NCBI RefSeq assembly: GCF_005943945.1
Contig: NZ_CP040710.1
Span: 2,181,001-2,245,000, forward strand
Reading direction: 5' to 3'
DNA: 64,000 nucleotides
Source: Aggregatimonas sangjinii
GTDB lineage: Bacteria > Bacteroidota > Bacteroidia > Flavobacteriales > Flavobacteriaceae
How positions within the stretch are numbered: the stretch's first letter is position 1; the number at the start of each line of letters is the position of its first letter. The notes under the pieces were generated by a model, which saw only the letters and a program-made list of their open reading frames with translations, did not search any database and was not told the DNA's origin. The position numbers were made by a program, and so were the translations under genes. This document shows positions 1 through 64,000 of this stretch, piece after piece.

Positions 1-1
1 A

Positions 2-322
2 GATGCCAATTTTGCAATCGGTATCGCCAGTTCGTTCGATATTGTCGGTTTCATGAAAGGTGAAGATACCGGCAAAATTTTCGCCTATGCTCCGGTAGGT
101 GGTGGTGGCCCTATTTCATTTACTTCAGGCTTCGGCGCTAGTTTTTCGGTTGAGGCGGGTCTGGTGTTTGATAATGGCTCTTTGGATGATTTTAACAAAG
201 GTATTTTTGAAGGAAAAGAGGCTTCCCTATCGGGTTCCTATGGCCCCCTGGGGGCTTCGGTCTTTGTCGGGATACCTGAGTTTGGACTTCTTCCCCCTTT
301 ATCAAGGATTCACTCTTGGTAG
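2..322 (+). CDS. C-terminal part of an unidentified protein (5' end outside window)
   Basis: The reading frame is open from the first complete codon at base 2, so the start lies outside the window. About 106 residues are visible, rich in Gly, Ser and Phe (a GGGG run, then alternating small and aromatic residues), which suggests beta structure. I do not recognise a family. The frame stops at 320-322, but the next frame continues with a protein-like sequence to the stop at 411-413, only 8 bp before the next gene; the GGG at 269-271 is where one extra base would cause this. The small lipoprotein array that follows would fit the tail of a polymorphic toxin, but no toxin motif is visible. That reading is inference only. 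Confidence 0.5.
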   Translation, partial: DANFAIGIASSFDIVGFMKGEDTGKIFAYAPVGGGGPISFTSGFGASFSVEAGLVFDNGSLDDFNKGIFEGKEASLSGSYGPLGASVFVGIPEFGLLPPLSRIHSW

Positions 323-421
323 GTCTTGGGGCACTCCGTTTGATGTAAATGGAACACTGTGGGCTCCTGATTCCTATCTACTACAAGAGGATTTAAATAA
401 ACGGCCGGAATAAAAATAAAA

Positions 422-820
422 ATGAACCAAAGATTTTTCATATTCCCTATACTCCTACTGCTACTTTTGAATTGTCACGAGCCTGTACAAAAATGTGAAA
501 CTATAGATACAAATGCCATTCTATTCATCAACAAAACGGCGAATAAAAAAACAGCAGTCAAGAGTACAGTAATTATGGACACTATATTTCTTAAAAAAAT
601 TTGTGCATTACTACTCAACAAAAGTAAAAGACTGACTGATGTTAATATCAGAAACAACAAGGGTTACTTTGAAGTTTTATTTAAAGAAAACAAATCGTTT
701 TATTTTGACATGTTCTACACTGATTATGACGGTACTGTCTTTAGATTGAGTACGAACTTATACTATAAAAACGATGAATTGGTAGAACTGTTGGAATCAG
801 AATTAATGTTGCCGGATTAG
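422..820 (+). CDS. small lipoprotein, copy 1 of a tandem triplicate
   Basis: This 132-residue protein has a lipoprotein signal peptide: a Leu-rich core ending LLLNC, with Cys18 as the likely lipidation site. The mature part is Lys-rich with a conserved Cys just after the lipobox (VQKCETID in this copy), a KKICALL segment and an ending LLESELMLPD. It is clearly homologous to the next gene (837-1238) and to the broken copy at 1256-1658. Function is unknown. Tandem variant copies behind a truncated large protein resemble immunity-gene arrays, but that is inferred only from arrangement. It starts 8 bp after the possible frameshifted end of the upstream gene, so co-transcription is likely. Confidence 0.75.
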   Translation: MNQRFFIFPILLLLLLNCHEPVQKCETIDTNAILFINKTANKKTAVKSTVIMDTIFLKKICALLLNKSKRLTDVNIRNNKGYFEVLFKENKSFYFDMFYTDYDGTVFRLSTNLYYKNDELVELLESELMLPD

Positions 821-836
821 ACCAAACTCTATTCTT

Positions 837-1238
837 ATGAAAACGAACCCCTATATTATCCTCACCCTGATTTTGCTATCGCTTACAAGCTGTATGGAGG
901 AAATAAAGAACTGCGAACAGACCACGAACAGAAACATATTGGTTTTAAACAAAACGCCACATAAAAAGACCACCGCAAGAACGGCAAAGATAGATGACCA
1001 AGTATTTTTGAACAATATGTGCACTGTTCTTTTTAAATATCGTAAAAGACTGTCTGATGTAAAGATTAGGAATAGTCAAGGATTTTTAGAAGTTATCTTC
1101 GAAGAGAACAAGGATTATTATTTTCTCATGATTTATACTGAAAATGACGGTACGGTTTTTAGAATGAGTACTAACACATACTACCAAAACGATAGTTTGG
1201 TCAATCTTTTGGAGTCTAAAGTGATGTTACCCGACTAA
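837..1238 (+). CDS. small lipoprotein, copy 2 of a tandem triplicate
   Basis: A 133-residue paralogue of the gene at 422-820, starting 16 bp after it. The signal peptide ends LSLTSC with Cys19 as the lipidation site. The shared core includes a Cys shortly after the lipobox, a central KRLSDVKIRN segment (KRLTDVNIRN in copy 1), an aromatic stretch with TVFRMSTN, and the ending LLESKVMLPD. The copies differ throughout, so this is not a very recent duplication. The role is unknown; membrane-anchored periplasmic or surface location follows from the lipobox. Confidence 0.75.
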   Translation: MKTNPYIILTLILLSLTSCMEEIKNCEQTTNRNILVLNKTPHKKTTARTAKIDDQVFLNNMCTVLFKYRKRLSDVKIRNSQGFLEVIFEENKDYYFLMIYTENDGTVFRMSTNTYYQNDSLVNLLESKVMLPD

Positions 1239-1255
1239 TTAATGCCGACTTCTTC

Positions 1256-1658
1256 GTGAGAATATTCCCGTTTCCCGTACTTATCTTGATTTTCTTTTCC
1301 GTAGCTGGTTGCCACGAACCAGTACAAAACTGCGATACTATCGATACAAAAGCCCTCATTTTTTATCAATAGATCAGCTTACAAAAAAACAGCGGCTAAG
1401 AATACAGTCATAAGAGATACTGTATTCCTTAAAAAGATATGTTCTGTATTATTCGACAAGCGTAAAAGACTTACTGATGTCGATGTAAGATATAACCGGG
1501 GATTTTTGGAAGTTCTTTTTAAAGAAAATAAATCACTTTACTTTCGCATGATTTATACCGACTATGATGGTGTTGTTTTTAGCCTTGGCACAAATCTTCA
1601 TTATAAAAACGATGAATTGGTCGAATTGTTGGAATCAGAATTAATGTTGCCCGACTAA
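1256..1658 (+). pseudogene. small lipoprotein, copy 3, frameshifted
   Basis: A third copy of the lipoprotein above. The signal-like part (ending VAGC, then HEPVQNCDTID) reads in one frame up to a TAG at about 1370. Removing one T from the six-T run at 1359-1364 restores a continuous protein through KKTAAKNTVIRDTVFLKK to the shared ending LLESELMLPD and the TAA at 1656-1658. No ATG is in frame at the expected place; GTG at 1256 would give a start of the right length. It is either a decayed copy or a homopolymer sequencing error. The rest is well preserved, so any inactivation is recent. Confidence 0.75.
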
Positions 1659-1888
1659 GGGGCTGTCGTAGTAATCGACCTTTAACACGTTTGATTTGTT
1701 ACGTATACTTCTCGAATTTGACAAACGAAAAAAAAACACTCCCCACTCCTCCCAGTAACCATATCTTGAATACAATCGTTTTATCTTTTAAAGTTATTGG
1801 ATTAACTTGCCTTCGAATTCAAAAAGAGGGAGTCGATTCCCCATATTTAAGATAAATCGTCAATTCGTAGTTAAAATAGTCGGTACAA

Positions 1889-2938
1889 ATGAACATCTTT
1901 AAATTTATAAGCCTGAATCTTTTCTCCTTACTCGTTCTTGGTTGTGGTGATATGGATAGGAAAAAGGCAGCGCTTTTTGCTATCCAACTAGACGGAAAGG
2001 AATTCAAGCAAAATGAGTCCGTAGCAGTTTCTATTAAGAACAAGGACGGGAAAACCGTAGAAAACGTGAGCTATTCCATTGATGGAAAAACACTGGAACT
2101 CACTGACGGAAAATTACTTCTCGACATCGGGCAGTTGGGAAATAAAGTTTTAAAAGCTAAAGTAGCATACGACGAGGGTGTAGAGGAAGTTACCAAAGAC
2201 ATACGCATTTTTGCACCTTCCGCTCCTGAGGTGTATACCTATGAAATCATTAAGGAGTACCCGCATGACAACAGGGCCTATACCCAAGGATTGGAATTTC
2301 ACGACGGGGTCCTCTACGAAAGCACCGGTAAACCAGGTAGGTCGTCTTTGCGAAAAGTAGATTTTGAAACCGGGAAAGTACTACAGCAGGTAGATATGGA
2401 CAAAACGATTTTTGGTGAGGGAATTACCATTTTCGATGAGAAAATATATATGCTCAGTTGGAAAAAAAAGACAGGCTATATCTACAAGCTTTCCGACCTG
2501 AGCAAAATAAACAATTTTCAATACGGCGAAAGTAAGGAAGGTTGGGGGTTGACCAATAACGGTACGAAATTGATCAAAAGTGACGGTACCGAAAAAATAT
2601 GGTTCCTCAATCCGGAAACCCTGATCGAGGAAGGCTACATTCAAACCGTAACCCACAATAAAATTGTCAATAGTGCCAATGAGCTGGAGTATGTAGCTGG
2701 TAAAATCTACGCCAACGTGTACCAAAAGCCTAGTATAATGATTATCGATGCAACGAGCGGCGCTATCGAGGGAGTGGTCAACTTTAGCGGCTTATCGAAG
2801 AAAATCACGAAAACACCGGATTGGAACGATAAAGATCAGGTTTTTAATGGCATTGCGTATCATCCGGACCGAAAAACCTTTTTCGTGACCGGAAAGGACT
2901 GGGACAAAATGTTCGAGGTGCACATACTGAAAAAATAA
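1889..2938 (+). CDS. glutaminyl-peptide cyclotransferase (lipoprotein)
   Basis: A 349-residue protein of the glutamine cyclotransferase family, which converts N-terminal glutamine of peptides to pyroglutamate and folds as a beta-propeller. A lipoprotein signal ends LLVLGC (Cys19). Residues of about 30-110 form a probable Ig-like N-terminal part. The catalytic propeller follows, with family signatures such as RAYTQGLEF, YESTGKPGRSSLR, the EGITIFDEKIYMLSWK segment, EGWGLTNNG and NGIAYHPDRKTFFVTGK near the end. It probably acts in the periplasm. It ends 3 bp before the thioesterase gene, so the two are likely co-transcribed. Confidence 0.85.
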   Translation: MNIFKFISLNLFSLLVLGCGDMDRKKAALFAIQLDGKEFKQNESVAVSIKNKDGKTVENVSYSIDGKTLELTDGKLLLDIGQLGNKVLKAKVAYDEGVEEVTKDIRIFAPSAPEVYTYEIIKEYPHDNRAYTQGLEFHDGVLYESTGKPGRSSLRKVDFETGKVLQQVDMDKTIFGEGITIFDEKIYMLSWKKKTGYIYKLSDLSKINNFQYGESKEGWGLTNNGTKLIKSDGTEKIWFLNPETLIEEGYIQTVTHNKIVNSANELEYVAGKIYANVYQKPSIMIIDATSGAIEGVVNFSGLSKKITKTPDWNDKDQVFNGIAYHPDRKTFFVTGKDWDKMFEVHILKK

Positions 2939-2941
2939 GCA

Positions 2942-3337
2942 ATGCCCCATCACGAAAAAACGATTATCGTATCGGAGGCCGATTTAGATGAATTACAGCA
3001 CGTGAATAATGTGCGGTACTTACAATGGATACAGGATATTTCGAAAGAGCACTGGCAAATTCTAGTAGCTGCGGAAGATCAAAAAGCGATGATTTGGGTA
3101 GTAATGCGTCACGAAATAGACTATAAGAATGCAGCTGTCATCGGGGACGAATTACGCATTAAGACCCATATAAATAGTAGTCGGGGAGCAACTTCGGTAC
3201 GGGTTGTGGAAATGGTAAATACCAAAACAGATCAACTAGTCGTTCGCTCACGAACGAAATGGTGTTTGCTGAGCAGTATTACAAATAAGCCTATACGCAT
3301 TCCCGAGAACATTATCGCGATTTTTAGCACGGATTAA
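2942..3337 (+). CDS. acyl-CoA thioesterase, 4HBT hotdog family
   Basis: A 131-residue single hotdog-fold protein. The signature is the ELQHVNNVRYLQWIQD segment near residues 17-32, the region holding the active-site loop in 4-hydroxybenzoyl-CoA thioesterase relatives; a central MRHEIDYKNAAVIGDEL strand follows. It is expected to hydrolyse acyl-CoA thioesters in the cytoplasm; the natural substrate cannot be told from sequence. It follows the glutaminyl cyclase gene after 3 bp and has normal family length. Confidence 0.85.
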   Translation: MPHHEKTIIVSEADLDELQHVNNVRYLQWIQDISKEHWQILVAAEDQKAMIWVVMRHEIDYKNAAVIGDELRIKTHINSSRGATSVRVVEMVNTKTDQLVVRSRTKWCLLSSITNKPIRIPENIIAIFSTD

Positions 3338-3367
3338 AGGAACTGAAACGCAAAAACTACTCTAGGA

Positions 3368-4912
3368 ATGAAGTATTTGAGACTACCCCATTTTTGCTAT
3401 TCGGGTCTGTTGTTGCTCCTAGTTATATTATGGAGTTCCTGTCGAAAAGATTTTGATTACGCTCCGAGCACGGGAAGCCTTGAATTTTCTAGGGATACGG
3501 TATATTTAGATACCATATTCTCAAATATCGGCAGTAGTACCTATTCCTTGAAAGTCTATAATCGTTCGAGCGAGAATATCGAAATTCCTTCCATAGGACT
3601 GGCACAGGGCGAGAACAGTGCATACCGACTCAATGTAGATGGAAGCGCTGGAAAGGCATTTCGGAATATTCCTCTACTGGCCAAAGACAGTTTATTTATT
3701 TTTATTGAGACCACTGTGGATATTTCCGAGAATATCGCCTCCTTTTTATATACCGATGCGCTACAGTTTGATTCGGGCAGCAATCTGCAAGAAGTACAGC
3801 TGGTTACTTTGGTAAAGGACGCCGTTTTTATTTTCCCTCCTACGAATGCCGATGGCAGTAAGGAAACTTTCGTACTTGGCGTTGATGCGGCGGGTAACGA
3901 AATACGGGTCGAAGGCATAACGCTAGCCAAGGAGCAACTCGATTTCACGAACGAAAGGCCTTATGTTATATATGGCTACGCAGCCGTTCCCGAGAACGAA
4001 ACCCTTTCGATGGCTCCCGGAGTCCGTGTGCACTTTCACAACAACTCTGGTATTTGGGTAAGGCCTAATGCATCGATCAGCGTTGTCGGCGCGTTGAGTA
4101 CGGATACGTTGTTGTTGGAAAACGAAGTAATCTTGGAAGGCGATCGCTTAGAACCGGAATTCAGCGATGTTCCCGGTCAATGGGGCGGGGTATGGATTTC
4201 GAAGGGAAGCACGGACAACGACATTGACCATCTGACATTAAAAAACGCAACTATCGGACTGATGGTTGAGGGAGTTCAGGAACAACCCACTCCTACCCTA
4301 ACCCTTAAGAATTCAAGAATTCAAAATTCAGCAAGTGTAAATCTTTGGGCAAAAACGGCTTCTATAGTTGGTGAAAATGTTATTCTTGGGGGAGCCGGAG
4401 CAATATCCTTATACTGCAACCTAGGAGGGGATTATTCGTTTACGCATACCACCATCGCCAATTATTGGGTAAACGGATTCCGTGCCGGAGAAGCTTTGCG
4501 TATCGATAATGAAGTAAATTTACTTTCAGGTGAGACCTTGCAGGGCGATTTGATAAATGCATCGTTTACGAATACCATCATCGATGGAAATAGTTTTACG
4601 GAATTGGCGTTAAGTGATAATGGTACGAACATCTTCAACTTCTCGTTTACCAACTGTACATTGCAATTCGAAGGAACAAACGAAGACCCCGTGTATGACT
4701 TTACCAATACCGAGTTCTACACGGCGGTTTTTTTGAGCGCCGCTACAGATTTTAAGAATGCCGTTGCAAATGATTTTAGAATCGACTCCGAATCAGAGGC
4801 AATTGGCAAGGGTAATCTTGAGGCCGCATTAGAAGTACCTTTTGACCTTCTCGGTAACGACCGAACAATGCGGCCGGATATTGGCGCTTTTCAATCCCAA
4901 ATTGAAAATTAA
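3368..4912 (+). CDS. surface/periplasmic lipoprotein with probable beta-helix
   Basis: A 514-residue exported protein with a lipoprotein signal ending LLVILWSSC (about residue 25). Repeated short segments rich in Asn, Gly, Thr and hydrophobics (for example TLTLKNSRIQNSASVNLWAK and TFTNTII-like turns) suggest a right-handed beta-helix in the C-terminal half. The N-terminal part (TVYLDTIFSNIGSSTYSLKV) looks like an Ig-type domain common in such Flavobacteriaceae proteins. It ends GNDRTMRPDIGAFQSQ, a tail I associate with Bacteroidota beta-helix proteins. The function is unknown. It starts 30 bp after the thioesterase gene. Confidence 0.7.
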   Translation: MKYLRLPHFCYSGLLLLLVILWSSCRKDFDYAPSTGSLEFSRDTVYLDTIFSNIGSSTYSLKVYNRSSENIEIPSIGLAQGENSAYRLNVDGSAGKAFRNIPLLAKDSLFIFIETTVDISENIASFLYTDALQFDSGSNLQEVQLVTLVKDAVFIFPPTNADGSKETFVLGVDAAGNEIRVEGITLAKEQLDFTNERPYVIYGYAAVPENETLSMAPGVRVHFHNNSGIWVRPNASISVVGALSTDTLLLENEVILEGDRLEPEFSDVPGQWGGVWISKGSTDNDIDHLTLKNATIGLMVEGVQEQPTPTLTLKNSRIQNSASVNLWAKTASIVGENVILGGAGAISLYCNLGGDYSFTHTTIANYWVNGFRAGEALRIDNEVNLLSGETLQGDLINASFTNTIIDGNSFTELALSDNGTNIFNFSFTNCTLQFEGTNEDPVYDFTNTEFYTAVFLSAATDFKNAVANDFRIDSESEAIGKGNLEAALEVPFDLLGNDRTMRPDIGAFQSQIEN

Positions 4913-5131
4913 TTCCTTTTAACATTCTGAAAGCGTTGTTATATTATCTTTCAAAACCTGTCGTAAATAACTTTATGTACAAATCAGGTTATACTTTCCA
5001 TATATCAGAAACACCTTTCATCAAGCCAAAAGTTTAACTTTTGAGGTAAAAAAACCTAATTATTCTAAGGAAAATCAGTAATCGGGTTTAAAATACTATC
5101 GCTACTTTGCAATTCACTAATTTCCCCCATA

Positions 5132-5863
5132 GTGCAGTATACGTACCTTATCATCGATTCCGAAACCACGTCGTGTTTGGAGCTACAAGACTATTTGGAA
5201 GAATATCCAGAGTTTGTAGCCAAAGGGCATTGCTTGGACGAAAAAGAAGGCATTAATGGCATTTTGAAACACGAACCCGACATCGTTTTTATCAATTTAG
5301 ATAAAAATGCCAAGGAACATTTCGGGATGGTCACTGAATTGCATCGCTACATTCAGACTTTGCCGATTTTGATAGGCATCTCCCAAACGCAAGAACAAGC
5401 GTATATGGCGATTAAAAACAATTTCTTTGATTATTGGTTGATGCCCTCCACCGAATTGGAAGTTCGAAAGTCGCTTTTGAAACTGAAGCGTAGAAATTCG
5501 AGAAATGAAGAGCCGTTAAAACTCTGTTTAAAATCATACCGCGATTACCATTATGTCAACACCGAGGACATCCTCTATTTAAAGGCAGATAATAACGCTA
5601 CAGATGTTTTTATGGCCGATGGTACCAAAATAAATGCCTATAAAAGCCTTAAAAAATTCGAGCAACAATTGCCCGATAATTTCGTTAGGGTTCATCAGAG
5701 CTATATATTGAATACAAAGCATGTGGCCCGTATCAATTACGGAAAGGCCATTTGTAGTCTTACAGGGCAAAATCTTCAGTTGCCTTTTTCCAAGACGTAT
5801 AAAGAGAATATCGATTGCCTCAAATCGAGACTCTCAAAAAATTCAATAGTATCTTTAAATTAA
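5132..5863 (+). CDS. LytTR-family regulator with degenerate receiver domain
   Basis: A 243-residue protein with an N-terminal receiver-like domain (about 1-120) and a C-terminal LytTR DNA-binding domain (about 135-240, with EDILYLKADNNATDVF, then NFVRVHQSYILNTKHV). The receiver lacks key residues. The phospho-acceptor position of the IVFLD motif is Asn55 (IVFINLD), the acidic pair reads DSE instead of DDE, and the conserved Lys of the KP motif is Met104 (YWLMPS). Phosphorylation at the usual site is therefore unlikely. The start is GTG at 5132; I see no in-frame ATG nearby. The repeat-protein gene follows 132 bp downstream on the same strand and is a natural candidate target. Confidence 0.8.
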   Translation: MQYTYLIIDSETTSCLELQDYLEEYPEFVAKGHCLDEKEGINGILKHEPDIVFINLDKNAKEHFGMVTELHRYIQTLPILIGISQTQEQAYMAIKNNFFDYWLMPSTELEVRKSLLKLKRRNSRNEEPLKLCLKSYRDYHYVNTEDILYLKADNNATDVFMADGTKINAYKSLKKFEQQLPDNFVRVHQSYILNTKHVARINYGKAICSLTGQNLQLPFSKTYKENIDCLKSRLSKNSIVSLN

Positions 5864-5995
5864 GATAATTCTTACAAAATACATAAGAATACCCTGTAAT
5901 ATAGTGCATCTACACAATTTTACGTATTTCGACTCCCTACGATAAGCTGTCTATCTATTTTTAATTTGATTATTAACCTTTAAACCCTATATATT

Positions 5996-6871
5996 ATGAA
6001 AAAAGTAATGTTAATTGCAGCGGTAACGCTATTGAGTGTTGGTTTTCACACTCTTGATAATACCTTAAACAACGACCAAACAAAAAATCTAGAAAATCTT
6101 TTAGCCACAGACGGTGAGGATTCCAAAACGGACAACAGGGGCGACGCAATCGCATTTACCGACGGGGAGGATTCCAAAACGGACAACAGGGGCGACGCAA
6201 TCGCATTTACCGACGGGGAGGATTCCAAAACGGGCAACAGGGGCGACGCAATCGCATTTACCGACGGGGAGGATTCCAAACGGACAACAGGGCGACGCAA
6301 TCGCATTTACCGACGGGGAGGATTCCAAAACGGACAACAGGGGCGACGCAATCGCATTTACCGACGGGGAGGATTCCAAAACGGACAACAGGGGCGACGC
6401 AATCGCATTTACCGACGGGGAGGATTCCAAAACGGACAACAGGGGCGACGCAATCGCATTTACCGACGGGGAGGATTCCAAAACGGACAACAGGGGCGAC
6501 GCAATCGCATTTACCGACGGGGAGGATTCCAAAACGGACAACAGGGGCGACGCAATCGCATTTACCGACGGGGAGGATTCCAAAACGGACAACAGGGGCG
6601 ACGCAATCGCATTTACCGACGGGGAGGATTCCAAAACGGACAACAGGGGCGACGCAATCGCATTTACCGACGGGGAGGATTCCAAAACGGACAACAGGGG
6701 CGACGCAATCGCATTTACCGACGGGGAGGATTCCAAAACGGACAACAGGGGCGACGCAATCGCATTTACCGACGGGGAGGATTCCAAAACGGACAACAGG
6801 GGCGACGCAATCGCATTTACCGACGGGGAGGATTCCAAAACGGACAACAGGGGCGACGCATAAACGTTTAA
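5996..6871 (+). CDS. exported tandem-repeat protein (frameshifted in repeat unit 4)
   Basis: The start is ATG with a signal peptide (MKKVMLIAAVTLLSVGF) and a short Asn/Leu-rich linker to residue 38. Repeats of 17 residues then begin, DGEDSKTDNRGDAIAFT, each with five acidic and two basic residues and an RGD tripeptide. In unit 4 (6263-6311) one A and one G are missing from homopolymers, so this frame continues as a basic, Arg/Gly/Gln-rich repeat (NRIYRRGGFQNGQQGRR) to 6871. With the two bases restored the acidic repeat would run through 15 units to the TAA at 6861-6863, giving about 289 residues. Either the assembly is wrong here or the gene is switched or broken. I recognise no family. Confidence 0.55.
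   Translation: MKKVMLIAAVTLLSVGFHTLDNTLNNDQTKNLENLLATDGEDSKTDNRGDAIAFTDGEDSKTDNRGDAIAFTDGEDSKTGNRGDAIAFTDGEDSKRTTGRRNRIYRRGGFQNGQQGRRNRIYRRGGFQNGQQGRRNRIYRRGGFQNGQQGRRNRIYRRGGFQNGQQGRRNRIYRRGGFQNGQQGRRNRIYRRGGFQNGQQGRRNRIYRRGGFQNGQQGRRNRIYRRGGFQNGQQGRRNRIYRRGGFQNGQQGRRNRIYRRGGFQNGQQGRRNRIYRRGGFQNGQQGRRINV
6110..6860 (+). repeat. 51-bp direct tandem repeat, 14 units plus a 39-bp partial unit
   Basis: Near-perfect 51-bp units in direct head-to-tail order without spacers. Unit 1 has T for G at its sixth base, unit 3 has a D-to-G coding change, and unit 4 (6263-6311) is 49 bp because AAAA became AAA and GGGG became GGG. Units 5-14 appear identical, and the last unit stops after 39 bp at the TAA. 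As 51 is a multiple of 3, every frame without a stop inside one unit stays open across the array, which explains the overlapping open frames on both strands. Confidence 0.95.
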
Positions 6872-6891
6872 ATTTCTTACAAAATAACCAT

Positions 6892-6924
6892 AGCTTCAAC
6901 ACTCAATTGTTGGGGCTTTTTTTT
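6892..6924 (+). terminator. intrinsic terminator after repeat gene
   Basis: A hairpin with stem AGCTTCAACA / TGTTGGGGCT (two G-U pairs in RNA) and loop CTCAAT, followed by a run of eight T. It separates the repeat gene from the kinase gene starting at 6936. Confidence 0.75.
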
Positions 6925-6935
6925 AACTTGCTTAC

Positions 6936-9014
6936 ATGCAGTTAAAATTGAATCCACAATTTTTAATAAGTTCCATTGCAATTTTATTTTCACTTTCTTG
7001 TGGAAATGATAACCTAAATACTTCAGTTCAAAGAGTCGTCTCTCAGGATAGTGTGGGATACTGGATTTTAAAGGACAACGCCCAGAATAATACTATTTAT
7101 GAAGAAAATTTGAGAAAGGCACTTTCTGCGGTACAGGAAGAAAAAAACGATTCACTTAAAGCAAATTATGCATCTGATCTTTCTTTGAAGTTTCTGATGA
7201 AAAAAGATTCGATAAATTTTAAAAAAGCCAATAAACTTGCTCTTTTCTCTGCTCAAAAAATTAAAGACTCCTCTAAAATTGCGGCGGCCCACTGGGATGC
7301 AGGCGATTTTTTTAGAGACTACAATGTTGCCGATAGCGCTTATTTCCACTACAATGCGGCGCATAAAATTTATAAAGAACTAAACAAAGACTACAACTCG
7401 GGTCGTATGTTATACAACATGTCTTTGGCCCTGACAACAATTAAGGACTATACAACCGCAGAAACTTATGCTATAGAAGCCATAAAAATTTTTAAACCTT
7501 TGAAAAAACACGACAAATTATATAGTTGCTACAACCATCTAGGAATTGTATCGAATAATTTAAAAGAGTATCAAAAGGCTTTGGAATATCATCAAAAGGC
7601 CCTCGAATTTCTCAAGAAAGCCGATTATAATAGTGTTGATGAAGCGAGGTCTAAAAATAACATTGGGTCTGTTTATCTTGCACAGGACAGATATGAACTC
7701 GCTTTAAAGGAATTTCTGGAAGTGCTTAAATCCGATAGTCTTTTCTTCAAAAATACTAAGTTATATGCCAAAGCGTTGAGCAATGCCGCCTACAGTCGAT
7801 TTAAGTTAAAAGACACCACTGAAGTCCGGGATTTATTTGAAAAGGCCATCGTCATCAAAGATAGCATTAGAGACACCAAAGCCCTTTCCCGCTCATATTA
7901 CACTATGGCGGAGTTCTTGTTATCCAAGAAAGACTCTTCTACTGCACTTAACTTTGCAAAAAAAGCAAAAAAAACATCACAAGCAAGCGACAACAACCTT
8001 AGGGTGCTGGAAACCTTAGGCCTTTTGACGAAAATAGACCCTAAAAACGCTACCGCTTACACCTCTGAATACATTACCCTTAACGACAGCCTACAAATTG
8101 CCGAACGCCGGGCCCGTAACAAATTTGAACGTATCCGTTTTGAAACCAACGAGACCCTCGCCGAAAACGAACTCCTCGCCAGACAAAAGCAATTATGGAC
8201 CGGTATTGCCGCAACATTATTGCTGCTGGCCATTTCGTCTTTTATCATCATAGATCAGCGGCGAAAAAACGAGAAGTTGCGTTTTCAAGAAGAACAGCAG
8301 GCGAGCAATCAAAAAATCTTCAATATGCTACTTAATGAGAAATCGAATATTGAAGAAGGTAAGAAACTCGCCCAAAAACGTATTTCCGAAGAATTGCATG
8401 ACGCCGTACAAGGTCGCATTCAAGGTATTCGAATGCTTTTATTGGGTTTGAATAAGCGCAATACACCTGAAGCAATCGAACAACGAGGCCTTGCTATTTC
8501 CGAGCTACAGGACGTACAAGAAGAAGTAAGGGCTATTTCGCATGAGCTTAGCCATTCGGCCTACCAAAAAATTTATGGTTTTATTACCACCATACAGGAT
8601 TTGTTGAACGATGTTAAGGAAAGTGCGGGACTTCAAAGTTTATTCCTGTTCAATGAAGAAGTCGACTGGGATGGCTTCGATGGCGACGTAAAAATCAACG
8701 TGTACCGAATCATTCAGGAGAGCATCCAAAATTGTGTCAAACATGCCCATGCAAAAAATGTAGAATTGACTTTTAGCATCCAAGAAGATAAGGTATTCAA
8801 AGTAGTTTTGAAGGATGACGGGAAGGGCTTTAAGGTAAAGAACCGTAAAAAAGGTATCGGTATGCGGAATATCAATTCACGGGTGGAAAAATTAAAAGGC
8901 TCGTGGGAAATTAACAGCACAATCGGGGAAGGTACCACGGTAATTTTGTATATTCCTATTAAAAATCATGAACAATTTCATAAAGCTGCGGAAACTATAG
9001 TGGCAGCGTCATAA
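6936..9014 (+). CDS. TPR-containing sensor histidine kinase (HisKA_3 type)
   Basis: A 692-residue kinase. The N terminus has a lipobox-like LSC (Cys22). Residues of about 60-375 are TPR repeats (for example NHLGIVSNNLKEYQKALEYH), probably periplasmic. A membrane helix at about 418-440 is followed by a coiled linker, the HisKA_3 dimerisation box with His488 (SEELHDAVQGRIQ), and an HATPase domain (YRIIQESIQNCVKHAHA, DDGKGF, KGIGMRNI). This is the NarL-type kinase architecture common in Flavobacteriaceae. It is followed after 4 bp by its response regulator. The ligand is unknown; the exported repeat protein next door is one candidate, by position only. Confidence 0.88.
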   Translation: MQLKLNPQFLISSIAILFSLSCGNDNLNTSVQRVVSQDSVGYWILKDNAQNNTIYEENLRKALSAVQEEKNDSLKANYASDLSLKFLMKKDSINFKKANKLALFSAQKIKDSSKIAAAHWDAGDFFRDYNVADSAYFHYNAAHKIYKELNKDYNSGRMLYNMSLALTTIKDYTTAETYAIEAIKIFKPLKKHDKLYSCYNHLGIVSNNLKEYQKALEYHQKALEFLKKADYNSVDEARSKNNIGSVYLAQDRYELALKEFLEVLKSDSLFFKNTKLYAKALSNAAYSRFKLKDTTEVRDLFEKAIVIKDSIRDTKALSRSYYTMAEFLLSKKDSSTALNFAKKAKKTSQASDNNLRVLETLGLLTKIDPKNATAYTSEYITLNDSLQIAERRARNKFERIRFETNETLAENELLARQKQLWTGIAATLLLLAISSFIIIDQRRKNEKLRFQEEQQASNQKIFNMLLNEKSNIEEGKKLAQKRISEELHDAVQGRIQGIRMLLLGLNKRNTPEAIEQRGLAISELQDVQEEVRAISHELSHSAYQKIYGFITTIQDLLNDVKESAGLQSLFLFNEEVDWDGFDGDVKINVYRIIQESIQNCVKHAHAKNVELTFSIQEDKVFKVVLKDDGKGFKVKNRKKGIGMRNINSRVEKLKGSWEINSTIGEGTTVILYIPIKNHEQFHKAAETIVAAS

Positions 9015-9018
9015 ATTT

Positions 9019-9690
9019 ATGGGTAGAACAATTAAAATATTATCGGTAGACGACCATCAGATGACCGCATTGGGGTATAAGTATATTCTCGAAGATGCGG
9101 AATTCGATGACTTTGATGTACGTGTAGATGTGGCCACGGGATATGAGGAAGGTCAAAAGAAAATTGAATTCTCGGCCCGTTCGGTGCGATACGACATTAT
9201 TCTCTTGGATATTTCGCTTTTTCCACCAGAGGCAAAAGACCCCCGTACAGGGGAGGATTTGGGTAAACTGGCCCGCCAACTGGTTCCGGAGAGCAGCATC
9301 GTATTCATGTCCTCCTTTAGCGACAGTTTTCGAATCAATAGCATTTGTCAGGCCGTCGATCCGGAAGGCTATATGGTCAAGTCCGAAATCGATGAACTTT
9401 CCCTTATCGAAATGGTAAAGACCGTAACTACCGCCCCACCTTACTACACACATTTGGCATTGGTAGCGGCAAGAAAAAATATCGCGCAAGATTATAAAAT
9501 TGACAAACTCGATAGAACGCTTCTCTACGAATTATCAATAGGCACCAAGACCAAAGATATGCGTGCTAGAATCCCAGTCTCTATGGCTACCATCGACAAT
9601 CGCAAAAGGGCTCTGAAGATACTCTTCGGTGTAAAGGAAAAAAACGACCTGGCATTGATAGAAGAGGCGAGAAACCGTGGTTTCATTTAG
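9019..9690 (+). CDS. response regulator, NarL/LuxR-like
   Basis: A 223-residue protein with an intact receiver (ILSVDDHQ near the N terminus, acceptor Asp64 in IILLDIS, Lys in MVKSE) and a C-terminal helix-turn-helix region (about 165-220; a divergent LuxR-type ending FGVKEKNDLALIEEARNRGF). It lies 4 bp after the histidine kinase and is its probable partner. The receiver has a longer insert than usual after the Asp loop (FPPEAKDPRTGEDLG), seen in other flavobacterial members of this kinase/regulator group. The target genes cannot be read from sequence. Confidence 0.85.
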   Translation: MGRTIKILSVDDHQMTALGYKYILEDAEFDDFDVRVDVATGYEEGQKKIEFSARSVRYDIILLDISLFPPEAKDPRTGEDLGKLARQLVPESSIVFMSSFSDSFRINSICQAVDPEGYMVKSEIDELSLIEMVKTVTTAPPYYTHLALVAARKNIAQDYKIDKLDRTLLYELSIGTKTKDMRARIPVSMATIDNRKRALKILFGVKEKNDLALIEEARNRGFI

Positions 9691-9720
9691 AAAAAGGCAA
9701 AAAAAAAGGCATTTCGAGAG

Positions 9721-9746
9721 AAAAACCTAATTTTTATAAGGTTTTT
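9721..9746 (+). terminator. probable intrinsic terminator after kinase/regulator operon
   Basis: An inverted repeat AAAAACCT / AGGTTTTT with a ten-base AT loop; the right arm ends in five T. It is AT-rich, so the call is moderate. Confidence 0.5.
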
Positions 9747-9773
9747 ATGTAAGTGGTCAATTGCATTAACAGT

Positions 9774-9781
9774 TAGTTTTG
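9774..9781 (+). promoter_or_regulatory. Bacteroidota -7 element, TAGTTTTG
   Basis: Matches the TAnnTTTG -7 consensus and lies just upstream of the 9785 start codon. No convincing -33 TTTG is seen at the right spacing. Confidence 0.4.
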
Positions 9782-9784
9782 TTA

Positions 9785-10492
9785 ATGTCAAACCACCACA
9801 ACATACCGCTCATGCCATTCAACCTAGAAAATTTCAAAAACCAGCCGCCAATTGTTGTCATTAAAGACGAAGATATTTGTGGCCTTTCGCTTTTTAAAAA
9901 GAGACTGGAACAACTTTTCTTTTCGGATGTAATCATTCGCAATAGTAGTTGTGAGACCCAAATAGCCAAACTGATAATCGAGGTCTCCTGTAATTTTAAT
10001 TTATGGCAGGGTATGTCGCATCTGAAATCCGGCATTTGGGCGCAGTTTAGCAGAACATCGGACAGGCCCGTTAACACATCCGAATTTTACAATCTGGTCA
10101 CTCAATTACAAGACCAAAACGATTTTCCGATCGAGGTAGAGGAAGTCTCGATTATTTTTGAGAATTGCAATGTTATTATCAACCAAATTTACGATTGCAG
10201 TATTCCCGAACAGTTAGATTCTATTCTAACCGAACTGGCCAACCACTACTCTGGGCTTACAAAGGAATTACAAGAAGTTCCCTACGAGATTTTTATTCCG
10301 GTGTTCGAGGAACAAACGAATACTGATGTTTTTTCCGAAACATTGCTACCCAACGTACTCAATGATACCAATAGGAACATCGATTATTTCAATTATTGGG
10401 GCCTTTATTTCAATTCGGATAATGATGCCACAATCTATGATTTCAACGAAAAGGGCATTACAAGCGGGGAGTTGAATATGTTGATTGATTAG
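9785..10492 (+). CDS. hypothetical protein
   Basis: A protein of about 235 residues that I do not recognise. It is mixed alpha/beta in appearance, acidic, without signal peptide or membrane helix, so probably cytoplasmic. The start is uncertain: ATG at 9785 lies 3 bp after a TAGTTTTG element and would give a leaderless message, while ATG at 9812 (MPFNLENF) leaves a short leader. It has several Asn/Asp-rich stretches (NDTNRNIDYFNYWG) and four Cys without a metal-site spacing. It sits alone between the two-component operon and glyA, with glyA convergent to it. Confidence 0.65.
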   Translation: MSNHHNIPLMPFNLENFKNQPPIVVIKDEDICGLSLFKKRLEQLFFSDVIIRNSSCETQIAKLIIEVSCNFNLWQGMSHLKSGIWAQFSRTSDRPVNTSEFYNLVTQLQDQNDFPIEVEEVSIIFENCNVIINQIYDCSIPEQLDSILTELANHYSGLTKELQEVPYEIFIPVFEEQTNTDVFSETLLPNVLNDTNRNIDYFNYWGLYFNSDNDATIYDFNEKGITSGELNMLID

Positions 10493-10515
10493 AGTTATTT
10501 CAAAATAACAAAAGC

Positions 10516-11790
10516 CTACCCGTTAAAAAGTGCCCGGCCTTTCATCATCGCATTCACTTTAACTTTTACACTTGCTTGCACCTCCTCCGTGTCGGGATGG
10601 GTCAAAACTTCGTCCACCAAGTCTACGATAGTGGCCATATCACCTTCTTTAAGTCCGCGGGTAGTAATGGCGGCAGTACCAAATCGTATACCCGATGTTA
10701 CAAACGGTGATTTGTCATCGAATGGAACCATGTTCTTGTTCGCGGTAATATCCGCATTTACCAAAATACGTTCTGCATCCTTACCGGTAATATCTTTATT
10801 TCGGAGATCGATAAGCATCATATGATTGTCCGTACCACCAGAAATAATTTTATAATCCTTTGCCACAAAAGCAGCAGCCATTGCAGCCGCGTTCTTTTTT
10901 ACTTGCAACATATAATGTAGAAAATCGTCGGTCAATGCTTCTCCAAAAGCGATGGCCTTTGCCGCGATGATATGCTCTAAAGGACCACCTTGGTTACCCG
11001 GGAACACAGCAAGGTCTAATAACGCCGACATCTTGCGTAGTTTTCCATTCTTCAGGGTAATACCGAACGGGTTATCAAAATCCTCGCCCATCAATATGAG
11101 TCCCCCTCTAGGGCCTCTTAACGTTTTATGTGTGGTAGTCGTCACAATATGGCAATGGGGAATAGGGTCGCTCAAAATTCCTTTTGCTATCAATCCGGCT
11201 GGATGGGCAATATCAGCCAATAAAAGTGCACCAACGCTATCGGCTATCTTGCGAAAGCGCTCGAAGTCCATATCCCTTGAATAGGCAGATGCACCAGCAA
11301 TGATCATTTTTGGCTTTTCCTTGGTCGCGATTTCCTGAATAGCATCATAGTTGAGCAGACCGGTCTCCTCCTCTACCCCATAAAAAACCGGATTGTACAG
11401 GCGACCTGAAAAGTTTACGGGAGACCCGTGTGTTAAATGTCCGCCATGGGACAGGTCAAAACCCAATATCGTGTCTCCAGGTTGCAGGCATGCATGGTAT
11501 ACCGCCGCATTTGCTTGAGATCCGGAATGCGGCTGCACATTGGCGTAAGCGGCACCAAAAAGTTCTTTGGCCCTATCGATGGCCAGCTGTTCTACGACAT
11601 CAACCACCTCACAACCTCCGTAATACCGTTTTCCAGGATATCCCTCGGCATATTTATTGGTCAGGACCGAACCAGCGGCTTCCATAACCTGCGGACTAGT
11701 AAAATTCTCCGAAGCAATAAGTTCTATACCATTGATCTGGCGTTCTTTTTCTTCTGCTATAAGTTCAAAAATACGAGTGTCGCGTTGCAT
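10516..11790 (-). CDS. glyA: serine hydroxymethyltransferase
   Basis: A 424-residue PLP enzyme interconverting serine plus tetrahydrofolate with glycine plus 5,10-methylene-tetrahydrofolate, the main source of one-carbon units in the cytoplasm. The N-terminal [13 protein letters not shown] and [16 protein letters not shown] motifs are canonical. The PLP lysine lies in [15 protein letters not shown], and length is normal. It is transcribed alone from a probable promoter at 11817-11824, with the hypothetical gene 9785-10492 convergent. Confidence 0.97.
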
Positions 11791-11816
11791 AGTGTGAATT
11801 TAGATGAAATAGGTTG

Positions 11817-11824
11817 CAAAAATA
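11817..11824 (-). promoter_or_regulatory. probable glyA -7 element (TATTTTTG on minus strand)
   Basis: The minus strand reads TATTTTTG, a match to TAnnTTTG, 26 bases before the glyA start codon. This leaves a leader of roughly 20 bases. Confidence 0.5.
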
Positions 11825-12172
11825 CGAATTGATCACTGTTTATTCATTCAAAAAATTGGATTTATTCGGAACTTATCAAATGGAAATTAACAATGTCTTT
11901 CAGGGCGCACCACCAATAATTGAAAGTATTGAAGCGACTAGTAAATGAGAGGATAGATGCTTATCCATTCCAGAAAATAAATAGCATCGAAGAATAATAT
12001 AATCCGAATTCTTAATGTAGTGAAGGTAGACACGAATGCAGGGTGCACGTAGAACACTGGAATACGATAACTCATCGAATAAATACTACAAGCCGTCGAT
12101 TAACGTTAGCAGAAAAACCAATCTTGGCATGGCTGTTGGAATTGTTACTTCACAACGGATAAATCTATCATT
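11825..12172. other. intergenic region between glyA and a lipoprotein gene
   Basis: About 350 bases between divergent genes. It must hold the promoter of the gene at 12173. A 22-codon open frame at 11880-11948 (MEINNVFQGAPPIIESIEAT) looks protein-like but has no start context I trust. I see no RNA gene or repeat. Confidence 0.4.
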
Positions 12173-13357
12173 ATGAAAAAACTACTACTCATCGGAATAG
12201 CAACTTTTTTAGTGGCATGTGGGGGAGTCAAAAAGACCCAAGAGGCTATAAACTTAGGTGATTATGGAAGTGCAATTGATAAATCCATTAAAAATTTGGC
12301 ACAGAACAAAACGAAAAAAGGAAATCAACCCTATATCGTATTGCTGGAGGAAGCATATCGAAAAAATACGGAACGGGAGCTGAAAAACATCGCTTTTCTG
12401 GAGAAAGACGATAATCCGAGTAACTATGAGGCTATATACAACGGTTACAACGACCTCAGAAGCTTTCAGCAACGCATTAAACCACTTCTTCCGCTAACCA
12501 TATTGGAAGAAAACAGAAATGCAAAGTTCAAATTCAGGGACTATAGTGATGATTTGCTCGATGCCAAAGAACAGCTTTCGGAATATCTTTACGATAATGC
12601 CGAGGAGTTGATGAACAATGCCGTCAGTAAATTCGATTTTAGAAAAGCCTATGACGATTTCAAATACCTCAACGAAATCAATCCTGGTTTTGAAGACTCA
12701 GAGCAACTCATGCAAATAGCATACGAAAAGGGTCTTCACTACGTAAAAGTAGCTGTTGTGAACCAAACCCAACAAATAATCCCCGCACGACTGGAGCAAG
12801 ATTTATTGAACTTTAACACCTACGGGCTGGACGAACTTTGGACGAGATATCATACGAACCCACAAGATGATATTATGTACGATTACGATATGAATATCGC
12901 TTTCCGAAGTATCAGTGTTTCCCCGGAGCGCGTGAATGAAAAACAAATCGTAAAGGAAAGGCGGATAAAGGATGGTTATCGCTATGCTACCGATACCGAT
13001 GGGGCTATTGTGAAAGATAGTCTAGGGAATAAAATCAAGGTCGACAGGTTTAAGACCGTGCAGTGCAACTTTTATCAGTTCACGCAATTCAAAACGGCCA
13101 AGGTTGATGGAGCGGTGCATTTCGTTGATTTGCAAACCAAGCAGGAAATAAATTCCTACCCTATCTCAAGCGAATTCGTATTTGAACATGTCTATGCCAA
13201 CTATGATGGGGATAAACGGGCGTTGGATAACGATTTGGTATCATTGCTCAATCTTGCGGAAATACCTTTCCCGACCAATGAACAGATGGTCTATGATGCC
13301 GGCAAAGACCTTAAGATGCGTATAAAGGAAATTTTGAAAAGACAGCGATTCAATTAA
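12173..13357 (+). CDS. conserved lipoprotein, TPR-like
   Basis: A 394-residue protein with a lipoprotein signal ending FLVACGG (Cys16). The mature protein begins with helix-rich segments (KKTQEAINLGDYGSAIDKSI) resembling tetratricopeptide-type helices, and continues with long charged helices and a C-terminal mixed region. It belongs to a type of protein often seen in Flavobacteriaceae, but I cannot name a function. It is probably in the periplasm or at the inner face of the outer membrane. It is flanked by divergent glyA and convergent ytxJ, so it is likely monocistronic. Confidence 0.65.
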   Translation: MKKLLLIGIATFLVACGGVKKTQEAINLGDYGSAIDKSIKNLAQNKTKKGNQPYIVLLEEAYRKNTERELKNIAFLEKDDNPSNYEAIYNGYNDLRSFQQRIKPLLPLTILEENRNAKFKFRDYSDDLLDAKEQLSEYLYDNAEELMNNAVSKFDFRKAYDDFKYLNEINPGFEDSEQLMQIAYEKGLHYVKVAVVNQTQQIIPARLEQDLLNFNTYGLDELWTRYHTNPQDDIMYDYDMNIAFRSISVSPERVNEKQIVKERRIKDGYRYATDTDGAIVKDSLGNKIKVDRFKTVQCNFYQFTQFKTAKVDGAVHFVDLQTKQEINSYPISSEFVFEHVYANYDGDKRALDNDLVSLLNLAEIPFPTNEQMVYDAGKDLKMRIKEILKRQRFN

Positions 13358-13407
13358 AGACTATGCAATAGAGAGATTTTGAAGAAAAAGCTACTATCCA
13401 GCATCAT

Positions 13408-13433
13408 AAAAGCCCCAAAATCGAGGCTTTTTT
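13408..13433. terminator. bidirectional terminator between convergent genes
   Basis: AAAAGCC / GGCTTTT stem with a ten-base loop, T-rich on the right (plus strand) and weaker on the left. It sits between the convergent genes ending at 13357 and 13432. Confidence 0.6.
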
Positions 13434-13848
13434 ACACGTATTTATGTAAATCCAGCTCGGTTATAGCTCCGTGCGATGCATGTGCGACCGCAGTACCATT
13501 TCGAACAATCAACAGTTGGGGCGATTGGTGCATTACTTGAAAAAGATAGCCCGTCTCGTTCGAAACCTCTCGGTAAGCATGCAAATCCAAGTAGTAAAAA
13601 TCCATTTGGCCTTCCTCAAGGTCATAATTACTGTTGAACATGTTCATTACCATTCTGCTAATACCGCAGGTGGTGGAGTGCTTAAAAACAACCTGGGTTT
13701 TCGTTTTCGACCTTTCAACGATTTCATTTAATTGCGCAACCGTGGTCAAAGCCAACCAAGGTACCTTTTTGGTATCTTTTTCCGCGCGCCCTGCAGCAGC
13801 CTCGTCACTTCCGTTACTATTACCGAACAATCCTTTTAAAAATCCCAT
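13432..13848 (-). CDS. ytxJ: bacillithiol-system redox protein YtxJ
   Basis: A 138-residue thioredoxin-fold protein of the YtxJ (monothiol bacilliredoxin-like) family. The active-site region reads VVFKHSTTCGISRM, with a single Cys, as in YtxJ relatives; the cis-Pro segment is QSPQLLIVRNG. It is cytoplasmic and expected to act on bacillithiol mixed disulfides, implying that the organism makes bacillithiol, as many Flavobacteriaceae are thought to. It is divergent from clpB, both possibly stress-induced, and convergent with the upstream lipoprotein gene. Confidence 0.88.
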   Translation of the reverse strand: MGFLKGLFGNSNGSDEAAAGRAEKDTKKVPWLALTTVAQLNEIVERSKTKTQVVFKHSTTCGISRMVMNMFNSNYDLEEGQMDFYYLDLHAYREVSNETGYLFQVMHQSPQLLIVRNGTAVAHASHGAITELDLHKYV

Positions 13849-13930
13849 GTGTTTCTATTAATTTTAATCTAAGTCGAACTTGTTCCCTAAACTTACAAAC
13901 TGTCGAAATGTCCCTTTTTTATTGACTTTG

Positions 13931-13948
13931 ACTGACATTTTGTCTGTC
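13931..13948. promoter_or_regulatory. possible operator between ytxJ and clpB
   Basis: A short inverted repeat GACATTTTGTC lies inside ACTGACATTTTGTCTGTC, about 75 bp before clpB and 90 bp before ytxJ. The symmetry is short and the regulator unknown; the position in a divergent stress-gene region is the main argument. Confidence 0.25.
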
Positions 13949-14018
13949 TTCGTCGCTTGGTAGGGTTGTTGACTTATAGACATCAAAAATAAGCAATAAC
14001 AAAAAAGATATAAGCCAT

Positions 14019-16619
14019 ATGAACTTTAATAATTACACTATAAAATCGCAGGAGGCTGTACAATATGCCCAGCAACTTGCCCAAGAGATGGGACATCAGC
14101 AGATAGAGAACGAACACTTGTTCAAAGCGCTCATGGTCGTTGAAGAAAATGTGATTCCGTTTATCCTAAAAAAATTGAACATAAACACCGCTTTATTAAC
14201 TCAGGTATTGGACAAGGAATTGGAAAGTTTCCCCAAGGTATCGGGTGGTGATATGATGATGGGACGCAATGCCGGAAAATCCTTGAACGAGGCAAGTAGT
14301 ATTGCCAAGAAAATGGACGATGAGTTTGTTTCCATTGAGCATTTGTTACTGGCCATTTTCAAATCGAAAAGTAAAATCGCCCAAATTTTAAAAGATCAGG
14401 GTGCTACGGAGAAAGACCTTGTAGCGGCAATCAACGAATTGCGCAAAGGAGGAAGGGTAACCTCGCAGAGCGCCGAAGAAACGTACAACTCTTTAGAAAA
14501 ATACGCTAAAAACCTGAATCAAATGGCCGATAACGGCAAGCTCGACCCTGTAATCGGTCGTGATGAGGAAATACGGCGCATATTGCAAATATTATCACGG
14601 CGTACCAAAAACAACCCAATGCTCGTAGGTGAACCGGGCGTAGGTAAAACAGCCATCGCCGAAGGCTTGGCCCATCGCATCGTTCAAGGCGATATTCCCG
14701 AAAATCTAAAAGATAAGGTCATCTATTCTTTGGATATGGGGGCATTAATCGCCGGGGCGAAATACAAAGGCGAATTCGAAGAACGGTTAAAAGCCGTTAT
14801 TAAGGAGGTCGTATCCTCCGATGGGGACATCGTACTTTTTATCGATGAGATACACACCCTTGTCGGGGCAGGTGGAGGTCAAGGAGCTATGGACGCAGCG
14901 AATATTCTAAAACCAGCCTTGGCCAGAGGAGAGCTTAGAGCTATTGGCGCTACCACTTTAGACGAATATCAAAAATACTTTGAAAAAGACAAGGCCTTGG
15001 AGCGTCGTTTTCAAAAGGTGGTCGTAAACGAGCCGGACACCGAGAGCGCTATCTCCATTCTCCGCGGAATAAAAGAAAAATATGAGACCCACCATAAAGT
15101 CCGTATCAAGGATGAAGCCGTTATAGCTGCGGTGGAACTTTCACAGCGTTACATTACCAATCGCTTTCTACCCGACAAGGCGATAGATTTGATGGATGAG
15201 GCAGCATCTAAACTGCGCATGGAAATCAATTCAAAACCAGAAGAACTTGATGTTTTGGATCGAAAAATCATGCAGTTGGAAATCGAAATCGAGGCTATTA
15301 AACGGGAAGATGACAAAGCAAAACTCAAGGTTTTGAATGTTGACCTGGCCAATTTGAAAGAGGAAAGAAACGAATTATTCGCGAAATGGGAAAGCGAAAA
15401 GATGGTCGTAGACAATATTCAGAAAACAAAACAGGATATTGAGAATTTTAAGGTCGAGGCCGAACGGGCGGAACGCAATGGCGATTACGGCAAAGTAGCG
15501 GAGCTGCGATACGGAAAAATCAAGGAGGCCAACGAGAAACTGCGGGAGCTGCAAGACGCACTGGCCGAACAACAGCATGCGGGCACTTTAATAAAGGAAG
15601 AGGTTACCAATGAGGATATTGCCGAGGTAGTTGCGAAATGGACCGGTATCCCGGTAGCGAAAATGCTACAAAGTGAAAGGGAAAAGCTTTTGAAACTAGA
15701 AGAGGTACTGCACAAGCGCGTAGTGGGCCAAGAGGAAGCCATACAGGCCGTTTCCGATGCCATTCGTAGAAGCAGGGCGGGTCTTCAGGACACTAAAAAG
15801 CCTATAGGGTCATTTCTTTTCCTAGGAACCACAGGAGTGGGAAAAACGGAACTTACCAAGACCTTGGCCGCTTATCTGTTCGATGATGAAAACGCAATGA
15901 CTCGGATTGACATGAGCGAATACCAAGAACGGCATTCGGTAAGTCGTTTGGTAGGTGCTCCTCCGGGATATGTGGGCTATGATGAAGGGGGACAATTGAC
16001 GGAAGCGGTTCGCCGGCGACCCTACTCCGTGGTGCTGTTGGACGAAATCGAAAAAGCGCATCCGGATACCTTCAATATTCTATTGCAGGTTTTGGACGAA
16101 GGCAGGCTCACCGATAATAAAGGTCGGGTTGCCGATTTTAAGAACAGTATCATTATTATGACCAGTAATATGGGAAGTCATATCATTCAGGAAAGATTCG
16201 AGAACACCAAGGATATCGACAGTGCAGCGGAAGCCGCTCGTGTAGAGGTGCTTGGCTTACTACGCCAAACCATACGGCCGGAATTTCTGAACCGCATCGA
16301 TGATATCATTATGTTCACTCCGCTTAGCGAAGTGGATATTACTAAGATCGTAGACTTGCAACTAGGGCAATTGAAGAAAATGTTGGCCAAGCAACATATC
16401 ACTATCGATGCCACCGATGAAGCTATAGCGCAAATAGCGCGGAAAGGGTACGAACCGCAGTATGGAGCACGACCAATCAAAAGAGTCATTCAGAAACTTG
16501 TTTTGAACGAGCTTTCAAAAGAGCTTCTAAGCGGAAAGATAAGTGCCGATAGTATCGTTTTAATCGATTCTTTCGATGATCAATTGGTATTTCGAAATCA
16601 GAATGAAATGGTGAATTAG
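14019..16619 (+). CDS. clpB: ATP-dependent chaperone ClpB
   Basis: An 866-residue Hsp100 disaggregase that works with DnaK to solubilise aggregated proteins in the cytoplasm. The Clp N domain is at about 1-145. The first AAA module has Walker A GEPGVGKT and Walker [13 protein letters not shown] long middle coiled coil (about 400-530) is diagnostic of ClpB rather than ClpA or ClpC. The second AAA module has GTTGVGKTE and [11 protein letters not shown], followed by a C-terminal D2-small domain. Length is normal. It is followed by a terminator, so monocistronic. Confidence 0.97.
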
Positions 16620-16636
16620 CACCGATTTAATAAATT

Positions 16637-16668
16637 AAAAAGGATGTCAGAAATGGCATCCTTTTTTT
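16637..16668 (+). terminator. clpB terminator
   Basis: A hairpin AAAAAGGATGTC / GGCATCCTTTTT (one G-U pair) with a short loop AGAAAT and a run of seven T, 17 bp after the clpB stop. Confidence 0.85.
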
Positions 16669-16703
16669 GTATTATTAAGATACCATACAGTATATAATTT
16701 TTT

Positions 16704-16711
16704 TATATTTG
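16704..16711 (+). promoter_or_regulatory. -7 element TATATTTG before tetR-type gene
   Basis: Matches TAnnTTTG, 19 bases before the ATG at 16731, leaving a short leader. Confidence 0.5.
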
Positions 16712-16730
16712 TGAGACCAATATTCGCTCT

Positions 16731-17327
16731 ATGACCACCAAAGCTGAGAGAACCACAGCATTCATAATAGAAACCGTTGCGCCAGTCTTCAATAAACATG
16801 GCTATATCGGCACTAGTATGAGTGATCTTACGGAAGCTACAGGCCTCACTAAAGGGGCGCTTTACGGTAATTTTGAAAATAAGGAAGCCCTGGCTTTGGC
16901 CGCTTTTGAATACAATAGCAAGATGTTATTGACGACCCTCGATGAGCAATTGGCAGGAGGTGATAGTGCTTTGGAACGTATTGGCTCATTATTGAATTTT
17001 TATCGCAACTATAGCGAATATAATGAACCCATGGGCGGATGCCCCATACTGAATGTCGGTGTTGACAGCAAGCACAATAATCGCCTGCTAAATGCCGCTG
17101 CACGGGAAACCATTGGTATTATCGAGGGCAAAATAGCGCTGGTGCTGGAGAATGGTGCCAATAATAAAGAATTCAAATTACCGGTTACCCCATTACAATT
17201 TGCAAAGCAACTGTACACCATGCTGCAAGGTGCTGTTGCCATGGCTACAATGACCGGAGACCATAAGTACCTGGTGAATACTATCGCCTATCTCGACCAA
17301 CTCGTCAAACGAGAACTTAAAAAGTGA
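16731..17327 (+). CDS. TetR/AcrR family transcriptional regulator
   Basis: A 198-residue repressor-type protein. The N-terminal helix-turn-helix (about 8-55) reads HGYIGTSMSDLTEATGLTKG, then YGNFENKEALALAAF, the classic TetR pattern. The C-terminal ligand domain contains an MGGCPILN segment, typical of a TetR subgroup with a conserved Cys that often controls electrophile or quinone responses in other bacteria; that role is inference. No obvious target lies next to it: clpB ends upstream and the downstream gene is convergent. Confidence 0.88.
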   Translation: MTTKAERTTAFIIETVAPVFNKHGYIGTSMSDLTEATGLTKGALYGNFENKEALALAAFEYNSKMLLTTLDEQLAGGDSALERIGSLLNFYRNYSEYNEPMGGCPILNVGVDSKHNNRLLNAAARETIGIIEGKIALVLENGANNKEFKLPVTPLQFAKQLYTMLQGAVAMATMTGDHKYLVNTIAYLDQLVKRELKK

Positions 17328-17344
17328 TTTTTCTTCAGGTCTAA

Positions 17345-18862
17345 CTACTCCCCCACAACCCTGAAAATCCAGATTTCATCTAAATACTTTCCAAAAAACT
17401 TACTGTTCCTTGCTTTTACCGCTTCGTTAATCGTCTCATAGCGCTTCAGATACACATAATAAAATTGGTTAGAACTCCTCAAAAAGAATTTTGGCTGTAG
17501 TTCTTTCTCGATAAGACTCTGAACGAACGATTTATAGTTTTGCTCCGATCTAAAAACGTTCGCAATAAGATAGTATCCTGATTTCAAACCATCTTCTGAA
17601 GCTACTTCTTCATATCTTTCAAGGATTTCATCTTTTTCATTTGAAACTACCTTATTACTAGGTTGTTCGCTTGTCTTAAGCGCAATGGAATCGATTTTTC
17701 TCTGATTTCTTAAGGCTTCCTCTTCCTGCGTCCGTTGCCTAGCTAATTCCTGTGCTTCCTCCAGAGCCATGATTTTGAGCGAATCTGCAGACTTTTCAAT
17801 TGCTACTTTCTCAGCCTCCGCTTTCCTAATGCTATTGATGGAATCTGCCTTTTTCCATTGTTCTGCGGCGCTTTCGACCTTTCGTTGGTTTCTCTTTTTC
17901 TTTCTTTTTCTTTTGGAAGCACTCTCTTTCGTAACATCGTAAATGGATACCTTTTTAATGCTTCTCGTTGATTTACCTAGGTTGTACGCGGCAATCACTT
18001 CATAAGTCGGCTTTTTTCCATCCAAGGCAGCATCGGTAGCCCACTCTACCAAGACACCAACGGATGCCTTCTTAAAAAATCTCCCTCCAATACCGACTGA
18101 CGCACCATAAAAACTATTATAGCCTGCCTGTGCCCAGTATTTAGCCGCAGAAAAGTACATATTCAAACCGATTTGGTCATCCTGAAACGGAATGGATTTC
18201 CAATATGCCGTAGGTCGTACTGAAATTGAATTTGAGAAAAGATAAAAATCATAGGTTGTAGAAAATGCATAAATACGCTCTTTGGCTCCTGAATTCCTTG
18301 CTTTTTGCGTGAAATTATAATCTAGAAGATTCTCGGATGTAAATCCAATTCCCAGGTTTTTCCATTTTAGATAGAGTCCAGGTGCCATTTGGAGAACAAA
18401 ATCATTTGCTTCACTCAGCTCGGATGATGGTGTTTGTGAACCGCCAAGAAATCCAACGCCGGCGGTAACTTGCTTAAATCCGAGCAAATTTAGTCCAATA
18501 CCGAATTTAACGTTGGGGTTTACAGTATAACTATAGGCATAGTTCAGCACACCACCGGTATTTAAATACACACCGGTATTGTGCTGAAAAAAACCCAAAC
18601 CAGCCGATGATTCAGGATTTATTTGACGTTTGTAATTTAAGAATAAGGTTGTTGGGTCTGTATCTACTTCTTGCCATTGCCAGCGCGTCCATAATGCTAC
18701 GGACTGTTTTTCCGTTCCGTATGAAGATAGAACCGGATTGAAAAAACTGGAGTTGTACTCCGTTAGGTTGTGCTGTCGAAGGTCAACCGGAATGGCGTTG
18801 TTTTGGGAATAGCTACACAATACCCATAGTAAAAAAAAAGATTTAGGGACTTTTTTGAACAT
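17345..18862 (-). CDS. PorP/SprF family membrane protein fused to SPOR-like domain
   Basis: A 505-residue protein. The signal peptide ends near residue 20. Residues of about 25-305 are a PorP/SprF-type outer-membrane barrel (NPVLSSYG, YKRQINPESSAGLGFFQHNTG, NYAYSYTVN). A highly basic patch (SKRKRKKKRNQRK, about 313-325) leads into a Glu/Ala/Lys coiled coil to about 420. The last 80 residues (GYYLIANVFRSEQNYKSFVQ ... YYVYLKRYETINEAVKARN) look like a SPOR peptidoglycan-binding domain. PorP/SprF proteins support type IX secretion or anchoring of surface adhesins and usually lie next to the adhesin gene; here no adhesin is adjacent. The SPOR part suggests anchoring to the cell wall. Confidence 0.8.
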   Translation of the reverse strand: MFKKVPKSFFLLWVLCSYSQNNAIPVDLRQHNLTEYNSSFFNPVLSSYGTEKQSVALWTRWQWQEVDTDPTTLFLNYKRQINPESSAGLGFFQHNTGVYLNTGGVLNYAYSYTVNPNVKFGIGLNLLGFKQVTAGVGFLGGSQTPSSELSEANDFVLQMAPGLYLKWKNLGIGFTSENLLDYNFTQKARNSGAKERIYAFSTTYDFYLFSNSISVRPTAYWKSIPFQDDQIGLNMYFSAAKYWAQAGYNSFYGASVGIGGRFFKKASVGVLVEWATDAALDGKKPTYEVIAAYNLGKSTRSIKKVSIYDVTKESASKRKRKKKRNQRKVESAAEQWKKADSINSIRKAEAEKVAIEKSADSLKIMALEEAQELARQRTQEEEALRNQRKIDSIALKTSEQPSNKVVSNEKDEILERYEEVASEDGLKSGYYLIANVFRSEQNYKSFVQSLIEKELQPKFFLRSSNQFYYVYLKRYETINEAVKARNSKFFGKYLDEIWIFRVVGE

Positions 18863-19025
18863 TTACAAAAAAACGAAAAACAAACTCGTTCACATACTAT
18901 TTTGTGCTATTTTTAGTTAATTACATAGCATAGTGTTAAAATTGGTCTGTATCTCTATTTTAAAGGAGTCATCGACAAACGCACGGGTGAGGATCAGGAA
19001 GTAATGAACAGTTTATCAATTAATA

Positions 19026-19583
19026 ATGAAAACCTTACAAATAGTTATACTTAGCCTCTTCGTTTTAGGGTTTGCTAGCTGCAAAGACGACAAAAACAAT
19101 GAGATTCCCGTTTCCAACGTCGCCGAAGCCGTTTCTACCTTCTACCTTATCCGGCATGCGGAAAAAGATAGAAGCGACCCACAGAATTCAGATCCGGAAT
19201 TGAACCAAGCCGGATTGGGAAGAGCGATGCATTGGGCCGAAATCCTGAACGATGTTGCGCTGGATGTCGTGTACAGTACCGATTACCAGCGAACTGCCAT
19301 GACCGCATCACCCATCTCGGTCAAAAAAGACATTGATGTTCAATACTATGACCCTCAAAATATTGATATAGAACAATTTAAGGCAGATAACCTAAACAAA
19401 AATGTTCTAGTTGTGGGCCATAGCAATACCACTCCCGATTTTGCAAATAGGTTGCTGGATGACGAAGTATACGGGCAAATGGATGATACCGACAACGGCA
19501 GTTTATTCATCGTTACCATCATCAATGGTATGGCCACCTCCCAGCGACTGGAAATCAATTGCAGCTGCCCGAGTCGCGACTAA
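19026..19583 (+). CDS. histidine phosphatase family lipoprotein
   Basis: A 185-residue exported protein. The lipoprotein signal ends LGFASC (Cys19). The catalytic motif YLIRHAEKDRS (RHA/RHG type) is followed by LNQAGLGRA, VYSTDYQRTAMTA and VVGHSNTTPDFAN, containing the second catalytic His. This is the SixA/phosphoglycerate-mutase-like branch. It probably removes phosphate from a small or peptide substrate in the periplasm; the substrate is unknown. Confidence 0.87.
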   Translation: MKTLQIVILSLFVLGFASCKDDKNNEIPVSNVAEAVSTFYLIRHAEKDRSDPQNSDPELNQAGLGRAMHWAEILNDVALDVVYSTDYQRTAMTASPISVKKDIDVQYYDPQNIDIEQFKADNLNKNVLVVGHSNTTPDFANRLLDDEVYGQMDDTDNGSLFIVTIINGMATSQRLEINCSCPSRD

Positions 19584-19721
19584 TCTGCTCTTTTTCAAAG
19601 GTAAATTATTCCGAGGTAAGCCTGCCTGCTGATAGGCCCCCAGGGTATTTTAAGTGGAAAAGCCTTAGCATTTCGAGGCAAGCCTAGGCGTATTCAAATC
19701 TCCATTATCGAGTAAAAAGAG

Positions 19722-19748
19722 ATAACAACGAAATAGTTGTTATTTTTG
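19722..19748 (+). promoter_or_regulatory. inverted repeat overlapping smpB -7 element
   Basis: A perfect 8-bp inverted repeat ATAACAAC-GAAATA-GTTGTTAT (19722-19743) is followed by TTTT. The sequence TATTTTTG at 19741-19748 matches the TAnnTTTG element and ends 6 bases before the smpB ATG. It can be read as an AT-rich terminator for the phosphatase gene, as an operator over the smpB promoter, or both. Confidence 0.45.
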
Positions 19749-19754
19749 TGCCAT

Positions 19755-20216
19755 ATGCAGGCAAAAATCAACATTAAGAATAAGAAGGCTCGTTTCGAAT
19801 ACGAGTTGCTGGATAAGTATACGGCCGGCATCGTGCTTTCCGGCACCGAAATTAAATCACTTCGACTCGGAAAAGCTTCTATTACAGAGAGTTTCTGTGA
19901 ATTTAACGACCGAGGGGAGTTGTTCGTCATCAACATGCAAATCGATGAATACTCCCATGGCTCGCACTACAACCACAAGCCTAAAGCGGAACGAAAATTA
20001 CTGCTGAACAAAAGGGAGTTGCGAAAACTGGAGAAAGAAGTGAAAAACTCCGGCCTAACAATCGTACCGCTGAACGTTTTTCTGACGGAAAGAGGACTGG
20101 CCAAACTGAACATTGCCCTTGCTAAAGGAAAAAAACTCTACGATAAAAGGGAGACCATTAAAGACCGCGACAATAAGAGAGATTTGGATCGCATTAAAAA
20201 GAGTTTCAATAATTGA
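19755..20216 (+). CDS. smpB: SsrA-binding protein
   Basis: About 153 residues from ATG at 19755 ([17 protein letters not shown]), the usual SmpB beginning; the frame is open 18 bases further upstream, but only from a TTG. Core motifs are present: [33 protein letters not shown] (split here as N-M-Q-I and the basic stretch), [20 protein letters not shown] and a basic tail. It binds tmRNA and delivers it to stalled ribosomes. The promoter-like element ends 6 bases before the ATG, so the message may be nearly leaderless. The tmRNA gene is not in the window. Confidence 0.96.
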
Positions 20217-20278
20217 TCCAAGAAGTTCGGCTGCTTACCTTATGGAAATATTGTGCCCTTAGAACTTTTAAATACCAT

Positions 20279-20920
20279 TTAATTCTTATCGGCCAACAAG
20301 GGTACGAAACGAAAATTACCCAATTCCTCCTTTTCGAATTCCTTTTCCGATTTACGGGTGAACAAGGTCATGACCTGGGTCTCGTTGCCAACAGGGATAA
20401 TCAAACGCCCTCCTATTTTCAGTTGCGCCATTAGTGCTTTTGGCACTTCGGGAGCACCGGCCGTCACTACAATACCATCAAACGGCGCCTCTTCGGGTAT
20501 TCCCTTGTAGCCATCGCCGAAAATGGCCTTCTTAGGCCTGTATCCCATTTTTTTAAAGAACAAACTTGTTTTTTTAAACAGTTCCAATTGTCGCTCTATG
20601 GTAAATACTTTTGCTTTTAAATGCAACAGGACGGCCGTTTGATACCCGCTTCCCGTTCCTATTTCCAGAATTTTATGATTGGGGCTGATTTGAAGTAGTT
20701 CCGTTTGAAATGCCACGGTATAAGGTTGTGAGATTGTTTGGTCGGCCGCAATCGGAAAGGCCTTATCCTGATAGGCGTGGCCCTCGAAACTGCTATCCAT
20801 GAACAAATGTCGGGGAACGCTCTTAATGGCATTCAATACTTTTTCGTCGGTAATGCCCTTTCCGGCAAGAATTTCCGCCAGTTTGTTGCGCATGCCCCGA
20901 TGTTTTAATGTGTCTCTCAA
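20279..20920 (-). CDS. pcm: protein-L-isoaspartate O-methyltransferase
   Basis: A 213-residue SAM-dependent methyltransferase that repairs isoaspartyl residues in aged proteins. The family signature is visible: VPRHLFMDSSFEGHAYQDKA, QTISQPYTVAFQTELL, and the SAM motif KILEIGTGSGYQTAVL. FDGIVVTAGAPEVPKAL and GGRLIIPVG follow. Length is normal for bacterial Pcm. It faces smpB across 62 bp. Confidence 0.95.
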   Translation of the reverse strand: MRDTLKHRGMRNKLAEILAGKGITDEKVLNAIKSVPRHLFMDSSFEGHAYQDKAFPIAADQTISQPYTVAFQTELLQISPNHKILEIGTGSGYQTAVLLHLKAKVFTIERQLELFKKTSLFFKKMGYRPKKAIFGDGYKGIPEEAPFDGIVVTAGAPEVPKALMAQLKIGGRLIIPVGNETQVMTLFTRKSEKEFEKEELGNFRFVPLLADKN

Positions 20921-21074
20921 AGGTTTGGTTTTGGTGGTACGAAGGTAGGAAGTTCGAGGGCAAATTCAAATACAAAAAATCCAAATAGAGTCTCAATCCC
21001 CTTTTGAGTAGACTCCGTAATTTATACCATCTATGGGTTTGCTCTAAACGCCCAAATAGCACTTAGGACCATTG

Positions 21075-21581
21075 CTACTCAAACCGTATCGGCTGCTGCC
21101 TCTCAAAATCCGTGGCCTTTATGGGTATACCTCCAATGGTCGCCGTATCCCAGTCCTGGACAATTTTCCATACTCCATCGATTTTTTTAAGCACGATATG
21201 AAATTGCCCGTAAATCGTATTTACACCATCGGTATTGCTCATCAGAATTCTGTAAAAACCTACTTCATAAGAAGTCGTCGCATTGGTTTTTCTGCTGTCG
21301 AACCAAAAATCCAATTGTACACTGGTTTTCTTGGCTCTATTTTCTTCAAATCGCTTTAGATTGGCAGCTTTGAATTCATTCTCGGTATCGATTCCGGCAG
21401 GGGTTACTCGTAAGACCTCCTCTGCATACAACGAATTTAGCCCCGGGCCGTCGTTATTTTCAAAGGCCAACTGAAACGGTTTCCAAACATTTTGGTCAAT
21501 GTCCTTTTGAAGCGTTATAGGGTCTTGGGCTCGTATCATTGTCATCGAACATAACCCGATAAAGAGATAAATTATATGCAT
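21075..21581 (-). CDS. secreted SnoaL/DUF4440-like (NTF2-fold) protein
   Basis: A 168-residue protein with a signal peptide (MHIIYLFIGLCSMTMIRAQ). The mature part fits the NTF2-like fold used by SnoaL/DUF4440 proteins: an N-terminal helix with VWKPFQLAFENNDGPGLNSL, then curved strands ending in the IVLKKIDGVWKIVQDWDT element. The substrate or ligand is unknown; many members have no known activity. It is divergent from the oxidoreductase gene, sharing a short promoter region. Confidence 0.75.
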   Translation of the reverse strand: MHIIYLFIGLCSMTMIRAQDPITLQKDIDQNVWKPFQLAFENNDGPGLNSLYAEEVLRVTPAGIDTENEFKAANLKRFEENRAKKTSVQLDFWFDSRKTNATTSYEVGFYRILMSNTDGVNTIYGQFHIVLKKIDGVWKIVQDWDTATIGGIPIKATDFERQQPIRFE

Positions 21582-21678
21582 ATCTGTGGATTTAAGGTAT
21601 TATCATCTTTTAGGAAAAACAAAACTAATACAAACGGCTTATTCCGCTTGAAGCGCAAGGTAATTAAACAAATCTCCC

Positions 21679-21686
21679 TATTTTTG
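21679..21686 (+). promoter_or_regulatory. -7 element TATTTTTG before oxidoreductase gene
   Basis: An exact TAnnTTTG match 15 bases before ATG 21702, which supports that ATG over the upstream in-frame ones. Confidence 0.5.
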
Positions 21687-21701
21687 ATGAAAAGAAAACA
21701 T

Positions 21702-22670
21702 ATGCTCAAAGTTGGAGTTTTGGGAGCAGGACATTTGGGGAAAATCCACCTACGCCTACTCAATGAATCCGAAAAATACGAACTCATAGGATTTCACGAC
21801 CCGGATGCCATCAATGCCGAGAAAGTCGAGGCCGAATTCGGGTACCACTATTTTGAAAACATCAATACCTTAATCGATTCGGTCGATGTGGTAGATATTG
21901 TTACACCCACTTTGTCACACTATTCTTGCGCTAAAAAATCCATCGAAAAAGGCAAACATATTTTTATCGAAAAACCCGTAACCAATACCCTGCAAGAAGC
22001 TGAAGAATTGCTCACCCTTACCGGTAAATACAAGGTTAAGGGGCAGGTAGGCCATGTGGAGCGCTTCAACCCTGCGTTTACATCGGTTAAGGATGCCATT
22101 CACAATCCTATGTTTATCGAGACCCACCGTCTAGCGGAGTTCAATCCTCGCGGCACCGATGTGCCCGTAGTCTTGGATTTGATGATTCACGATATCGATG
22201 CCATCTTGAGTGTGGTAGATTCCGAGGTAAAACAGATTAATGCGAGCGGCGTATCGGTCATTAGCAATTCTCCGGATATTGCAAATGCCCGCATAGAATT
22301 TCAAAATGGATGTGTCGCCAATCTTACGGCTAGCAGGATATCGATGAAAAATATGCGTAAAAGCCGATTTTTTCAAAAGGACGCCTATATCTCGGTCGAT
22401 TTTCTGGAAAAAAAGGTGGAAGTCGTTAAAATGAAGGATGCCCCCGAAACCATTGGGGATTTCGATATGGTATTACAGAACGCCGAAGGGGTGAAAAAAC
22501 AGATTTACTTTGAAAATCCCGAAGTTCTATCCAATAACGCCATACTCGACGAACTCGAATCCTTTGCCGAGGCCATCAACAATGATACCGTTCCCATAGT
22601 TACCCTCAAACAGGGAACCAACGCGCTAAGAGTTGCCCTGCAGATTATTGGCAACTTCGAAAATGCGTAA
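21702..22670 (+). CDS. Gfo/Idh/MocA family oxidoreductase
   Basis: About 322 residues from ATG at 21702 (MLKVGVLGAGHLGKIHLRLL). The frame is open further upstream, but those codons lie in or before the promoter-like element. The N-terminal Rossmann motif is GVLGAGHLGKIH; the EKP motif follows (HIFIEKPVTNTLQEAEEL), then GHVERFNPAF and DLMIHDIDAIL. NAD(P)-dependent oxidation or reduction of a sugar-like substrate is expected; the substrate is not evident. The 3-hydroxyacyl-CoA dehydrogenase gene follows 72 bp later. Confidence 0.9.
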   Translation: MLKVGVLGAGHLGKIHLRLLNESEKYELIGFHDPDAINAEKVEAEFGYHYFENINTLIDSVDVVDIVTPTLSHYSCAKKSIEKGKHIFIEKPVTNTLQEAEELLTLTGKYKVKGQVGHVERFNPAFTSVKDAIHNPMFIETHRLAEFNPRGTDVPVVLDLMIHDIDAILSVVDSEVKQINASGVSVISNSPDIANARIEFQNGCVANLTASRISMKNMRKSRFFQKDAYISVDFLEKKVEVVKMKDAPETIGDFDMVLQNAEGVKKQIYFENPEVLSNNAILDELESFAEAINNDTVPIVTLKQGTNALRVALQIIGNFENA

Positions 22671-22742
22671 ATGACCCCGGGACGAGCCCGCCTGTTGGCA
22701 AGTATGTTTCAAATCTCGATTCTTGAATAAAACGGTTTAGCA

Positions 22743-23630
22743 ATGAAAAATATAGCAGTACTGGGCGCAGGAACAATGGGAAACGGAATTGCCCATGTTT
22801 TTGCCCAAAACGGATTTCAAGTAAATCTCATCGATATTTCGCAATCTTCCTTAGACAAGGGTTTGGCGACCATAGCCAAGAACCTGGATCGAATGATCCA
22901 GAAAGAGCATATATCGGAGAACGATAAAATGCAAACCCTCAACAACATAAAAACCAGCACAGAACTGAAGAATGGCGTCTTGAACGTGGATTTGGTGGTC
23001 GAAGCGGCTACCGAAAATACCGATTTGAAATTAAAGCTATTTCAACAGCTCGATGCTGCCTGCGACGAGAACACCATCTTGGCGACCAATACCTCCTCTA
23101 TATCGATAACCCGTATCGCGGCGGCCACCAAACGGCCCGACAAGGTTATTGGCATGCATTTCATGAATCCGGTGCCGATCATGAAATTGATAGAGATCAT
23201 TAGAGGGTACAGTACATCCGACGCCACCACCAAAGCCGTTATGGAACTTTCAGCGGTCTTGGGCAAAACCCCTACCGAGGTGAACGATTATCCGGGATTC
23301 GTGGCAAACCGCATTCTAATGCCCATGCTGAACGAAAGTATTGAAACACTTTACAATGGTGTCGCGGGGGTAGTCGAAATCGATACGGTCATGAAATTGG
23401 GCATGGCACACCCCATGGGGCCGCTTCAATTGGCCGATTTTATCGGGTTGGATGTTTGCCTTTCCATTTTGAACGTCATGTACGGCGGTTTTAAAAACCC
23501 GAAGTACGCACCTTGCCCCTTGCTGGTGAATATGGTTATGGCAGGTAAATTAGGCGTAAAATCCGGTGAGGGATTTTATGATTATTCCGAATCCCGAAAG
23601 GCCGAAAAAGTGTCGCCACAGTTTAGCTAA
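22743..23630 (+). CDS. 3-hydroxybutyryl-CoA / 3-hydroxyacyl-CoA dehydrogenase
   Basis: A 295-residue single-domain-pair enzyme. The Rossmann motif is VLGAGTMGNGIAHVFAQNGF. The catalytic and substrate segments are visible: ATNTSSISITRIAAATKRPD, GMHFMNPVPIMKLIEII, and DYPGFVANRILMPMLNE. It oxidises (S)-3-hydroxyacyl-CoA to 3-oxoacyl-CoA with NAD(P). Stand-alone forms of this size usually act on short chains such as 3-hydroxybutyryl-CoA. It is followed after 19 bp by the DUF1015 gene. Confidence 0.93.
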   Translation: MKNIAVLGAGTMGNGIAHVFAQNGFQVNLIDISQSSLDKGLATIAKNLDRMIQKEHISENDKMQTLNNIKTSTELKNGVLNVDLVVEAATENTDLKLKLFQQLDAACDENTILATNTSSISITRIAAATKRPDKVIGMHFMNPVPIMKLIEIIRGYSTSDATTKAVMELSAVLGKTPTEVNDYPGFVANRILMPMLNESIETLYNGVAGVVEIDTVMKLGMAHPMGPLQLADFIGLDVCLSILNVMYGGFKNPKYAPCPLLVNMVMAGKLGVKSGEGFYDYSESRKAEKVSPQFS

Positions 23631-23649
23631 ACACAATGCCCGCAGCATA

Positions 23650-24885
23650 ATGGCGATTATAAAACCTTTTAAAGCAATTCGACCCGCTAAGGATAAAGTT
23701 TCCTTTGTCGCATCCAAATCATATCAATCCTATTCTCGTAGGGAATTGAATTGCCAGCTCTCCTACAATCCCTTTTCGTTTTTGCATATTATAAATCCTG
23801 GATATAAATATTCCAAAAGCGTTTCTGGCCAAGAACGCTTTCAATTGGTACACAACCGGTATCTCGAATTTTTAGAGGAAGATATTTTCTTGAAGGATGG
23901 GAACCCATGCTTATACCTCTATCAGGTCGAAAACGAACATTTCAGTTGTTGTGGTCTTTTTTGCGGTACGAGTGTCGCAGAATACCAAAATAATACCATT
24001 AAAAAGCACGAGGATACCATACAGCGGCGAGAAAAATTGTTTGCCGACTATTTAAATACTGTAAAATTCAACGCAGAACCCGTATTGATGACCTACGCGG
24101 ACGATAACAACATTGGCGAAATCATCGCAACTGAAAAAGAAAGTGAACCCGAATATCGATTTACGACAACGGATAGCGTTTGCCATACGCTCTGGGTGAT
24201 TTCAGATACCAATACCATACACAGCTTGCAAACAGCTTTTAAGGCAATAGCCGCACTCTACATCGCGGATGGGCATCATCGCAGTGCGTCTTCGAATTTA
24301 TTGGCTAAAAAATTACAAGAAGCCAATCAAAGCCATACGGGAAAGGAACCCTATAATTTTTTTATGAGTTATTTGATTCCTGAATCGGAAATACACATTT
24401 TCGAGTTCAATCGCATGATCAAAGACTTGAACGGACTCACCAAACAGGCCTTTCTTGTAAGGCTCGATGCGGTATTCAGAATTACCAATCGAGGCGCTAC
24501 ACTCTACAAACCAACAAAAAAGCATCATTTCAGCATGTACTTAGATGGTGAATTTTATTCGTTATACCTGCGAAAAAAAGTCTTTGATTTTACAGATGCA
24601 CTCAGCGCGCTCGACACTCAAATTTTGTATAAGACAGTACTGGAACCGATTTTGGGCATTCATGATCTGCGAAAGGACAAACGCATACGCTATGGCCATG
24701 GAAAGCACAACGTCATTAAGATGAAGGATGAAATAGATAAAGGAACGTTCACCGTTGGTTTTGGCCTGGTTCCAACGAACATTTCTGAAATAAAGGCGAT
24801 TGCCGATGCAGGATTGGTGATGCCGCCAAAAAGCACCTATATTGAACCAAAACTGCGAAGCGGGTTAACCATTTACGAATTGTAG
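23650..24885 (+). CDS. DUF1015 family protein
   Basis: About 411 residues from ATG at 23650 (MAIIKPFKAIRPAKDKV), the usual DUF1015 start. The frame is open 84 bases upstream, but that part overlaps the previous gene. Family features include YLYQVENEHFSCCGLF, a central IADGHHRSASS motif and YRIRYGHGK-like C-terminal segments (RIRYGHGKHNVIKM). The DUF1015 family has no settled function; its placement near phosphoserine/serine genes in other bacteria is known, but nothing here supports that. It is co-directional with YggS. Confidence 0.88.
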   Translation: MAIIKPFKAIRPAKDKVSFVASKSYQSYSRRELNCQLSYNPFSFLHIINPGYKYSKSVSGQERFQLVHNRYLEFLEEDIFLKDGNPCLYLYQVENEHFSCCGLFCGTSVAEYQNNTIKKHEDTIQRREKLFADYLNTVKFNAEPVLMTYADDNNIGEIIATEKESEPEYRFTTTDSVCHTLWVISDTNTIHSLQTAFKAIAALYIADGHHRSASSNLLAKKLQEANQSHTGKEPYNFFMSYLIPESEIHIFEFNRMIKDLNGLTKQAFLVRLDAVFRITNRGATLYKPTKKHHFSMYLDGEFYSLYLRKKVFDFTDALSALDTQILYKTVLEPILGIHDLRKDKRIRYGHGKHNVIKMKDEIDKGTFTVGFGLVPTNISEIKAIADAGLVMPPKSTYIEPKLRSGLTIYEL

Positions 24886-24922
24886 AAAAAAGCACTAGTA
24901 GCTATAAATTTAAAAATATACC

Positions 24923-25582
24923 ATGTCAATAACCCAAAATCTAAACAAAATCAAACGGTCACTTCCATCTGGGGTTACACTCGTGGCGGTGTCCAAAACG
25001 AAGCCTGAGGCCGACCTTATGGAGGCCTACAATGCGGGTCAACGTATCTTCGGGGAAAACAAGGTACAGGAAATGACCCGGAAATGGGAGTCAATGCCCA
25101 AGGATATCCAATGGCATATGATCGGGCATGTACAACGGAACAAGGTCAAATATATGGCCGAATATGTCGCCTTGGTGCATGGCGTGGATAGTTTTAGATT
25201 GCTCAAGGAAATCAACAAACAAGCCTTAAAACACAACAGGGTCGTCGATTGTCTTCTACAGATGCATATTGCCGAGGAAGATTCTAAATTCGGCTTGGAT
25301 GCCGACGAGCTGAAGCAAATCCTGGCATCCGACGAATTTCAACAACTAAAGAATGTGCGTATATCCGGCCTTATGGGAATGGCTACCTTTACGGATGACC
25401 AAGTGCAGATTCGAAGAGAATTCAAAACCCTTAAAAAAATTTTCGATAAGACAAAGGAGACCTTACCGGAAATCGATATTCTCTCTATGGGCATGAGTGG
25501 AGATTACCAAATCGCCATAGAAGAGGGTGCCAATATGGTACGCATCGGAAGTAGTATCTTTGGAGCGCGAAACGGTCATTAA
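24923..25582 (+). CDS. YggS/PLPBP family pyridoxal-phosphate homeostasis protein
   Basis: A 219-residue protein with the alanine-racemase-like N-terminal barrel. The PLP lysine lies in LVAVSKTKPEADLMEAY, followed by RIFGENKVQE, WHMIGHVQRNKVKYM, and ISGLMGMATF. The C-terminal SMGMSGDYQIAIEEGANMVRIGSSIFG motif is split across the phosphate-binding loop. It holds PLP and buffers vitamin B6 levels rather than catalysing a known reaction. It is first of a co-directional run ending with gluconokinase. Confidence 0.94.
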   Translation: MSITQNLNKIKRSLPSGVTLVAVSKTKPEADLMEAYNAGQRIFGENKVQEMTRKWESMPKDIQWHMIGHVQRNKVKYMAEYVALVHGVDSFRLLKEINKQALKHNRVVDCLLQMHIAEEDSKFGLDADELKQILASDEFQQLKNVRISGLMGMATFTDDQVQIRREFKTLKKIFDKTKETLPEIDILSMGMSGDYQIAIEEGANMVRIGSSIFGARNGH

Positions 25583-25650
25583 CATAGTGGTTATTTTGAA
25601 ATACGATGATAGATTTCGGAACAATCGCTAAAACAACGGGAAGATTTTAG

Positions 25651-27018
25651 ATGTACGCCATACTTGACATTGAGACTACAGGAGGAAAATACAATGAGGA
25701 AGGCATTACGGAAATCGCTATCCATAAATTCGACGGGGATAAGGTGGTCGATAAATTTATAAGCCTTGTCAATCCTGAAAAAGATATACAGCCCTTTGTC
25801 GTGAAATTGACCGGAATCAACAATAATATGCTTCGCACGGCCCCTAAGTTTCATGAGGTGGCCAAACGAATCGTTGAGATTACCGAAGGTACCGTTCTTG
25901 TGGCACACAATGCACAATTCGATTATCGCATACTACGAACGGAGTTCCGACGATTGGGCTACGATTTTGAACGAAAATCGCTGTGTACCGTTGACCTATC
26001 GAAAACACTCCTTCCTGACGCAGAATCGCATAGCTTAGGCAAGTTGGTGCGCTCTTTGGGCATCGCGGTGAGTGATCGCCATCGTGCAAACGGAGATGCT
26101 ATCGCTACACTCAAATTATTTAAACTTTTACTTGCGAAAGATATTGATAAATCAATTATAAAGAGCACTATACGTGAGGAGTCTACAGGAGAACTTTCGC
26201 AGCGACAATTGAATATTGTCGATACACTCCCTTCCGAAACCGGGGTGTACTACATGCTGAATAAGGATGGTGAGATTATTTTTATCGGAAAGAGCAGTAA
26301 CATCAAAAAGCGGGTCAACCAGCATTTTACAAAAGAAGGCAGCCGACAAAGAAAACTTCAAAAAGAGACCAAGAAAGTCCGTTTTGAGCGTACGGGCAGC
26401 GAGTTGGTCTCTGCGTTGAAGGAATATGCAGAGTTGCGAAGAAACAAACCTTTGTTCAATGCTTCCGACGGCTCGGTAGCCATCTCACATGCACTTTATA
26501 GTAGTGAGGATAAAAACGGATACATCACCTTGACCATCCATAAAGCTGATTTTAGCAAGAATCCGATATTGACCTTCAACGGGTTTCAATCTGCCGAAAA
26601 CTTCGTGCGTCGAATTGAAAAGGAGTTCGGCCTTTGTCTTAAACTTATAGGCCTGTCCCAGGCCAAAAAAGCCTGCTCCAAAGTAGCTGAAGGCAAATGT
26701 GAAGGGGCCTGCGTGCAGGAAGAATCAGCTGAGGCATACAACCTAAAAGTACAAAAAGCCCTAGACAAATACACTTTGACCAATAAAAATGTGGTACTGG
26801 TCGATAAAGGGCGAGAAATGGGCGAATACAGCGCGATTTTAATCAAAAATGGACGGTATCAAGGCTACGGGTTCTACGAGCTCAACCATCAACTAAATAA
26901 TTTGCATATCTTAGAATCGATAATCACGCCAATGCAGGCCGATGCAAATACCCATCACATCATCACATCCTACCTACGCAAGAAACGGATTATCAAAACG
27001 CTGGAAATCAACAACTAA
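25651..27018 (+). CDS. DnaQ-type exonuclease fused to GIY-YIG nuclease domain
   Basis: A 455-residue protein. The N-terminal exonuclease (about 1-175) is of DEDDh type: DIETTGG with Asp and Glu, VLVAHNAQFDYRILR with Asp, and HRANGDA with the His and last Asp. A GIY-YIG nuclease domain (about 190-270) follows: ETGVYYMLNKDGEIIFIGKS, then IKKRVNQHF, as in UvrC or Cho. The remaining C-terminal part has a Cys-containing segment (CSKVAEGKCEGAC). It probably works in DNA repair or nucleotide-excision-like trimming. Genes of this architecture occur in other Bacteroidota. It is followed by the potassium channel after 3 bp. Confidence 0.9.
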   Translation: MYAILDIETTGGKYNEEGITEIAIHKFDGDKVVDKFISLVNPEKDIQPFVVKLTGINNNMLRTAPKFHEVAKRIVEITEGTVLVAHNAQFDYRILRTEFRRLGYDFERKSLCTVDLSKTLLPDAESHSLGKLVRSLGIAVSDRHRANGDAIATLKLFKLLLAKDIDKSIIKSTIREESTGELSQRQLNIVDTLPSETGVYYMLNKDGEIIFIGKSSNIKKRVNQHFTKEGSRQRKLQKETKKVRFERTGSELVSALKEYAELRRNKPLFNASDGSVAISHALYSSEDKNGYITLTIHKADFSKNPILTFNGFQSAENFVRRIEKEFGLCLKLIGLSQAKKACSKVAEGKCEGACVQEESAEAYNLKVQKALDKYTLTNKNVVLVDKGREMGEYSAILIKNGRYQGYGFYELNHQLNNLHILESIITPMQADANTHHIITSYLRKKRIIKTLEINN

Positions 27019-27021
27019 GTT

Positions 27022-27861
27022 GTGAGAGAATTAAAACCAAGTACCAATTGGAGAAACAAACTCCACGAAATTATCTATGAGGCCGATACGCCTATTGGAA
27101 AATGGTTCGATATTGTGCTATTTGCTTTGATCATTATCAGCGTCATCTTAGTGATGCTCGAGAGCGTACAGGAAATCGACGCAAAATACCACAACACGCT
27201 TCTTGCCTGCGAGTGGGTCGTTACCATTTTTTTTACCATAGAATATATTGCCCGGTTGATTTCCATTAAAAAGCCCCTGAAGTATGCCCTAAGCTTTTAT
27301 GGTATTATCGATTTCATCTCGACCATACCGCTTTATATCTCTTATTTCTTTGTGGGATCTCAAGTATTACTTGCGGTCAGGGCCTTACGTTTGCTAAGGA
27401 TTTTCCGGATTTTAAAACTGGTTCAGTTTTTAGGAGAGGCATCGCAATTAAAGAACGCCCTCAAAGCAAGCCGCAATAAAATAGCCGTATTCATTTACAC
27501 TGTCCTTATCTTATCGGTAATTATGGGCACCCTTATGTATTGGATTGAAAGCGACGCCTCTGGCTTCACCAGTATCCCAAGAGCTATTTACTGGGCCATC
27601 GTTACCCTTACCACCGTCGGCTACGGGGATATTGCACCACAGACCCCTATCGGACAGCTTATCGCAACCATCGTAATGATATTAGGATATGGGATTATCG
27701 CAGTGCCTACAGGTATTGTTACCTCGGAATTCACCAAACAGGGTGCTGGTGCAAAACCTAAAATCCATCTAAATACCCAAGCGTGCACGAGTTGTTCCAA
27801 AGAGGGGCATAGAGACGACGCCACCCATTGCTATAATTGTGGAAGCAAATTGCATGGATAA
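27022..27861 (+). CDS. voltage-gated-type potassium channel with C-terminal zinc ribbon
   Basis: A 279-residue inner-membrane protein starting at GTG 27022. It has six helices: a first about 30-50, a positively charged S4-like segment (LRLLRIFRILKLVQF), and a pore with the selectivity filter TTVGYGDIAP before the last helix. The cytoplasmic tail ends in two CxxC pairs (CTSC and CYNC, 11 residues apart), a probable zinc ribbon. It lies 3 bp after the exonuclease gene and overlaps miaA slightly, so it is in the same operon. Gating by voltage is inferred from S4; the role of the zinc ribbon is unknown. Confidence 0.9.
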   Translation: MRELKPSTNWRNKLHEIIYEADTPIGKWFDIVLFALIIISVILVMLESVQEIDAKYHNTLLACEWVVTIFFTIEYIARLISIKKPLKYALSFYGIIDFISTIPLYISYFFVGSQVLLAVRALRLLRIFRILKLVQFLGEASQLKNALKASRNKIAVFIYTVLILSVIMGTLMYWIESDASGFTSIPRAIYWAIVTLTTVGYGDIAPQTPIGQLIATIVMILGYGIIAVPTGIVTSEFTKQGAGAKPKIHLNTQACTSCSKEGHRDDATHCYNCGSKLHG

Positions 27862-28765
27862 TATATTGATTTCAATCGTTGGCCCTACCGCTATTGGCAA
27901 AACCAGCATGGCCATTGCATTAGCACGACACTTTAACACCGAAATCATTTCAGCGGATTCCCGGCAATGCTACCAAGAAATGCGCATTGGCACCGCAGTG
28001 CCGTCTAAAGAAGAATTAAATGCCGTACCACATCATTTTATTCAACACAAGAGTATCTTTGAGCACCATACCGTTGGGGACTTCGAGCGGGAAACCCTAA
28101 AACTTTTGGAAAAGCTTTACATTCAAAATGATATAGCCATTCTTGTAGGTGGCAGCCCACTCTATACCGATGCCGTGGTTTACGGACTTGACGACTTTCC
28201 TGAAGTCGATCCTGAAATACGTGAACGACTAAATCAACAACTTGCCACAACCGGATTGGAAAGCCTAAAAAAACAGCTAAAGCAATTAGACCCTCATTAC
28301 TACGAAAAGGTAGACTTGAAGAATCCCCATCGGGTCCTACGTGCATTGGAAGTGTGTATCGGCAGTGGGCAACCCTACTCCTCTTTTTTATCAAAAAAGA
28401 CCACCCCTAGACGTTTTAACACCATTACCGTGGGGATTGCCGCAGACAGAGCGGTCATTTATGAACGTATTAACCAAAGGGTAGATCTGATGATGAAACA
28501 AGGTCTGTTGGAAGAGGCGAAAAGCTTACACCGTCACGCGAATCTAAACGCTCTGCAAACTGTCGGCTATCGGGAACTATTCGCCTATTTTGATGGTGAT
28601 TGTGATTTGGATTTCGCCATTTCCGAAATCAAAAAAAATACGAGGCGTTTTGCCAAACGCCAATTGACCTGGTACCGTAAACAAGAAGACATCCTGTGGC
28701 TTGATTACGACATTGATAAAAATGAAGTCATTGCATTGATTGAAAAGAAGCTAAAGACCACCTAA
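27854..28765 (+). CDS. miaA: tRNA dimethylallyltransferase
   Basis: About 303 residues from ATG at 27854, overlapping the channel gene by 8 bp; a TTG start 15 bases upstream is possible but less likely. It transfers a dimethylallyl group to A37 of tRNAs that read codons starting with U. Visible motifs are the P-loop VGPTAIGKTSMA, ISADSRQCYQEMRIGTA, GGSPLYTDAVVYG, and the C-terminal LQTVGYRELFAYFDG and TRRFAKRQLTWYR. Length is normal. Its stop overlaps the gluconokinase ATG by one base (TAATG). Confidence 0.96.
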   Translation: MDNILISIVGPTAIGKTSMAIALARHFNTEIISADSRQCYQEMRIGTAVPSKEELNAVPHHFIQHKSIFEHHTVGDFERETLKLLEKLYIQNDIAILVGGSPLYTDAVVYGLDDFPEVDPEIRERLNQQLATTGLESLKKQLKQLDPHYYEKVDLKNPHRVLRALEVCIGSGQPYSSFLSKKTTPRRFNTITVGIAADRAVIYERINQRVDLMMKQGLLEEAKSLHRHANLNALQTVGYRELFAYFDGDCDLDFAISEIKKNTRRFAKRQLTWYRKQEDILWLDYDIDKNEVIALIEKKLKTT

Positions 28766-29253
28766 TGCAAAAGAATATTTTCTACATCATGGGCGTCTCG
28801 GGTTGCGGTAAATCAACCGTTGGTAAACTTCTAGCGGAAGAATTGAATTTCCCTTTCTTTGACGGGGATGATTACCATCCAGCGGAGAACCTAGAAAAAA
28901 TGGCTTCCGGCAAAGCCCTTACCGACAAGGACAGAATGGGCTGGTTGAAGACTTTGAACCATTTGGCCCAGCAGTATGTTGACTCCGGTGCTGTAATCGC
29001 TTGTTCCGCCTTGAAAAGGTCATACAGAGATCTTCTGCGGTACGATTTGAAGGAACAGTCTACTTTTGTATACTTGAAGGGCTCGTTTTCCGAAATACAA
29101 GCAAGATTGGAGCAAAGAAAAGGGCATTTCATGCCAACGGCCTTATTGAAATCACAATTCGACGCCCTCGAAATACCTACTGACGCAATCACGGTCGCCA
29201 TTGAAATGAAGCCCGAAGAAATTGTTGCGAAGATTTTGTCTTCGATCGCGTAA
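28765..29253 (+). CDS. gluconokinase, GntK type
   Basis: A 162-residue P-loop kinase: GVSGCGKSTVGKLLAEEL, DGDDYHPAENLEKMASGKAL, DKDRMGWL and the ACSALKRSYRDLLR segment are all typical of thermosensitive-gluconokinase relatives. It phosphorylates D-gluconate to 6-phosphogluconate. It is translationally coupled to miaA by a one-base overlap, although the pathways are unrelated, which suggests simple operon packing. It is the last gene before a MITE-like element. Confidence 0.92.
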   Translation: MQKNIFYIMGVSGCGKSTVGKLLAEELNFPFFDGDDYHPAENLEKMASGKALTDKDRMGWLKTLNHLAQQYVDSGAVIACSALKRSYRDLLRYDLKEQSTFVYLKGSFSEIQARLEQRKGHFMPTALLKSQFDALEIPTDAITVAIEMKPEEIVAKILSSIA

Positions 29254-29258
29254 ACCTA

Positions 29259-29448
29259 AGAGACTGTTTGGAAATATGTCATTAGTCCCGAAGCATCGGG
29301 AGTTATAGCCTATTTTTGATGTATTATGAGACAAAATTTTTGAGCATCCGCCCTTCGCGGACGGTCACACCCGAAGGCTCGGGGTTAACGAAATAAGGCG
29401 CAAAAAGAGGATGTAAGAAAATAATCGAGATATTTCCAAACAGTCTCT
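29259..29448. mobile_element. MITE-like element, 190 bp, with perfect 19-bp terminal inverted repeats
   Basis: The left end AGAGACTGTTTGGAAATAT (29259-29277) is exactly the reverse complement of the right end ATATTTCCAAACAGTCTCT (29430-29448). There is no coding frame of note inside. A shorter reading of the ends, GAGACTG...CAGTCTC, leaves TAA on both sides, compatible with a 3-bp TNA target duplication as for IS1031-like members of the IS5 family; this assignment is inference. Two smaller hairpins occur inside (CCCGAAGCATCGGG and one in the CCCTTCGCGGACGG...CCCGAAGG part). No transposase is present, so it would be non-autonomous. Confidence 0.75.
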
Positions 29449-29454
29449 AAAACC

Positions 29455-29486
29455 AAAAAAGCATCCCATGTGTATTGGGATGCTTT
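29455..29486. terminator. bidirectional terminator
   Basis: Stem GCATCCCA / TGGGATGC (29461-29468 and 29476-29483) flanked by AAAAAA on the left and TTT on the right. On the minus strand it gives a hairpin plus six T, 22 bp after the response-regulator stop. Confidence 0.8.
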
Positions 29487-29508
29487 CATATTACATGTGG
29501 AAAGTAAG

Positions 29509-30216
29509 TTATTCCGTTTTGACGACCAATCGGAAGCCTTCTCCGTGTATGTTCAAAATTTCCGTTGTAGGGTCCCTTTTCAGGTATTTTCGAAGTTTGG
29601 CGATATATACGTCCATACTCCTTGAAGTAAAGTAATTGTCATCCCTCCATATCTTGGTCAACGCCAACTCCCGCGGCATTAAATCATTCTCATGCAAGGC
29701 CAAAAGACGCAACAATTCATTTTCCTTTGGAGACAATTTTATGGCCTCCTCATCCTTGTACTTTAAAAACCGAAGCTTAGAATTCAGATGAAATCCACCT
29801 ATCTGAAATTCAAACTTCTTGCTATCGGCCAAGCTATTAGAGGATTTTCTTTGAATAATAGCTTTAAGCTTCATCAAGAGCACTTCTGAATCGAATGGTT
29901 TGTTCAAATAGTCGTCGGCACCTGCCTTATAACCTTTCAATACATCTTCTTTCATCGTCTTCGCCGTAAGGAAAACAATGGGCACGTTCTCGTTCTTTTC
30001 CCGAATCTCTTTGGCCAAGGTGAAGCCATCTTTATAAGGCATCATTACATCCAAAATACAGACATCAAAATTGTCCTTTTTGAATTTCTCGAAACCTTCC
30101 ATACCATTTTTTGCCAAGGTTACGTCAAAATCGTTCATTGACAGATAGTCTTTTAAAACGATACCAAAATTGGGATCGTCTTCGACCAAAAGAATTTTCT
30201 TGTTGATTGTTTCCAT
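29509..30216 (-). CDS. OmpR/PhoB-family response regulator (RprY-like)
   Basis: A 235-residue regulator. The receiver is intact: KILLVEDDPNFG, acceptor Asp in FDVCILDVMMPYKDGF, and NKPFDSEVLL with the Lys. The C-terminal winged-helix domain has KLSPKENELLRLLALHE, SRSMDVYIAKLRKYLKRDP and a final GEGFRLVV hairpin. It resembles the RprY type of Bacteroidota. It follows the kinase gene after 6 bp on the minus strand and ends at the terminator 29455-29486. Confidence 0.92.
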   Translation of the reverse strand: METINKKILLVEDDPNFGIVLKDYLSMNDFDVTLAKNGMEGFEKFKKDNFDVCILDVMMPYKDGFTLAKEIREKNENVPIVFLTAKTMKEDVLKGYKAGADDYLNKPFDSEVLLMKLKAIIQRKSSNSLADSKKFEFQIGGFHLNSKLRFLKYKDEEAIKLSPKENELLRLLALHENDLMPRELALTKIWRDDNYFTSRSMDVYIAKLRKYLKRDPTTEILNIHGEGFRLVVKTE

Positions 30217-30222
30217 AAGTAG

Positions 30223-31800
30223 TTATATTAAAGGCATTTTTATATAGAAAGTGCTTCCTTTTCCTTTTTCACTTTCCGCATAGACTTCACCTTGGTGGTC
30301 ATCTATAATTTTTTTAACGTAGGAAAGGCCTAAACCATGTCCTTTTACATTATGTATGTTCCCAGTATGCTCCCTGTAAAACTTTTCAAAAACTTTTTTT
30401 AAGACCGCTTTGCTCATACCTGCACCCTGGTCTTTTATCATAATAATCACCCAATTTTTTGCTACCTCCGTGTACACATCAATTTTAGGAGCTTCTGGCG
30501 AGTATTTTATGGCATTGTCCAAAATGTTGATAATAACATTCGTAAAATGCATTTCACTTGCCAATACTTCCGTTCTCTTCGCGTCGAAATGGGTCTCGAT
30601 ATAGCCTCCCTTGTCCTGTACCATCAACTCAACATGGGTAATCGCGTCCCCAATTATGTCGTGCACGTCAACCCTATCCTTACTTATATCGAGTTGGTTC
30701 TTCTCAAGTTTTGAAATACGCAATACATTTTCTACCTGCGCGTGCATCCGTTTATTTTCGTCCCGAATCATCCCTAGGTATCGAATAACCTTATCCTTGT
30801 CATCGATGGTTTTCGGATTACGAATGGCCTCTACCGCCAAGTTGATCGTCGCAATCGGGGTTTTGAACTCATGCGTCATATTGTTTATGAAATCCGACTT
30901 TATCTCGGAAATCTGCTTCTGGCGGATAAGTTGATAAATCGCCCCGGAATAGGATGCGACAATAATCAATGTAAACACAAGCGACAAAATCGCCATTCCC
31001 AAGATAGACTGAATCAAAAATGTCTTTTTCTTCGGAAAAGTGATTAGTAACGAAAAATCGGTGTCACCATCCTCATCCTCGAAAATAGGAGCCTTGTACA
31101 CGGCCGTATTCGCGAATTTGAACTTTCGCGACTTCACTTTTGTCGGCAGCCCTTTGCTGTAAATGCCGTATTCGTATTCTACGTCCAACCCACGATCCTT
31201 CAACTCCCGATCGATCAATAACTGTAATTCCTGCTTGGAAACACGCTTGTGAATGGGAACCAGTTTCGCATTTTCACTAAAAACATCATCGAACTGGGCT
31301 TTCTCAATACTTGAAAGTGTATTGATTTTTTCCAACCTATCTACTGCATCCAATCGCTGGCTCTGCCCATCCAACCCATAATTGGGTTTGAAAATCGTTT
31401 TGCTGCGCGTGCTGGTAAAGTTCGATATGGTCGTAGAATCCGTGCCACTGCCATTGTCAAAGAACGTTGATGATATGTCGTATTTTTCTTCTAAAATACC
31501 GTGTGAATAGTACAGTATTTCATTGGTGTTCAAATTCCTGTCTATGAAAAAGATGTTCTTGAGATTGGTCTCGACCGGGTCACCGATACTGTCTTGCAGG
31601 AAATACCTATCATAGTAGTCTCTACGTTCTCGTTCTTCTACTTTGTCGGTGATTCTACCAAGCACCTGGGAGATGGCGTTGGAAAACTGCTCTTCTTTGT
31701 CCTCGACCGACTTTTTGATCCAAAAACCTTGGACAAAAATTATCCCGATCAACGATAGGCTCATGAGCACTACCATAAGAACAAATAACTTCTTGTTCAT
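30223..31800 (-). CDS. sensor histidine kinase (RprX-like)
   Basis: A 525-residue kinase. Helix 1 is at about 5-27, a periplasmic sensor region runs to about 260, and helix 2 follows at about 265-290. The HisKA box has the phospho-His in NNMTHEFKTPIATINLAVEA. The catalytic domain shows NILDNAIKYSPEAP, IKDQGAGMSKAVLKKVFEKFYRE in pieces, and HGLGLSYVKKIIDDHQGE. It pairs with the response regulator 6 bp downstream. The stimulus is unknown. Confidence 0.92.
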   Translation of the reverse strand: MNKKLFVLMVVLMSLSLIGIIFVQGFWIKKSVEDKEEQFSNAISQVLGRITDKVEERERRDYYDRYFLQDSIGDPVETNLKNIFFIDRNLNTNEILYYSHGILEEKYDISSTFFDNGSGTDSTTISNFTSTRSKTIFKPNYGLDGQSQRLDAVDRLEKINTLSSIEKAQFDDVFSENAKLVPIHKRVSKQELQLLIDRELKDRGLDVEYEYGIYSKGLPTKVKSRKFKFANTAVYKAPIFEDEDGDTDFSLLITFPKKKTFLIQSILGMAILSLVFTLIIVASYSGAIYQLIRQKQISEIKSDFINNMTHEFKTPIATINLAVEAIRNPKTIDDKDKVIRYLGMIRDENKRMHAQVENVLRISKLEKNQLDISKDRVDVHDIIGDAITHVELMVQDKGGYIETHFDAKRTEVLASEMHFTNVIINILDNAIKYSPEAPKIDVYTEVAKNWVIIMIKDQGAGMSKAVLKKVFEKFYREHTGNIHNVKGHGLGLSYVKKIIDDHQGEVYAESEKGKGSTFYIKMPLI

Positions 31801-31883
31801 CTTTTGAGTAAAATTAAAGATTTAACACTTAGGGTATTCTACGTTTAACCTAACCTTAACAAAAATGTTAAAATTCCGGAACC

Positions 31884-32468
31884 CTAGCTATTCTCAAGGA
31901 GAGCCGTATTTATCTCCGAAACTTTCTCAGTGGTCGCGTCGATATCAATGTTATTGATTATAAAATCGGAGAGGGCAATTTTCTTTTTATCATCCCACTG
32001 ATTCGCTATTCGGGCCAAAACCTGTTCGCGACTCACGTCATCCCTTTTTGTAACTCGCTCAATACGTGTATCTTGAGGGGCGATTACAAGAATTACGGCA
32101 TCGTAAAAGCCTTGGTTGCCGTTTTCGAAAATTATTGCTGCTTCTTGAATTACGTAAGGCGTTTTCTGCTTTGCGGCCCATTTCAGAAAATGCTTCCTAA
32201 CGGCAGGATGTATAATGTTGTTCATCTTTTGCAGCAAAGCCGAATCCGCAAAAATTTGGTCGGCTACATAGGTTTTGTTTAACTTTTCACCCGAAAAGGC
32301 TTTTTCTCCCAAGAGATCGATCAAGGCGTTTTTTATGCTTGTGGAGCGGTGCAAGAGCGCTTTAGCCTCCTTGTCGGAATTGTAAACAGGTACGCCCAGA
32401 GCCATGAACATTTTAGCAACTGTACTTTTGCCGCTGCCAATCCCTCCTGTAAGTGCTACGATCTTCAT
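31884..32468 (-). CDS. coaE: dephospho-CoA kinase
   Basis: A 194-residue kinase doing the last step of CoA synthesis, phosphorylating the ribose 3'-hydroxyl of dephospho-CoA. The P-loop is LTGGIGSGKSTVAKMF, then PVYNSDKEAK and the lid RVTKRDDVSREQVLARIANQ. Length is normal. Its ATG overlaps the end of the YbbR-like gene by 4 bases (ATGA), so they are translationally coupled. Confidence 0.95.
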   Translation of the reverse strand: MKIVALTGGIGSGKSTVAKMFMALGVPVYNSDKEAKALLHRSTSIKNALIDLLGEKAFSGEKLNKTYVADQIFADSALLQKMNNIIHPAVRKHFLKWAAKQKTPYVIQEAAIIFENGNQGFYDAVILVIAPQDTRIERVTKRDDVSREQVLARIANQWDDKKKIALSDFIINNIDIDATTEKVSEINTALLENS

Positions 32469-33421
32469 TCTCGTTTCAAGATAAAATCAACCTGGTTTTT
32501 GGAGAGTCCGACCGAATGAATAGCGGCCGGCTGCCTTGAAATTCGGAGTTCAATAGAATTTTGATCGCTTCCCTCCACCGATTTGTAATCCCCGATTACC
32601 TCAAGATCGCTTGCCCGCACCTTTTTCAAATCATCGACACTCGCTTTGACCAGTACATTTACCTCGTTGGGAAACGTTTGTATTACGGTATTTTCAGGTA
32701 AATTGATGATGCTGACCGGCACACGAACGACCTTCTCCGAAAATCGGGACACCTTCCCACTCAGAACAGCATGTTCTTCGGAAAATTCAGTCTTAACGAG
32801 CATAGGTGCTTTCGTTAACTTGGCAATTATCGAAAAATCGTCGTTCAATTCGGATAGTTCAATTGCATTGGTTTCAACAAACTGAATCGAATCGACTTCG
32901 TTTTGCGGACCTTTTAGTACAATAGAATCAGGAGTAATTTTAATTGCGCCGTCTAATAAATAGTTCTGTGCGAAAGAAATTTTCGCTTTCGATTTTATGG
33001 GGACTTTCTTACTTATTACATCATAAAACTCGAAGAACAGCGTATCTATCCCAAAATCCAATATCTTAACCCCGTTGGTCATCTGTTTCTCCATTTGGCG
33101 CCTTCCACTGTCAGGTGTCAAATAGTATTTCCCTCCTTTTTTAATGGCATCCGACAGATTGATCTCCACCTTTTTGGAACTCAGGTTGAACATTAAAAAT
33201 TGAAAACCAACGGCATCGAGTCTGACATCCATAGTACTTCTTGATGCGTTAACGAGCATCATACTATCCGGGGGGTTCACGAATTCAAGTTCAAAAGTTG
33301 AAATGCCTTGATACCTATTGGATAGATTACTGATAAACCATGCCAAACCGGAAAGAAACAAAAACACAAAGAACAACTTCGCCTTTCGCTTTTTTAGGAT
33401 GTTTTTGATTTTCTCTATCAC
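32465..33421 (-). CDS. YbbR-like domain protein
   Basis: A 318-residue protein with one N-terminal membrane helix (KLFFVFLFLSGLAWFISNL, about 15-33) and a periplasmic part with YbbR-like repeated strands (SVDDLKK-type segments, VPIKSKAKISF, VRVPVSIINLPENTVIQTFP). YbbR proteins bind and activate diadenylate cyclase in some phyla; in Flavobacteriaceae they commonly precede coaE and their function is unclear. It overlaps coaE by 4 bases and lies 9 bp after the glycosyltransferase gene. Confidence 0.82.
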   Translation of the reverse strand: MIEKIKNILKKRKAKLFFVFLFLSGLAWFISNLSNRYQGISTFELEFVNPPDSMMLVNASRSTMDVRLDAVGFQFLMFNLSSKKVEINLSDAIKKGGKYYLTPDSGRRQMEKQMTNGVKILDFGIDTLFFEFYDVISKKVPIKSKAKISFAQNYLLDGAIKITPDSIVLKGPQNEVDSIQFVETNAIELSELNDDFSIIAKLTKAPMLVKTEFSEEHAVLSGKVSRFSEKVVRVPVSIINLPENTVIQTFPNEVNVLVKASVDDLKKVRASDLEVIGDYKSVEGSDQNSIELRISRQPAAIHSVGLSKNQVDFILKRE

Positions 33422-33430
33422 AGTCCGATT

Positions 33431-34435
33431 TTATTTAAAGAATAATTTGGGAAAAATTTCTTGGGGGGGCTTATTGCTAAAGTTAACCAACATTGTTGAT
33501 TTTAAAAAGCCGTATCCGTAACCCACGAACTGTATGCACACCGCCACCAGAGACAGCAATGCAATCGCCACGCTTTTGTTCTTGATAAGCGAATCGATAA
33601 AAATGATCGTGAAGTAGGCCACGTACAACCAAAAAGGTAATGCAATGCCAAAGGCGGCAAGAATCAAGGCGACCAAAAATCCAAAGCAAAAAAATGTTGG
33701 GAACCAATAGGTCATTTTAGCGGTTTTGGGGTGCCATTTATTTAAAATGGGTCTAACCATTCCGAATTTATTTACTTGTATGTAAAATTTATTCCAATCG
33801 ATACGGCGTTTATGGTACACAAAAGCTTCGGGAATCAGTTTAGTTGTATACCCCTTGTTCCATATCCTGATAGTTAGGTCTGGATCTTCGCCAGGATGAA
33901 TCTTTCCATATCCCCCGACGTTTTCAAAGGCCTCCTTCGAGATGCCCATGTTAAAACTTCTGGGCTGAAAGGTGCCTACCGCGTTTTTGTTTCCGCGAAT
34001 ACCGCCAGTCGTCAATAAGGCGGTCATGGCATAATTTATGGCTTTTTGCACCGTACTAAAGGAGTCATGAGCGGCATCGGGGCCTCCATAGCAGTGCACA
34101 AAATCCTTCTTCAACGATTGCTCCGCGACTTCGAGGTATTGCGGGGGAATAATACAATCGGAATCCAAAATGATAAAGTAGTTGCCCTTGGCCCGTTCCA
34201 TACCATAATTTCTGGAATCCCCAGGACCCGAATTTGTTTTGAAAAAGTAGGAGATGTCCAGATGCTGTTCAAATTCAGCGATAACAGCTTTTGAATCCAA
34301 GGTAGAACCATCTTCTACGACTACGATTTCGAACGGCTTTTTATACGTTTGAAGTACCAGGCTTTCTAGCAGTTCCCTGATCTCGTCAGGTCTGTTGTAT
34401 ACCGGAATGATAAAAGAAAAATTAAAGTCGATCAC
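33431..34435 (-). CDS. glycosyltransferase family 2, membrane-anchored
   Basis: A 334-residue protein. The GT2 start is FSFIIPVYNRPDEIRELLES, with VVVEDGST and the DxD-type ILDSDCIIPP, followed by GEDPDLTIRIWNKG (ED motif). Two or three C-terminal hydrophobic helices (about 245-320) place it at the inner membrane. It should transfer a sugar from a nucleotide donor to an unknown acceptor, perhaps in cell-surface polysaccharide synthesis. It is followed by ybbR-like and coaE. Confidence 0.9.
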   Translation of the reverse strand: MIDFNFSFIIPVYNRPDEIRELLESLVLQTYKKPFEIVVVEDGSTLDSKAVIAEFEQHLDISYFFKTNSGPGDSRNYGMERAKGNYFIILDSDCIIPPQYLEVAEQSLKKDFVHCYGGPDAAHDSFSTVQKAINYAMTALLTTGGIRGNKNAVGTFQPRSFNMGISKEAFENVGGYGKIHPGEDPDLTIRIWNKGYTTKLIPEAFVYHKRRIDWNKFYIQVNKFGMVRPILNKWHPKTAKMTYWFPTFFCFGFLVALILAAFGIALPFWLYVAYFTIIFIDSLIKNKSVAIALLSLVAVCIQFVGYGYGFLKSTMLVNFSNKPPQEIFPKLFFK

Positions 34436-34450
34436 GCTATGTTAAAAAAT

Positions 34451-34479
34451 AAAAGCCATCCGTTTTGCGAATGGCTTTT
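34451..34479 (-). terminator. fabI terminator
   Basis: On the minus strand a stem AAAAGCCAT / ATGGCTTTT with an eleven-base loop is followed by a T-rich stretch, 18 bp after the fabI stop. Confidence 0.75.
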
Positions 34480-34496
34480 GTAATATTTCGTATACT

Positions 34497-35309
34497 CTAT
34501 TTTGAAAAATATTCGATTACCTCTTGGCTCACACCGGTATTGCTAAACCCACCGTCGTGAAATAAGTTCTGCATCGTTACCTTGCGTGTTAAATCTGAAA
34601 ATAGGGTAACGGTATAGTCCGCGCAATCCTGAGCGGTCGCATTCCCCAATGGGGACATTTTCTCGGCATAACTGATAAAGCCATCAAAGCCTTTTACACC
34701 GGTACCGGCTGTAGTCGGTGTGGGCGATTGCGATATCGTATTTACCCGTACTTTCTTCTCTTTACCAAAGAAATATCCAAAACTACGGGCAACCGACTCT
34801 AAATAGGCTTTGTTATCGGCCATATCGTTATAATCGGGAAACACTCGTTGCGAAGCCATGTAGGTTAGCGCCACAATACTGCCCCATTCGTTCATGGCAT
34901 CGGACTTGTAGATGCTCTGCATGACCTTGTGAAATGAAAGTGCGGAAATATCCCAGCCTTTGGTCGTAAAGTCGTATTTCTCATCAGTATAATGACGTCC
35001 TTTTCGAACGTTAACGGACATTCCGATAGAGTGAAGCACGAAATCGAGTTTCCCGCCCAAAATTTCCATCGATTTGTTGATGAGATTATCCAAATCCTCC
35101 TCCAAAGTGGCGTCTGCCGGAATAATCTCCGAACCGGTCTTTTCCGCCAATTCGTTGATTTTGCCCATTCTCATGGCCACGGGCGCATTGGTCAACACAA
35201 AGGTTCCACCTTCGGCATGAACCCGCTCTGCTGTTTTCCATGCAATGGAATTCTCGTCCAAGGCCCCAAAAATGATTCCCTTTTTACCTTTTAATAGATT
35301 ATACGACAT
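34497..35309 (-). CDS. fabI: enoyl-[acyl-carrier-protein] reductase FabI
   Basis: A 270-residue SDR enzyme for the last reduction of each fatty-acid elongation cycle. The FabI-type N terminus GKKGIIFGALDENSIAWKTA, the segment FVLHSIGMSVN and the catalytic Tyr-x6-Lys (YNDMADNK) are present, as is GFSNTGVSQEV near the end. Length is normal. It has its own terminator and is probably an independent unit within a minus-strand run. Confidence 0.96.
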   Translation of the reverse strand: MSYNLLKGKKGIIFGALDENSIAWKTAERVHAEGGTFVLTNAPVAMRMGKINELAEKTGSEIIPADATLEEDLDNLINKSMEILGGKLDFVLHSIGMSVNVRKGRHYTDEKYDFTTKGWDISALSFHKVMQSIYKSDAMNEWGSIVALTYMASQRVFPDYNDMADNKAYLESVARSFGYFFGKEKKVRVNTISQSPTPTTAGTGVKGFDGFISYAEKMSPLGNATAQDCADYTVTLFSDLTRKVTMQNLFHDGGFSNTGVSQEVIEYFSK

Positions 35310-35527
35310 TATGTTTTAGGCTTTAGTTAGTTTTTAGTGGTTTCGCCCCATCTTTTTAGGTTATATAATTATTAGGCGAGTTCGAATTCAAAGGTATTTA
35401 AAAAAATTGGCAGTTTTTTATAAAGTTCAGCGTTCTCCGTAGGTTTTCGCGGTTTTCGATTTATCATACCGTCAAATTCGGGTATCGCGACAAAATGAAT
35501 AGTTTACTTTGCCCAAGAAGATGAGTT

Positions 35528-37180
35528 CTAATTCAACAATTGCCTAGCGTGCGCCATGGCGGAATCGGTTAGCGATTTTCCACCCAGCATTTCGGCTAAC
35601 TCCACTACCCGCTCGTCTTGGTCCAGCAGCGTCATACGCGTATGGGTCGTGGCACCCTCCTCTTCCTTAAACACCTTATAGTGTTGATGGCCTTTTGAAG
35701 CGACCTGGGGTAAATGGGTAATCGAAAACACCTGCATTCTCTTGCTCATTGCGTGCATGATATCACCCATCTTGTTCGAAATCTCACCTGAAACGCCGGT
35801 ATCGATTTCATCGAACATCATGGTCGGTAGGTTTTCATAGTTACCCAAAATTGCTTTGATGACCAACATGATTCGCGAAAGTTCACCGCCGGAAGCCACT
35901 TTTTTCAATTCGCCGTACTGCGAGCCTTTATTGGCCGAAAAAAGAAAGGTCAAATCATCCTGCCCATTGTTTTTGAATTCTTTGGAAGGCGTAACTTCCA
36001 TTTTAAACGAAACACTTGGCATTCCCAGAGGCACCAAGCTCTCTTCTAATTGCTTTTTTAGTTTGGGCATCGCTGCCTGCCTAGAATCTCGTATCGCTTT
36101 GGCCGTCTTCGCCACAGCCTGTTTATCGCTTACAAGTTGGGTTTTCTTGTCCTTGATGTCTTCTTCCAAGTTTTCGGTAACGCTTACCTTTTCCGAAAGT
36201 TCGGATTGAATGTGTAATAGCGCTTCAATTTCCTGTACATTGTGCTTGCGCTGTAAATCGTATAACAATTGTAGTCTGGTATTGACCTTCTCAAGCCGTT
36301 GCGGATCGGCTTCGACCTTCTCTTGTTGGGCTTCCAAATCGGTGGCGATATCTTCTAGCTCTAAAAAAACGGACTGCACCCGTTCACTCAATTTTGAGAA
36401 ATCCGGCCCGTAAGTCTCTAAACGATTGGTAAGTTGTTTCAACTGCGCAAGCGAACCCAGAAGTCCCATTTGTTCATCGTTCAATAAACCATATCCTTGG
36501 GAAAGTTGTTCAAGAATGGTCTCGACGTTGTTCAATTGCTCGTATTCCGTTTCCAAATCATCCTGCAGCCCTTCTTTTAAATGGGCACTTTCCAACTCCT
36601 GCAGCAAGAAACTGTTGTAGTCGTATTCCTTAATAGCTTCACTTTGAGATGCAATAAGTTGATTCAGCTCTTTTAGGGTTTTTTGAAAGGTTTTCAATTC
36701 TTCTTTATACCGTTGCAATAAGTCTTTGTTGTCCGCTAGGGCGTCGATCAACTTCAATTGAAAATCGTTTTCGGTCAATAATAGCGTCTGGTGCTGGGAA
36801 TGCACATCGATCAAACGGCCTCCGAGTTCGGATAGTATTGCCAAGGTAACTGGGGAATCATTGATAAAGGCCCTTGACTTTCCACTGGGCAAGATTTCGC
36901 GACGAACTATCGTCAGGGGTTCATAATCCAAGTCATTGGTTTTGAAAAAACCCTTAAGACCATAGTGGTCAATCTGGAATTCAGCTTCGATAACGCACTT
37001 TCCATCGGCTTTACGTAACGAGCTTAAATCGGCCCGTTTTCCCAGGACTAAAGACAATGCACCAAGCAAAATGGATTTCCCTGCTCCGGTTTCGCCGGTA
37101 ATTACCGTAAACCCCTTAGTAAACGATACGTTCAAGTCGTCAATAAGAGCGAAGTTTTTAATGGAGAGGTTTACGAGCAC
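35528..37180 (-). CDS. recN: DNA repair protein RecN
   Basis: A 550-residue SMC-like ATPase for double-strand break repair. The N-terminal Walker A is ITGETGAGKSILLGALSLVL, a long central coiled coil covers about 150-380, and the C-terminal ABC signature ASGGELSRIMLVIKA and Walker B TMMFDEIDTGVSGE follow. The end has ITHLPQVASKGHQHYKV. Length is normal for the family. Confidence 0.96.
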   Translation of the reverse strand: MLVNLSIKNFALIDDLNVSFTKGFTVITGETGAGKSILLGALSLVLGKRADLSSLRKADGKCVIEAEFQIDHYGLKGFFKTNDLDYEPLTIVRREILPSGKSRAFINDSPVTLAILSELGGRLIDVHSQHQTLLLTENDFQLKLIDALADNKDLLQRYKEELKTFQKTLKELNQLIASQSEAIKEYDYNSFLLQELESAHLKEGLQDDLETEYEQLNNVETILEQLSQGYGLLNDEQMGLLGSLAQLKQLTNRLETYGPDFSKLSERVQSVFLELEDIATDLEAQQEKVEADPQRLEKVNTRLQLLYDLQRKHNVQEIEALLHIQSELSEKVSVTENLEEDIKDKKTQLVSDKQAVAKTAKAIRDSRQAAMPKLKKQLEESLVPLGMPSVSFKMEVTPSKEFKNNGQDDLTFLFSANKGSQYGELKKVASGGELSRIMLVIKAILGNYENLPTMMFDEIDTGVSGEISNKMGDIMHAMSKRMQVFSITHLPQVASKGHQHYKVFKEEEGATTHTRMTLLDQDERVVELAEMLGGKSLTDSAMAHARQLLN

Positions 37181-37281
37181 TGCTGATTAGTTTTGTGCTG
37201 TAAATATAATCTTTATCGAAATAGGATTCCAATATAACACGATGCCCAAAATACTGATGTATTTTTCAATATGAAACGAGT

Positions 37282-38166
37282 CTAGTACTTGATATCATTC
37301 CAAGTACTCGAGTAGAAAGGAGCCACCCTGTTCAGGGTCTCTTTTAATTTTACGATATCCATTTTTGGGCCATCGGAGAAGATGCTTTGGATTTCATCGG
37401 ATTTCGCTTCAAAGAAGGTTTGAATCAAAAAGGCATTGGGACGGCGTTTGATCATGGTCTCAAATAGTTTCATGGTGCCCGCAATGACCTGCTTTCCAGT
37501 ACTATTGTTATCGGCCAATACATCCATTCCTTTGCGATGATAATTGTACATCGCCACACGGTATTCGCGGTAGGTATTCGATAGCATATTGTCGATTAAT
37601 TGAAAGCGGCCTCTATTTTCGGAACTGTCCCATCCGGATGCGTTATTGCCCTGCGCCTGTGTGACTATATTTTGGGCTTTCCTGAAATGATCATTACCGC
37701 CTTCAAGGGAAAAGGTATCGGCATCCAAACCTAATACGACATAAACATAATACGCCACCACACTCAACAGATTCGATTCGAACGCATTTTCATTGAAGAC
37801 CAACGGTTGAAACTCCGTATAGCTAAAATTGAAATCCCCATCCTTATAATTGAACACCGGGGTCTCGTAGGAGGTATTGTATACCGGTCGTGAAGACTGT
37901 ATCTGAATGTTGCCCTCGAATCGATTCGATTGGTAATTGGTTATTGTAATGAACATCTGGGCACTAATGCGTTCGTTGTCCTTTACCTTCCGATTCGTCC
38001 ATTTGGTCTTGTTCACTAAATCATTCAGGGCCGACTCCAAAGTCTTGAAAATCGGCAGGTCTCCCTGCGAGAGCTGATCGGAATTTACCGTAACGGTACA
38101 TCGGAGCTCTTGGGCGGTTAACCCAAAGGAGAACAACAAAATGAGGATTGTGATTGCCTTACGCAT
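37282..38166 (-). CDS. DUF4835 family secreted protein
   Basis: A 294-residue protein with signal peptide (ITILILLFSFGLTAQ). It has the DUF4835 pattern: LRCTVTVNSDQL near the mature N terminus, LNDLVNKTKWTNRK, and a central YYVYVVLGLDADTFS. The C terminus is YSSTWNDIKY. Its function is unknown but it is conserved next to coaBC and recN in Bacteroidota, and probably acts in the periplasm or on the inner face of the outer membrane. It overlaps the end of coaBC by 8 bp. Confidence 0.9.
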   Translation of the reverse strand: MRKAITILILLFSFGLTAQELRCTVTVNSDQLSQGDLPIFKTLESALNDLVNKTKWTNRKVKDNERISAQMFITITNYQSNRFEGNIQIQSSRPVYNTSYETPVFNYKDGDFNFSYTEFQPLVFNENAFESNLLSVVAYYVYVVLGLDADTFSLEGGNDHFRKAQNIVTQAQGNNASGWDSSENRGRFQLIDNMLSNTYREYRVAMYNYHRKGMDVLADNNSTGKQVIAGTMKLFETMIKRRPNAFLIQTFFEAKSDEIQSIFSDGPKMDIVKLKETLNRVAPFYSSTWNDIKY

Positions 38167-39364
38167 GAATTCTGCTAATTATTTCATTCCAGATATCCTC
38201 GGCAACTTCAGCCTTGGTCTTTAAATCAAACGTTTTAATCGCTAAATTCTTATCTATAAAACGGATTTTATTAGTTGCCTTACCAAAGCCCGCTCCCGGG
38301 TCGTTCAACGAGTTCAGCACGATCGCATCGAGATTTTTACGGTGTAGTTTTCCCTTGGCGTTTTCTACCTCGTTTTCGGTCTCCAGCGCAAAGCCTACCA
38401 AAAACTGGTTTTCTTTTATTTCACCCAATGACAAGAGTATGTCCTTATTTTTTGTCAACTCGATGGTAAGCTCGGTATCGGCTTTTTTTATCTTTTGGTT
38501 CGCCACGGTCTTAGGCCGGTAGTCGGCAACGGCGGCTGCGCAGATCGCCACGTCGACTGCGCCATACACCTTGTGTGCGGCCTCGTACATTTCTTCAGCG
38601 GTGACGACGCGGTGCACATCAATGTTCGTATTTCTTACGGTCAGATGCGATGGCCCCGACACCAAAGTCACTTGCGCACCAAGCTCGGCAGCGGCCTCGG
38701 CGAGTTCAAAACCCATTAAACCGGTGGAATGGTTCCCCAAAAAACGCACGGGGTCAATGGCTTCATAGGTGGGCCCGGCAGTTACCAATATTTTTTTGCC
38801 GCTTAAGGGCAAGCCAGCAGAAAGATGTGTCGTGATAAAAGAGACGATATCCTCTGGTTCGGCCATTCGGCCTTCGCCATGCAGGCCACTCGCTAGTTCA
38901 CCGGAGGCAGCGGGAATCATGGTATTCCCGAACGATTCTAGTTTTTCGAAAGAAACTTTTGTGGTGGGATGCTTATACATATCCAAATCCATGGCCGGTG
39001 CAAAGTAGACAGGACACTTTGCCGAGAGATAGGTTGCCAACAACAGATTATCACAGGTACCGTTGGCCATTTTTGAAAGGGTATTGGCCGTCGCTGGAGC
39101 GATAAGCATGATATCGGCCCAGAGCCCCATTTCTACATGGTTGTTCCAATCGGTACTATTGCCTTCGTTTTTCACAAAGGAAGTAACCGCCGAATTTTTG
39201 GAGAGAGTAGCCAGCGTAAGCGGGGAAACAAAAGAGCTGGCACTTTCCGTCAAAATCACTTTGACATCGGCACCAGCTTTAATCAGTAAACGAACTAGAA
39301 ACGTAGTTTTGTAAGCGGCGATGCCTCCTGTTATACCTAAGAGGATGTTCTTACCGCTAAGCAT
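38159..39364 (-). CDS. coaBC: bifunctional phosphopantothenoylcysteine decarboxylase/phosphopantothenate-cysteine ligase
   Basis: A 401-residue fusion doing two consecutive CoA-synthesis steps. The N-terminal flavoprotein (CoaC, about 1-180) shows LLGITGGIAAYKT and the catalytic His in DWNNHVEMGLWAD, with APATANTLSKMANGTCDNLL. The C-terminal ligase (CoaB, about 190-401) has LVTAGPTYEAIDPVRFLGN, a substrate segment ENAKGKLHRKNLD, and VLNSLNDPGAGFG. It lies immediately after the omega-like subunit gene and together with coaE in this window covers most of the pathway's later part. Confidence 0.96.
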   Translation of the reverse strand: MLSGKNILLGITGGIAAYKTTFLVRLLIKAGADVKVILTESASSFVSPLTLATLSKNSAVTSFVKNEGNSTDWNNHVEMGLWADIMLIAPATANTLSKMANGTCDNLLLATYLSAKCPVYFAPAMDLDMYKHPTTKVSFEKLESFGNTMIPAASGELASGLHGEGRMAEPEDIVSFITTHLSAGLPLSGKKILVTAGPTYEAIDPVRFLGNHSTGLMGFELAEAAAELGAQVTLVSGPSHLTVRNTNIDVHRVVTAEEMYEAAHKVYGAVDVAICAAAVADYRPKTVANQKIKKADTELTIELTKNKDILLSLGEIKENQFLVGFALETENEVENAKGKLHRKNLDAIVLNSLNDPGAGFGKATNKIRFIDKNLAIKTFDLKTKAEVAEDIWNEIISRIHA

Positions 39365-39700
39365 CTACTGTACGTCTTTCTCTGTGTTCCTGTGGTATAT
39401 TTTATCCATCAACCATTCCTCAACGGCCAAGGCATGCGGCTTCGGGAGTTTCTCATAGAATTTGGAAACTTCGATTTGCTCCTTGTTCTCAAAAACCTCT
39501 TCCAGACTATCGCTATAGGTTGCGAACTCTTCTAGTTTTTCCAGCAATTCTTTTTTGATTTCAGAATTGATCTGTACAGCTCTTTTGGCAGTAATCGAGA
39601 TGGCCTCGTAAATATTATCGGTAGGTTTGTCAAACTCGTTCTTGTTGATGGTCACCGTAGAAACCGATGCTGTTGAATTTTTAAGTTCATTCATATTCAT
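39365..39700 (-). CDS. RNA polymerase omega-like subunit
   Basis: About 111 residues from ATG at 39700 (MNMNELKNS; another ATG lies 6 bases on at 39694); the frame is open upstream but into bamD. The NEFDKPTDNIYEAISITAKRAVQIN segment, split around TDNIYEA, is the Bacteroidota version of RpoZ, which helps assemble RNA polymerase. The C-terminal half is longer than in proteobacteria and helical. It lies between bamD (13 bp upstream) and coaBC (no gap), so it is co-transcribed. Confidence 0.87.
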   Translation of the reverse strand: MNMNELKNSTASVSTVTINKNEFDKPTDNIYEAISITAKRAVQINSEIKKELLEKLEEFATYSDSLEEVFENKEQIEVSKFYEKLPKPHALAVEEWLMDKIYHRNTEKDVQ

Positions 39701-39713
39701 AATATCAAGATTA

Positions 39714-40553
39714 TTATTTGGTAGTTGCGGTATCGCCAACCATTACTTGCATTTCTTTGTTGATGTCTTCCAAAAGCCGATCGGCATCTTCCTTAAATTT
39801 AGTTTCTGGAAATTGCTTCATCAGCGTAGCATAATGTTTTTTTGCACTTTCAAAACGTTCCTTTTTTAGACGGTTCAAACTGTTCAATCCCAACTCGGTT
39901 GCCGATTGAAACCTATAGAACATCGCCTCTTCCCTGAATATCGATCCGGGGTAATCGCTTAAAAAATTGTCAAATGCCGCTATGGCAGGCGTAAGGAACG
40001 TATAATCGAATTTGCCCAGTTTATTGTACTGCTTCGCAATCTCATAGGCCTTCTTTTCTTTCTTCTGCGTCAATTCCTGAGCCATGATATTGGCTTCTGC
40101 AAAGTATTCCGAATCCGAATAACTATTGATAAAAGTCTGTAGTTTCGAAAGCGCCTTGTCCGTATCCGTTTGATCCAAAGAATACACCGGACTCAATTGA
40201 TAGGTGCTTTTGGCTCCCAGAAAAGACGCCTCGGCCAACTTTTCACTTTTGGGATACGATTTTATAAAGCGTTCGAACTGGTAGGTTGCCGTATTGTAGT
40301 CTTTTTGTTTGTAATAACTGTTCGCTAAAAAGAACATGACCCGCTCTCCTTGCGGTTTCCCGATATATTTCGGGGCTATCTGTTCGAATAACCGTAACCC
40401 TCTTTTAAAATCGCCTTCGTTGTAGTACGCTTCGGCCATCTCATATTTGGCCTTGATATCTTCGTTCTTAAGTACTTTTTGGTACTCGTTACAAGAAACA
40501 CCCAAAAGCACTAGTACAAAAATGGGAAACAATTTTCGTATTCTTAAAAACAT
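39714..40553 (-). CDS. bamD: outer membrane protein assembly factor BamD
   Basis: A 279-residue lipoprotein with signal ending LLGVSCN. TPR helices follow: KYEMAEAYYNEGDFKRGLRL, NSYYKQKDYNTATYQFERF, KSYPKSEKLAEASFLGAKS, and more through about 250. It belongs to the Bam complex that inserts beta-barrels into the outer membrane. A promoter-like element at 40558-40565 ends 4 bases before its ATG. It heads the run bamD, omega-like subunit, coaBC, DUF4835. Confidence 0.94.
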   Translation of the reverse strand: MFLRIRKLFPIFVLVLLGVSCNEYQKVLKNEDIKAKYEMAEAYYNEGDFKRGLRLFEQIAPKYIGKPQGERVMFFLANSYYKQKDYNTATYQFERFIKSYPKSEKLAEASFLGAKSTYQLSPVYSLDQTDTDKALSKLQTFINSYSDSEYFAEANIMAQELTQKKEKKAYEIAKQYNKLGKFDYTFLTPAIAAFDNFLSDYPGSIFREEAMFYRFQSATELGLNSLNRLKKERFESAKKHYATLMKQFPETKFKEDADRLLEDINKEMQVMVGDTATTK

Positions 40554-40557
40554 TTTG

Positions 40558-40565
40558 CAAAATTA
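40558..40565 (-). promoter_or_regulatory. probable bamD -7 element (TAATTTTG on minus strand)
   Basis: A TAnnTTTG match ending only 4 bases before the bamD ATG, which would give a leaderless or nearly leaderless message. Confidence 0.45.
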
Positions 40566-40657
40566 GGGATTATAGGTGGATTTAAAAAACATATTTTAAT
40601 CCGTAAAAATAAGGTGTTCAATGGGTTCGAAAACCTTTTTAGCGAAGATTTAACGTA

Positions 40658-41548
40658 TCAGGCTTCCGTTTTGTCGAACTGCTTCACAAAAGCACCGATC
40701 TTATTTTTCAAGCCGACGGTCGCCTCGACCAATGGAAGCCGAACTTTAGCACTGCTAAGACCGAACATCTCGAAGATAGCTTTGATGCCAGCGGGATTTC
40801 CTTCCTTGAAAATCAAATCCATCCCCTCCTGCAGGGCAAAGTGTAATTTTAGTGCTTCATCTTTATCGCCTTGCAGTCCTAAAGTAATCATTTGGGAAAA
40901 CTCATTCGGGAGCCCCTGCCCTAGCACGGATATCACCCCTGAACCACCTTCAAGCACCGTGGGCAATGCTGTACTATCGTCACCTGAAAGGACGAGAAAC
41001 GTCTCTGGTTTTCCGGCGATAAGTTGTTTTATCTGGTCCATATCACCACAAGCCTCTTTAATGGCCACAATATTGCTAAAATCCCGCGCCAATCGCAAGG
41101 TGGTTTCCGGCAGCATATTACTGCCAGTTCGCCCGGGTACGTTGTAGACGATAATTGGCTTGGGCGAAGCTTGTGACAATGCTTCAAAGTGCCTATAAAT
41201 GCCTTCCTGTGTGGGCCTGTTATAATATGGGGAAACGGAAAGAACCGCATCGAAAGCGGACAAATCGAGCGTTTTCAGTTCTTCGACCACGGCGGCGGTA
41301 TCGTTGCCCCCTACACCCAATACCAGCGGTAGACGTCCGGCGTTGGCATCTACAATGGTATCGACTACGAACTGCTTTTCCAATTTTGAAAGGGTAACAG
41401 CCTCCCCAGTGGTACCCAGTGCCACGAGGTATTCAATTCCGCCATCAATACAATACTGTACGATTTTGCGCAAGGCGTGCTCGTCGACCGACATATCATC
41501 CTTAAAAGGAGTAACCAAAGCTACCCCTGTACCAATCAGTTCTTTCAT
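40658..41548 (-). CDS. dapA: 4-hydroxy-tetrahydrodipicolinate synthase
   Basis: A 296-residue lysine/diaminopimelate-pathway enzyme condensing pyruvate with aspartate semialdehyde. Motifs: TGVALVTPF at the start, [30 protein letters not shown], the Tyr segment [12 protein letters not shown], and the Schiff-base Lys in [10 protein letters not shown]. Length is normal. It starts within the end of the DUF6913 gene (4-base overlap). Confidence 0.96.
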
Positions 41549-42081
41549 CTTTTTATCTCGTCCAATACCCCAAGGTATTTCTTTAATTCCGACTTGAATA
41601 TTTTAAAATCCTTCAAGGGAATATCCAATATCAAATCATTAAAATAACTATCCATTTCGGTAAATCCCACTCGGAAACGCGCTTTTGCCTTTACACTCAT
41701 CAACTTCATCAACAAATTGTCCTGCTTGTAGTAGTTTACTAACAAGTCATAATCCCGGCTTAAAAATTCGAGTGCATAACTATTCTCGATTTTTCCGTTC
41801 CAACCTAAATCCTTATCTGAAAAAACCGGCGTCGAATAAGGCGAATTCTTATCGTAATACGACTTGTAACCAATAATCTTGACCGCATTCGGCCTAAGGT
41901 TGTATTCTTCCTGAAATTGATAGAACTCTTCGGCCTTATCGAATGCCTCCATATCAACAATACAACCGATCGAGGTAATGCCATGACTTCTATCGACAGG
42001 CACTAAAGGGGTCTTCATGGCGGCGTTCAAAAATTTTACGCCCGATTTGTACTTGAACTTATCTTTTATTCCCTTAATCAT
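41545..42081 (-). CDS. DUF6913-like conserved protein
   Basis: A 178-residue protein without signal peptide or membrane helix. It carries [17 protein letters not shown] and [20 protein letters not shown] near the N terminus and the segment [19 protein letters not shown] in the middle, as in small Flavobacteriaceae proteins encoded just before dapA; the DUF number is from memory. The function is unknown. It overlaps dapA by 4 bases, so the two are translationally coupled. Confidence 0.72.
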
Positions 42082-42195
42082 GTATTTTTACATTTGGAAC
42101 GCATTGCTACAACTTAAACGTCGAAAATAGCTACTGCGTGTTACAAATGTAAAGAAATATCCACCTTACCATTTCGGTGCAAGATAAAAAGGATT

Positions 42196-42960
42196 GTGAA
42201 TTTAAAAATACAACATTTTGTTATATTTATAACTTTCTTAGGGCTTTTATCCTGTAAGGAAGAAACGGCCAGGCTCGTTCGTATGAGTGCCGAGCAAATG
42301 GTGATCGACTCGACTGCCGGTGAAGTCGATTCGGTAAAAAAACTTTTGATTCCCTACACGCAAAGAATCAATATAGTATTGGACAGCACGCTTGCCTATG
42401 CACCCAAAACCTTTGACAAGGCCAATGGACGCTACAATACCGATATTGGAAACTTGATGGCGGACCTGATCGTTTTGCAGGCCGGTCCTATTTTCAAATC
42501 CCGAACGGGGAAGGATCTCGATTTTGCCCTATTAAATTACGGGGGCATCCGCTCACAGATATCAAAGGGCAAGGTTTCCGCCAGAACCGCGTATGAGGTC
42601 ATGCCGTTCGAAAACACCATCATAGTGGTTGAGCTTAACGGGAAATCGGTTATGAAAATGGTCGATTATCTGCTGGAAGCAGAACAACCCCATCCCATTT
42701 CAAAAGAAGTACAAATCGTTTTAAAATCCGACGGGAGTTTGCACGAAATACGACTATCCGGAAAGCCATTGGTCATGGATCAACGGTACTATGTCGCCAC
42801 CAGCGATTATTTGGTAAACGGAGGGGATTCTATGTTGTTTTTCAAAGAGGCCTTGGGAACCACTAATACCGATTATCTCATTCGCAATGCGATGATCGAC
42901 TATTTTAAAAAGGCAGATACCTTGTGGGCTGTCATTGACAATAGGGTTTATAGCTTATAA
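42196..42960 (+). CDS. 5'-nucleotidase C-terminal domain lipoprotein
   Basis: A 254-residue protein starting at GTG 42196 with a lipoprotein signal ending FLGLLSCK. The body is the C-terminal domain of UshA-type 5'-nucleotidases: NTDIGNLMADLIVLQAG, FALLNYGGIRSQISKGKV, VMPFENTIIVVELNGKSV and YVATSDYLVNGGDSM. It binds substrate in two-domain enzymes but has no metal site alone. The matching metallophosphatase is the next gene (43193), so the two-domain enzyme is split and in reversed order. Confidence 0.9.
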   Translation: MNLKIQHFVIFITFLGLLSCKEETARLVRMSAEQMVIDSTAGEVDSVKKLLIPYTQRINIVLDSTLAYAPKTFDKANGRYNTDIGNLMADLIVLQAGPIFKSRTGKDLDFALLNYGGIRSQISKGKVSARTAYEVMPFENTIIVVELNGKSVMKMVDYLLEAEQPHPISKEVQIVLKSDGSLHEIRLSGKPLVMDQRYYVATSDYLVNGGDSMLFFKEALGTTNTDYLIRNAMIDYFKKADTLWAVIDNRVYSL

Positions 42961-43192
42961 CGCTAGCATCGCTTGAATTATAAAAGTTCAAACAGGGTGG
43001 CATACCTATTCGATCAGCGTATTTGCGTCATATGCTCTAAAGTATGAAGATATAAATCAAGGCTTTAAAATGTAGGAGGTAATTCAAGAAAAGAATACAC
43101 CTACCATTGCGTTTACAAGACTTTTGAACCAATAAAGAGGCTTGAAAACTTCTGTAGTTGGTGGGCTTAAAATTTACGACAAGATATTATAA

Positions 43193-44104
43193 ATGAATAG
43201 AAGAACCTTTATTGGTGAAACAGCGGCTGCGGCAACATTTCTCGGCTTAGGCGGCCTTCCGCTTAGTTCATGCGCGAGACCACGGAGTAAAAAAATAACT
43301 ATTCTACATACCAATGATGTGCATAGTCATATCGATGCGTTCCCGAGAGACCACGCTACTTGGGGCAATCTTGGCGGGGTCGCGAGAAGAGCGTCCCTAG
43401 TGAATCGAATTCGACAGGAAAATCCGAACACGCTATTATTTGATGCCGGTGATATTTTTCAGGGCACGCCCTACTTTAATTTTTATGGCGGCGAATTGGA
43501 ATTTAAACTCATGTCGATGCTAAAATACGACGCAGCGACCATTGGCAACCACGATTTTGATAATGGCATAGATGGTCTATTCGCACAGTTACCCAATGCC
43601 AAATTTCAGCTGCTCAGTGCAAACTACGATTTTAGCAATACCGTAATGAATGGGCATGTAAAACCGTACGATATTTATACCGTAGATGGCATAAAAATCG
43701 GCGTGTACGGACTAGGAATCGAGCTCGATGGTCTTGTTGGCAAACGTCTGTTCAAGGAAACCGTTTACCTTAACCCTTATGAAATTGCCTATGATTGCGA
43801 GCGAAGACTTAAATTAGAAGAAGGATGCGATATCATCGTTTGCTTGTCACATCTGGGCTACCAATATGCAAGGGAACAGAAACCCAACGATCTTGAATTG
43901 GCGGCTAAGACCAAGTATACGGATTTAGTAATCGGTGGGCATACCCATACATTTTTAGACAAACCTAGCATCGTAAAAAATATGGCCGGCAACAATGTCC
44001 TCGTCAATCAAGTGGGTTGTTTTGGGCTACATTTGGGACGAATTGATTTTTACTTCGATTCTGCTCTAAAGGGCAGCGCCGAGGGCGTTTCGATACAGGT
44101 GTAA
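43193..44104 (+). CDS. Tat-exported metallophosphatase (5'-nucleotidase N-terminal domain)
   Basis: A 303-residue protein with a twin-arginine signal (NRRTFIGETAAAATFLGLGG) and a following LSSC that could be a lipobox. The metal sites are complete: LHTNDVHSHIDAF, LFDAGDIFQGTPY, TIGNHDFDNG, CLSHLGY and VIGGHTHTF. It should hydrolyse nucleotides or UDP-sugars in the periplasm together with the C-terminal-domain protein encoded just upstream. It is followed by the acetyltransferase after 11 bp. Confidence 0.92.
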   Translation: MNRRTFIGETAAAATFLGLGGLPLSSCARPRSKKITILHTNDVHSHIDAFPRDHATWGNLGGVARRASLVNRIRQENPNTLLFDAGDIFQGTPYFNFYGGELEFKLMSMLKYDAATIGNHDFDNGIDGLFAQLPNAKFQLLSANYDFSNTVMNGHVKPYDIYTVDGIKIGVYGLGIELDGLVGKRLFKETVYLNPYEIAYDCERRLKLEEGCDIIVCLSHLGYQYAREQKPNDLELAAKTKYTDLVIGGHTHTFLDKPSIVKNMAGNNVLVNQVGCFGLHLGRIDFYFDSALKGSAEGVSIQV

Positions 44105-44115
44105 GTACGTTTAAT

Positions 44116-44571
44116 ATGATGAAGCTTCACAGAACTACATCCGACAATCAGGACTTTATCAACTTGGTCGCGTTACTCGATGCCGATTTGGCCGAACGTG
44201 ACGGCGAGGAACATGCTTTTTATCATCAGTTCAATAGTATTCAGGAATTGAAACATGCGCTGGTCGTTTACGAAAATGATATCGCTATAGGCTGTGGCGC
44301 CGTTAAACAATTCGATTCGTATACCATGGAAGTTAAACGAATGTACGTCTTACCAGATTACCGTGGCAGGTCTATCGCCACTACCCTATTGGCGGCTTTG
44401 GAGCAATGGACGCTTGAATTGGGGTATACACGCTGCATTCTTGAAACGGGCAAGCGACAACCGGAGGCCATTGCCTTATACAGAAAAAATGGATATAAGG
44501 TTATTCCAAACTACGGGCAGTATGCTGGGATTGAAAACAGTGTTTGCTTTGAAAAAACAGTATCTTTCTAA
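44116..44571 (+). CDS. GNAT family N-acetyltransferase
   Basis: A 151-residue GNAT-fold protein. The acetyl-CoA binding region reads RMYVLPDYRGRSIATTLLAALE and is preceded by the beta strand YTMEVK. YTRCILETGKRQPEAIALYRKNGY is the usual end-of-domain segment, split by LETG. The substrate is unknown. The start is ATG 44116 or 44119. It is close behind the metallophosphatase gene and probably shares its transcript. Confidence 0.9.
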   Translation: MMKLHRTTSDNQDFINLVALLDADLAERDGEEHAFYHQFNSIQELKHALVVYENDIAIGCGAVKQFDSYTMEVKRMYVLPDYRGRSIATTLLAALEQWTLELGYTRCILETGKRQPEAIALYRKNGYKVIPNYGQYAGIENSVCFEKTVSF

Positions 44572-44772
44572 AAAACGAATCGGTAATCGTTTGACCGTTA
44601 TCATCGTCCTGCCTGCTGAAACGATTGATCGCAATTTTCATTAAGTTCGTATGCGATGTAGACCTTAGGACCGAAGGCTCAAATGAACGAGCTTGACAAA
44701 AATAGTTGTAGACCTTGATTCCGATTGCTATGCTGCGTATGTGATTGCCCGTGTTGATCCTAAAATTGAAAT

Positions 44773-45546
44773 ATGAAATTTAGAACCCTTTTATTTTCCC
44801 TATGCTTTTTGGTAGCGACAGTAAATTCTTTCTCACAGGCGCGGGAATATTATCAACTTAAGGTATATTCTTTTGAGAATGAGACCCAACAGCAGCTTAC
44901 CGATGAATATCTTGAAAATGCCTTTCTACCGGCATTAAAGCGACTTGATATCGATGATGTTGGTGTTTTCAAACCCATAGCAACCGATAGCTTAACCCTA
45001 AAAAGAACCTATGTACTTATTCCTTTCAATTCCTTGGCGCAGTTCAGCCTTTTGGAAAATACGCTGATGAAGGACGAGATTTATCTGGCAGCGGGCGCAG
45101 CCTATCTCAATGCCGCCCACGATGCCCCGCCTTACCAACGCATAACATCGGTATTGATGAAGGCGTTCACAGAAATGCCGGAAATGAGGGCCTCAAAGCT
45201 CGAGGGTCCTCGAAAGGATAGAATTTATGAATTACGGAGCTACGAAGCGGCCACCGAAGATCTTTACAGAAAGAAGGTGGATATGTTCAATGCGGGAGGA
45301 GAAGTACGCCTCTTTAATCGGTTGGGGTTCAATGCCGTTTTTTATGCGGAAGTGCTTTCCGGAGCCCAAATGCCCAATTTGATGTACATGACCACTCATG
45401 CGAACATGGAAACCAGGGATGCCAATTGGAAGGCTTTTGGTGATTCCCCGGAATGGGCCGAGCTAAAAAAAGTGCCCAAATATCAAAATACGGTTTCGCG
45501 AAATGACACCAAGTTGCTCTACCCCACCGATTATTCCGATTATTGA
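44773..45546 (+). CDS. secreted NIPSNAP-family protein
   Basis: A 257-residue protein with signal peptide (FSLCFLVATVNSFSQA). Two tandem ferredoxin-like NIPSNAP domains are visible: one begins YYQLKVYSFENETQQQ and the second IYELRSYEAATEDLYRKK. The latter has MYMTTHANMETRDANWKAF. NIPSNAP proteins lack a clear enzymatic role. It stands alone, with a 201-bp gap upstream that holds two copies of TGTAGACCTT (44657 and 44707), and converges with the next gene. Confidence 0.88.
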   Translation: MKFRTLLFSLCFLVATVNSFSQAREYYQLKVYSFENETQQQLTDEYLENAFLPALKRLDIDDVGVFKPIATDSLTLKRTYVLIPFNSLAQFSLLENTLMKDEIYLAAGAAYLNAAHDAPPYQRITSVLMKAFTEMPEMRASKLEGPRKDRIYELRSYEAATEDLYRKKVDMFNAGGEVRLFNRLGFNAVFYAEVLSGAQMPNLMYMTTHANMETRDANWKAFGDSPEWAELKKVPKYQNTVSRNDTKLLYPTDYSDY

Positions 45547-45580
45547 TTGCTGTAATTTTAAAAATGTCAGTACAGGATAT

Positions 45581-45877
45581 TTAGCTTTTCAAAACAAATT
45601 CCACCATTTCGCGATGTTCATCGTTTAAGGAGCCATCAAAAAAAGGTCTCCCTGCTTGTCGATACCAGTATCCTGCATTGAAATCATCACCCTCCTTTCG
45701 ATGAAGATAGGCATGCGCCCAACTGCCTAGGGATGTGTGCAATTCCTGGGCAATATCGTGAGCCGCTTCCCAATTTCCCTTGGCATCGTACCAAAGTGCT
45801 ATCAATGCTTCAGGCCAATCTGCTGGCGGAGTATCCTCTGAGAGCATATTTTGAAATTCTTTATAGTTTTTAATCAT
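45581..45877 (-). CDS. conserved hypothetical protein, 98 residues
   Basis: A small soluble protein, Trp- and Ala-rich: PADWPEALIALWYDAKGNWE, then HDIAQELHTSLGSWAHAYLH and GYWYRQAGRPFFDG. The pattern of paired helices with Trp/His suggests a helical bundle. No domain function is known to me. It lies 15 bp after the M23 peptidase gene on the minus strand and is probably co-transcribed. Confidence 0.75.
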   Translation of the reverse strand: MIKNYKEFQNMLSEDTPPADWPEALIALWYDAKGNWEAAHDIAQELHTSLGSWAHAYLHRKEGDDFNAGYWYRQAGRPFFDGSLNDEHREMVEFVLKS

Positions 45878-45892
45878 TTTTAGCCAATAAAA

Positions 45893-46471
45893 TCAACGCA
45901 ACCAAATATCCGGATTCAGATAGAACATTCGTTTCCAACCCTGAACCGATACCTCGTCATATAAATTCGGATATGGGAAAGGCGTGGTAATCGCATAGTG
46001 TAAATGCGGGGGTTTTCCTTTCGCATTCCCAGTATCGCCCACGGTACCGATGACCGTGCCCCTTTTTAAAGGCTTGAACACAAAAGTCTTTATGTCATCT
46101 AAATGGGCATAATAATGAAAACGCCATTTGGGGCCTAGCACCATTACGGACTTCCCCCCTTTTCCTCCTTCAAAGGTATACACCACAATCCCATTGGTCG
46201 CTGATACCACGTTTGTTCCCCTATCGGCAAAAATATCGATACCCTTGTGCGTAATCGAGGTTCCCCAGGGGTAAGCCCAAAATGAACGTTCATCCCAACT
46301 CTTCGTCGTGGCATTTTCTACGGGTACGATCATTCGTTGTGGCAGTAAAAAGCCCACCCCGATGAAGGCCAAAGGCACCCAAAACCATCTCCGCAAACTA
46401 GGATTGCGTACCAAAAATGCCAATGACATCAATAAGGCATACCAAAAACGTCTTGTGGTGTTGGTAATCAT
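45893..46471 (-). CDS. M23 family metallopeptidase
   Basis: About 193 residues from the ATG at 46471 (MITNTTRRF); the frame is open 51 bases further upstream from another ATG. One or two hydrophobic N-terminal segments anchor it to the inner membrane. The zinc motifs are THKGIDIFAD (HxxxD) and PHLHYAIT (HxH). It should cleave peptidoglycan cross-bridges or act as an inactive activator; the motifs are intact, so activity is likely. It is encoded just upstream of the 98-residue gene. Confidence 0.88.
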   Translation of the reverse strand: MITNTTRRFWYALLMSLAFLVRNPSLRRWFWVPLAFIGVGFLLPQRMIVPVENATTKSWDERSFWAYPWGTSITHKGIDIFADRGTNVVSATNGIVVYTFEGGKGGKSVMVLGPKWRFHYYAHLDDIKTFVFKPLKRGTVIGTVGDTGNAKGKPPHLHYAITTPFPYPNLYDEVSVQGWKRMFYLNPDIWLR

Positions 46472-46645
46472 CTTTTTGCAGTGTTCATCGCTACTATTCA
46501 AAAGTAACAAAAGCATCTTCAAATTGAATCGCTACCCTTTTACTTCTTTCTATGAATCTTAGGAAATGGCGTTGGACATCGGACTGTTTCTAAAATTTCA
46601 GTAATTTCACGGTCGAATAAATCGACCGGAAACCACTGACCATTA

Positions 46646-47785
46646 ATGAAATCAATCTCGCTCGTTTTACTATTGTCTTGCTTTATTGCTGTACCCTTGA
46701 ATGGTCAAGAAGTTGATCCAAAGCCAAAATTCGATATCGATTTTGGAGGTGCCTTACGCTATAACTATGTCTATTCTTCATGGAAGCCCAATCAGCAAAA
46801 GCGTGGTGGGGATATTGGTTTTGAGGTCTTTCGGATCAATGTTGATGCCACCTATGGCGATTTGGAACTTCATATAGACCAACGGTTTTATTCCAAGGCT
46901 TTCGGCGGTGCATTCCTTAAATACGGCTGGTTTCAATACAATCTTAATAAGGAGAGTCATCTTAAATTAGGGCTAATACCTGTATATTTCGGACCGCAAC
47001 AGTTCAACTCAAATAGTTGGTTTTTTCAGCTTCCGTTTTATATAGGGTTTGAAGACGATCACGACATGGGTATCAGTTACGACTATGAAAACGAGCATTT
47101 CCGTTTAGACGTGGCTTTTCATAAAAATGCAGAGGCACTCACTTTCGGGGATAATGCCCCCGTATCACCGGACCGGTATTCGTATGACTTTTCCGGTCGC
47201 AACAAAGAGGTCAACCAATTTAATCTAAGGTTCAACTATAAATTGAATGGAGCGGTAAAACAGCTCTTAGGCACCTCAGTTCAATATGGCGGCATCTGGA
47301 ATCTGGACACTCAGGAAACCGGAACTCAGGCAGCCTTGGGGCTTCACTATCAAATGGATTACAAACGAATTAATCTAAAGACACAGTTTATTTCCTACAA
47401 CAACAAACCCGAAAATAGCGATGGTGAATCTCGGGATATCATTGAGATGGCCGCCTATAATTTTCCGTACAACACCGCGGCCAAGGCAAATACCTATTCC
47501 GTAGCACTGGCCTATACCATTCCCGTGAATTGGGGCCCATTTAACTCCGTTCAATTATACAACGATTACACCTACATGGATAAGGCAATAGCCACATGGG
47601 AGGATACCCAAATGAATGTAACCGGTATGTTTTTGGATATTAAGCCTGTTTATATCTATATTGATTACGCCCAGGGTCTCAACCATCCTTGGCTGGAGCC
47701 CAACCCTACCAATGCCCTTACGACAGGCGACCCTAACAATGGCTGGGAAAGCAGGTTCAACATCAATATTGGATTTTACTATTAG
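46646..47785 (+). CDS. outer-membrane porin-like beta-barrel
   Basis: A 379-residue protein with a signal peptide (LVLLLSCFIAVPLNGQ). The mature part alternates hydrophobic and polar strands with aromatic girdle residues (ALRYNYVYSSW, FDIDFGGAL, GIFLKYGW-type strands) and ends in an aromatic strand (NINIGFYY), typical of a 16-strand porin, perhaps of the phosphate-selective (OprP/OprO) type. It ends 2 bp before the cache-channel gene. This makes an operon with the two paralogues that follow, and the porin may bring in their ligand or ion. Confidence 0.75.
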   Translation: MKSISLVLLLSCFIAVPLNGQEVDPKPKFDIDFGGALRYNYVYSSWKPNQQKRGGDIGFEVFRINVDATYGDLELHIDQRFYSKAFGGAFLKYGWFQYNLNKESHLKLGLIPVYFGPQQFNSNSWFFQLPFYIGFEDDHDMGISYDYENEHFRLDVAFHKNAEALTFGDNAPVSPDRYSYDFSGRNKEVNQFNLRFNYKLNGAVKQLLGTSVQYGGIWNLDTQETGTQAALGLHYQMDYKRINLKTQFISYNNKPENSDGESRDIIEMAAYNFPYNTAAKANTYSVALAYTIPVNWGPFNSVQLYNDYTYMDKAIATWEDTQMNVTGMFLDIKPVYIYIDYAQGLNHPWLEPNPTNALTTGDPNNGWESRFNINIGFYY

Positions 47786-47787
47786 AA

Positions 47788-49896
47788 ATGGTCAAGAAAT
47801 TACTTTACGGAGTGGCGATCATCATTTTTATAACGCTAATCTACCATGCATACGAACTGTACAGCTATACCGAACAGCGCACTGAAACGGCGCTTCGCAA
47901 GGCTAATGAGACCACAAATACGCTAAAGGTCCAGGTTGATTCGATCCTTCAAATTATCGAGGGCGAGGGTGAACGATTGGCTGCTTTGTTCGGAGCAAAT
48001 GAGTATACGAAGGAAGAAATACTGACAATCATTAAGGAAAGTTCAATCGGGATACCGGAATTACAGGGAATAACGGCATGCTACGAACCCTATGCCTTTG
48101 ATGACGACAAAAGGCTTTTTTGCCCTTACTTCAATAAAAGTAGCGGTGATTATGTTTTCGTAGAAGATAGTTACGATTATTCAGATCCTACCCTCGAAGG
48201 TACGGATTGGTATACCAGCGTAAGGGAAAACGGTTCGAAATGGGTAGAGCCATACTATGCAAAGGCGGGCAAGGACTGGTATATTGATTTTGGAATCCCG
48301 TTTCACTACCAAACAGGACCAAAAAAAGGACAGGTGCGCGGAACGATTACCATGAGCCTGGTAGCCAGCAGGTTTAAGAGTTTGATACTTTCGTTGAGTT
48401 TGGGCAAAACGGGTTACGGTATCATCACCTCGAAAGAAGGAAATTTTTTATCCCATCCGATCAACGATTATGTAGGCACCACGAACTTAAAATTAGTCCA
48501 ACAGAAAGAGAAACAACCCGAACTGGTCAGGGTTTTCGACAGTATCCGAACAGGAAAATCAGGTACCGTTACCTACACCCAATTGGATACTGATGATGAG
48601 GTAATTTTTCAATACGATAAAATACCTACCTCTGACTGGGGCTTGGGACTTCAATTCTTGAAAAAGGAATTAGTAGGAAATACTTCCGAAAGAAATCACA
48701 GGTATATCAAATTGGCCCTATTGTTCTCGGCCTTGCTTTTGATTCTTATCGCTATTTATTTTAATAAAGACTATCTGGATGTTGGTGAAATCTGGCAATT
48801 GAGTATTCTAGCTTCCACCCTGATTATTTTGAACATCGGTTTTATTTGGTATTTACAACATACAGGTACTCGCGCTTTTGAGGAACAAAGTCCGCCTATT
48901 TCAACTACAAGTGGTTTGGAGAATTTCGTAAGCCAACAGCACCGCCGTCTGGATAACTTAAAGCTATCCAAATCGATTCCCGTACCTACCGGGCTGTTCA
49001 TACAACGTATGGCTTTCGAAAATAGCTACAACATCAATGTTTCCGGAACAGTTTGGCAAAAGTATCCGTTAGATGTGGCAGATAAAGTGCAAACCGGATT
49101 CTTGATGCCTCAAGTTTCCCCCTTCGCCGAGGCCTCATATATTGAAGAAAAATACCGAAAAAAAATAGAGGCAACCATAAATCAAGAGGGGTATCTGTTA
49201 ATTGGCTATGACCTTCGGGTAACTCTACAACAAAGCTTGGACTATAGCAGCTTTCCGTTCGACAAAAGACATGTGCGTATCGATTTAGTTCCCAAAAATA
49301 GTGAGGATAGACTATTGTTCACCCCCGACCTTGATAGCTATGAAATCACGAATCCGACCAGAAAACCAGGATTGAACCCCGAGGTGAAAATATCGGGTAA
49401 TCGAATTATGAAAAGCTATTTTAGCTACACCACGAAATCGTTTGACACCGATTTTGGTTTCGGCTCGAAAACACTCTTTGAGGAGGTGCCCATACTCCAT
49501 TATAATGTGGATTTGAGGCGCAAATTATTGAATGTTTTCATCACCTACCTGATTCCCATTTTCGTGAGCCTGCTCATGATTTTTATTCTCATTATGGCCT
49601 GTGCGAAGACCGAAGAGCGCCAAGGCATCATCGAAGGTATGGCGGCATTCTTTTTTGTGTTGGTGTTTTCGCATATTGATTTGCGCAAGGAAATCATCAC
49701 CGCGGATTTGATTTACATGGAGTACTTCTATTTCATTACCTATTTCATCATAATGGTGACGACTTGGAATTTGATTACCTACGCCAAGAGCAAAAGCCCT
49801 TTGTTCGATTACGAAGAAAACCTGATTTTTAAATCCCTATATTTTCCCTTTTTCTTTTTGTGTGTCTTAATCGTGACTTTGGCCAAATTTTATTGA
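47788..49896 (+). CDS. dCache sensor fused to pentameric-ligand-gated-ion-channel-like module (paralogue A)
   Basis: A 702-residue inner-membrane protein. Order: helix 5-24; periplasmic dCache-like domain about 30-300 (CYEPYAFDDDKRLFCPYF, TDWYTSVRENGSKWVEPYY, VRGTITMSLV, KTGYGIITSKEGNFLSHP); helices at about 306-325 and 336-356; then a module with the pentameric channel pattern. That module has strands SIPVPTGLFIQRMAFENSY and VSGTVWQKYP, GYDLRVTLQQ, and the Pro-loop FPFDKRHVRIDL (489-500). Four helices follow: 582-604, 612-630 (pore-lining, HIDLRKEI at its end), 641-663 and 679-699. Helix count puts the channel C terminus outside, as in the family. I infer a chemosensor-gated channel; the ligand is unknown. 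Confidence 0.72.
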   Translation: MVKKLLYGVAIIIFITLIYHAYELYSYTEQRTETALRKANETTNTLKVQVDSILQIIEGEGERLAALFGANEYTKEEILTIIKESSIGIPELQGITACYEPYAFDDDKRLFCPYFNKSSGDYVFVEDSYDYSDPTLEGTDWYTSVRENGSKWVEPYYAKAGKDWYIDFGIPFHYQTGPKKGQVRGTITMSLVASRFKSLILSLSLGKTGYGIITSKEGNFLSHPINDYVGTTNLKLVQQKEKQPELVRVFDSIRTGKSGTVTYTQLDTDDEVIFQYDKIPTSDWGLGLQFLKKELVGNTSERNHRYIKLALLFSALLLILIAIYFNKDYLDVGEIWQLSILASTLIILNIGFIWYLQHTGTRAFEEQSPPISTTSGLENFVSQQHRRLDNLKLSKSIPVPTGLFIQRMAFENSYNINVSGTVWQKYPLDVADKVQTGFLMPQVSPFAEASYIEEKYRKKIEATINQEGYLLIGYDLRVTLQQSLDYSSFPFDKRHVRIDLVPKNSEDRLLFTPDLDSYEITNPTRKPGLNPEVKISGNRIMKSYFSYTTKSFDTDFGFGSKTLFEEVPILHYNVDLRRKLLNVFITYLIPIFVSLLMIFILIMACAKTEERQGIIEGMAAFFFVLVFSHIDLRKEIITADLIYMEYFYFITYFIIMVTTWNLITYAKSKSPLFDYEENLIFKSLYFPFFFLCVLIVTLAKFY

Positions 49897-49975
49897 GATA
49901 GAAAACAAACAATTTCGGATGCCTTACATTATATGCCCATCTGTGAACATTTAAACCATAGCTGATCGCCCATTT

Positions 49976-52084
49976 ATGTTCAAAAAGATTTTTGCCGGTC
50001 TTGCCCTAGTAGTGCTCACTGCAGTGCTATTTCATTCCGTTGCCCTTTATCGCTTTACGCAAGAGCGGAATGCCATGGTTACCACGAAAGCCGAACAAAC
50101 TATGGATTCGCTTAAGGGACAGGTCGACACTATCTTGCGCACTATAGTCGCAGAGGCCGATCGCTTAGCGGACGACTTTGGAGCCAATGACTACACTCAA
50201 GAACAAATTGAAGATATCATCCAGAACTCGGCCCTTAAAATACCCCAATTACAAGGTGTTACGGCCTGCTTTGAACCTTATGCCCAATCGGATGATAGAA
50301 GACTCTACTGCCCTTATTACGACAAGGGTTTAGGGAAACGCATCTACCTAGAGCAAGGGTATGATTATACCGACACCGAAACTCCAGGAACAGCTTGGTA
50401 TACGGGGGTTCGCGACGCAGGTGCAAAATGGGTAGAGCCTTATTTTGGAACCAACATCAAAGACTGGTTCATCGATTACGGCACCCCTTTTTACTATTCC
50501 TCCGGGCCTAAGAAAGGTCAGGTACGGGGTACCATTACCATGAGTTTTCTAACGAGTGGTTTTAAAAATATGGTGCTTTCGCTTAGCCTTGGCAAAACCG
50601 GATACGGTATCATCACTTCCGCCAATGGAACCTTTTTATCGCATCCGGTAAACGACTACGTTGGTACGGCGAGCTTGGATAGTATCAACAAAGTACAGCG
50701 ACAACCGGAATTGAAAAAAGCATTTAACGCCATTCAAGCGGGTGAAAAGGGTACGGTTTTTTTCAATCAAGAAGAAACAGGGGAAGATGCGCTTTTCATC
50801 TATGATAAAATTCCAACTTCCGATTGGGGTATCGGTCTACTGTTTTACACCCGCGAATTGTCGGGCGATATATCGGATTTAAACGAACGGTATATCAAGC
50901 TGGCCTTGTGGATTTCGCTATTTCTAATCATGATTATAGCCGTCTATTTCAATAAGGACCATCTAGACGCCGGAGAAATCTGGCAACTAAGCATCCTCGC
51001 TACCATTTTATTGATATTGAATATTGTCTTTATCTGGTACTTGCAGCATGCCCGTATGAGTAATGAGGAAAACCTGAATCCGCCCGTTTCGGACATGGGC
51101 AGCTTAGGGAATTTCGTAAGCCAACAGCATCAACGCTTGGAAGCATTGCGACTGCCAAAATCAATTCCTATACCCACGGGAATATTGGTGCAGCGAATCG
51201 CTTTTCAGAACAGTTACAATGTAAACATATCTGCTACCGTTTGGCAAAAGTACCCAATTGACATTATCGATAAGATACAGGTAGGTTTTACTTTACCGCA
51301 GACCTCCCCTTTTGCCGAAGCTTCTTATATAGAGGAAATCTACCGAAAGATAATCCCGCCACAAGGAAGTACAGCGGGCTATCTACTAATCGGTTGGGAA
51401 TTTCGGGTAACCCTGCAACAATATCTGGATTATCAAGACTTTCCGTTCGACAAGCGGCACATAAGTATGGATATTGTACCAATTAGCGCGGAGGATCAAC
51501 TGGTTTTCGTACCCGACCTACAAAGTTATGAGTTTACCAATCCTACAAAAAAACCCGGATTGGATAAGGAAGTAAAAGTTTCTGGGAATATTGTTACCAA
51601 AAGTTATTTCAGTCTTAGCCGCCAATCCTACGATAGCGATTTCGGATTCGGATCGAAAACCCTATTTGAAGATGTTCCGGTCTTGCATTATAATATTGAT
51701 TTACGACGAATTCTTTTGAATGTATTCGTCACCTATCTCATCCCGATTTTTGTCAGTCTTATCATGATGTTCATTCTCCTACTAGCGGCCAACAAAACGA
51801 AGGAACGCCAAGGCATTATCGAAGGTATGGCGGCATTCTTTTTTGTGTTGGTGTTTTCGCATATTGATTTGCGCAAGGAAATCATCACTGCCGACCTTAT
51901 TTTCATCGAGTATTTTTATTTCATTACCTACTTCATGATCATCCTCACTACTTGGAATTTGATTACCTACGCCAAAAACAAGGCGCCGATTTTCGATTAC
52001 AACGACAATCAGATTTTCAAAGCCTGCTTTTTTCCTTTTTTCTTTCTTTGTATGTTGATCGTAACCCTGTCAGAATTTTACTAA
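49976..52084 (+). CDS. dCache sensor fused to pentameric-ligand-gated-ion-channel-like module (paralogue B)
   Basis: A 702-residue paralogue of the gene just upstream, co-linear with it throughout. The dCache motifs recur (CFEPYAQSDDRRLYCPYY, TAWYTGVRDAGAKWVEPYF, GKTGYGIITSANGTFLSHP). The channel module has SIPIPTGILVQRIAFQNSY, ISATVWQKYP, the Pro-loop DFPFDKRHISMDI and the same four-helix end. The pore helix block ERQGIIEGMAAFFFVLVFSH is unchanged in protein and nearly unchanged in DNA. Differences elsewhere are spread through the sensor and linkers, so the two could sense different ligands or form mixed pentamers. It starts 79 bp after paralogue A. Confidence 0.72.
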   Translation: MFKKIFAGLALVVLTAVLFHSVALYRFTQERNAMVTTKAEQTMDSLKGQVDTILRTIVAEADRLADDFGANDYTQEQIEDIIQNSALKIPQLQGVTACFEPYAQSDDRRLYCPYYDKGLGKRIYLEQGYDYTDTETPGTAWYTGVRDAGAKWVEPYFGTNIKDWFIDYGTPFYYSSGPKKGQVRGTITMSFLTSGFKNMVLSLSLGKTGYGIITSANGTFLSHPVNDYVGTASLDSINKVQRQPELKKAFNAIQAGEKGTVFFNQEETGEDALFIYDKIPTSDWGIGLLFYTRELSGDISDLNERYIKLALWISLFLIMIIAVYFNKDHLDAGEIWQLSILATILLILNIVFIWYLQHARMSNEENLNPPVSDMGSLGNFVSQQHQRLEALRLPKSIPIPTGILVQRIAFQNSYNVNISATVWQKYPIDIIDKIQVGFTLPQTSPFAEASYIEEIYRKIIPPQGSTAGYLLIGWEFRVTLQQYLDYQDFPFDKRHISMDIVPISAEDQLVFVPDLQSYEFTNPTKKPGLDKEVKVSGNIVTKSYFSLSRQSYDSDFGFGSKTLFEDVPVLHYNIDLRRILLNVFVTYLIPIFVSLIMMFILLLAANKTKERQGIIEGMAAFFFVLVFSHIDLRKEIITADLIFIEYFYFITYFMIILTTWNLITYAKNKAPIFDYNDNQIFKACFFPFFFLCMLIVTLSEFY

Positions 52085-52260
52085 AAGTGCTTAGCAATTA
52101 TAAGTAAGTTCTCTATAATGAAGTGTCTTTGTGGGTGCTGCAAATACCCTAATCGGAATTCTTCGAAGGATGTTTATTTTTTTTAATGGGTCATTCCTTT
52201 GTTTAAATGAACAAATGTAGGCTACAGAATTAACTAGCTTGCAACTATAACTTTAAATGA

Positions 52261-52434
<174 letters not shown>

Positions 52435-52486
52435 CATTGCACCACTGAAAATCAAAATATTGCTATGAACATCAGCGTAGTATGGA

Positions 52487-54826
<2,340 letters not shown>

Positions 54827-57800
54827 ATGAAAAATTTTACTTCCAAGGTGTTATGCCTTGTGTTTACATTGGCATTGGGAATAAACCTGATGCATTCGAA
54901 CTACAAGGAATCCGATTCAGGATTTCTGACGACGCACGTCGATAAGGTTTCCCCAGGGATTTCCGACCTCGACGAAGTTCCCATTCAATGTTCCGGAGAA
55001 GCAGTTATCCCGGAATATGAAGTTGATGGGGAATGGTTGAGTGGTAATAACGATTTGGTTGTTGCCGAAGGTACATCGCTTAAACTTAGTGGTCTTCCCA
55101 ATAAGCTAAGTTTCTCCATAGAATTGCCAAGTGGCGAGATTGTCGGGGATGATTATGACCTGGGAAGCGTAACTCCTTCACAAAACGGAACCTATATCGT
55201 ACGTTCTCACCAAGGATGTGAGACCATTATTGCCTTAACCGTTGAGGGAAGCAGTACAGGCGACACCGGTAACGAATCGAATTGTGACGGAGCAGCCGTT
55301 ATTCCTGAATACCGAATTAACGGTGAGTGGCTAAGCGGTAATAATCAAGTTACGGTCGAGGAAGGCACAGCGGTAGAGCTGAGTGGCCTACCTAATAGTC
55401 TCTCCTTATCAATTCAGCTTCCCAATGGCCAAATTGTGGGTGACGATTATAATTTGGGAAATGTTACTCCTGAAGCGAACGGCACCTATATCGTACGTTC
55501 TTCCGGAGGATGTGAAACGACTATAATGTTAACCGTAGAAGGCGGGAACACAGAAAATCCAAACCCCGATACAACCTGCAATGGCCGTACGGTCATACCT
55601 GAGTATGAGGTTGACGGAGAATGGTTAAGTGGTGACAACGAATTGGTATTGGAAGAGGGCACGGCACTTAAGCTTAGTGGGCTCCCAAACAGTTTGTCCT
55701 TATCTATTATTCTTCCCACTGGTGAAGAAGTGGCCGATGATTACGATTTAGGTACGATTACCTCTTCCGACGAAGGAACTTATATCGTGAGGTCATCGGA
55801 AGGTTGCGAATCCGCAATCAATCTTACGGTAACTGGAGGTGAAACAGCTTGCGAAGGCGAAAATGTAATTCCTGAATACCAAATTGATGGAGAATGGTTA
55901 AGTGGGGAAAATAGAATTTCCGTACCACAAGGTACTCCAGTGGTCATAAGCGGTTTGCCAAACACTTTAAGTTTAATGGTAGAATTACCGAATGGGGAGA
56001 TTCAAGATGATGATTTCAGCTTAGGGAATATTACTACTGCTCAAGCAGGCACGTACACGATTCGCTCTTCGCAAGGATGCTCGACTACATTAACAATAGA
56101 TGTAATCGAAGAGCCCACTGCAGATTGTGTCGGAGAGACTATTATTCCAGAATATCAGGTTGATGGTGAATGGTTGGACGGTGACAAGCAGCTTTCGATA
56201 TCCGAAGGTACAATGCTGGTTCTTAGCGGTCTTCCCAATTCCTTGCGACTATCAATAGAATTGCCAAATGGCAGTATTGTGGGCGATGATTATGATCTTG
56301 GGAGCGTGACACCTTCAGATAGCGGTACGTATATTATACGTTCCGAGGAAGGTTGCGAGGTATCCTTTGCGTTAACCGTGACCGATGATGGCAATTCAGG
56401 TCCAGAAGATCCGGGTGGAGATGGCCCGGCAGTAGGCGCACAACGTGTAGAAGCAGAAACGGAAGCGGAAGCGGAAGTAGAATCCGAAACCGATGACGGA
56501 GTTGCGGCTGGTTCTGTAGCCGTAGGTGCTGCAGGTGCGGCTTTAAGCCCTAATTCTGCTGCAGTCAGTAGAACCTCGGGGTCTATTTCGAAAAGTACCA
56601 ACGTTCCGGCCGAGCGATTGAATCCGGATGAATCTACCAGTCAAGGTGGAAGCAGTGATGGTGCACCGGAACCCGGTGACAATGAAAGTGGCGGTGACAC
56701 GACGGATGAAGGTAGTGAAGCTGAGGCCGAGGCCGAGGCCGAATCCGAAGCCGAAGCTGAAGTGGCCAACGGTGCCGCCGTTGCAGTGGGCGGATCAGCA
56801 GTTAGTGCAGCCGGTGGCGGACGTAGTGTGTATTTGGATGATGAAGGCCGATTGGTACTTTATCCTTCGGAAGCAACACTGGGAGCCGATGCAAAAACAT
56901 CAACCTCTACGTCGACATCTAAAGTAAACATCACTTTTCCAGCGAACAATGAGCCACAAGGTGGTGGTGGTTCTGGAGGAGGAGGCACTGGAGGTGGCGG
57001 TGGTGACGGCGGTAGCCCCATCACGACCATTGGTGAAAAAACGACTATCAACGAAGATAGCCCCATCAATATCAATGTACTGAGCAACGATACCGGGCCG
57101 ATAGATCCAACGACGGTAGCGATCGAATCACAACCCTCAAATGGTATAGCAGTGGTGAATGCAGATGGTACCGTACGCTATACTCCAGATGCGAATTTTA
57201 ATGGAGAAGATAGTTTTGTCTACTCCGTTGGTGACGGAAACGGGAATAAATCGAACGGTGTGGTTGATGTAACAGTTACGCCAATTAATGATTTGCCCAC
57301 GGTCACAGGAACTATTCCAGATCAAAATGGTGTTGTAGGCCAAGTTTTCAATTACACGATACCATCCGACCTTTTCAGCGATCCGGATGCGAATGATAGA
57401 CAATTAAGTCTAAGTGTAACGAATCTGCCATCAGGTTTGAAAAGGGAGGGTACTCAGATAGTCGGTACACCCAGAGCTCCAGGAGATTTCAAAGTTGCCG
57501 TACAGGCGACAGATGAGGCCGGTGCAACCGTACAGACCGATTTTAATTTGAACATTAGGGCACAGGGAGCATCGAATGTAACCACCGTTGCCGATACAGC
57601 GACTACTGACGAAAATACGGCCACAACGGTACGTGTTCTCGATAACGATCAGGGTCCTGTTGATTCAGCAACTGTTGCAATCGAGAGACAACCCTCTAAT
57701 GGACGGGCTGCTGCCAATCCCGATGGAACAGTAACTTACACGCCTAATCCTGGCTTTTCAGGTGGTGATAGTTTCGTGTATTCTGTTAGGGATACCGATG

Positions 57801-60800
57801 GTGTAAAGGCCACTGGAACAGTAAGTGTTACCGTAAACAATACCAATGACGGTCCCGTGGTCGACCAAGGTATTGCGGATCAGACGGCTACCGTAGGTAC
57901 GAGTTTTATGTTCACCATTCCGGCAAATGCATTTAGCGACCCGGATGGTACTAGCGAATTTAGCTATACCGCAACAAATGTACCTTCCGGAATTACATTC
58001 TCGGAAAGTCAGTTTGCAGGCACGCCCACTGCCGCGGGCAGCACTGTGATTACGGTAACCGCTACCGACGAGGCCGGTGCATCGGCACAGACTGATTTCA
58101 CCCTTACCGTTAGCGGTTCTACCGGCGGTGGAGGCGGAGGTGAAGGTGGTCCGGTCACAGCCAACGAAGAAGAGTTTGCCGTCTTGGAAGACAGCAGCAC
58201 GGACTTCGATGTTTTGAGTAATGACTCAGGACCTATCGACATTTCTACATTAACCGTAACAGGTCCGCCATCCAACGGTACGGCCACAGCCAATGCAAAT
58301 GGTACGGTTACTTACGAGCCAAGTCTAAACTATGTTGGCGAGGACAGCTTTATGTACTCCATAGGCGACGGGAATGGGAACACGAGTAGCACTACCGTTA
58401 GCCTTCAGGTTGATCCGGTGAATGATACGCCGGTTGTCGATCAAGGCATTGCGGATCAAACTGCGGTAGTTGGTGAGAATTATATGTTCACCATTCCTTC
58501 GAATGCTTTCTCAGATCCCGATTTGGACAGTCAGCTTAGCATCACATCTATGAACTTACCATCTGGACTTAATTTCGAGGATACCAAAATTGTTGGTATA
58601 CCAAGCCAAGCGGGATCGTTTGTTACGACCATTATGGTTGAGGATGAAGGCGGTTTAACGGCTTCGACCACGTATACTACGACGGTTCAGGAAGCTGGTT
58701 CCGGAACTGGTGGTGATGGAGGTGGTGAAGGTAGTTCTACCGTTACTGCCAACGAAGAGGAATTCACCGTTCAGGAAGACAGTTCGAATAATTTCGACGT
58801 TCTCAGCAATGATACCGGAGAGATAAATCCATCGACAGTCGCCATAGAGTCGCAAGCCTCCAATGGAACGGCAACGCCGAATAGCGATGGTACCATTACC
58901 TATGAACCCGCGCTGAACTTCTTCGGTTCGGATAGCTTTAGTTATTCCGTAGGAGATGGTAACGGAAGTCGATCGCAGACGACCGTTAGCCTATCGATCA
59001 ACAATGTGAACGATAGTCCTGTGGTTGATCAAGGAATTGCAAATCAAACGGCACAAGTGGGGCAAAATTTTAGCTTTACCATTCCGATGAATGCGTTCAG
59101 TGATCCCGATCCTGATGCCCAATTGAGTATCACCGCTATGAACCTACCTCCTGGATTGGCCTTTGAGGACACCAAAATCGTAGGTATGCCGCAACAGGCC
59201 GGTAGCTTCACGGTAACCATCTCAGTTGAAGACGAAGGTGGTTTAACGGCGTCGACGATGTTCGATATCAGTGTGAGCAATGCTTCGACCGCGCGTGCGG
59301 CTCGTATGGCTTCTTTAAATGCGAAAAAGAATGGTATTCAAACCTTCTCCGCTCCAGTAGCGAAAGGTACTAGCCTAACTGCTAGAGGACCTGGTGCAGG
59401 TCTCCCTTTTGCGGATCCCGACACCGTTCCTATTATTCAAACGGATACCGAGGCCGAAGTTGAGTCGGAGAGTGAGGCCGAAGCAGAGGCAGAAACCGTT
59501 ACAGGAGCAGCAGCAGCTGTTGCTACAGGTGGTTCAGCAGTTGCCGCAGTAGGTGATTTTGCCGAGGCGGATGCGTTGGTCTCCGTGGCCAGTTCTACCT
59601 CCACTTCGGAAGTAAATGAGGAACAGCCGGAACTTTTTGCCAATATGAATGAGGATAGTGCTGGTGGTGCAACCGCTACCAAAGCCGCTAGCCCGAACAT
59701 AAATAATACGAAGGCAGTAAGTGCTGTGGCTTTTAAAGCTTCTGACATCCTGAACATACCACAACCCACAGATGGGAAAGGATTGTTCGAGTCTGAATCG
59801 GAAGCAGAAGCGGAAGCCGAAGCAGAGGCCGAAGTAGACAATAATGCAGCGGCAGCATCAGCGGTCGCTTCCGGTGGCGGTGGTGCCAACGGAATCGGTG
59901 CGACTGCACGGGTAGCATCCTCTACGGCGGTTTCTACGTCAACGGAGAACAATAACGGTACTCTGAACAGAGCCAATGACGAAGTTGATGAGGAGTCCAA
60001 TCGTTTTGATGAATTGGTATCCACACAGTCTGAGGCAGAAGTGGAAGTCGAGGCAGAAGCAGAAGCCGAAGCTGGAAATGGTAGACCGACAGCAATAGCT
60101 AGCGCGGGTACCGTGGCTTTGGGTGATGTGACCGCTGAAGCGCAGCTTACGCTGCAAGATGCAGGTGTTACAGCGCCGGCCGGCTCATCGGCACGTCAAC
60201 TTCCTTCAGATTTTCCTTGGGTCGAGGAGTCTTTTTATAAAAAAGGCGACCGTATCGAGGCGGTAGGAGTTGAAATGGCTCGAGGCATCTTTAATGTGGC
60301 CGATAAATCTTTGCGTTCCGTTACAAGTAGAGCGGTACCTTTAGGTAATCTTGAGTCGGAGAATGAGGCAGAAGCAGAGGCAGAAGCCGAAGCTGAAGTC
60401 GGATTCAATGCGGCGGCGGCCTCTGCCTCAGCAGTATCCGTACAAGCCAAAAACGGATTGGTTCCTTTACCGGCCAATGCGGCATCGGCTACGTCAACGT
60501 CGACAAGTGTTTTCGACAATGGAGAAAACAAAAACAATCACGAAAGTTTCCCAGGAGCAGCAGAACAAGGCAACTATGGGGATTTACCGGATTTGGATGT
60601 TGATTTGGATGGTTTCATCCTAGAAACGGAAACCGAGGCGGAGGCCGAGGCGGAAGTAGGCTTTGAAGCAGCTGCGGCCAGTGTTGCGGCATCTGCGGCA
60701 GGTTACGAAGGTATTCAAGCCAAAACTGCTTTTGCCACGACGCCATACGCGTCGGCAGCGGCAGCAGGTAGTGGTGCAAGGGTGACCTTATCCGTGATTA

Positions 60801-61807
60801 CGCCAGCCGAAAATGAGGCTGGAATCGTGGCAGCGAGCGCTACGGCGACCGATCCACAAGGAAGAGGTGTAGCAGTAGCCGTTGCGGTTGCCGGTGTACC
60901 TTTCGAAGATGGTTCCGACAATGAAAGCGAAGCGGAACAAGAAGGTCTGACCATTGCTACGGTTAACGTATCAGTGTTCACCGATCCTGCAGACGCTCAA
61001 AATCCTAGAATGCTTCCGATGGGAGATGATGGAGAAGGCAGTACGGGAGGTTCAGCCACCGATGCCGATAACGAAGGTGAATCTGTTGGGGAAACAGAGA
61101 TTGAGAGTGAAGCGGAAGCGGAAGCGGAAGCCGAATCAGAAGCGGCATACGGTGTTGCAGCAGCATCCGCCGCAGCTACAGCTTCTGGAATCGGTGCGGT
61201 TGCATCGGCCAATACCTCTACGTCAACAATGGCTTATGATGGTAGCTATGAACTCAACACAACAACCGCAAGTGTCGCCAACTTTACGGCAAGAGCCGAG
61301 AGTAGTGATGCTGTCCTTAACTGGAAGTCAGTTGGTGTAGAAAAGTTCGCCGTTGATCATATGGTAAATGGTACGTATGAGGAAATCGGAACGGTCGAAA
61401 GTGCCAATCAAGGAAAGTCAGAAGACTATATGTTTAGAATGTACGGTCTCGAGGCTGACCAAGAGCATCGCTTTAGATTGCGTCCTTTGAAGTCCAGTAT
61501 CGGTGCACAGGAAGCTTCCTTTACTTTGGAAACTTCCGATGTATTCAGTATCTCGGCACCTTACCCCAATGTGATGACCAGCAGAACACAGACCGAAGTT
61601 GCCGTAAAACGCGATCAGAAAGTCACTGCCAAGGTCTATGACATGTCAGGAAGGGTCATTAACACCTTGTATGATGACGTGATGAAAGCCGATTTGAAGG
61701 AGAACTTGATATGGGTTCCTGGGCAGTCTATTCCAAACGGTCTTTATTTCATTAAGATCGAAGGAAAGGATTTCACGGAAACCTTTAAGGTGATATTGCG
61801 CAAGTAA
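54827..61807 (+). CDS. giant T9SS-exported modular cell-surface protein
   Basis: A 2326-residue protein. A signal peptide (about 1-23) is followed by five Cys-pair repeats starting at residues 55, 153, 251, 342 and 434; each begins C-x-x-x-x-VIPEY(E/R/Q)xxGEWL. Glu-Ala alternating modules then start at residue 541. A Gly-rich hinge leads into four pairs of Big_9-like and cadherin/dystroglycan-like domains (about 735-1486). More Glu-Ala modules with Ala- and Ser/Thr-rich tails fill about 1540-2145. The C-terminal sorting domain (about 2240-2326; PNGLYFIKIEGKDFTETF) ends in KVILRK, the type IX signal. I infer an outer-surface adhesin or matrix protein; Ca2+ binding in the Ig-like domains is possible. 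It ends at a strong terminator. Confidence 0.87.
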   Translation: MKNFTSKVLCLVFTLALGINLMHSNYKESDSGFLTTHVDKVSPGISDLDEVPIQCSGEAVIPEYEVDGEWLSGNNDLVVAEGTSLKLSGLPNKLSFSIELPSGEIVGDDYDLGSVTPSQNGTYIVRSHQGCETIIALTVEGSSTGDTGNESNCDGAAVIPEYRINGEWLSGNNQVTVEEGTAVELSGLPNSLSLSIQLPNGQIVGDDYNLGNVTPEANGTYIVRSSGGCETTIMLTVEGGNTENPNPDTTCNGRTVIPEYEVDGEWLSGDNELVLEEGTALKLSGLPNSLSLSIILPTGEEVADDYDLGTITSSDEGTYIVRSSEGCESAINLTVTGGETACEGENVIPEYQIDGEWLSGENRISVPQGTPVVISGLPNTLSLMVELPNGEIQDDDFSLGNITTAQAGTYTIRSSQGCSTTLTIDVIEEPTADCVGETIIPEYQVDGEWLDGDKQLSISEGTMLVLSGLPNSLRLSIELPNGSIVGDDYDLGSVTPSDSGTYIIRSEEGCEVSFALTVTDDGNSGPEDPGGDGPAVGAQRVEAETEAEAEVESETDDGVAAGSVAVGAAGAALSPNSAAVSRTSGSISKSTNVPAERLNPDESTSQGGSSDGAPEPGDNESGGDTTDEGSEAEAEAEAESEAEAEVANGAAVAVGGSAVSAAGGGRSVYLDDEGRLVLYPSEATLGADAKTSTSTSTSKVNITFPANNEPQGGGGSGGGGTGGGGGDGGSPITTIGEKTTINEDSPININVLSNDTGPIDPTTVAIESQPSNGIAVVNADGTVRYTPDANFNGEDSFVYSVGDGNGNKSNGVVDVTVTPINDLPTVTGTIPDQNGVVGQVFNYTIPSDLFSDPDANDRQLSLSVTNLPSGLKREGTQIVGTPRAPGDFKVAVQATDEAGATVQTDFNLNIRAQGASNVTTVADTATTDENTATTVRVLDNDQGPVDSATVAIERQPSNGRAAANPDGTVTYTPNPGFSGGDSFVYSVRDTDGVKATGTVSVTVNNTNDGPVVDQGIADQTATVGTSFMFTIPANAFSDPDGTSEFSYTATNVPSGITFSESQFAGTPTAAGSTVITVTATDEAGASAQTDFTLTVSGSTGGGGGGEGGPVTANEEEFAVLEDSSTDFDVLSNDSGPIDISTLTVTGPPSNGTATANANGTVTYEPSLNYVGEDSFMYSIGDGNGNTSSTTVSLQVDPVNDTPVVDQGIADQTAVVGENYMFTIPSNAFSDPDLDSQLSITSMNLPSGLNFEDTKIVGIPSQAGSFVTTIMVEDEGGLTASTTYTTTVQEAGSGTGGDGGGEGSSTVTANEEEFTVQEDSSNNFDVLSNDTGEINPSTVAIESQASNGTATPNSDGTITYEPALNFFGSDSFSYSVGDGNGSRSQTTVSLSINNVNDSPVVDQGIANQTAQVGQNFSFTIPMNAFSDPDPDAQLSITAMNLPPGLAFEDTKIVGMPQQAGSFTVTISVEDEGGLTASTMFDISVSNASTARAARMASLNAKKNGIQTFSAPVAKGTSLTARGPGAGLPFADPDTVPIIQTDTEAEVESESEAEAEAETVTGAAAAVATGGSAVAAVGDFAEADALVSVASSTSTSEVNEEQPELFANMNEDSAGGATATKAASPNINNTKAVSAVAFKASDILNIPQPTDGKGLFESESEAEAEAEAEAEVDNNAAAASAVASGGGGANGIGATARVASSTAVSTSTENNNGTLNRANDEVDEESNRFDELVSTQSEAEVEVEAEAEAEAGNGRPTAIASAGTVALGDVTAEAQLTLQDAGVTAPAGSSARQLPSDFPWVEESFYKKGDRIEAVGVEMARGIFNVADKSLRSVTSRAVPLGNLESENEAEAEAEAEAEVGFNAAAASASAVSVQAKNGLVPLPANAASATSTSTSVFDNGENKNNHESFPGAAEQGNYGDLPDLDVDLDGFILETETEAEAEAEVGFEAAAASVAASAAGYEGIQAKTAFATTPYASAAAAGSGARVTLSVITPAENEAGIVAASATATDPQGRGVAVAVAVAGVPFEDGSDNESEAEQEGLTIATVNVSVFTDPADAQNPRMLPMGDDGEGSTGGSATDADNEGESVGETEIESEAEAEAEAESEAAYGVAAASAAATASGIGAVASANTSTSTMAYDGSYELNTTTASVANFTARAESSDAVLNWKSVGVEKFAVDHMVNGTYEEIGTVESANQGKSEDYMFRMYGLEADQEHRFRLRPLKSSIGAQEASFTLETSDVFSISAPYPNVMTSRTQTEVAVKRDQKVTAKVYDMSGRVINTLYDDVMKADLKENLIWVPGQSIPNGLYFIKIEGKDFTETFKVILRK
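54989..56398 (+). repeat. five tandem Cys-pair repeats in the giant protein
   Basis: Units of about 90-100 residues begin at 54989, 55283, 55577, 55850 and 56126. Each has a first Cys, VIPEY-type start, GEWLSG (DG in unit 5), a GLPN(S/K)L core, DD(Y/F), GTY and a second Cys in GC(E/S). The two Cys may form a disulfide. The same unit reappears in the convergent protein at the window's right edge (63800-64000). Confidence 0.88.
56447..61250 (+). repeat. recurrent Glu-Ala / Ala-rich / Ser-Thr module family
   Basis: About nine copies, interrupted by the Ig-like region. Glu-Ala starts are near 56447, 56716, 59446, 59790, 60030, 60355, 60625, 60922 (degenerate) and 61091. A full copy has three parts: a strictly alternating run such as EAEAEAEAEAEV, an Ala-rich run (AAAASAVA), and, after 10-30 residues, a Ser/Thr run (STSTS). 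Alternation favours beta strands with one acidic and one small face. Copies 5, 7 and 8 lack the final STSTS part. Confidence 0.85.
57028..59280 (+). repeat. four Ig-like plus cadherin-like domain pairs
   Basis: Each pair has an Ig-type domain with NVLSNDTG-like and FNGEDSFVYSVGDGNG-like motifs (Big_9 pattern), then a cadherin/dystroglycan-type domain with VDQGIADQTA, NAFSDPD and GTP(T/R)A(A/P)G segments. Pairs begin near 57028, 57575, 58150 and 58740. Acidic loops (SDPD) suit Ca2+ binding. Confidence 0.8.
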
Positions 61808-61828
61808 GCATCACTTTTAGAAGAATCG

Positions 61829-61866
61829 AAAACCCGTTGCAAGTTTTGCAACGGGTTTTTTGTTTT
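61829..61866 (+). terminator. strong terminator after giant gene
   Basis: A perfect 14-bp stem AAAACCCGTTGCAA / TTGCAACGGGTTTT with a three-base loop (GTT), ending in a run of T, 21 bp after the stop codon. Confidence 0.93.
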
Positions 61867-62918
61867 AGTTGGAGATTGTATTGACAAGGTAAAACTTCAT
61901 CTGAACATAGCCGGGTCACCTAGGCAAAGCGATTAGAAACAGTGTTTTACCATTTTATTACATTGGGGTAGCAACAGCCAAGTGAAATAAATGAGCCTTT
62001 TTGTATTACTCTTTGCTAAAAACTTTATTCGTGATCTGTGTCAAGACATGCTATCTTTTTCTGCTAAGGTGTTTCAGACGGGGCATAATCGCAACCCGGT
62101 AATCCGCTAAAGCATCCTTTTCGTATAACCACCTTTTGTACCGGAGCTATACGAAATTACACCTACGAGAATTACCATGATTTCAAGGACAACAACACCG
62201 GCAGTAATATTGATGTCCTTGCTTCTGCAAATCATCATAGATGCCTATTCGCTTGTGTTAAAATAACCTAGTTAATTCCGATTTTTTAATAAAACAGTGT
62301 TGAAAATTCACTTTTAAAATCGAAGATGATAAAATATGAACATTAATGGTTTCCAATCCATAAGCGTCAATCCCTAACGAATCCGATTCGACTCCACAGC
62401 TAGAGCGCTAGCGCGTATATAGAAAATGAAAATGGCAGCCTGTAGGCCATCTGTTGTGCGAGTTGCGGAATCGTTTTTCGCATTGAAATCCATTTTAGTA
62501 CGAAACCTTTTTTAACCATTGAATTGAAATCGGATGTCTCTACGTCAAAATTGTCCTATAAAATAGAAGGAGTTTATTGTGATCACACGGCAAATAAAAG
62601 AACTTAATCTTTCAGCATGGTCCGGGCTATCGTCTAACATGAAGCTCAAAGAAGTGTGAGCATATAAGCTAGCTTTTCCCATAGCATAGGCTATTGAAGA
62701 ATTCCATGTTCATATTTTTTAGAATCTTACCATTTCAAGCAGTGTCGACTAAAACTAGGTGAGTTGCCTTTGGGATAGAGCTAAGTCAATACAAAAAATG
62801 CGGCCTTTTAGATTATATAAACCCAAATGAGTGACCGCACTAGTGGCTGTATTTCTGTTTGCTTAATGGTATGAACAATTCGAGCATCTATCACGAGGTT
62901 GCTTGCCCATCATTGCAA
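61867..62918. other. 1.05-kb gap between convergent T9SS genes
   Basis: No open frame longer than about 60 codons is supported. One stretch around 62143-62270 reads NYTYENYHDFKDNNTGSNID in one frame to a stop and looks like the remnant of a surface protein, but I see no start or match. No RNA gene or strong hairpin is seen here. Confidence 0.35.
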
Positions 62919-64000
62919 TCAGTTCTTAAGTACCCGGAAATTTCCAAAGAATTTACCGGCTGTAGATAGGCTCAAATAATATATTCCCGCCGGTGCACTT
63001 TCCAGACTGGAAATATTCAGTCGGATTACCTTCTTCTTTACGGTCAACAGTAGTGATCCTTCCCCGATTCTGCGTCGGGTAGCATCCAAGAGCTCATACG
63101 TAAGCTCGCCAATGAGCGGTTCTTGCAGTTTAATATTGATCGTACCGTTTTCCGTAGGATTCGGATATAGATGGGGTACATTGGTTTCCGTTTCTTTCAA
63201 TTCCGAGTCAACCCTAATTTTGAGGCTTGCCGTGCTACTGTCTTCCGTTGCAATAAAAAGTTTTGCCGAATTCGAAGCAGAACCCTCATAAGATTCCACA
63301 GTTCTGGTGGTACCGGAAACGGTAATCACAAACACAATAGCGTTTCCTGGAGTCCAATCCGACCTAGAGGTAATTTCATTGATGATATTCGAAAGGTCTG
63401 GAGATTGCTTTTTGGCTCCAACTACATTCCAATCATCTGGATTCCACAACACGTTTTGTGAAGTTTTGCTGCGGCCACTTATTTCGAAAGCAGCCCCGAT
63501 ATCAAATGATCGTGCATCACCGGAACGCTCACCGTGAATGGATATCGTACCACTACCCGACCCTACTTCATCTACCGTAAATTCCAGAAAGGCATTCGAA
63601 ACGGAAGCATTTTTCGGTAAATCGACTTCTTCAAAGTATATACCGATAGTTTGATTATTTTGATCCAAATATGAATCAAAGCCCAATTCCAAATCGGAAC
63701 TATTTGCATAAAGCCGACCATCTCCCTCCCGCTCCTCGACGTCTTGATTCCCATTGGTAAGTGAATAGGTAGTTTCATTTGAAGCTCCTGTATTACCATC
63801 ATTCACCGTAATGTCTATGGTTTTTGAGCAACCATCGTTCCTTGTGAGAATATAAACGCCACTATTACTTGAATTGAGTGAAGGAATCAAATAATCATCA
63901 GGCTGTTCCGACCCATCCGGTAGCGTAATCGTAACCTGAATATTATTGGGCAACATACTGAGCATTAGCTCGTCTCCTTCTTGAAACGATAAATTGCTCT
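62919..64000 (-). CDS. T9SS-sorted surface protein, C-terminal part (start outside window)
   Basis: The minus-strand frame is open to the window edge, so the start is outside. It begins inside a Cys-pair repeat of the same type as in the giant protein (NLSFQEGDELMLSMLPNNIQ, DDY, GVY, DGC). A beta-sandwich domain of about 170 residues follows (SSDLELGFD, SISIHGERSGD-like, ESYEGSASNSAKLF), similar to domains found with carbohydrate- or metal-linked surface proteins. The end is a type IX sorting domain (HLYPNPTENGTINIKLQEP ... AGIYYLSL, GNFRVLKN). It is convergent with the giant gene and shares its N-terminal repeat family, so both may form one surface structure. Confidence 0.85.
   Translation of the reverse strand, partial: SNLSFQEGDELMLSMLPNNIQVTITLPDGSEQPDDYLIPSLNSSNSGVYILTRNDGCSKTIDITVNDGNTGASNETTYSLTNGNQDVEEREGDGRLYANSSDLELGFDSYLDQNNQTIGIYFEEVDLPKNASVSNAFLEFTVDEVGSGSGTISIHGERSGDARSFDIGAAFEISGRSKTSQNVLWNPDDWNVVGAKKQSPDLSNIINEITSRSDWTPGNAIVFVITVSGTTRTVESYEGSASNSAKLFIATEDSSTASLKIRVDSELKETETNVPHLYPNPTENGTINIKLQEPLIGELTYELLDATRRRIGEGSLLLTVKKKVIRLNISSLESAPAGIYYLSLSTAGKFFGNFRVLKN

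Follow-up and report, generated by a model that had tools for sequence, protein, structure and literature searches.

Two adjacent open reading frames on the + strand of the 64,000-nucleotide stretch of Aggregatimonas sangjinii DNA analysed here (the window), from a marine flavobacterium, encode tandem paralogues of 702 residues each, P1 (47788..49896) and P2 (49976..52084). In both, a dCache sensor precedes a module with the fold of a pentameric ligand-gated ion channel (pLGIC), the group to which ion channels of animal nerve receptors are related. This anatomy of dCache domain, pLGIC fold and seven helices in tandem copies was supported on every test run.

Seven-helix layout of the tandem paralogues

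P1 and P2 share one order of parts: a membrane helix, the dCache domain, a helix hairpin, a pLGIC-type ligand-binding domain (LBD) carrying the Pro-loop FPFD, and the helices M1-M4. P1 begins with TM1 (47788..47862, residues 1-25), located by hydropathy and by the start of an AF2 helix spanning residues 2-70, and continues with the dCache domain (47872..48678, residues 29-297). AF2 helices and hydropathy delimit the TM2-TM3 hairpin (48688..48864, residues 301-359), which leads from the dCache domain to the beta-sandwich LBD (48970..49521, residues 395-578; AF2 strands 397-578). The Pro-loop lies at 49252..49263 (residues 489-492), and AF2 places M1 at 580-605, M2 at 612-635, M3 at 638-667 and M4 at 679-701 (49525..49890). 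All features are on the + strand, and those of P2 follow by adding 2188. The first-pass annotation had described tandem 702-residue paralogues with seven helices, two of them directly behind the sensor; P1 and P2 indeed align end to end without a gap at 63% identity, and hydropathy agrees with the AF2 secondary structure in placing TM2 at 300-324 and TM3 at 332-359. Confidence in the TM helices of the full-length AF2 model is low (pLDDT 50-65).

Identity between the paralogues rises from 56% in the dCache domain to 67% in the LBD, 79% in M1-M4 and 91% in M2. A recent lineage-specific duplication is only one possible origin of the pair: P1 and P2 are as distant from each other as either is from its orthologues, and they pair in the tree at a bootstrap value of only 58%. 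The closest relatives are under purifying selection (dN 0.015, dS 0.68). Most dCache-bearing relatives checked contain the TM2-TM3 hairpin, and shorter relatives without the TM-dCache-TM cassette align from TM3 onward (the Acaryochloris protein, at family profile positions 329-690, and those at L023, L051 and L053). The distribution of these short proteins suggests that the cassette is a module separable from the channel.

The sensor is recognized by Pfam dCache_1 (PF02743) at residues 34-287 of P1 (E 8.6e-16, 58.6 bits against a cut-off of 45) and 37-287 of P2 (E 1.2e-11, 45.0 bits, at the cut-off), close to the match at residues 30-300 proposed earlier. By sequence, P1 dCache matches PDB 3li8 (E 5.8e-10); by structure, Foldseek retrieved 3li9 (E 1.7e-15) and 3lib, and the amine chemoreceptors PctD and PacA were among the structural matches listed. 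The long N-terminal helix and the two PDC lobes of the fold are present. The canonical ligand motif of dCache_1AA and dCache_1AM is absent from P1: Ser190 occupies the position of the motif Asp (D235 in PctD), and Thr139 is found where amino-acid receptors have a basic residue ahead of the aromatic pair (Arg in PctA). With these mismatches, P1 does not fit the canonical dCache_1AA or dCache_1AM pattern. The aromatic pair itself, W141/Y142, is retained in P1, and the Halomonas branch of the family does have the motif Asp.

Homology and fold of the channel module

Single sequences did not disclose the channel half. The Pfam Neur_chan models failed to match P1 or P2, and the NCBIfam model LGIC_1 reached E 4.9e-4, far under its cut-off; profiles were therefore needed. 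A PF02932 search of the organism's own genome gave 0 matches, as did the controls, and so carries no weight. A profile of the family matched GLIC in hmmsearch (E 1.8e-4 and 1.2e-4), colinearly across the LBD and the transmembrane domain (TMD), and reversed decoys yielded 0 matches. When the family was compared by hhalign with PBP-I-pLGIC fusions and simple pLGICs, several of which have Pfam Neur_chan matches, the alignment scored 99.4% (E 4.7e-22), and the profile of those PBP-I and simple bacterial pLGICs in turn matches GLIC at E 4e-24. Template-free AF2 modelling of the module (pLDDT 83.8, pTM 0.73) predicted a beta-sandwich extracellular domain (ECD) followed by a four-helix TMD. All 50 PDB matches that Foldseek listed for this model are GLIC, ELIC, sTeLIC, GABA-A, GluCl or GLIC chimeras (E 1e-13 to 5e-12, TM-score 0.54-0.72). 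Thus, of the Neur_chan match and pLGIC fold anticipated for residues 385-702, the former did not appear in single-sequence Pfam searches, while the latter emerged from the GLIC profile, hhalign and AF2 with Foldseek; a non-channel fold did not arise. The homology is weakest over M2-M4, and around IWIPEIRF, in loop A of GLIC, the family alignment matches poorly. An unrelated four-TM protein is ruled out for the C-terminal half by the hhalign E-value and the Foldseek matches.

Residue conservation was counted over 41 relatives. Within the Pro-loop, P490 is invariant (41/41), D492 occurs in 40/41 and F or Y in 41/41; pre-M1 R578 is kept in 39/41 and M1 P590 in all 41. The superfamily signature includes [F/Y]PxD, with its Pro absolutely conserved (PMC4795631, Table 1). 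W423/Q424 in the VWQKYP strand, P513 and Y518 are nearly invariant in the LBD, so that the strand and the FPFD loop, both pointed out in the first-pass annotation, are family features. A chance resemblance of motifs is ruled out by this invariance, the reversed decoys and the low dN/dS.

The M2/M2-M3 region of P1 and P2 deviates from the usual pLGIC pattern. Across the superfamily, the M2-M3 loop position is Pro in 88% and the 9' position Leu in 75% (PMC4795631); the Pro, common without being universal, was not taken as a defining trait. Here, the position aligned with the Pro, in a stretch of uncertain alignment, is R633, an Arg in 41/41 sequences, and Leu at 9' is replaced, mostly by Ala, Thr or Ser. 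With both residues gone, the pore or its gating may work in an atypical way or no longer work at all. Few parts of the protein are as well conserved in the Bacteroidota branch as M2 (75-94% in the nine nearest relatives), whose lower face is polar in the inferred register (Q612, E616).

Gene context and proposed mechanism

A gene for a 379-residue predicted outer-membrane beta-barrel (46646..47785, + strand) ends 2 bp 5' of P1 and is probably the first of a single operon with P1 and P2; promoter and terminator scans gave results no better than chance. Its product has a signal peptide, a beta-rich sequence and a terminal aromatic residue; Pfam and PDB sequence searches returned no match. Judged from these sequence features, it would be an outer-membrane porin. 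Orthologues lie directly upstream of the channel at L003-L007 and L012, as single copies in those genomes. In channel-less genomes, homologues sharing about 45-49% identity with the protein here directly precede BCCT betaine/choline/carnitine transporters in 14/21 places (11 genera), a linkage suggestive of a quaternary amine or an osmolyte as the stimulus. In Vibrio, the channel gene stands behind a predicted SBP_bac_3/permease operon instead of a porin.

On the basis of these results, we consider it likely that P1 and P2 are dCache-gated channels. A periplasmic solute would enter through the operon's porin and bind the dCache domain, whose change would travel along TM1/TM2, the helices that tether this domain, and through the hairpin of TM2 and TM3 to the coupling zone of Pro-loop and pre-M1; direct contact between dCache domain and beta-sandwich might offer a second path. 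A shift in the opening of the M2-lined pore would then alter membrane potential or admit cations. What the data establish are the homology, the order of domains, the topology, the conserved coupling residues and the gene linkage to the porin; the pentamer, its conduction, the direction in which coupling runs and a preference for cations are parts of the proposal, as is the direct coupling of nutrient sensing to ion flux suggested in the first-pass annotation. The tandem copies may assemble as homo- or heteropentamers. dCache domains are usually dimeric, which fits awkwardly with the fivefold symmetry of a channel. As to the ligand, a small zwitterion or amine is tentatively the most likely candidate.

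Clearly less plausible is that the agonist binds the channel LBD and the dCache domain merely modulates or concentrates ligand, a role suggested for fused domains by Tasneem et al. (PMC549065). The short family members lacking dCache do retain the LBD, whose W423/Q424, P513 and Y518 are almost invariant across the 41 sequences; however, the loop-A region is poorly matched, and in other receptors dCache cassettes are complete sensing units.

A reading in which solutes resembling betaine, choline or carnitine pass through the porin and the dCache-channel, on sensing them, lets cations in is doubtful. The BCCT linkage and the PctD and PacA matches point this way, as does 3LIB, which belongs to the nearest solved dCache group and bears the amine motif (PMC10104139), but in P1 the motif Asp is Ser190 and two further motif positions differ, and mismatches at single motif positions abolished or greatly reduced binding (PMC10104139). 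Moreover, the porin is only about half identical to its BCCT-linked homologues, and the Vibrio context is a different one. Its extension to a two-membrane relay is a long shot. Here a betaine/choline-type porin of the outer membrane would feed a seven-helix dCache-channel, possibly a tandem heteropentamer, and cation flow would be switched on through the chemoreceptor cassette by a quaternary amine or osmolyte in the periplasm; if true, an amine-like nutrient would gate, via a non-orthosteric sensor, a bacterial channel akin to the acetylcholine receptor.

Equally improbable, in our estimate, is a pLGIC fold that no longer conducts, leaving a transmembrane signalling or scaffold device that may control porin-dependent uptake or a partner protein. 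The subfamily-wide loss of M2-M3 Pro and Leu 9' and the weak homology in M2-M4 would be explained, whereas the conservation of M2, its polar lower face and the retained ECD-TMD coupling residues argue against it. A chemotaxis receptor, as dCache is a common chemoreceptor module and such a role was proposed for bacterial ART-LGICs in 2004 (PMC549065), is very improbable, since a search of the organism's own genome found no MCP signalling domain (PF00015), and hence no standard chemoreceptor array, while being positive in 7/14 control genomes.

A dCache-gated channel would bear on what bacterial pLGICs do for the cells that carry them. A chemoreceptor cassette wired to a pLGIC core offers a modular system for how a foreign sensor gates a pore, the porin/BCCT context provides a first short list of candidate ligands, and the invariant Arg for the M2-M3 Pro, with a small 9' residue, is a natural experiment on gating elements regarded as near-universal.

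Comparison with known systems

The fusion has a precedent, although the first-pass annotation knew of no described example in this exact form: Tasneem et al. (PMC549065) describe MCP-N plus Cache fused to prokaryotic ART-LGICs in Methanosarcina, Cytophaga and Microbulbifer. Cache, in its current definition, includes MCP_N (PMC4822843), so that this combination corresponds to dCache. At the domain level, P1 and P2 have the same architecture, a Cache-type sensor N-terminal to the pLGIC core in one protein. A literature search for pLGICs and 'Cache domain' returned no joint paper, PMC549065 being the relevant one, and no laboratory study of a Cache-pLGIC fusion since 2004. Compared by text alone, the 2004 paper contains no mention of an additional TM hairpin, tandem genes or porin linkage. 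Relative to that text, four features appear undescribed: the seven-helix layout, with a complete TM-dCache-TM cassette joined to an N-anchored channel; the subfamily with invariant Arg for the M2-M3 Pro and a small 9' residue; the tandem pair; and the operon with an outer-membrane porin.

GLIC, ELIC and sTeLIC share with P1 and P2 the fold of LBD and M1-M4, [F/Y]PxD, the pre-M1 Arg and the M1 Pro, but comprise only the C-terminal half of the layout; P1 and P2 differ by the added TM anchor, the Arg for the M2-M3 Pro and Ala at 9', with about 12% identity in structural alignments. DeCLIC, stated to be the sole bacterial pLGIC with a partly characterised N-terminal domain (PMC12664993), likewise has a large periplasmic N-terminal domain, which in contrast to dCache consists of two jelly-roll lobes (PMC9897478, PMC12664993). 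The PBP-I (Peripla_BP_6)-pLGIC fusions of Pseudomonadota also carry a periplasmic solute-binding domain on a homologous pLGIC core; they have PBP-I in place of dCache, hydropathy shows no TM hairpin, and in several the TM region is weakly recognised by Pfam Neur_chan_memb. Finally, dCache chemoreceptors and histidine kinases (3li8/3lib, PctA/PctD, TlpQ) have the TM-dCache-TM sensing cassette in common with P1 and P2; whereas their outputs are MCP, kinase, GGDEF and other domains, P1 and P2 place a channel module behind an extra TM helix.

Tandem dCache-pLGIC fusion proteins

Two adjacent forward-strand genes, P1 (47788-49896) and P2 (49976-52084), each encode 702 residues, and their products align without gaps at 63% identity. 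The first-pass annotation had read them as seven-helix tandem paralogues combining a dCache domain with a channel-type module, and Pfam, hydropathy, AlphaFold2 and profile searches bear this out as real and correctly read. Pfam dCache_1 matches both P1 (E 8.6e-16) and P2 (E 1.2e-11), and among solved structures the histidine-kinase dCache domains 3li8/3lib come closest in both sequence and fold. Seven membrane helices are predicted both by hydropathy and by AlphaFold2; the parts follow one another as TM1, dCache, TM2, TM3, β-sandwich (LBD) and M1-M4. Identity between P1 and P2 is lower in the dCache domain (56%) than in the LBD (67%), M1-M4 (79%) and M2 (91%); the sensors have thus diverged faster than the pores.

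As single sequences, P1 and P2 do not match the Pfam Neur_chan models. When a family profile built from 23 relatives was searched against PDB chains, its N-terminal half matched dCache structures and positions 390-651 matched GLIC 14-274 colinearly (E 1.8e-4). The C-terminal profile by itself retrieved GLIC (E 1.2e-4), then pLGIC chimeras and glycine receptors, with nothing beyond these among PDB chains up to E 1. In other genomes it found PBP-I-pLGIC fusions as well as simple pLGICs, of which several match Pfam Neur_chan close to or below the cut-off, and it gave zero matches to reversed decoys. Profile-profile comparison of the family with these fusions and simple pLGICs yielded 99.4% probability (E 4.7e-22, 255 columns), and the profile built from those comparison proteins matches GLIC at E 4e-24. 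Modelled without templates by AlphaFold2, which may carry the pLGIC fold from its training structures, the module (pLDDT 83.8, pTM 0.73) shows the anticipated pLGIC fold, all 50 PDB matches listed in the fold search being pLGICs. Given this possible training, the sequence evidence constitutes the independent leg. The superfamily signatures defined in PMC4795631, [F/Y]PxD, the pre-M1 Arg and the M1 Pro, are retained in the family alignment of 41 relatives. The C-terminal half is a pLGIC-type module.

In P1 numbering, R633 marks an Arg aligned with the M2-M3 proline position in 41/41 relatives, and the M3 residue E645 is invariant across the same 41. Their 9′ residue is small (A/T/S, rarely V/G); Leu occupies 9′ in 75% of pLGICs (PMC4795631). 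If the M2 register holds, as set by the HMM alignment and an M2 predicted at about 611-635, the pore would be lined by Q612 (2′), E616 (6′), A619 (9′), F623 (13′) and V626 (16′). The acidic E609/E610 immediately precede M2 and would fit a possible cation preference.

Distribution and modularity

The family is distributed sporadically. It is present in 3 of 60 near relatives, its own genome counted, and in 20/395 of a phylum sample, mostly in one small-genome family, perhaps Chlorobium-like, and as forms of about 720 residues. In that family (L036-L049) a diverged version of roughly 720 residues with a weak dCache match is very frequent, and several genomes additionally hold a short pLGIC of roughly 370 residues. 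The phylum of the Halomonas relative gave 22 positives out of 398 (seven close members), and further members occur in MAGs of Elusimicrobia, Deltaproteobacteria and Legionella, on a conjugative Acaryochloris plasmid and on a Vibrio megaplasmid. The member on A. marina plasmid pREC1 (L088:5845-7305) is a short TM-LBD-4TM protein annotated "hypothetical protein". No second copy adjoining the first was seen at other loci, and 8/8 whole genomes re-searched gave one match each. In Aquimarina agarilytica (L020:3876-5978) the homologue is split between two reading frames, either because the gene is broken or through an error in sequencing.

The TM2-TM3 hairpin is visible by hydropathy in most dCache-bearing relatives, and shorter relatives lack TM1-dCache-TM2; the Acaryochloris alignment begins at TM3 (profile 329-690), and the short relatives at L023, L051 and L053 comprise 380-400 residues. 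This pattern suggests that in the long form a whole chemoreceptor cassette has been set ahead of an N-anchored channel.

Ligand and gene neighbourhood

On motif comparison, the dCache domain retains the aromatic pair but not the Asp that the amino-acid and amine motifs contain, so that any ligand named would be a guess. A standard chemotaxis role is counted against by the organism's own genome, in which no MCP domain was found.

The gene at 46646-47785 (+), ending 2 bp upstream of P1, encodes a 379-residue protein that looks like an outer-membrane porin and has neither a Pfam nor a PDB match. In five Flavobacteriaceae and one Saprospiraceae the gene immediately before the channel is an orthologue, present once in each of these genomes; the porin was not found in eight other channel-bearing genomes. 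In channel-less Flavobacteriales, a BCCT betaine/carnitine/choline transporter lies directly downstream of the porin homologue at 14 of 21 places (11 genera). A DPPIV peptidase or molybdopterin oxidoreductase is sometimes the partner of Flavobacteriales porin homologues. On the Vibrio sp. THAF191d megaplasmid (L089:2460-6705), the dCache-pLGIC gene directly follows two others, one for a predicted SBP_bac_3-permease fusion and one for a small permease, an arrangement resembling an ABC amino-acid uptake operon. In an Elusimicrobium MAG (Elusimicrobia; L022:5968-9974), genes for a dCache-HAMP-nucleotide cyclase and for a SulP transporter that carries STAS and cNMP-binding domains lie downstream of the channel, which suggests a cyclic-nucleotide circuit. 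Solute uptake and sensing is the thread common to these neighbourhoods. The window also encodes, at 54827-61807, a secreted-looking protein of 2326 residues, in which extracellular domains recur and acidic E-A-E-A-E stretches are long.

Relation to known fusions

The first-pass annotation knew of no described example in this exact form, yet the text of Tasneem et al. 2004 (PMC549065) already reports, for Methanosarcina, Cytophaga and Microbulbifer, prokaryotic pLGICs with fused MCP-N+Cache domains, and proposes multi-ligand allostery for them. Since MCP_N is regarded as part of Cache (PMC4822843), the fusion was already known. According to PMC4795631, such fusions were known at genome level only, and PMC12664993 names DeCLIC as the sole pLGIC with a partly characterised NTD. 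The seven-helix layout may already be implicit in the figure or sequences of Tasneem et al. Compared with the 2004 text alone, the additions to the known fusion are this layout, the signature formed by R633 and the 9′ residue, the tandem arrangement of the genes, and the context of porin and BCCT transporter.
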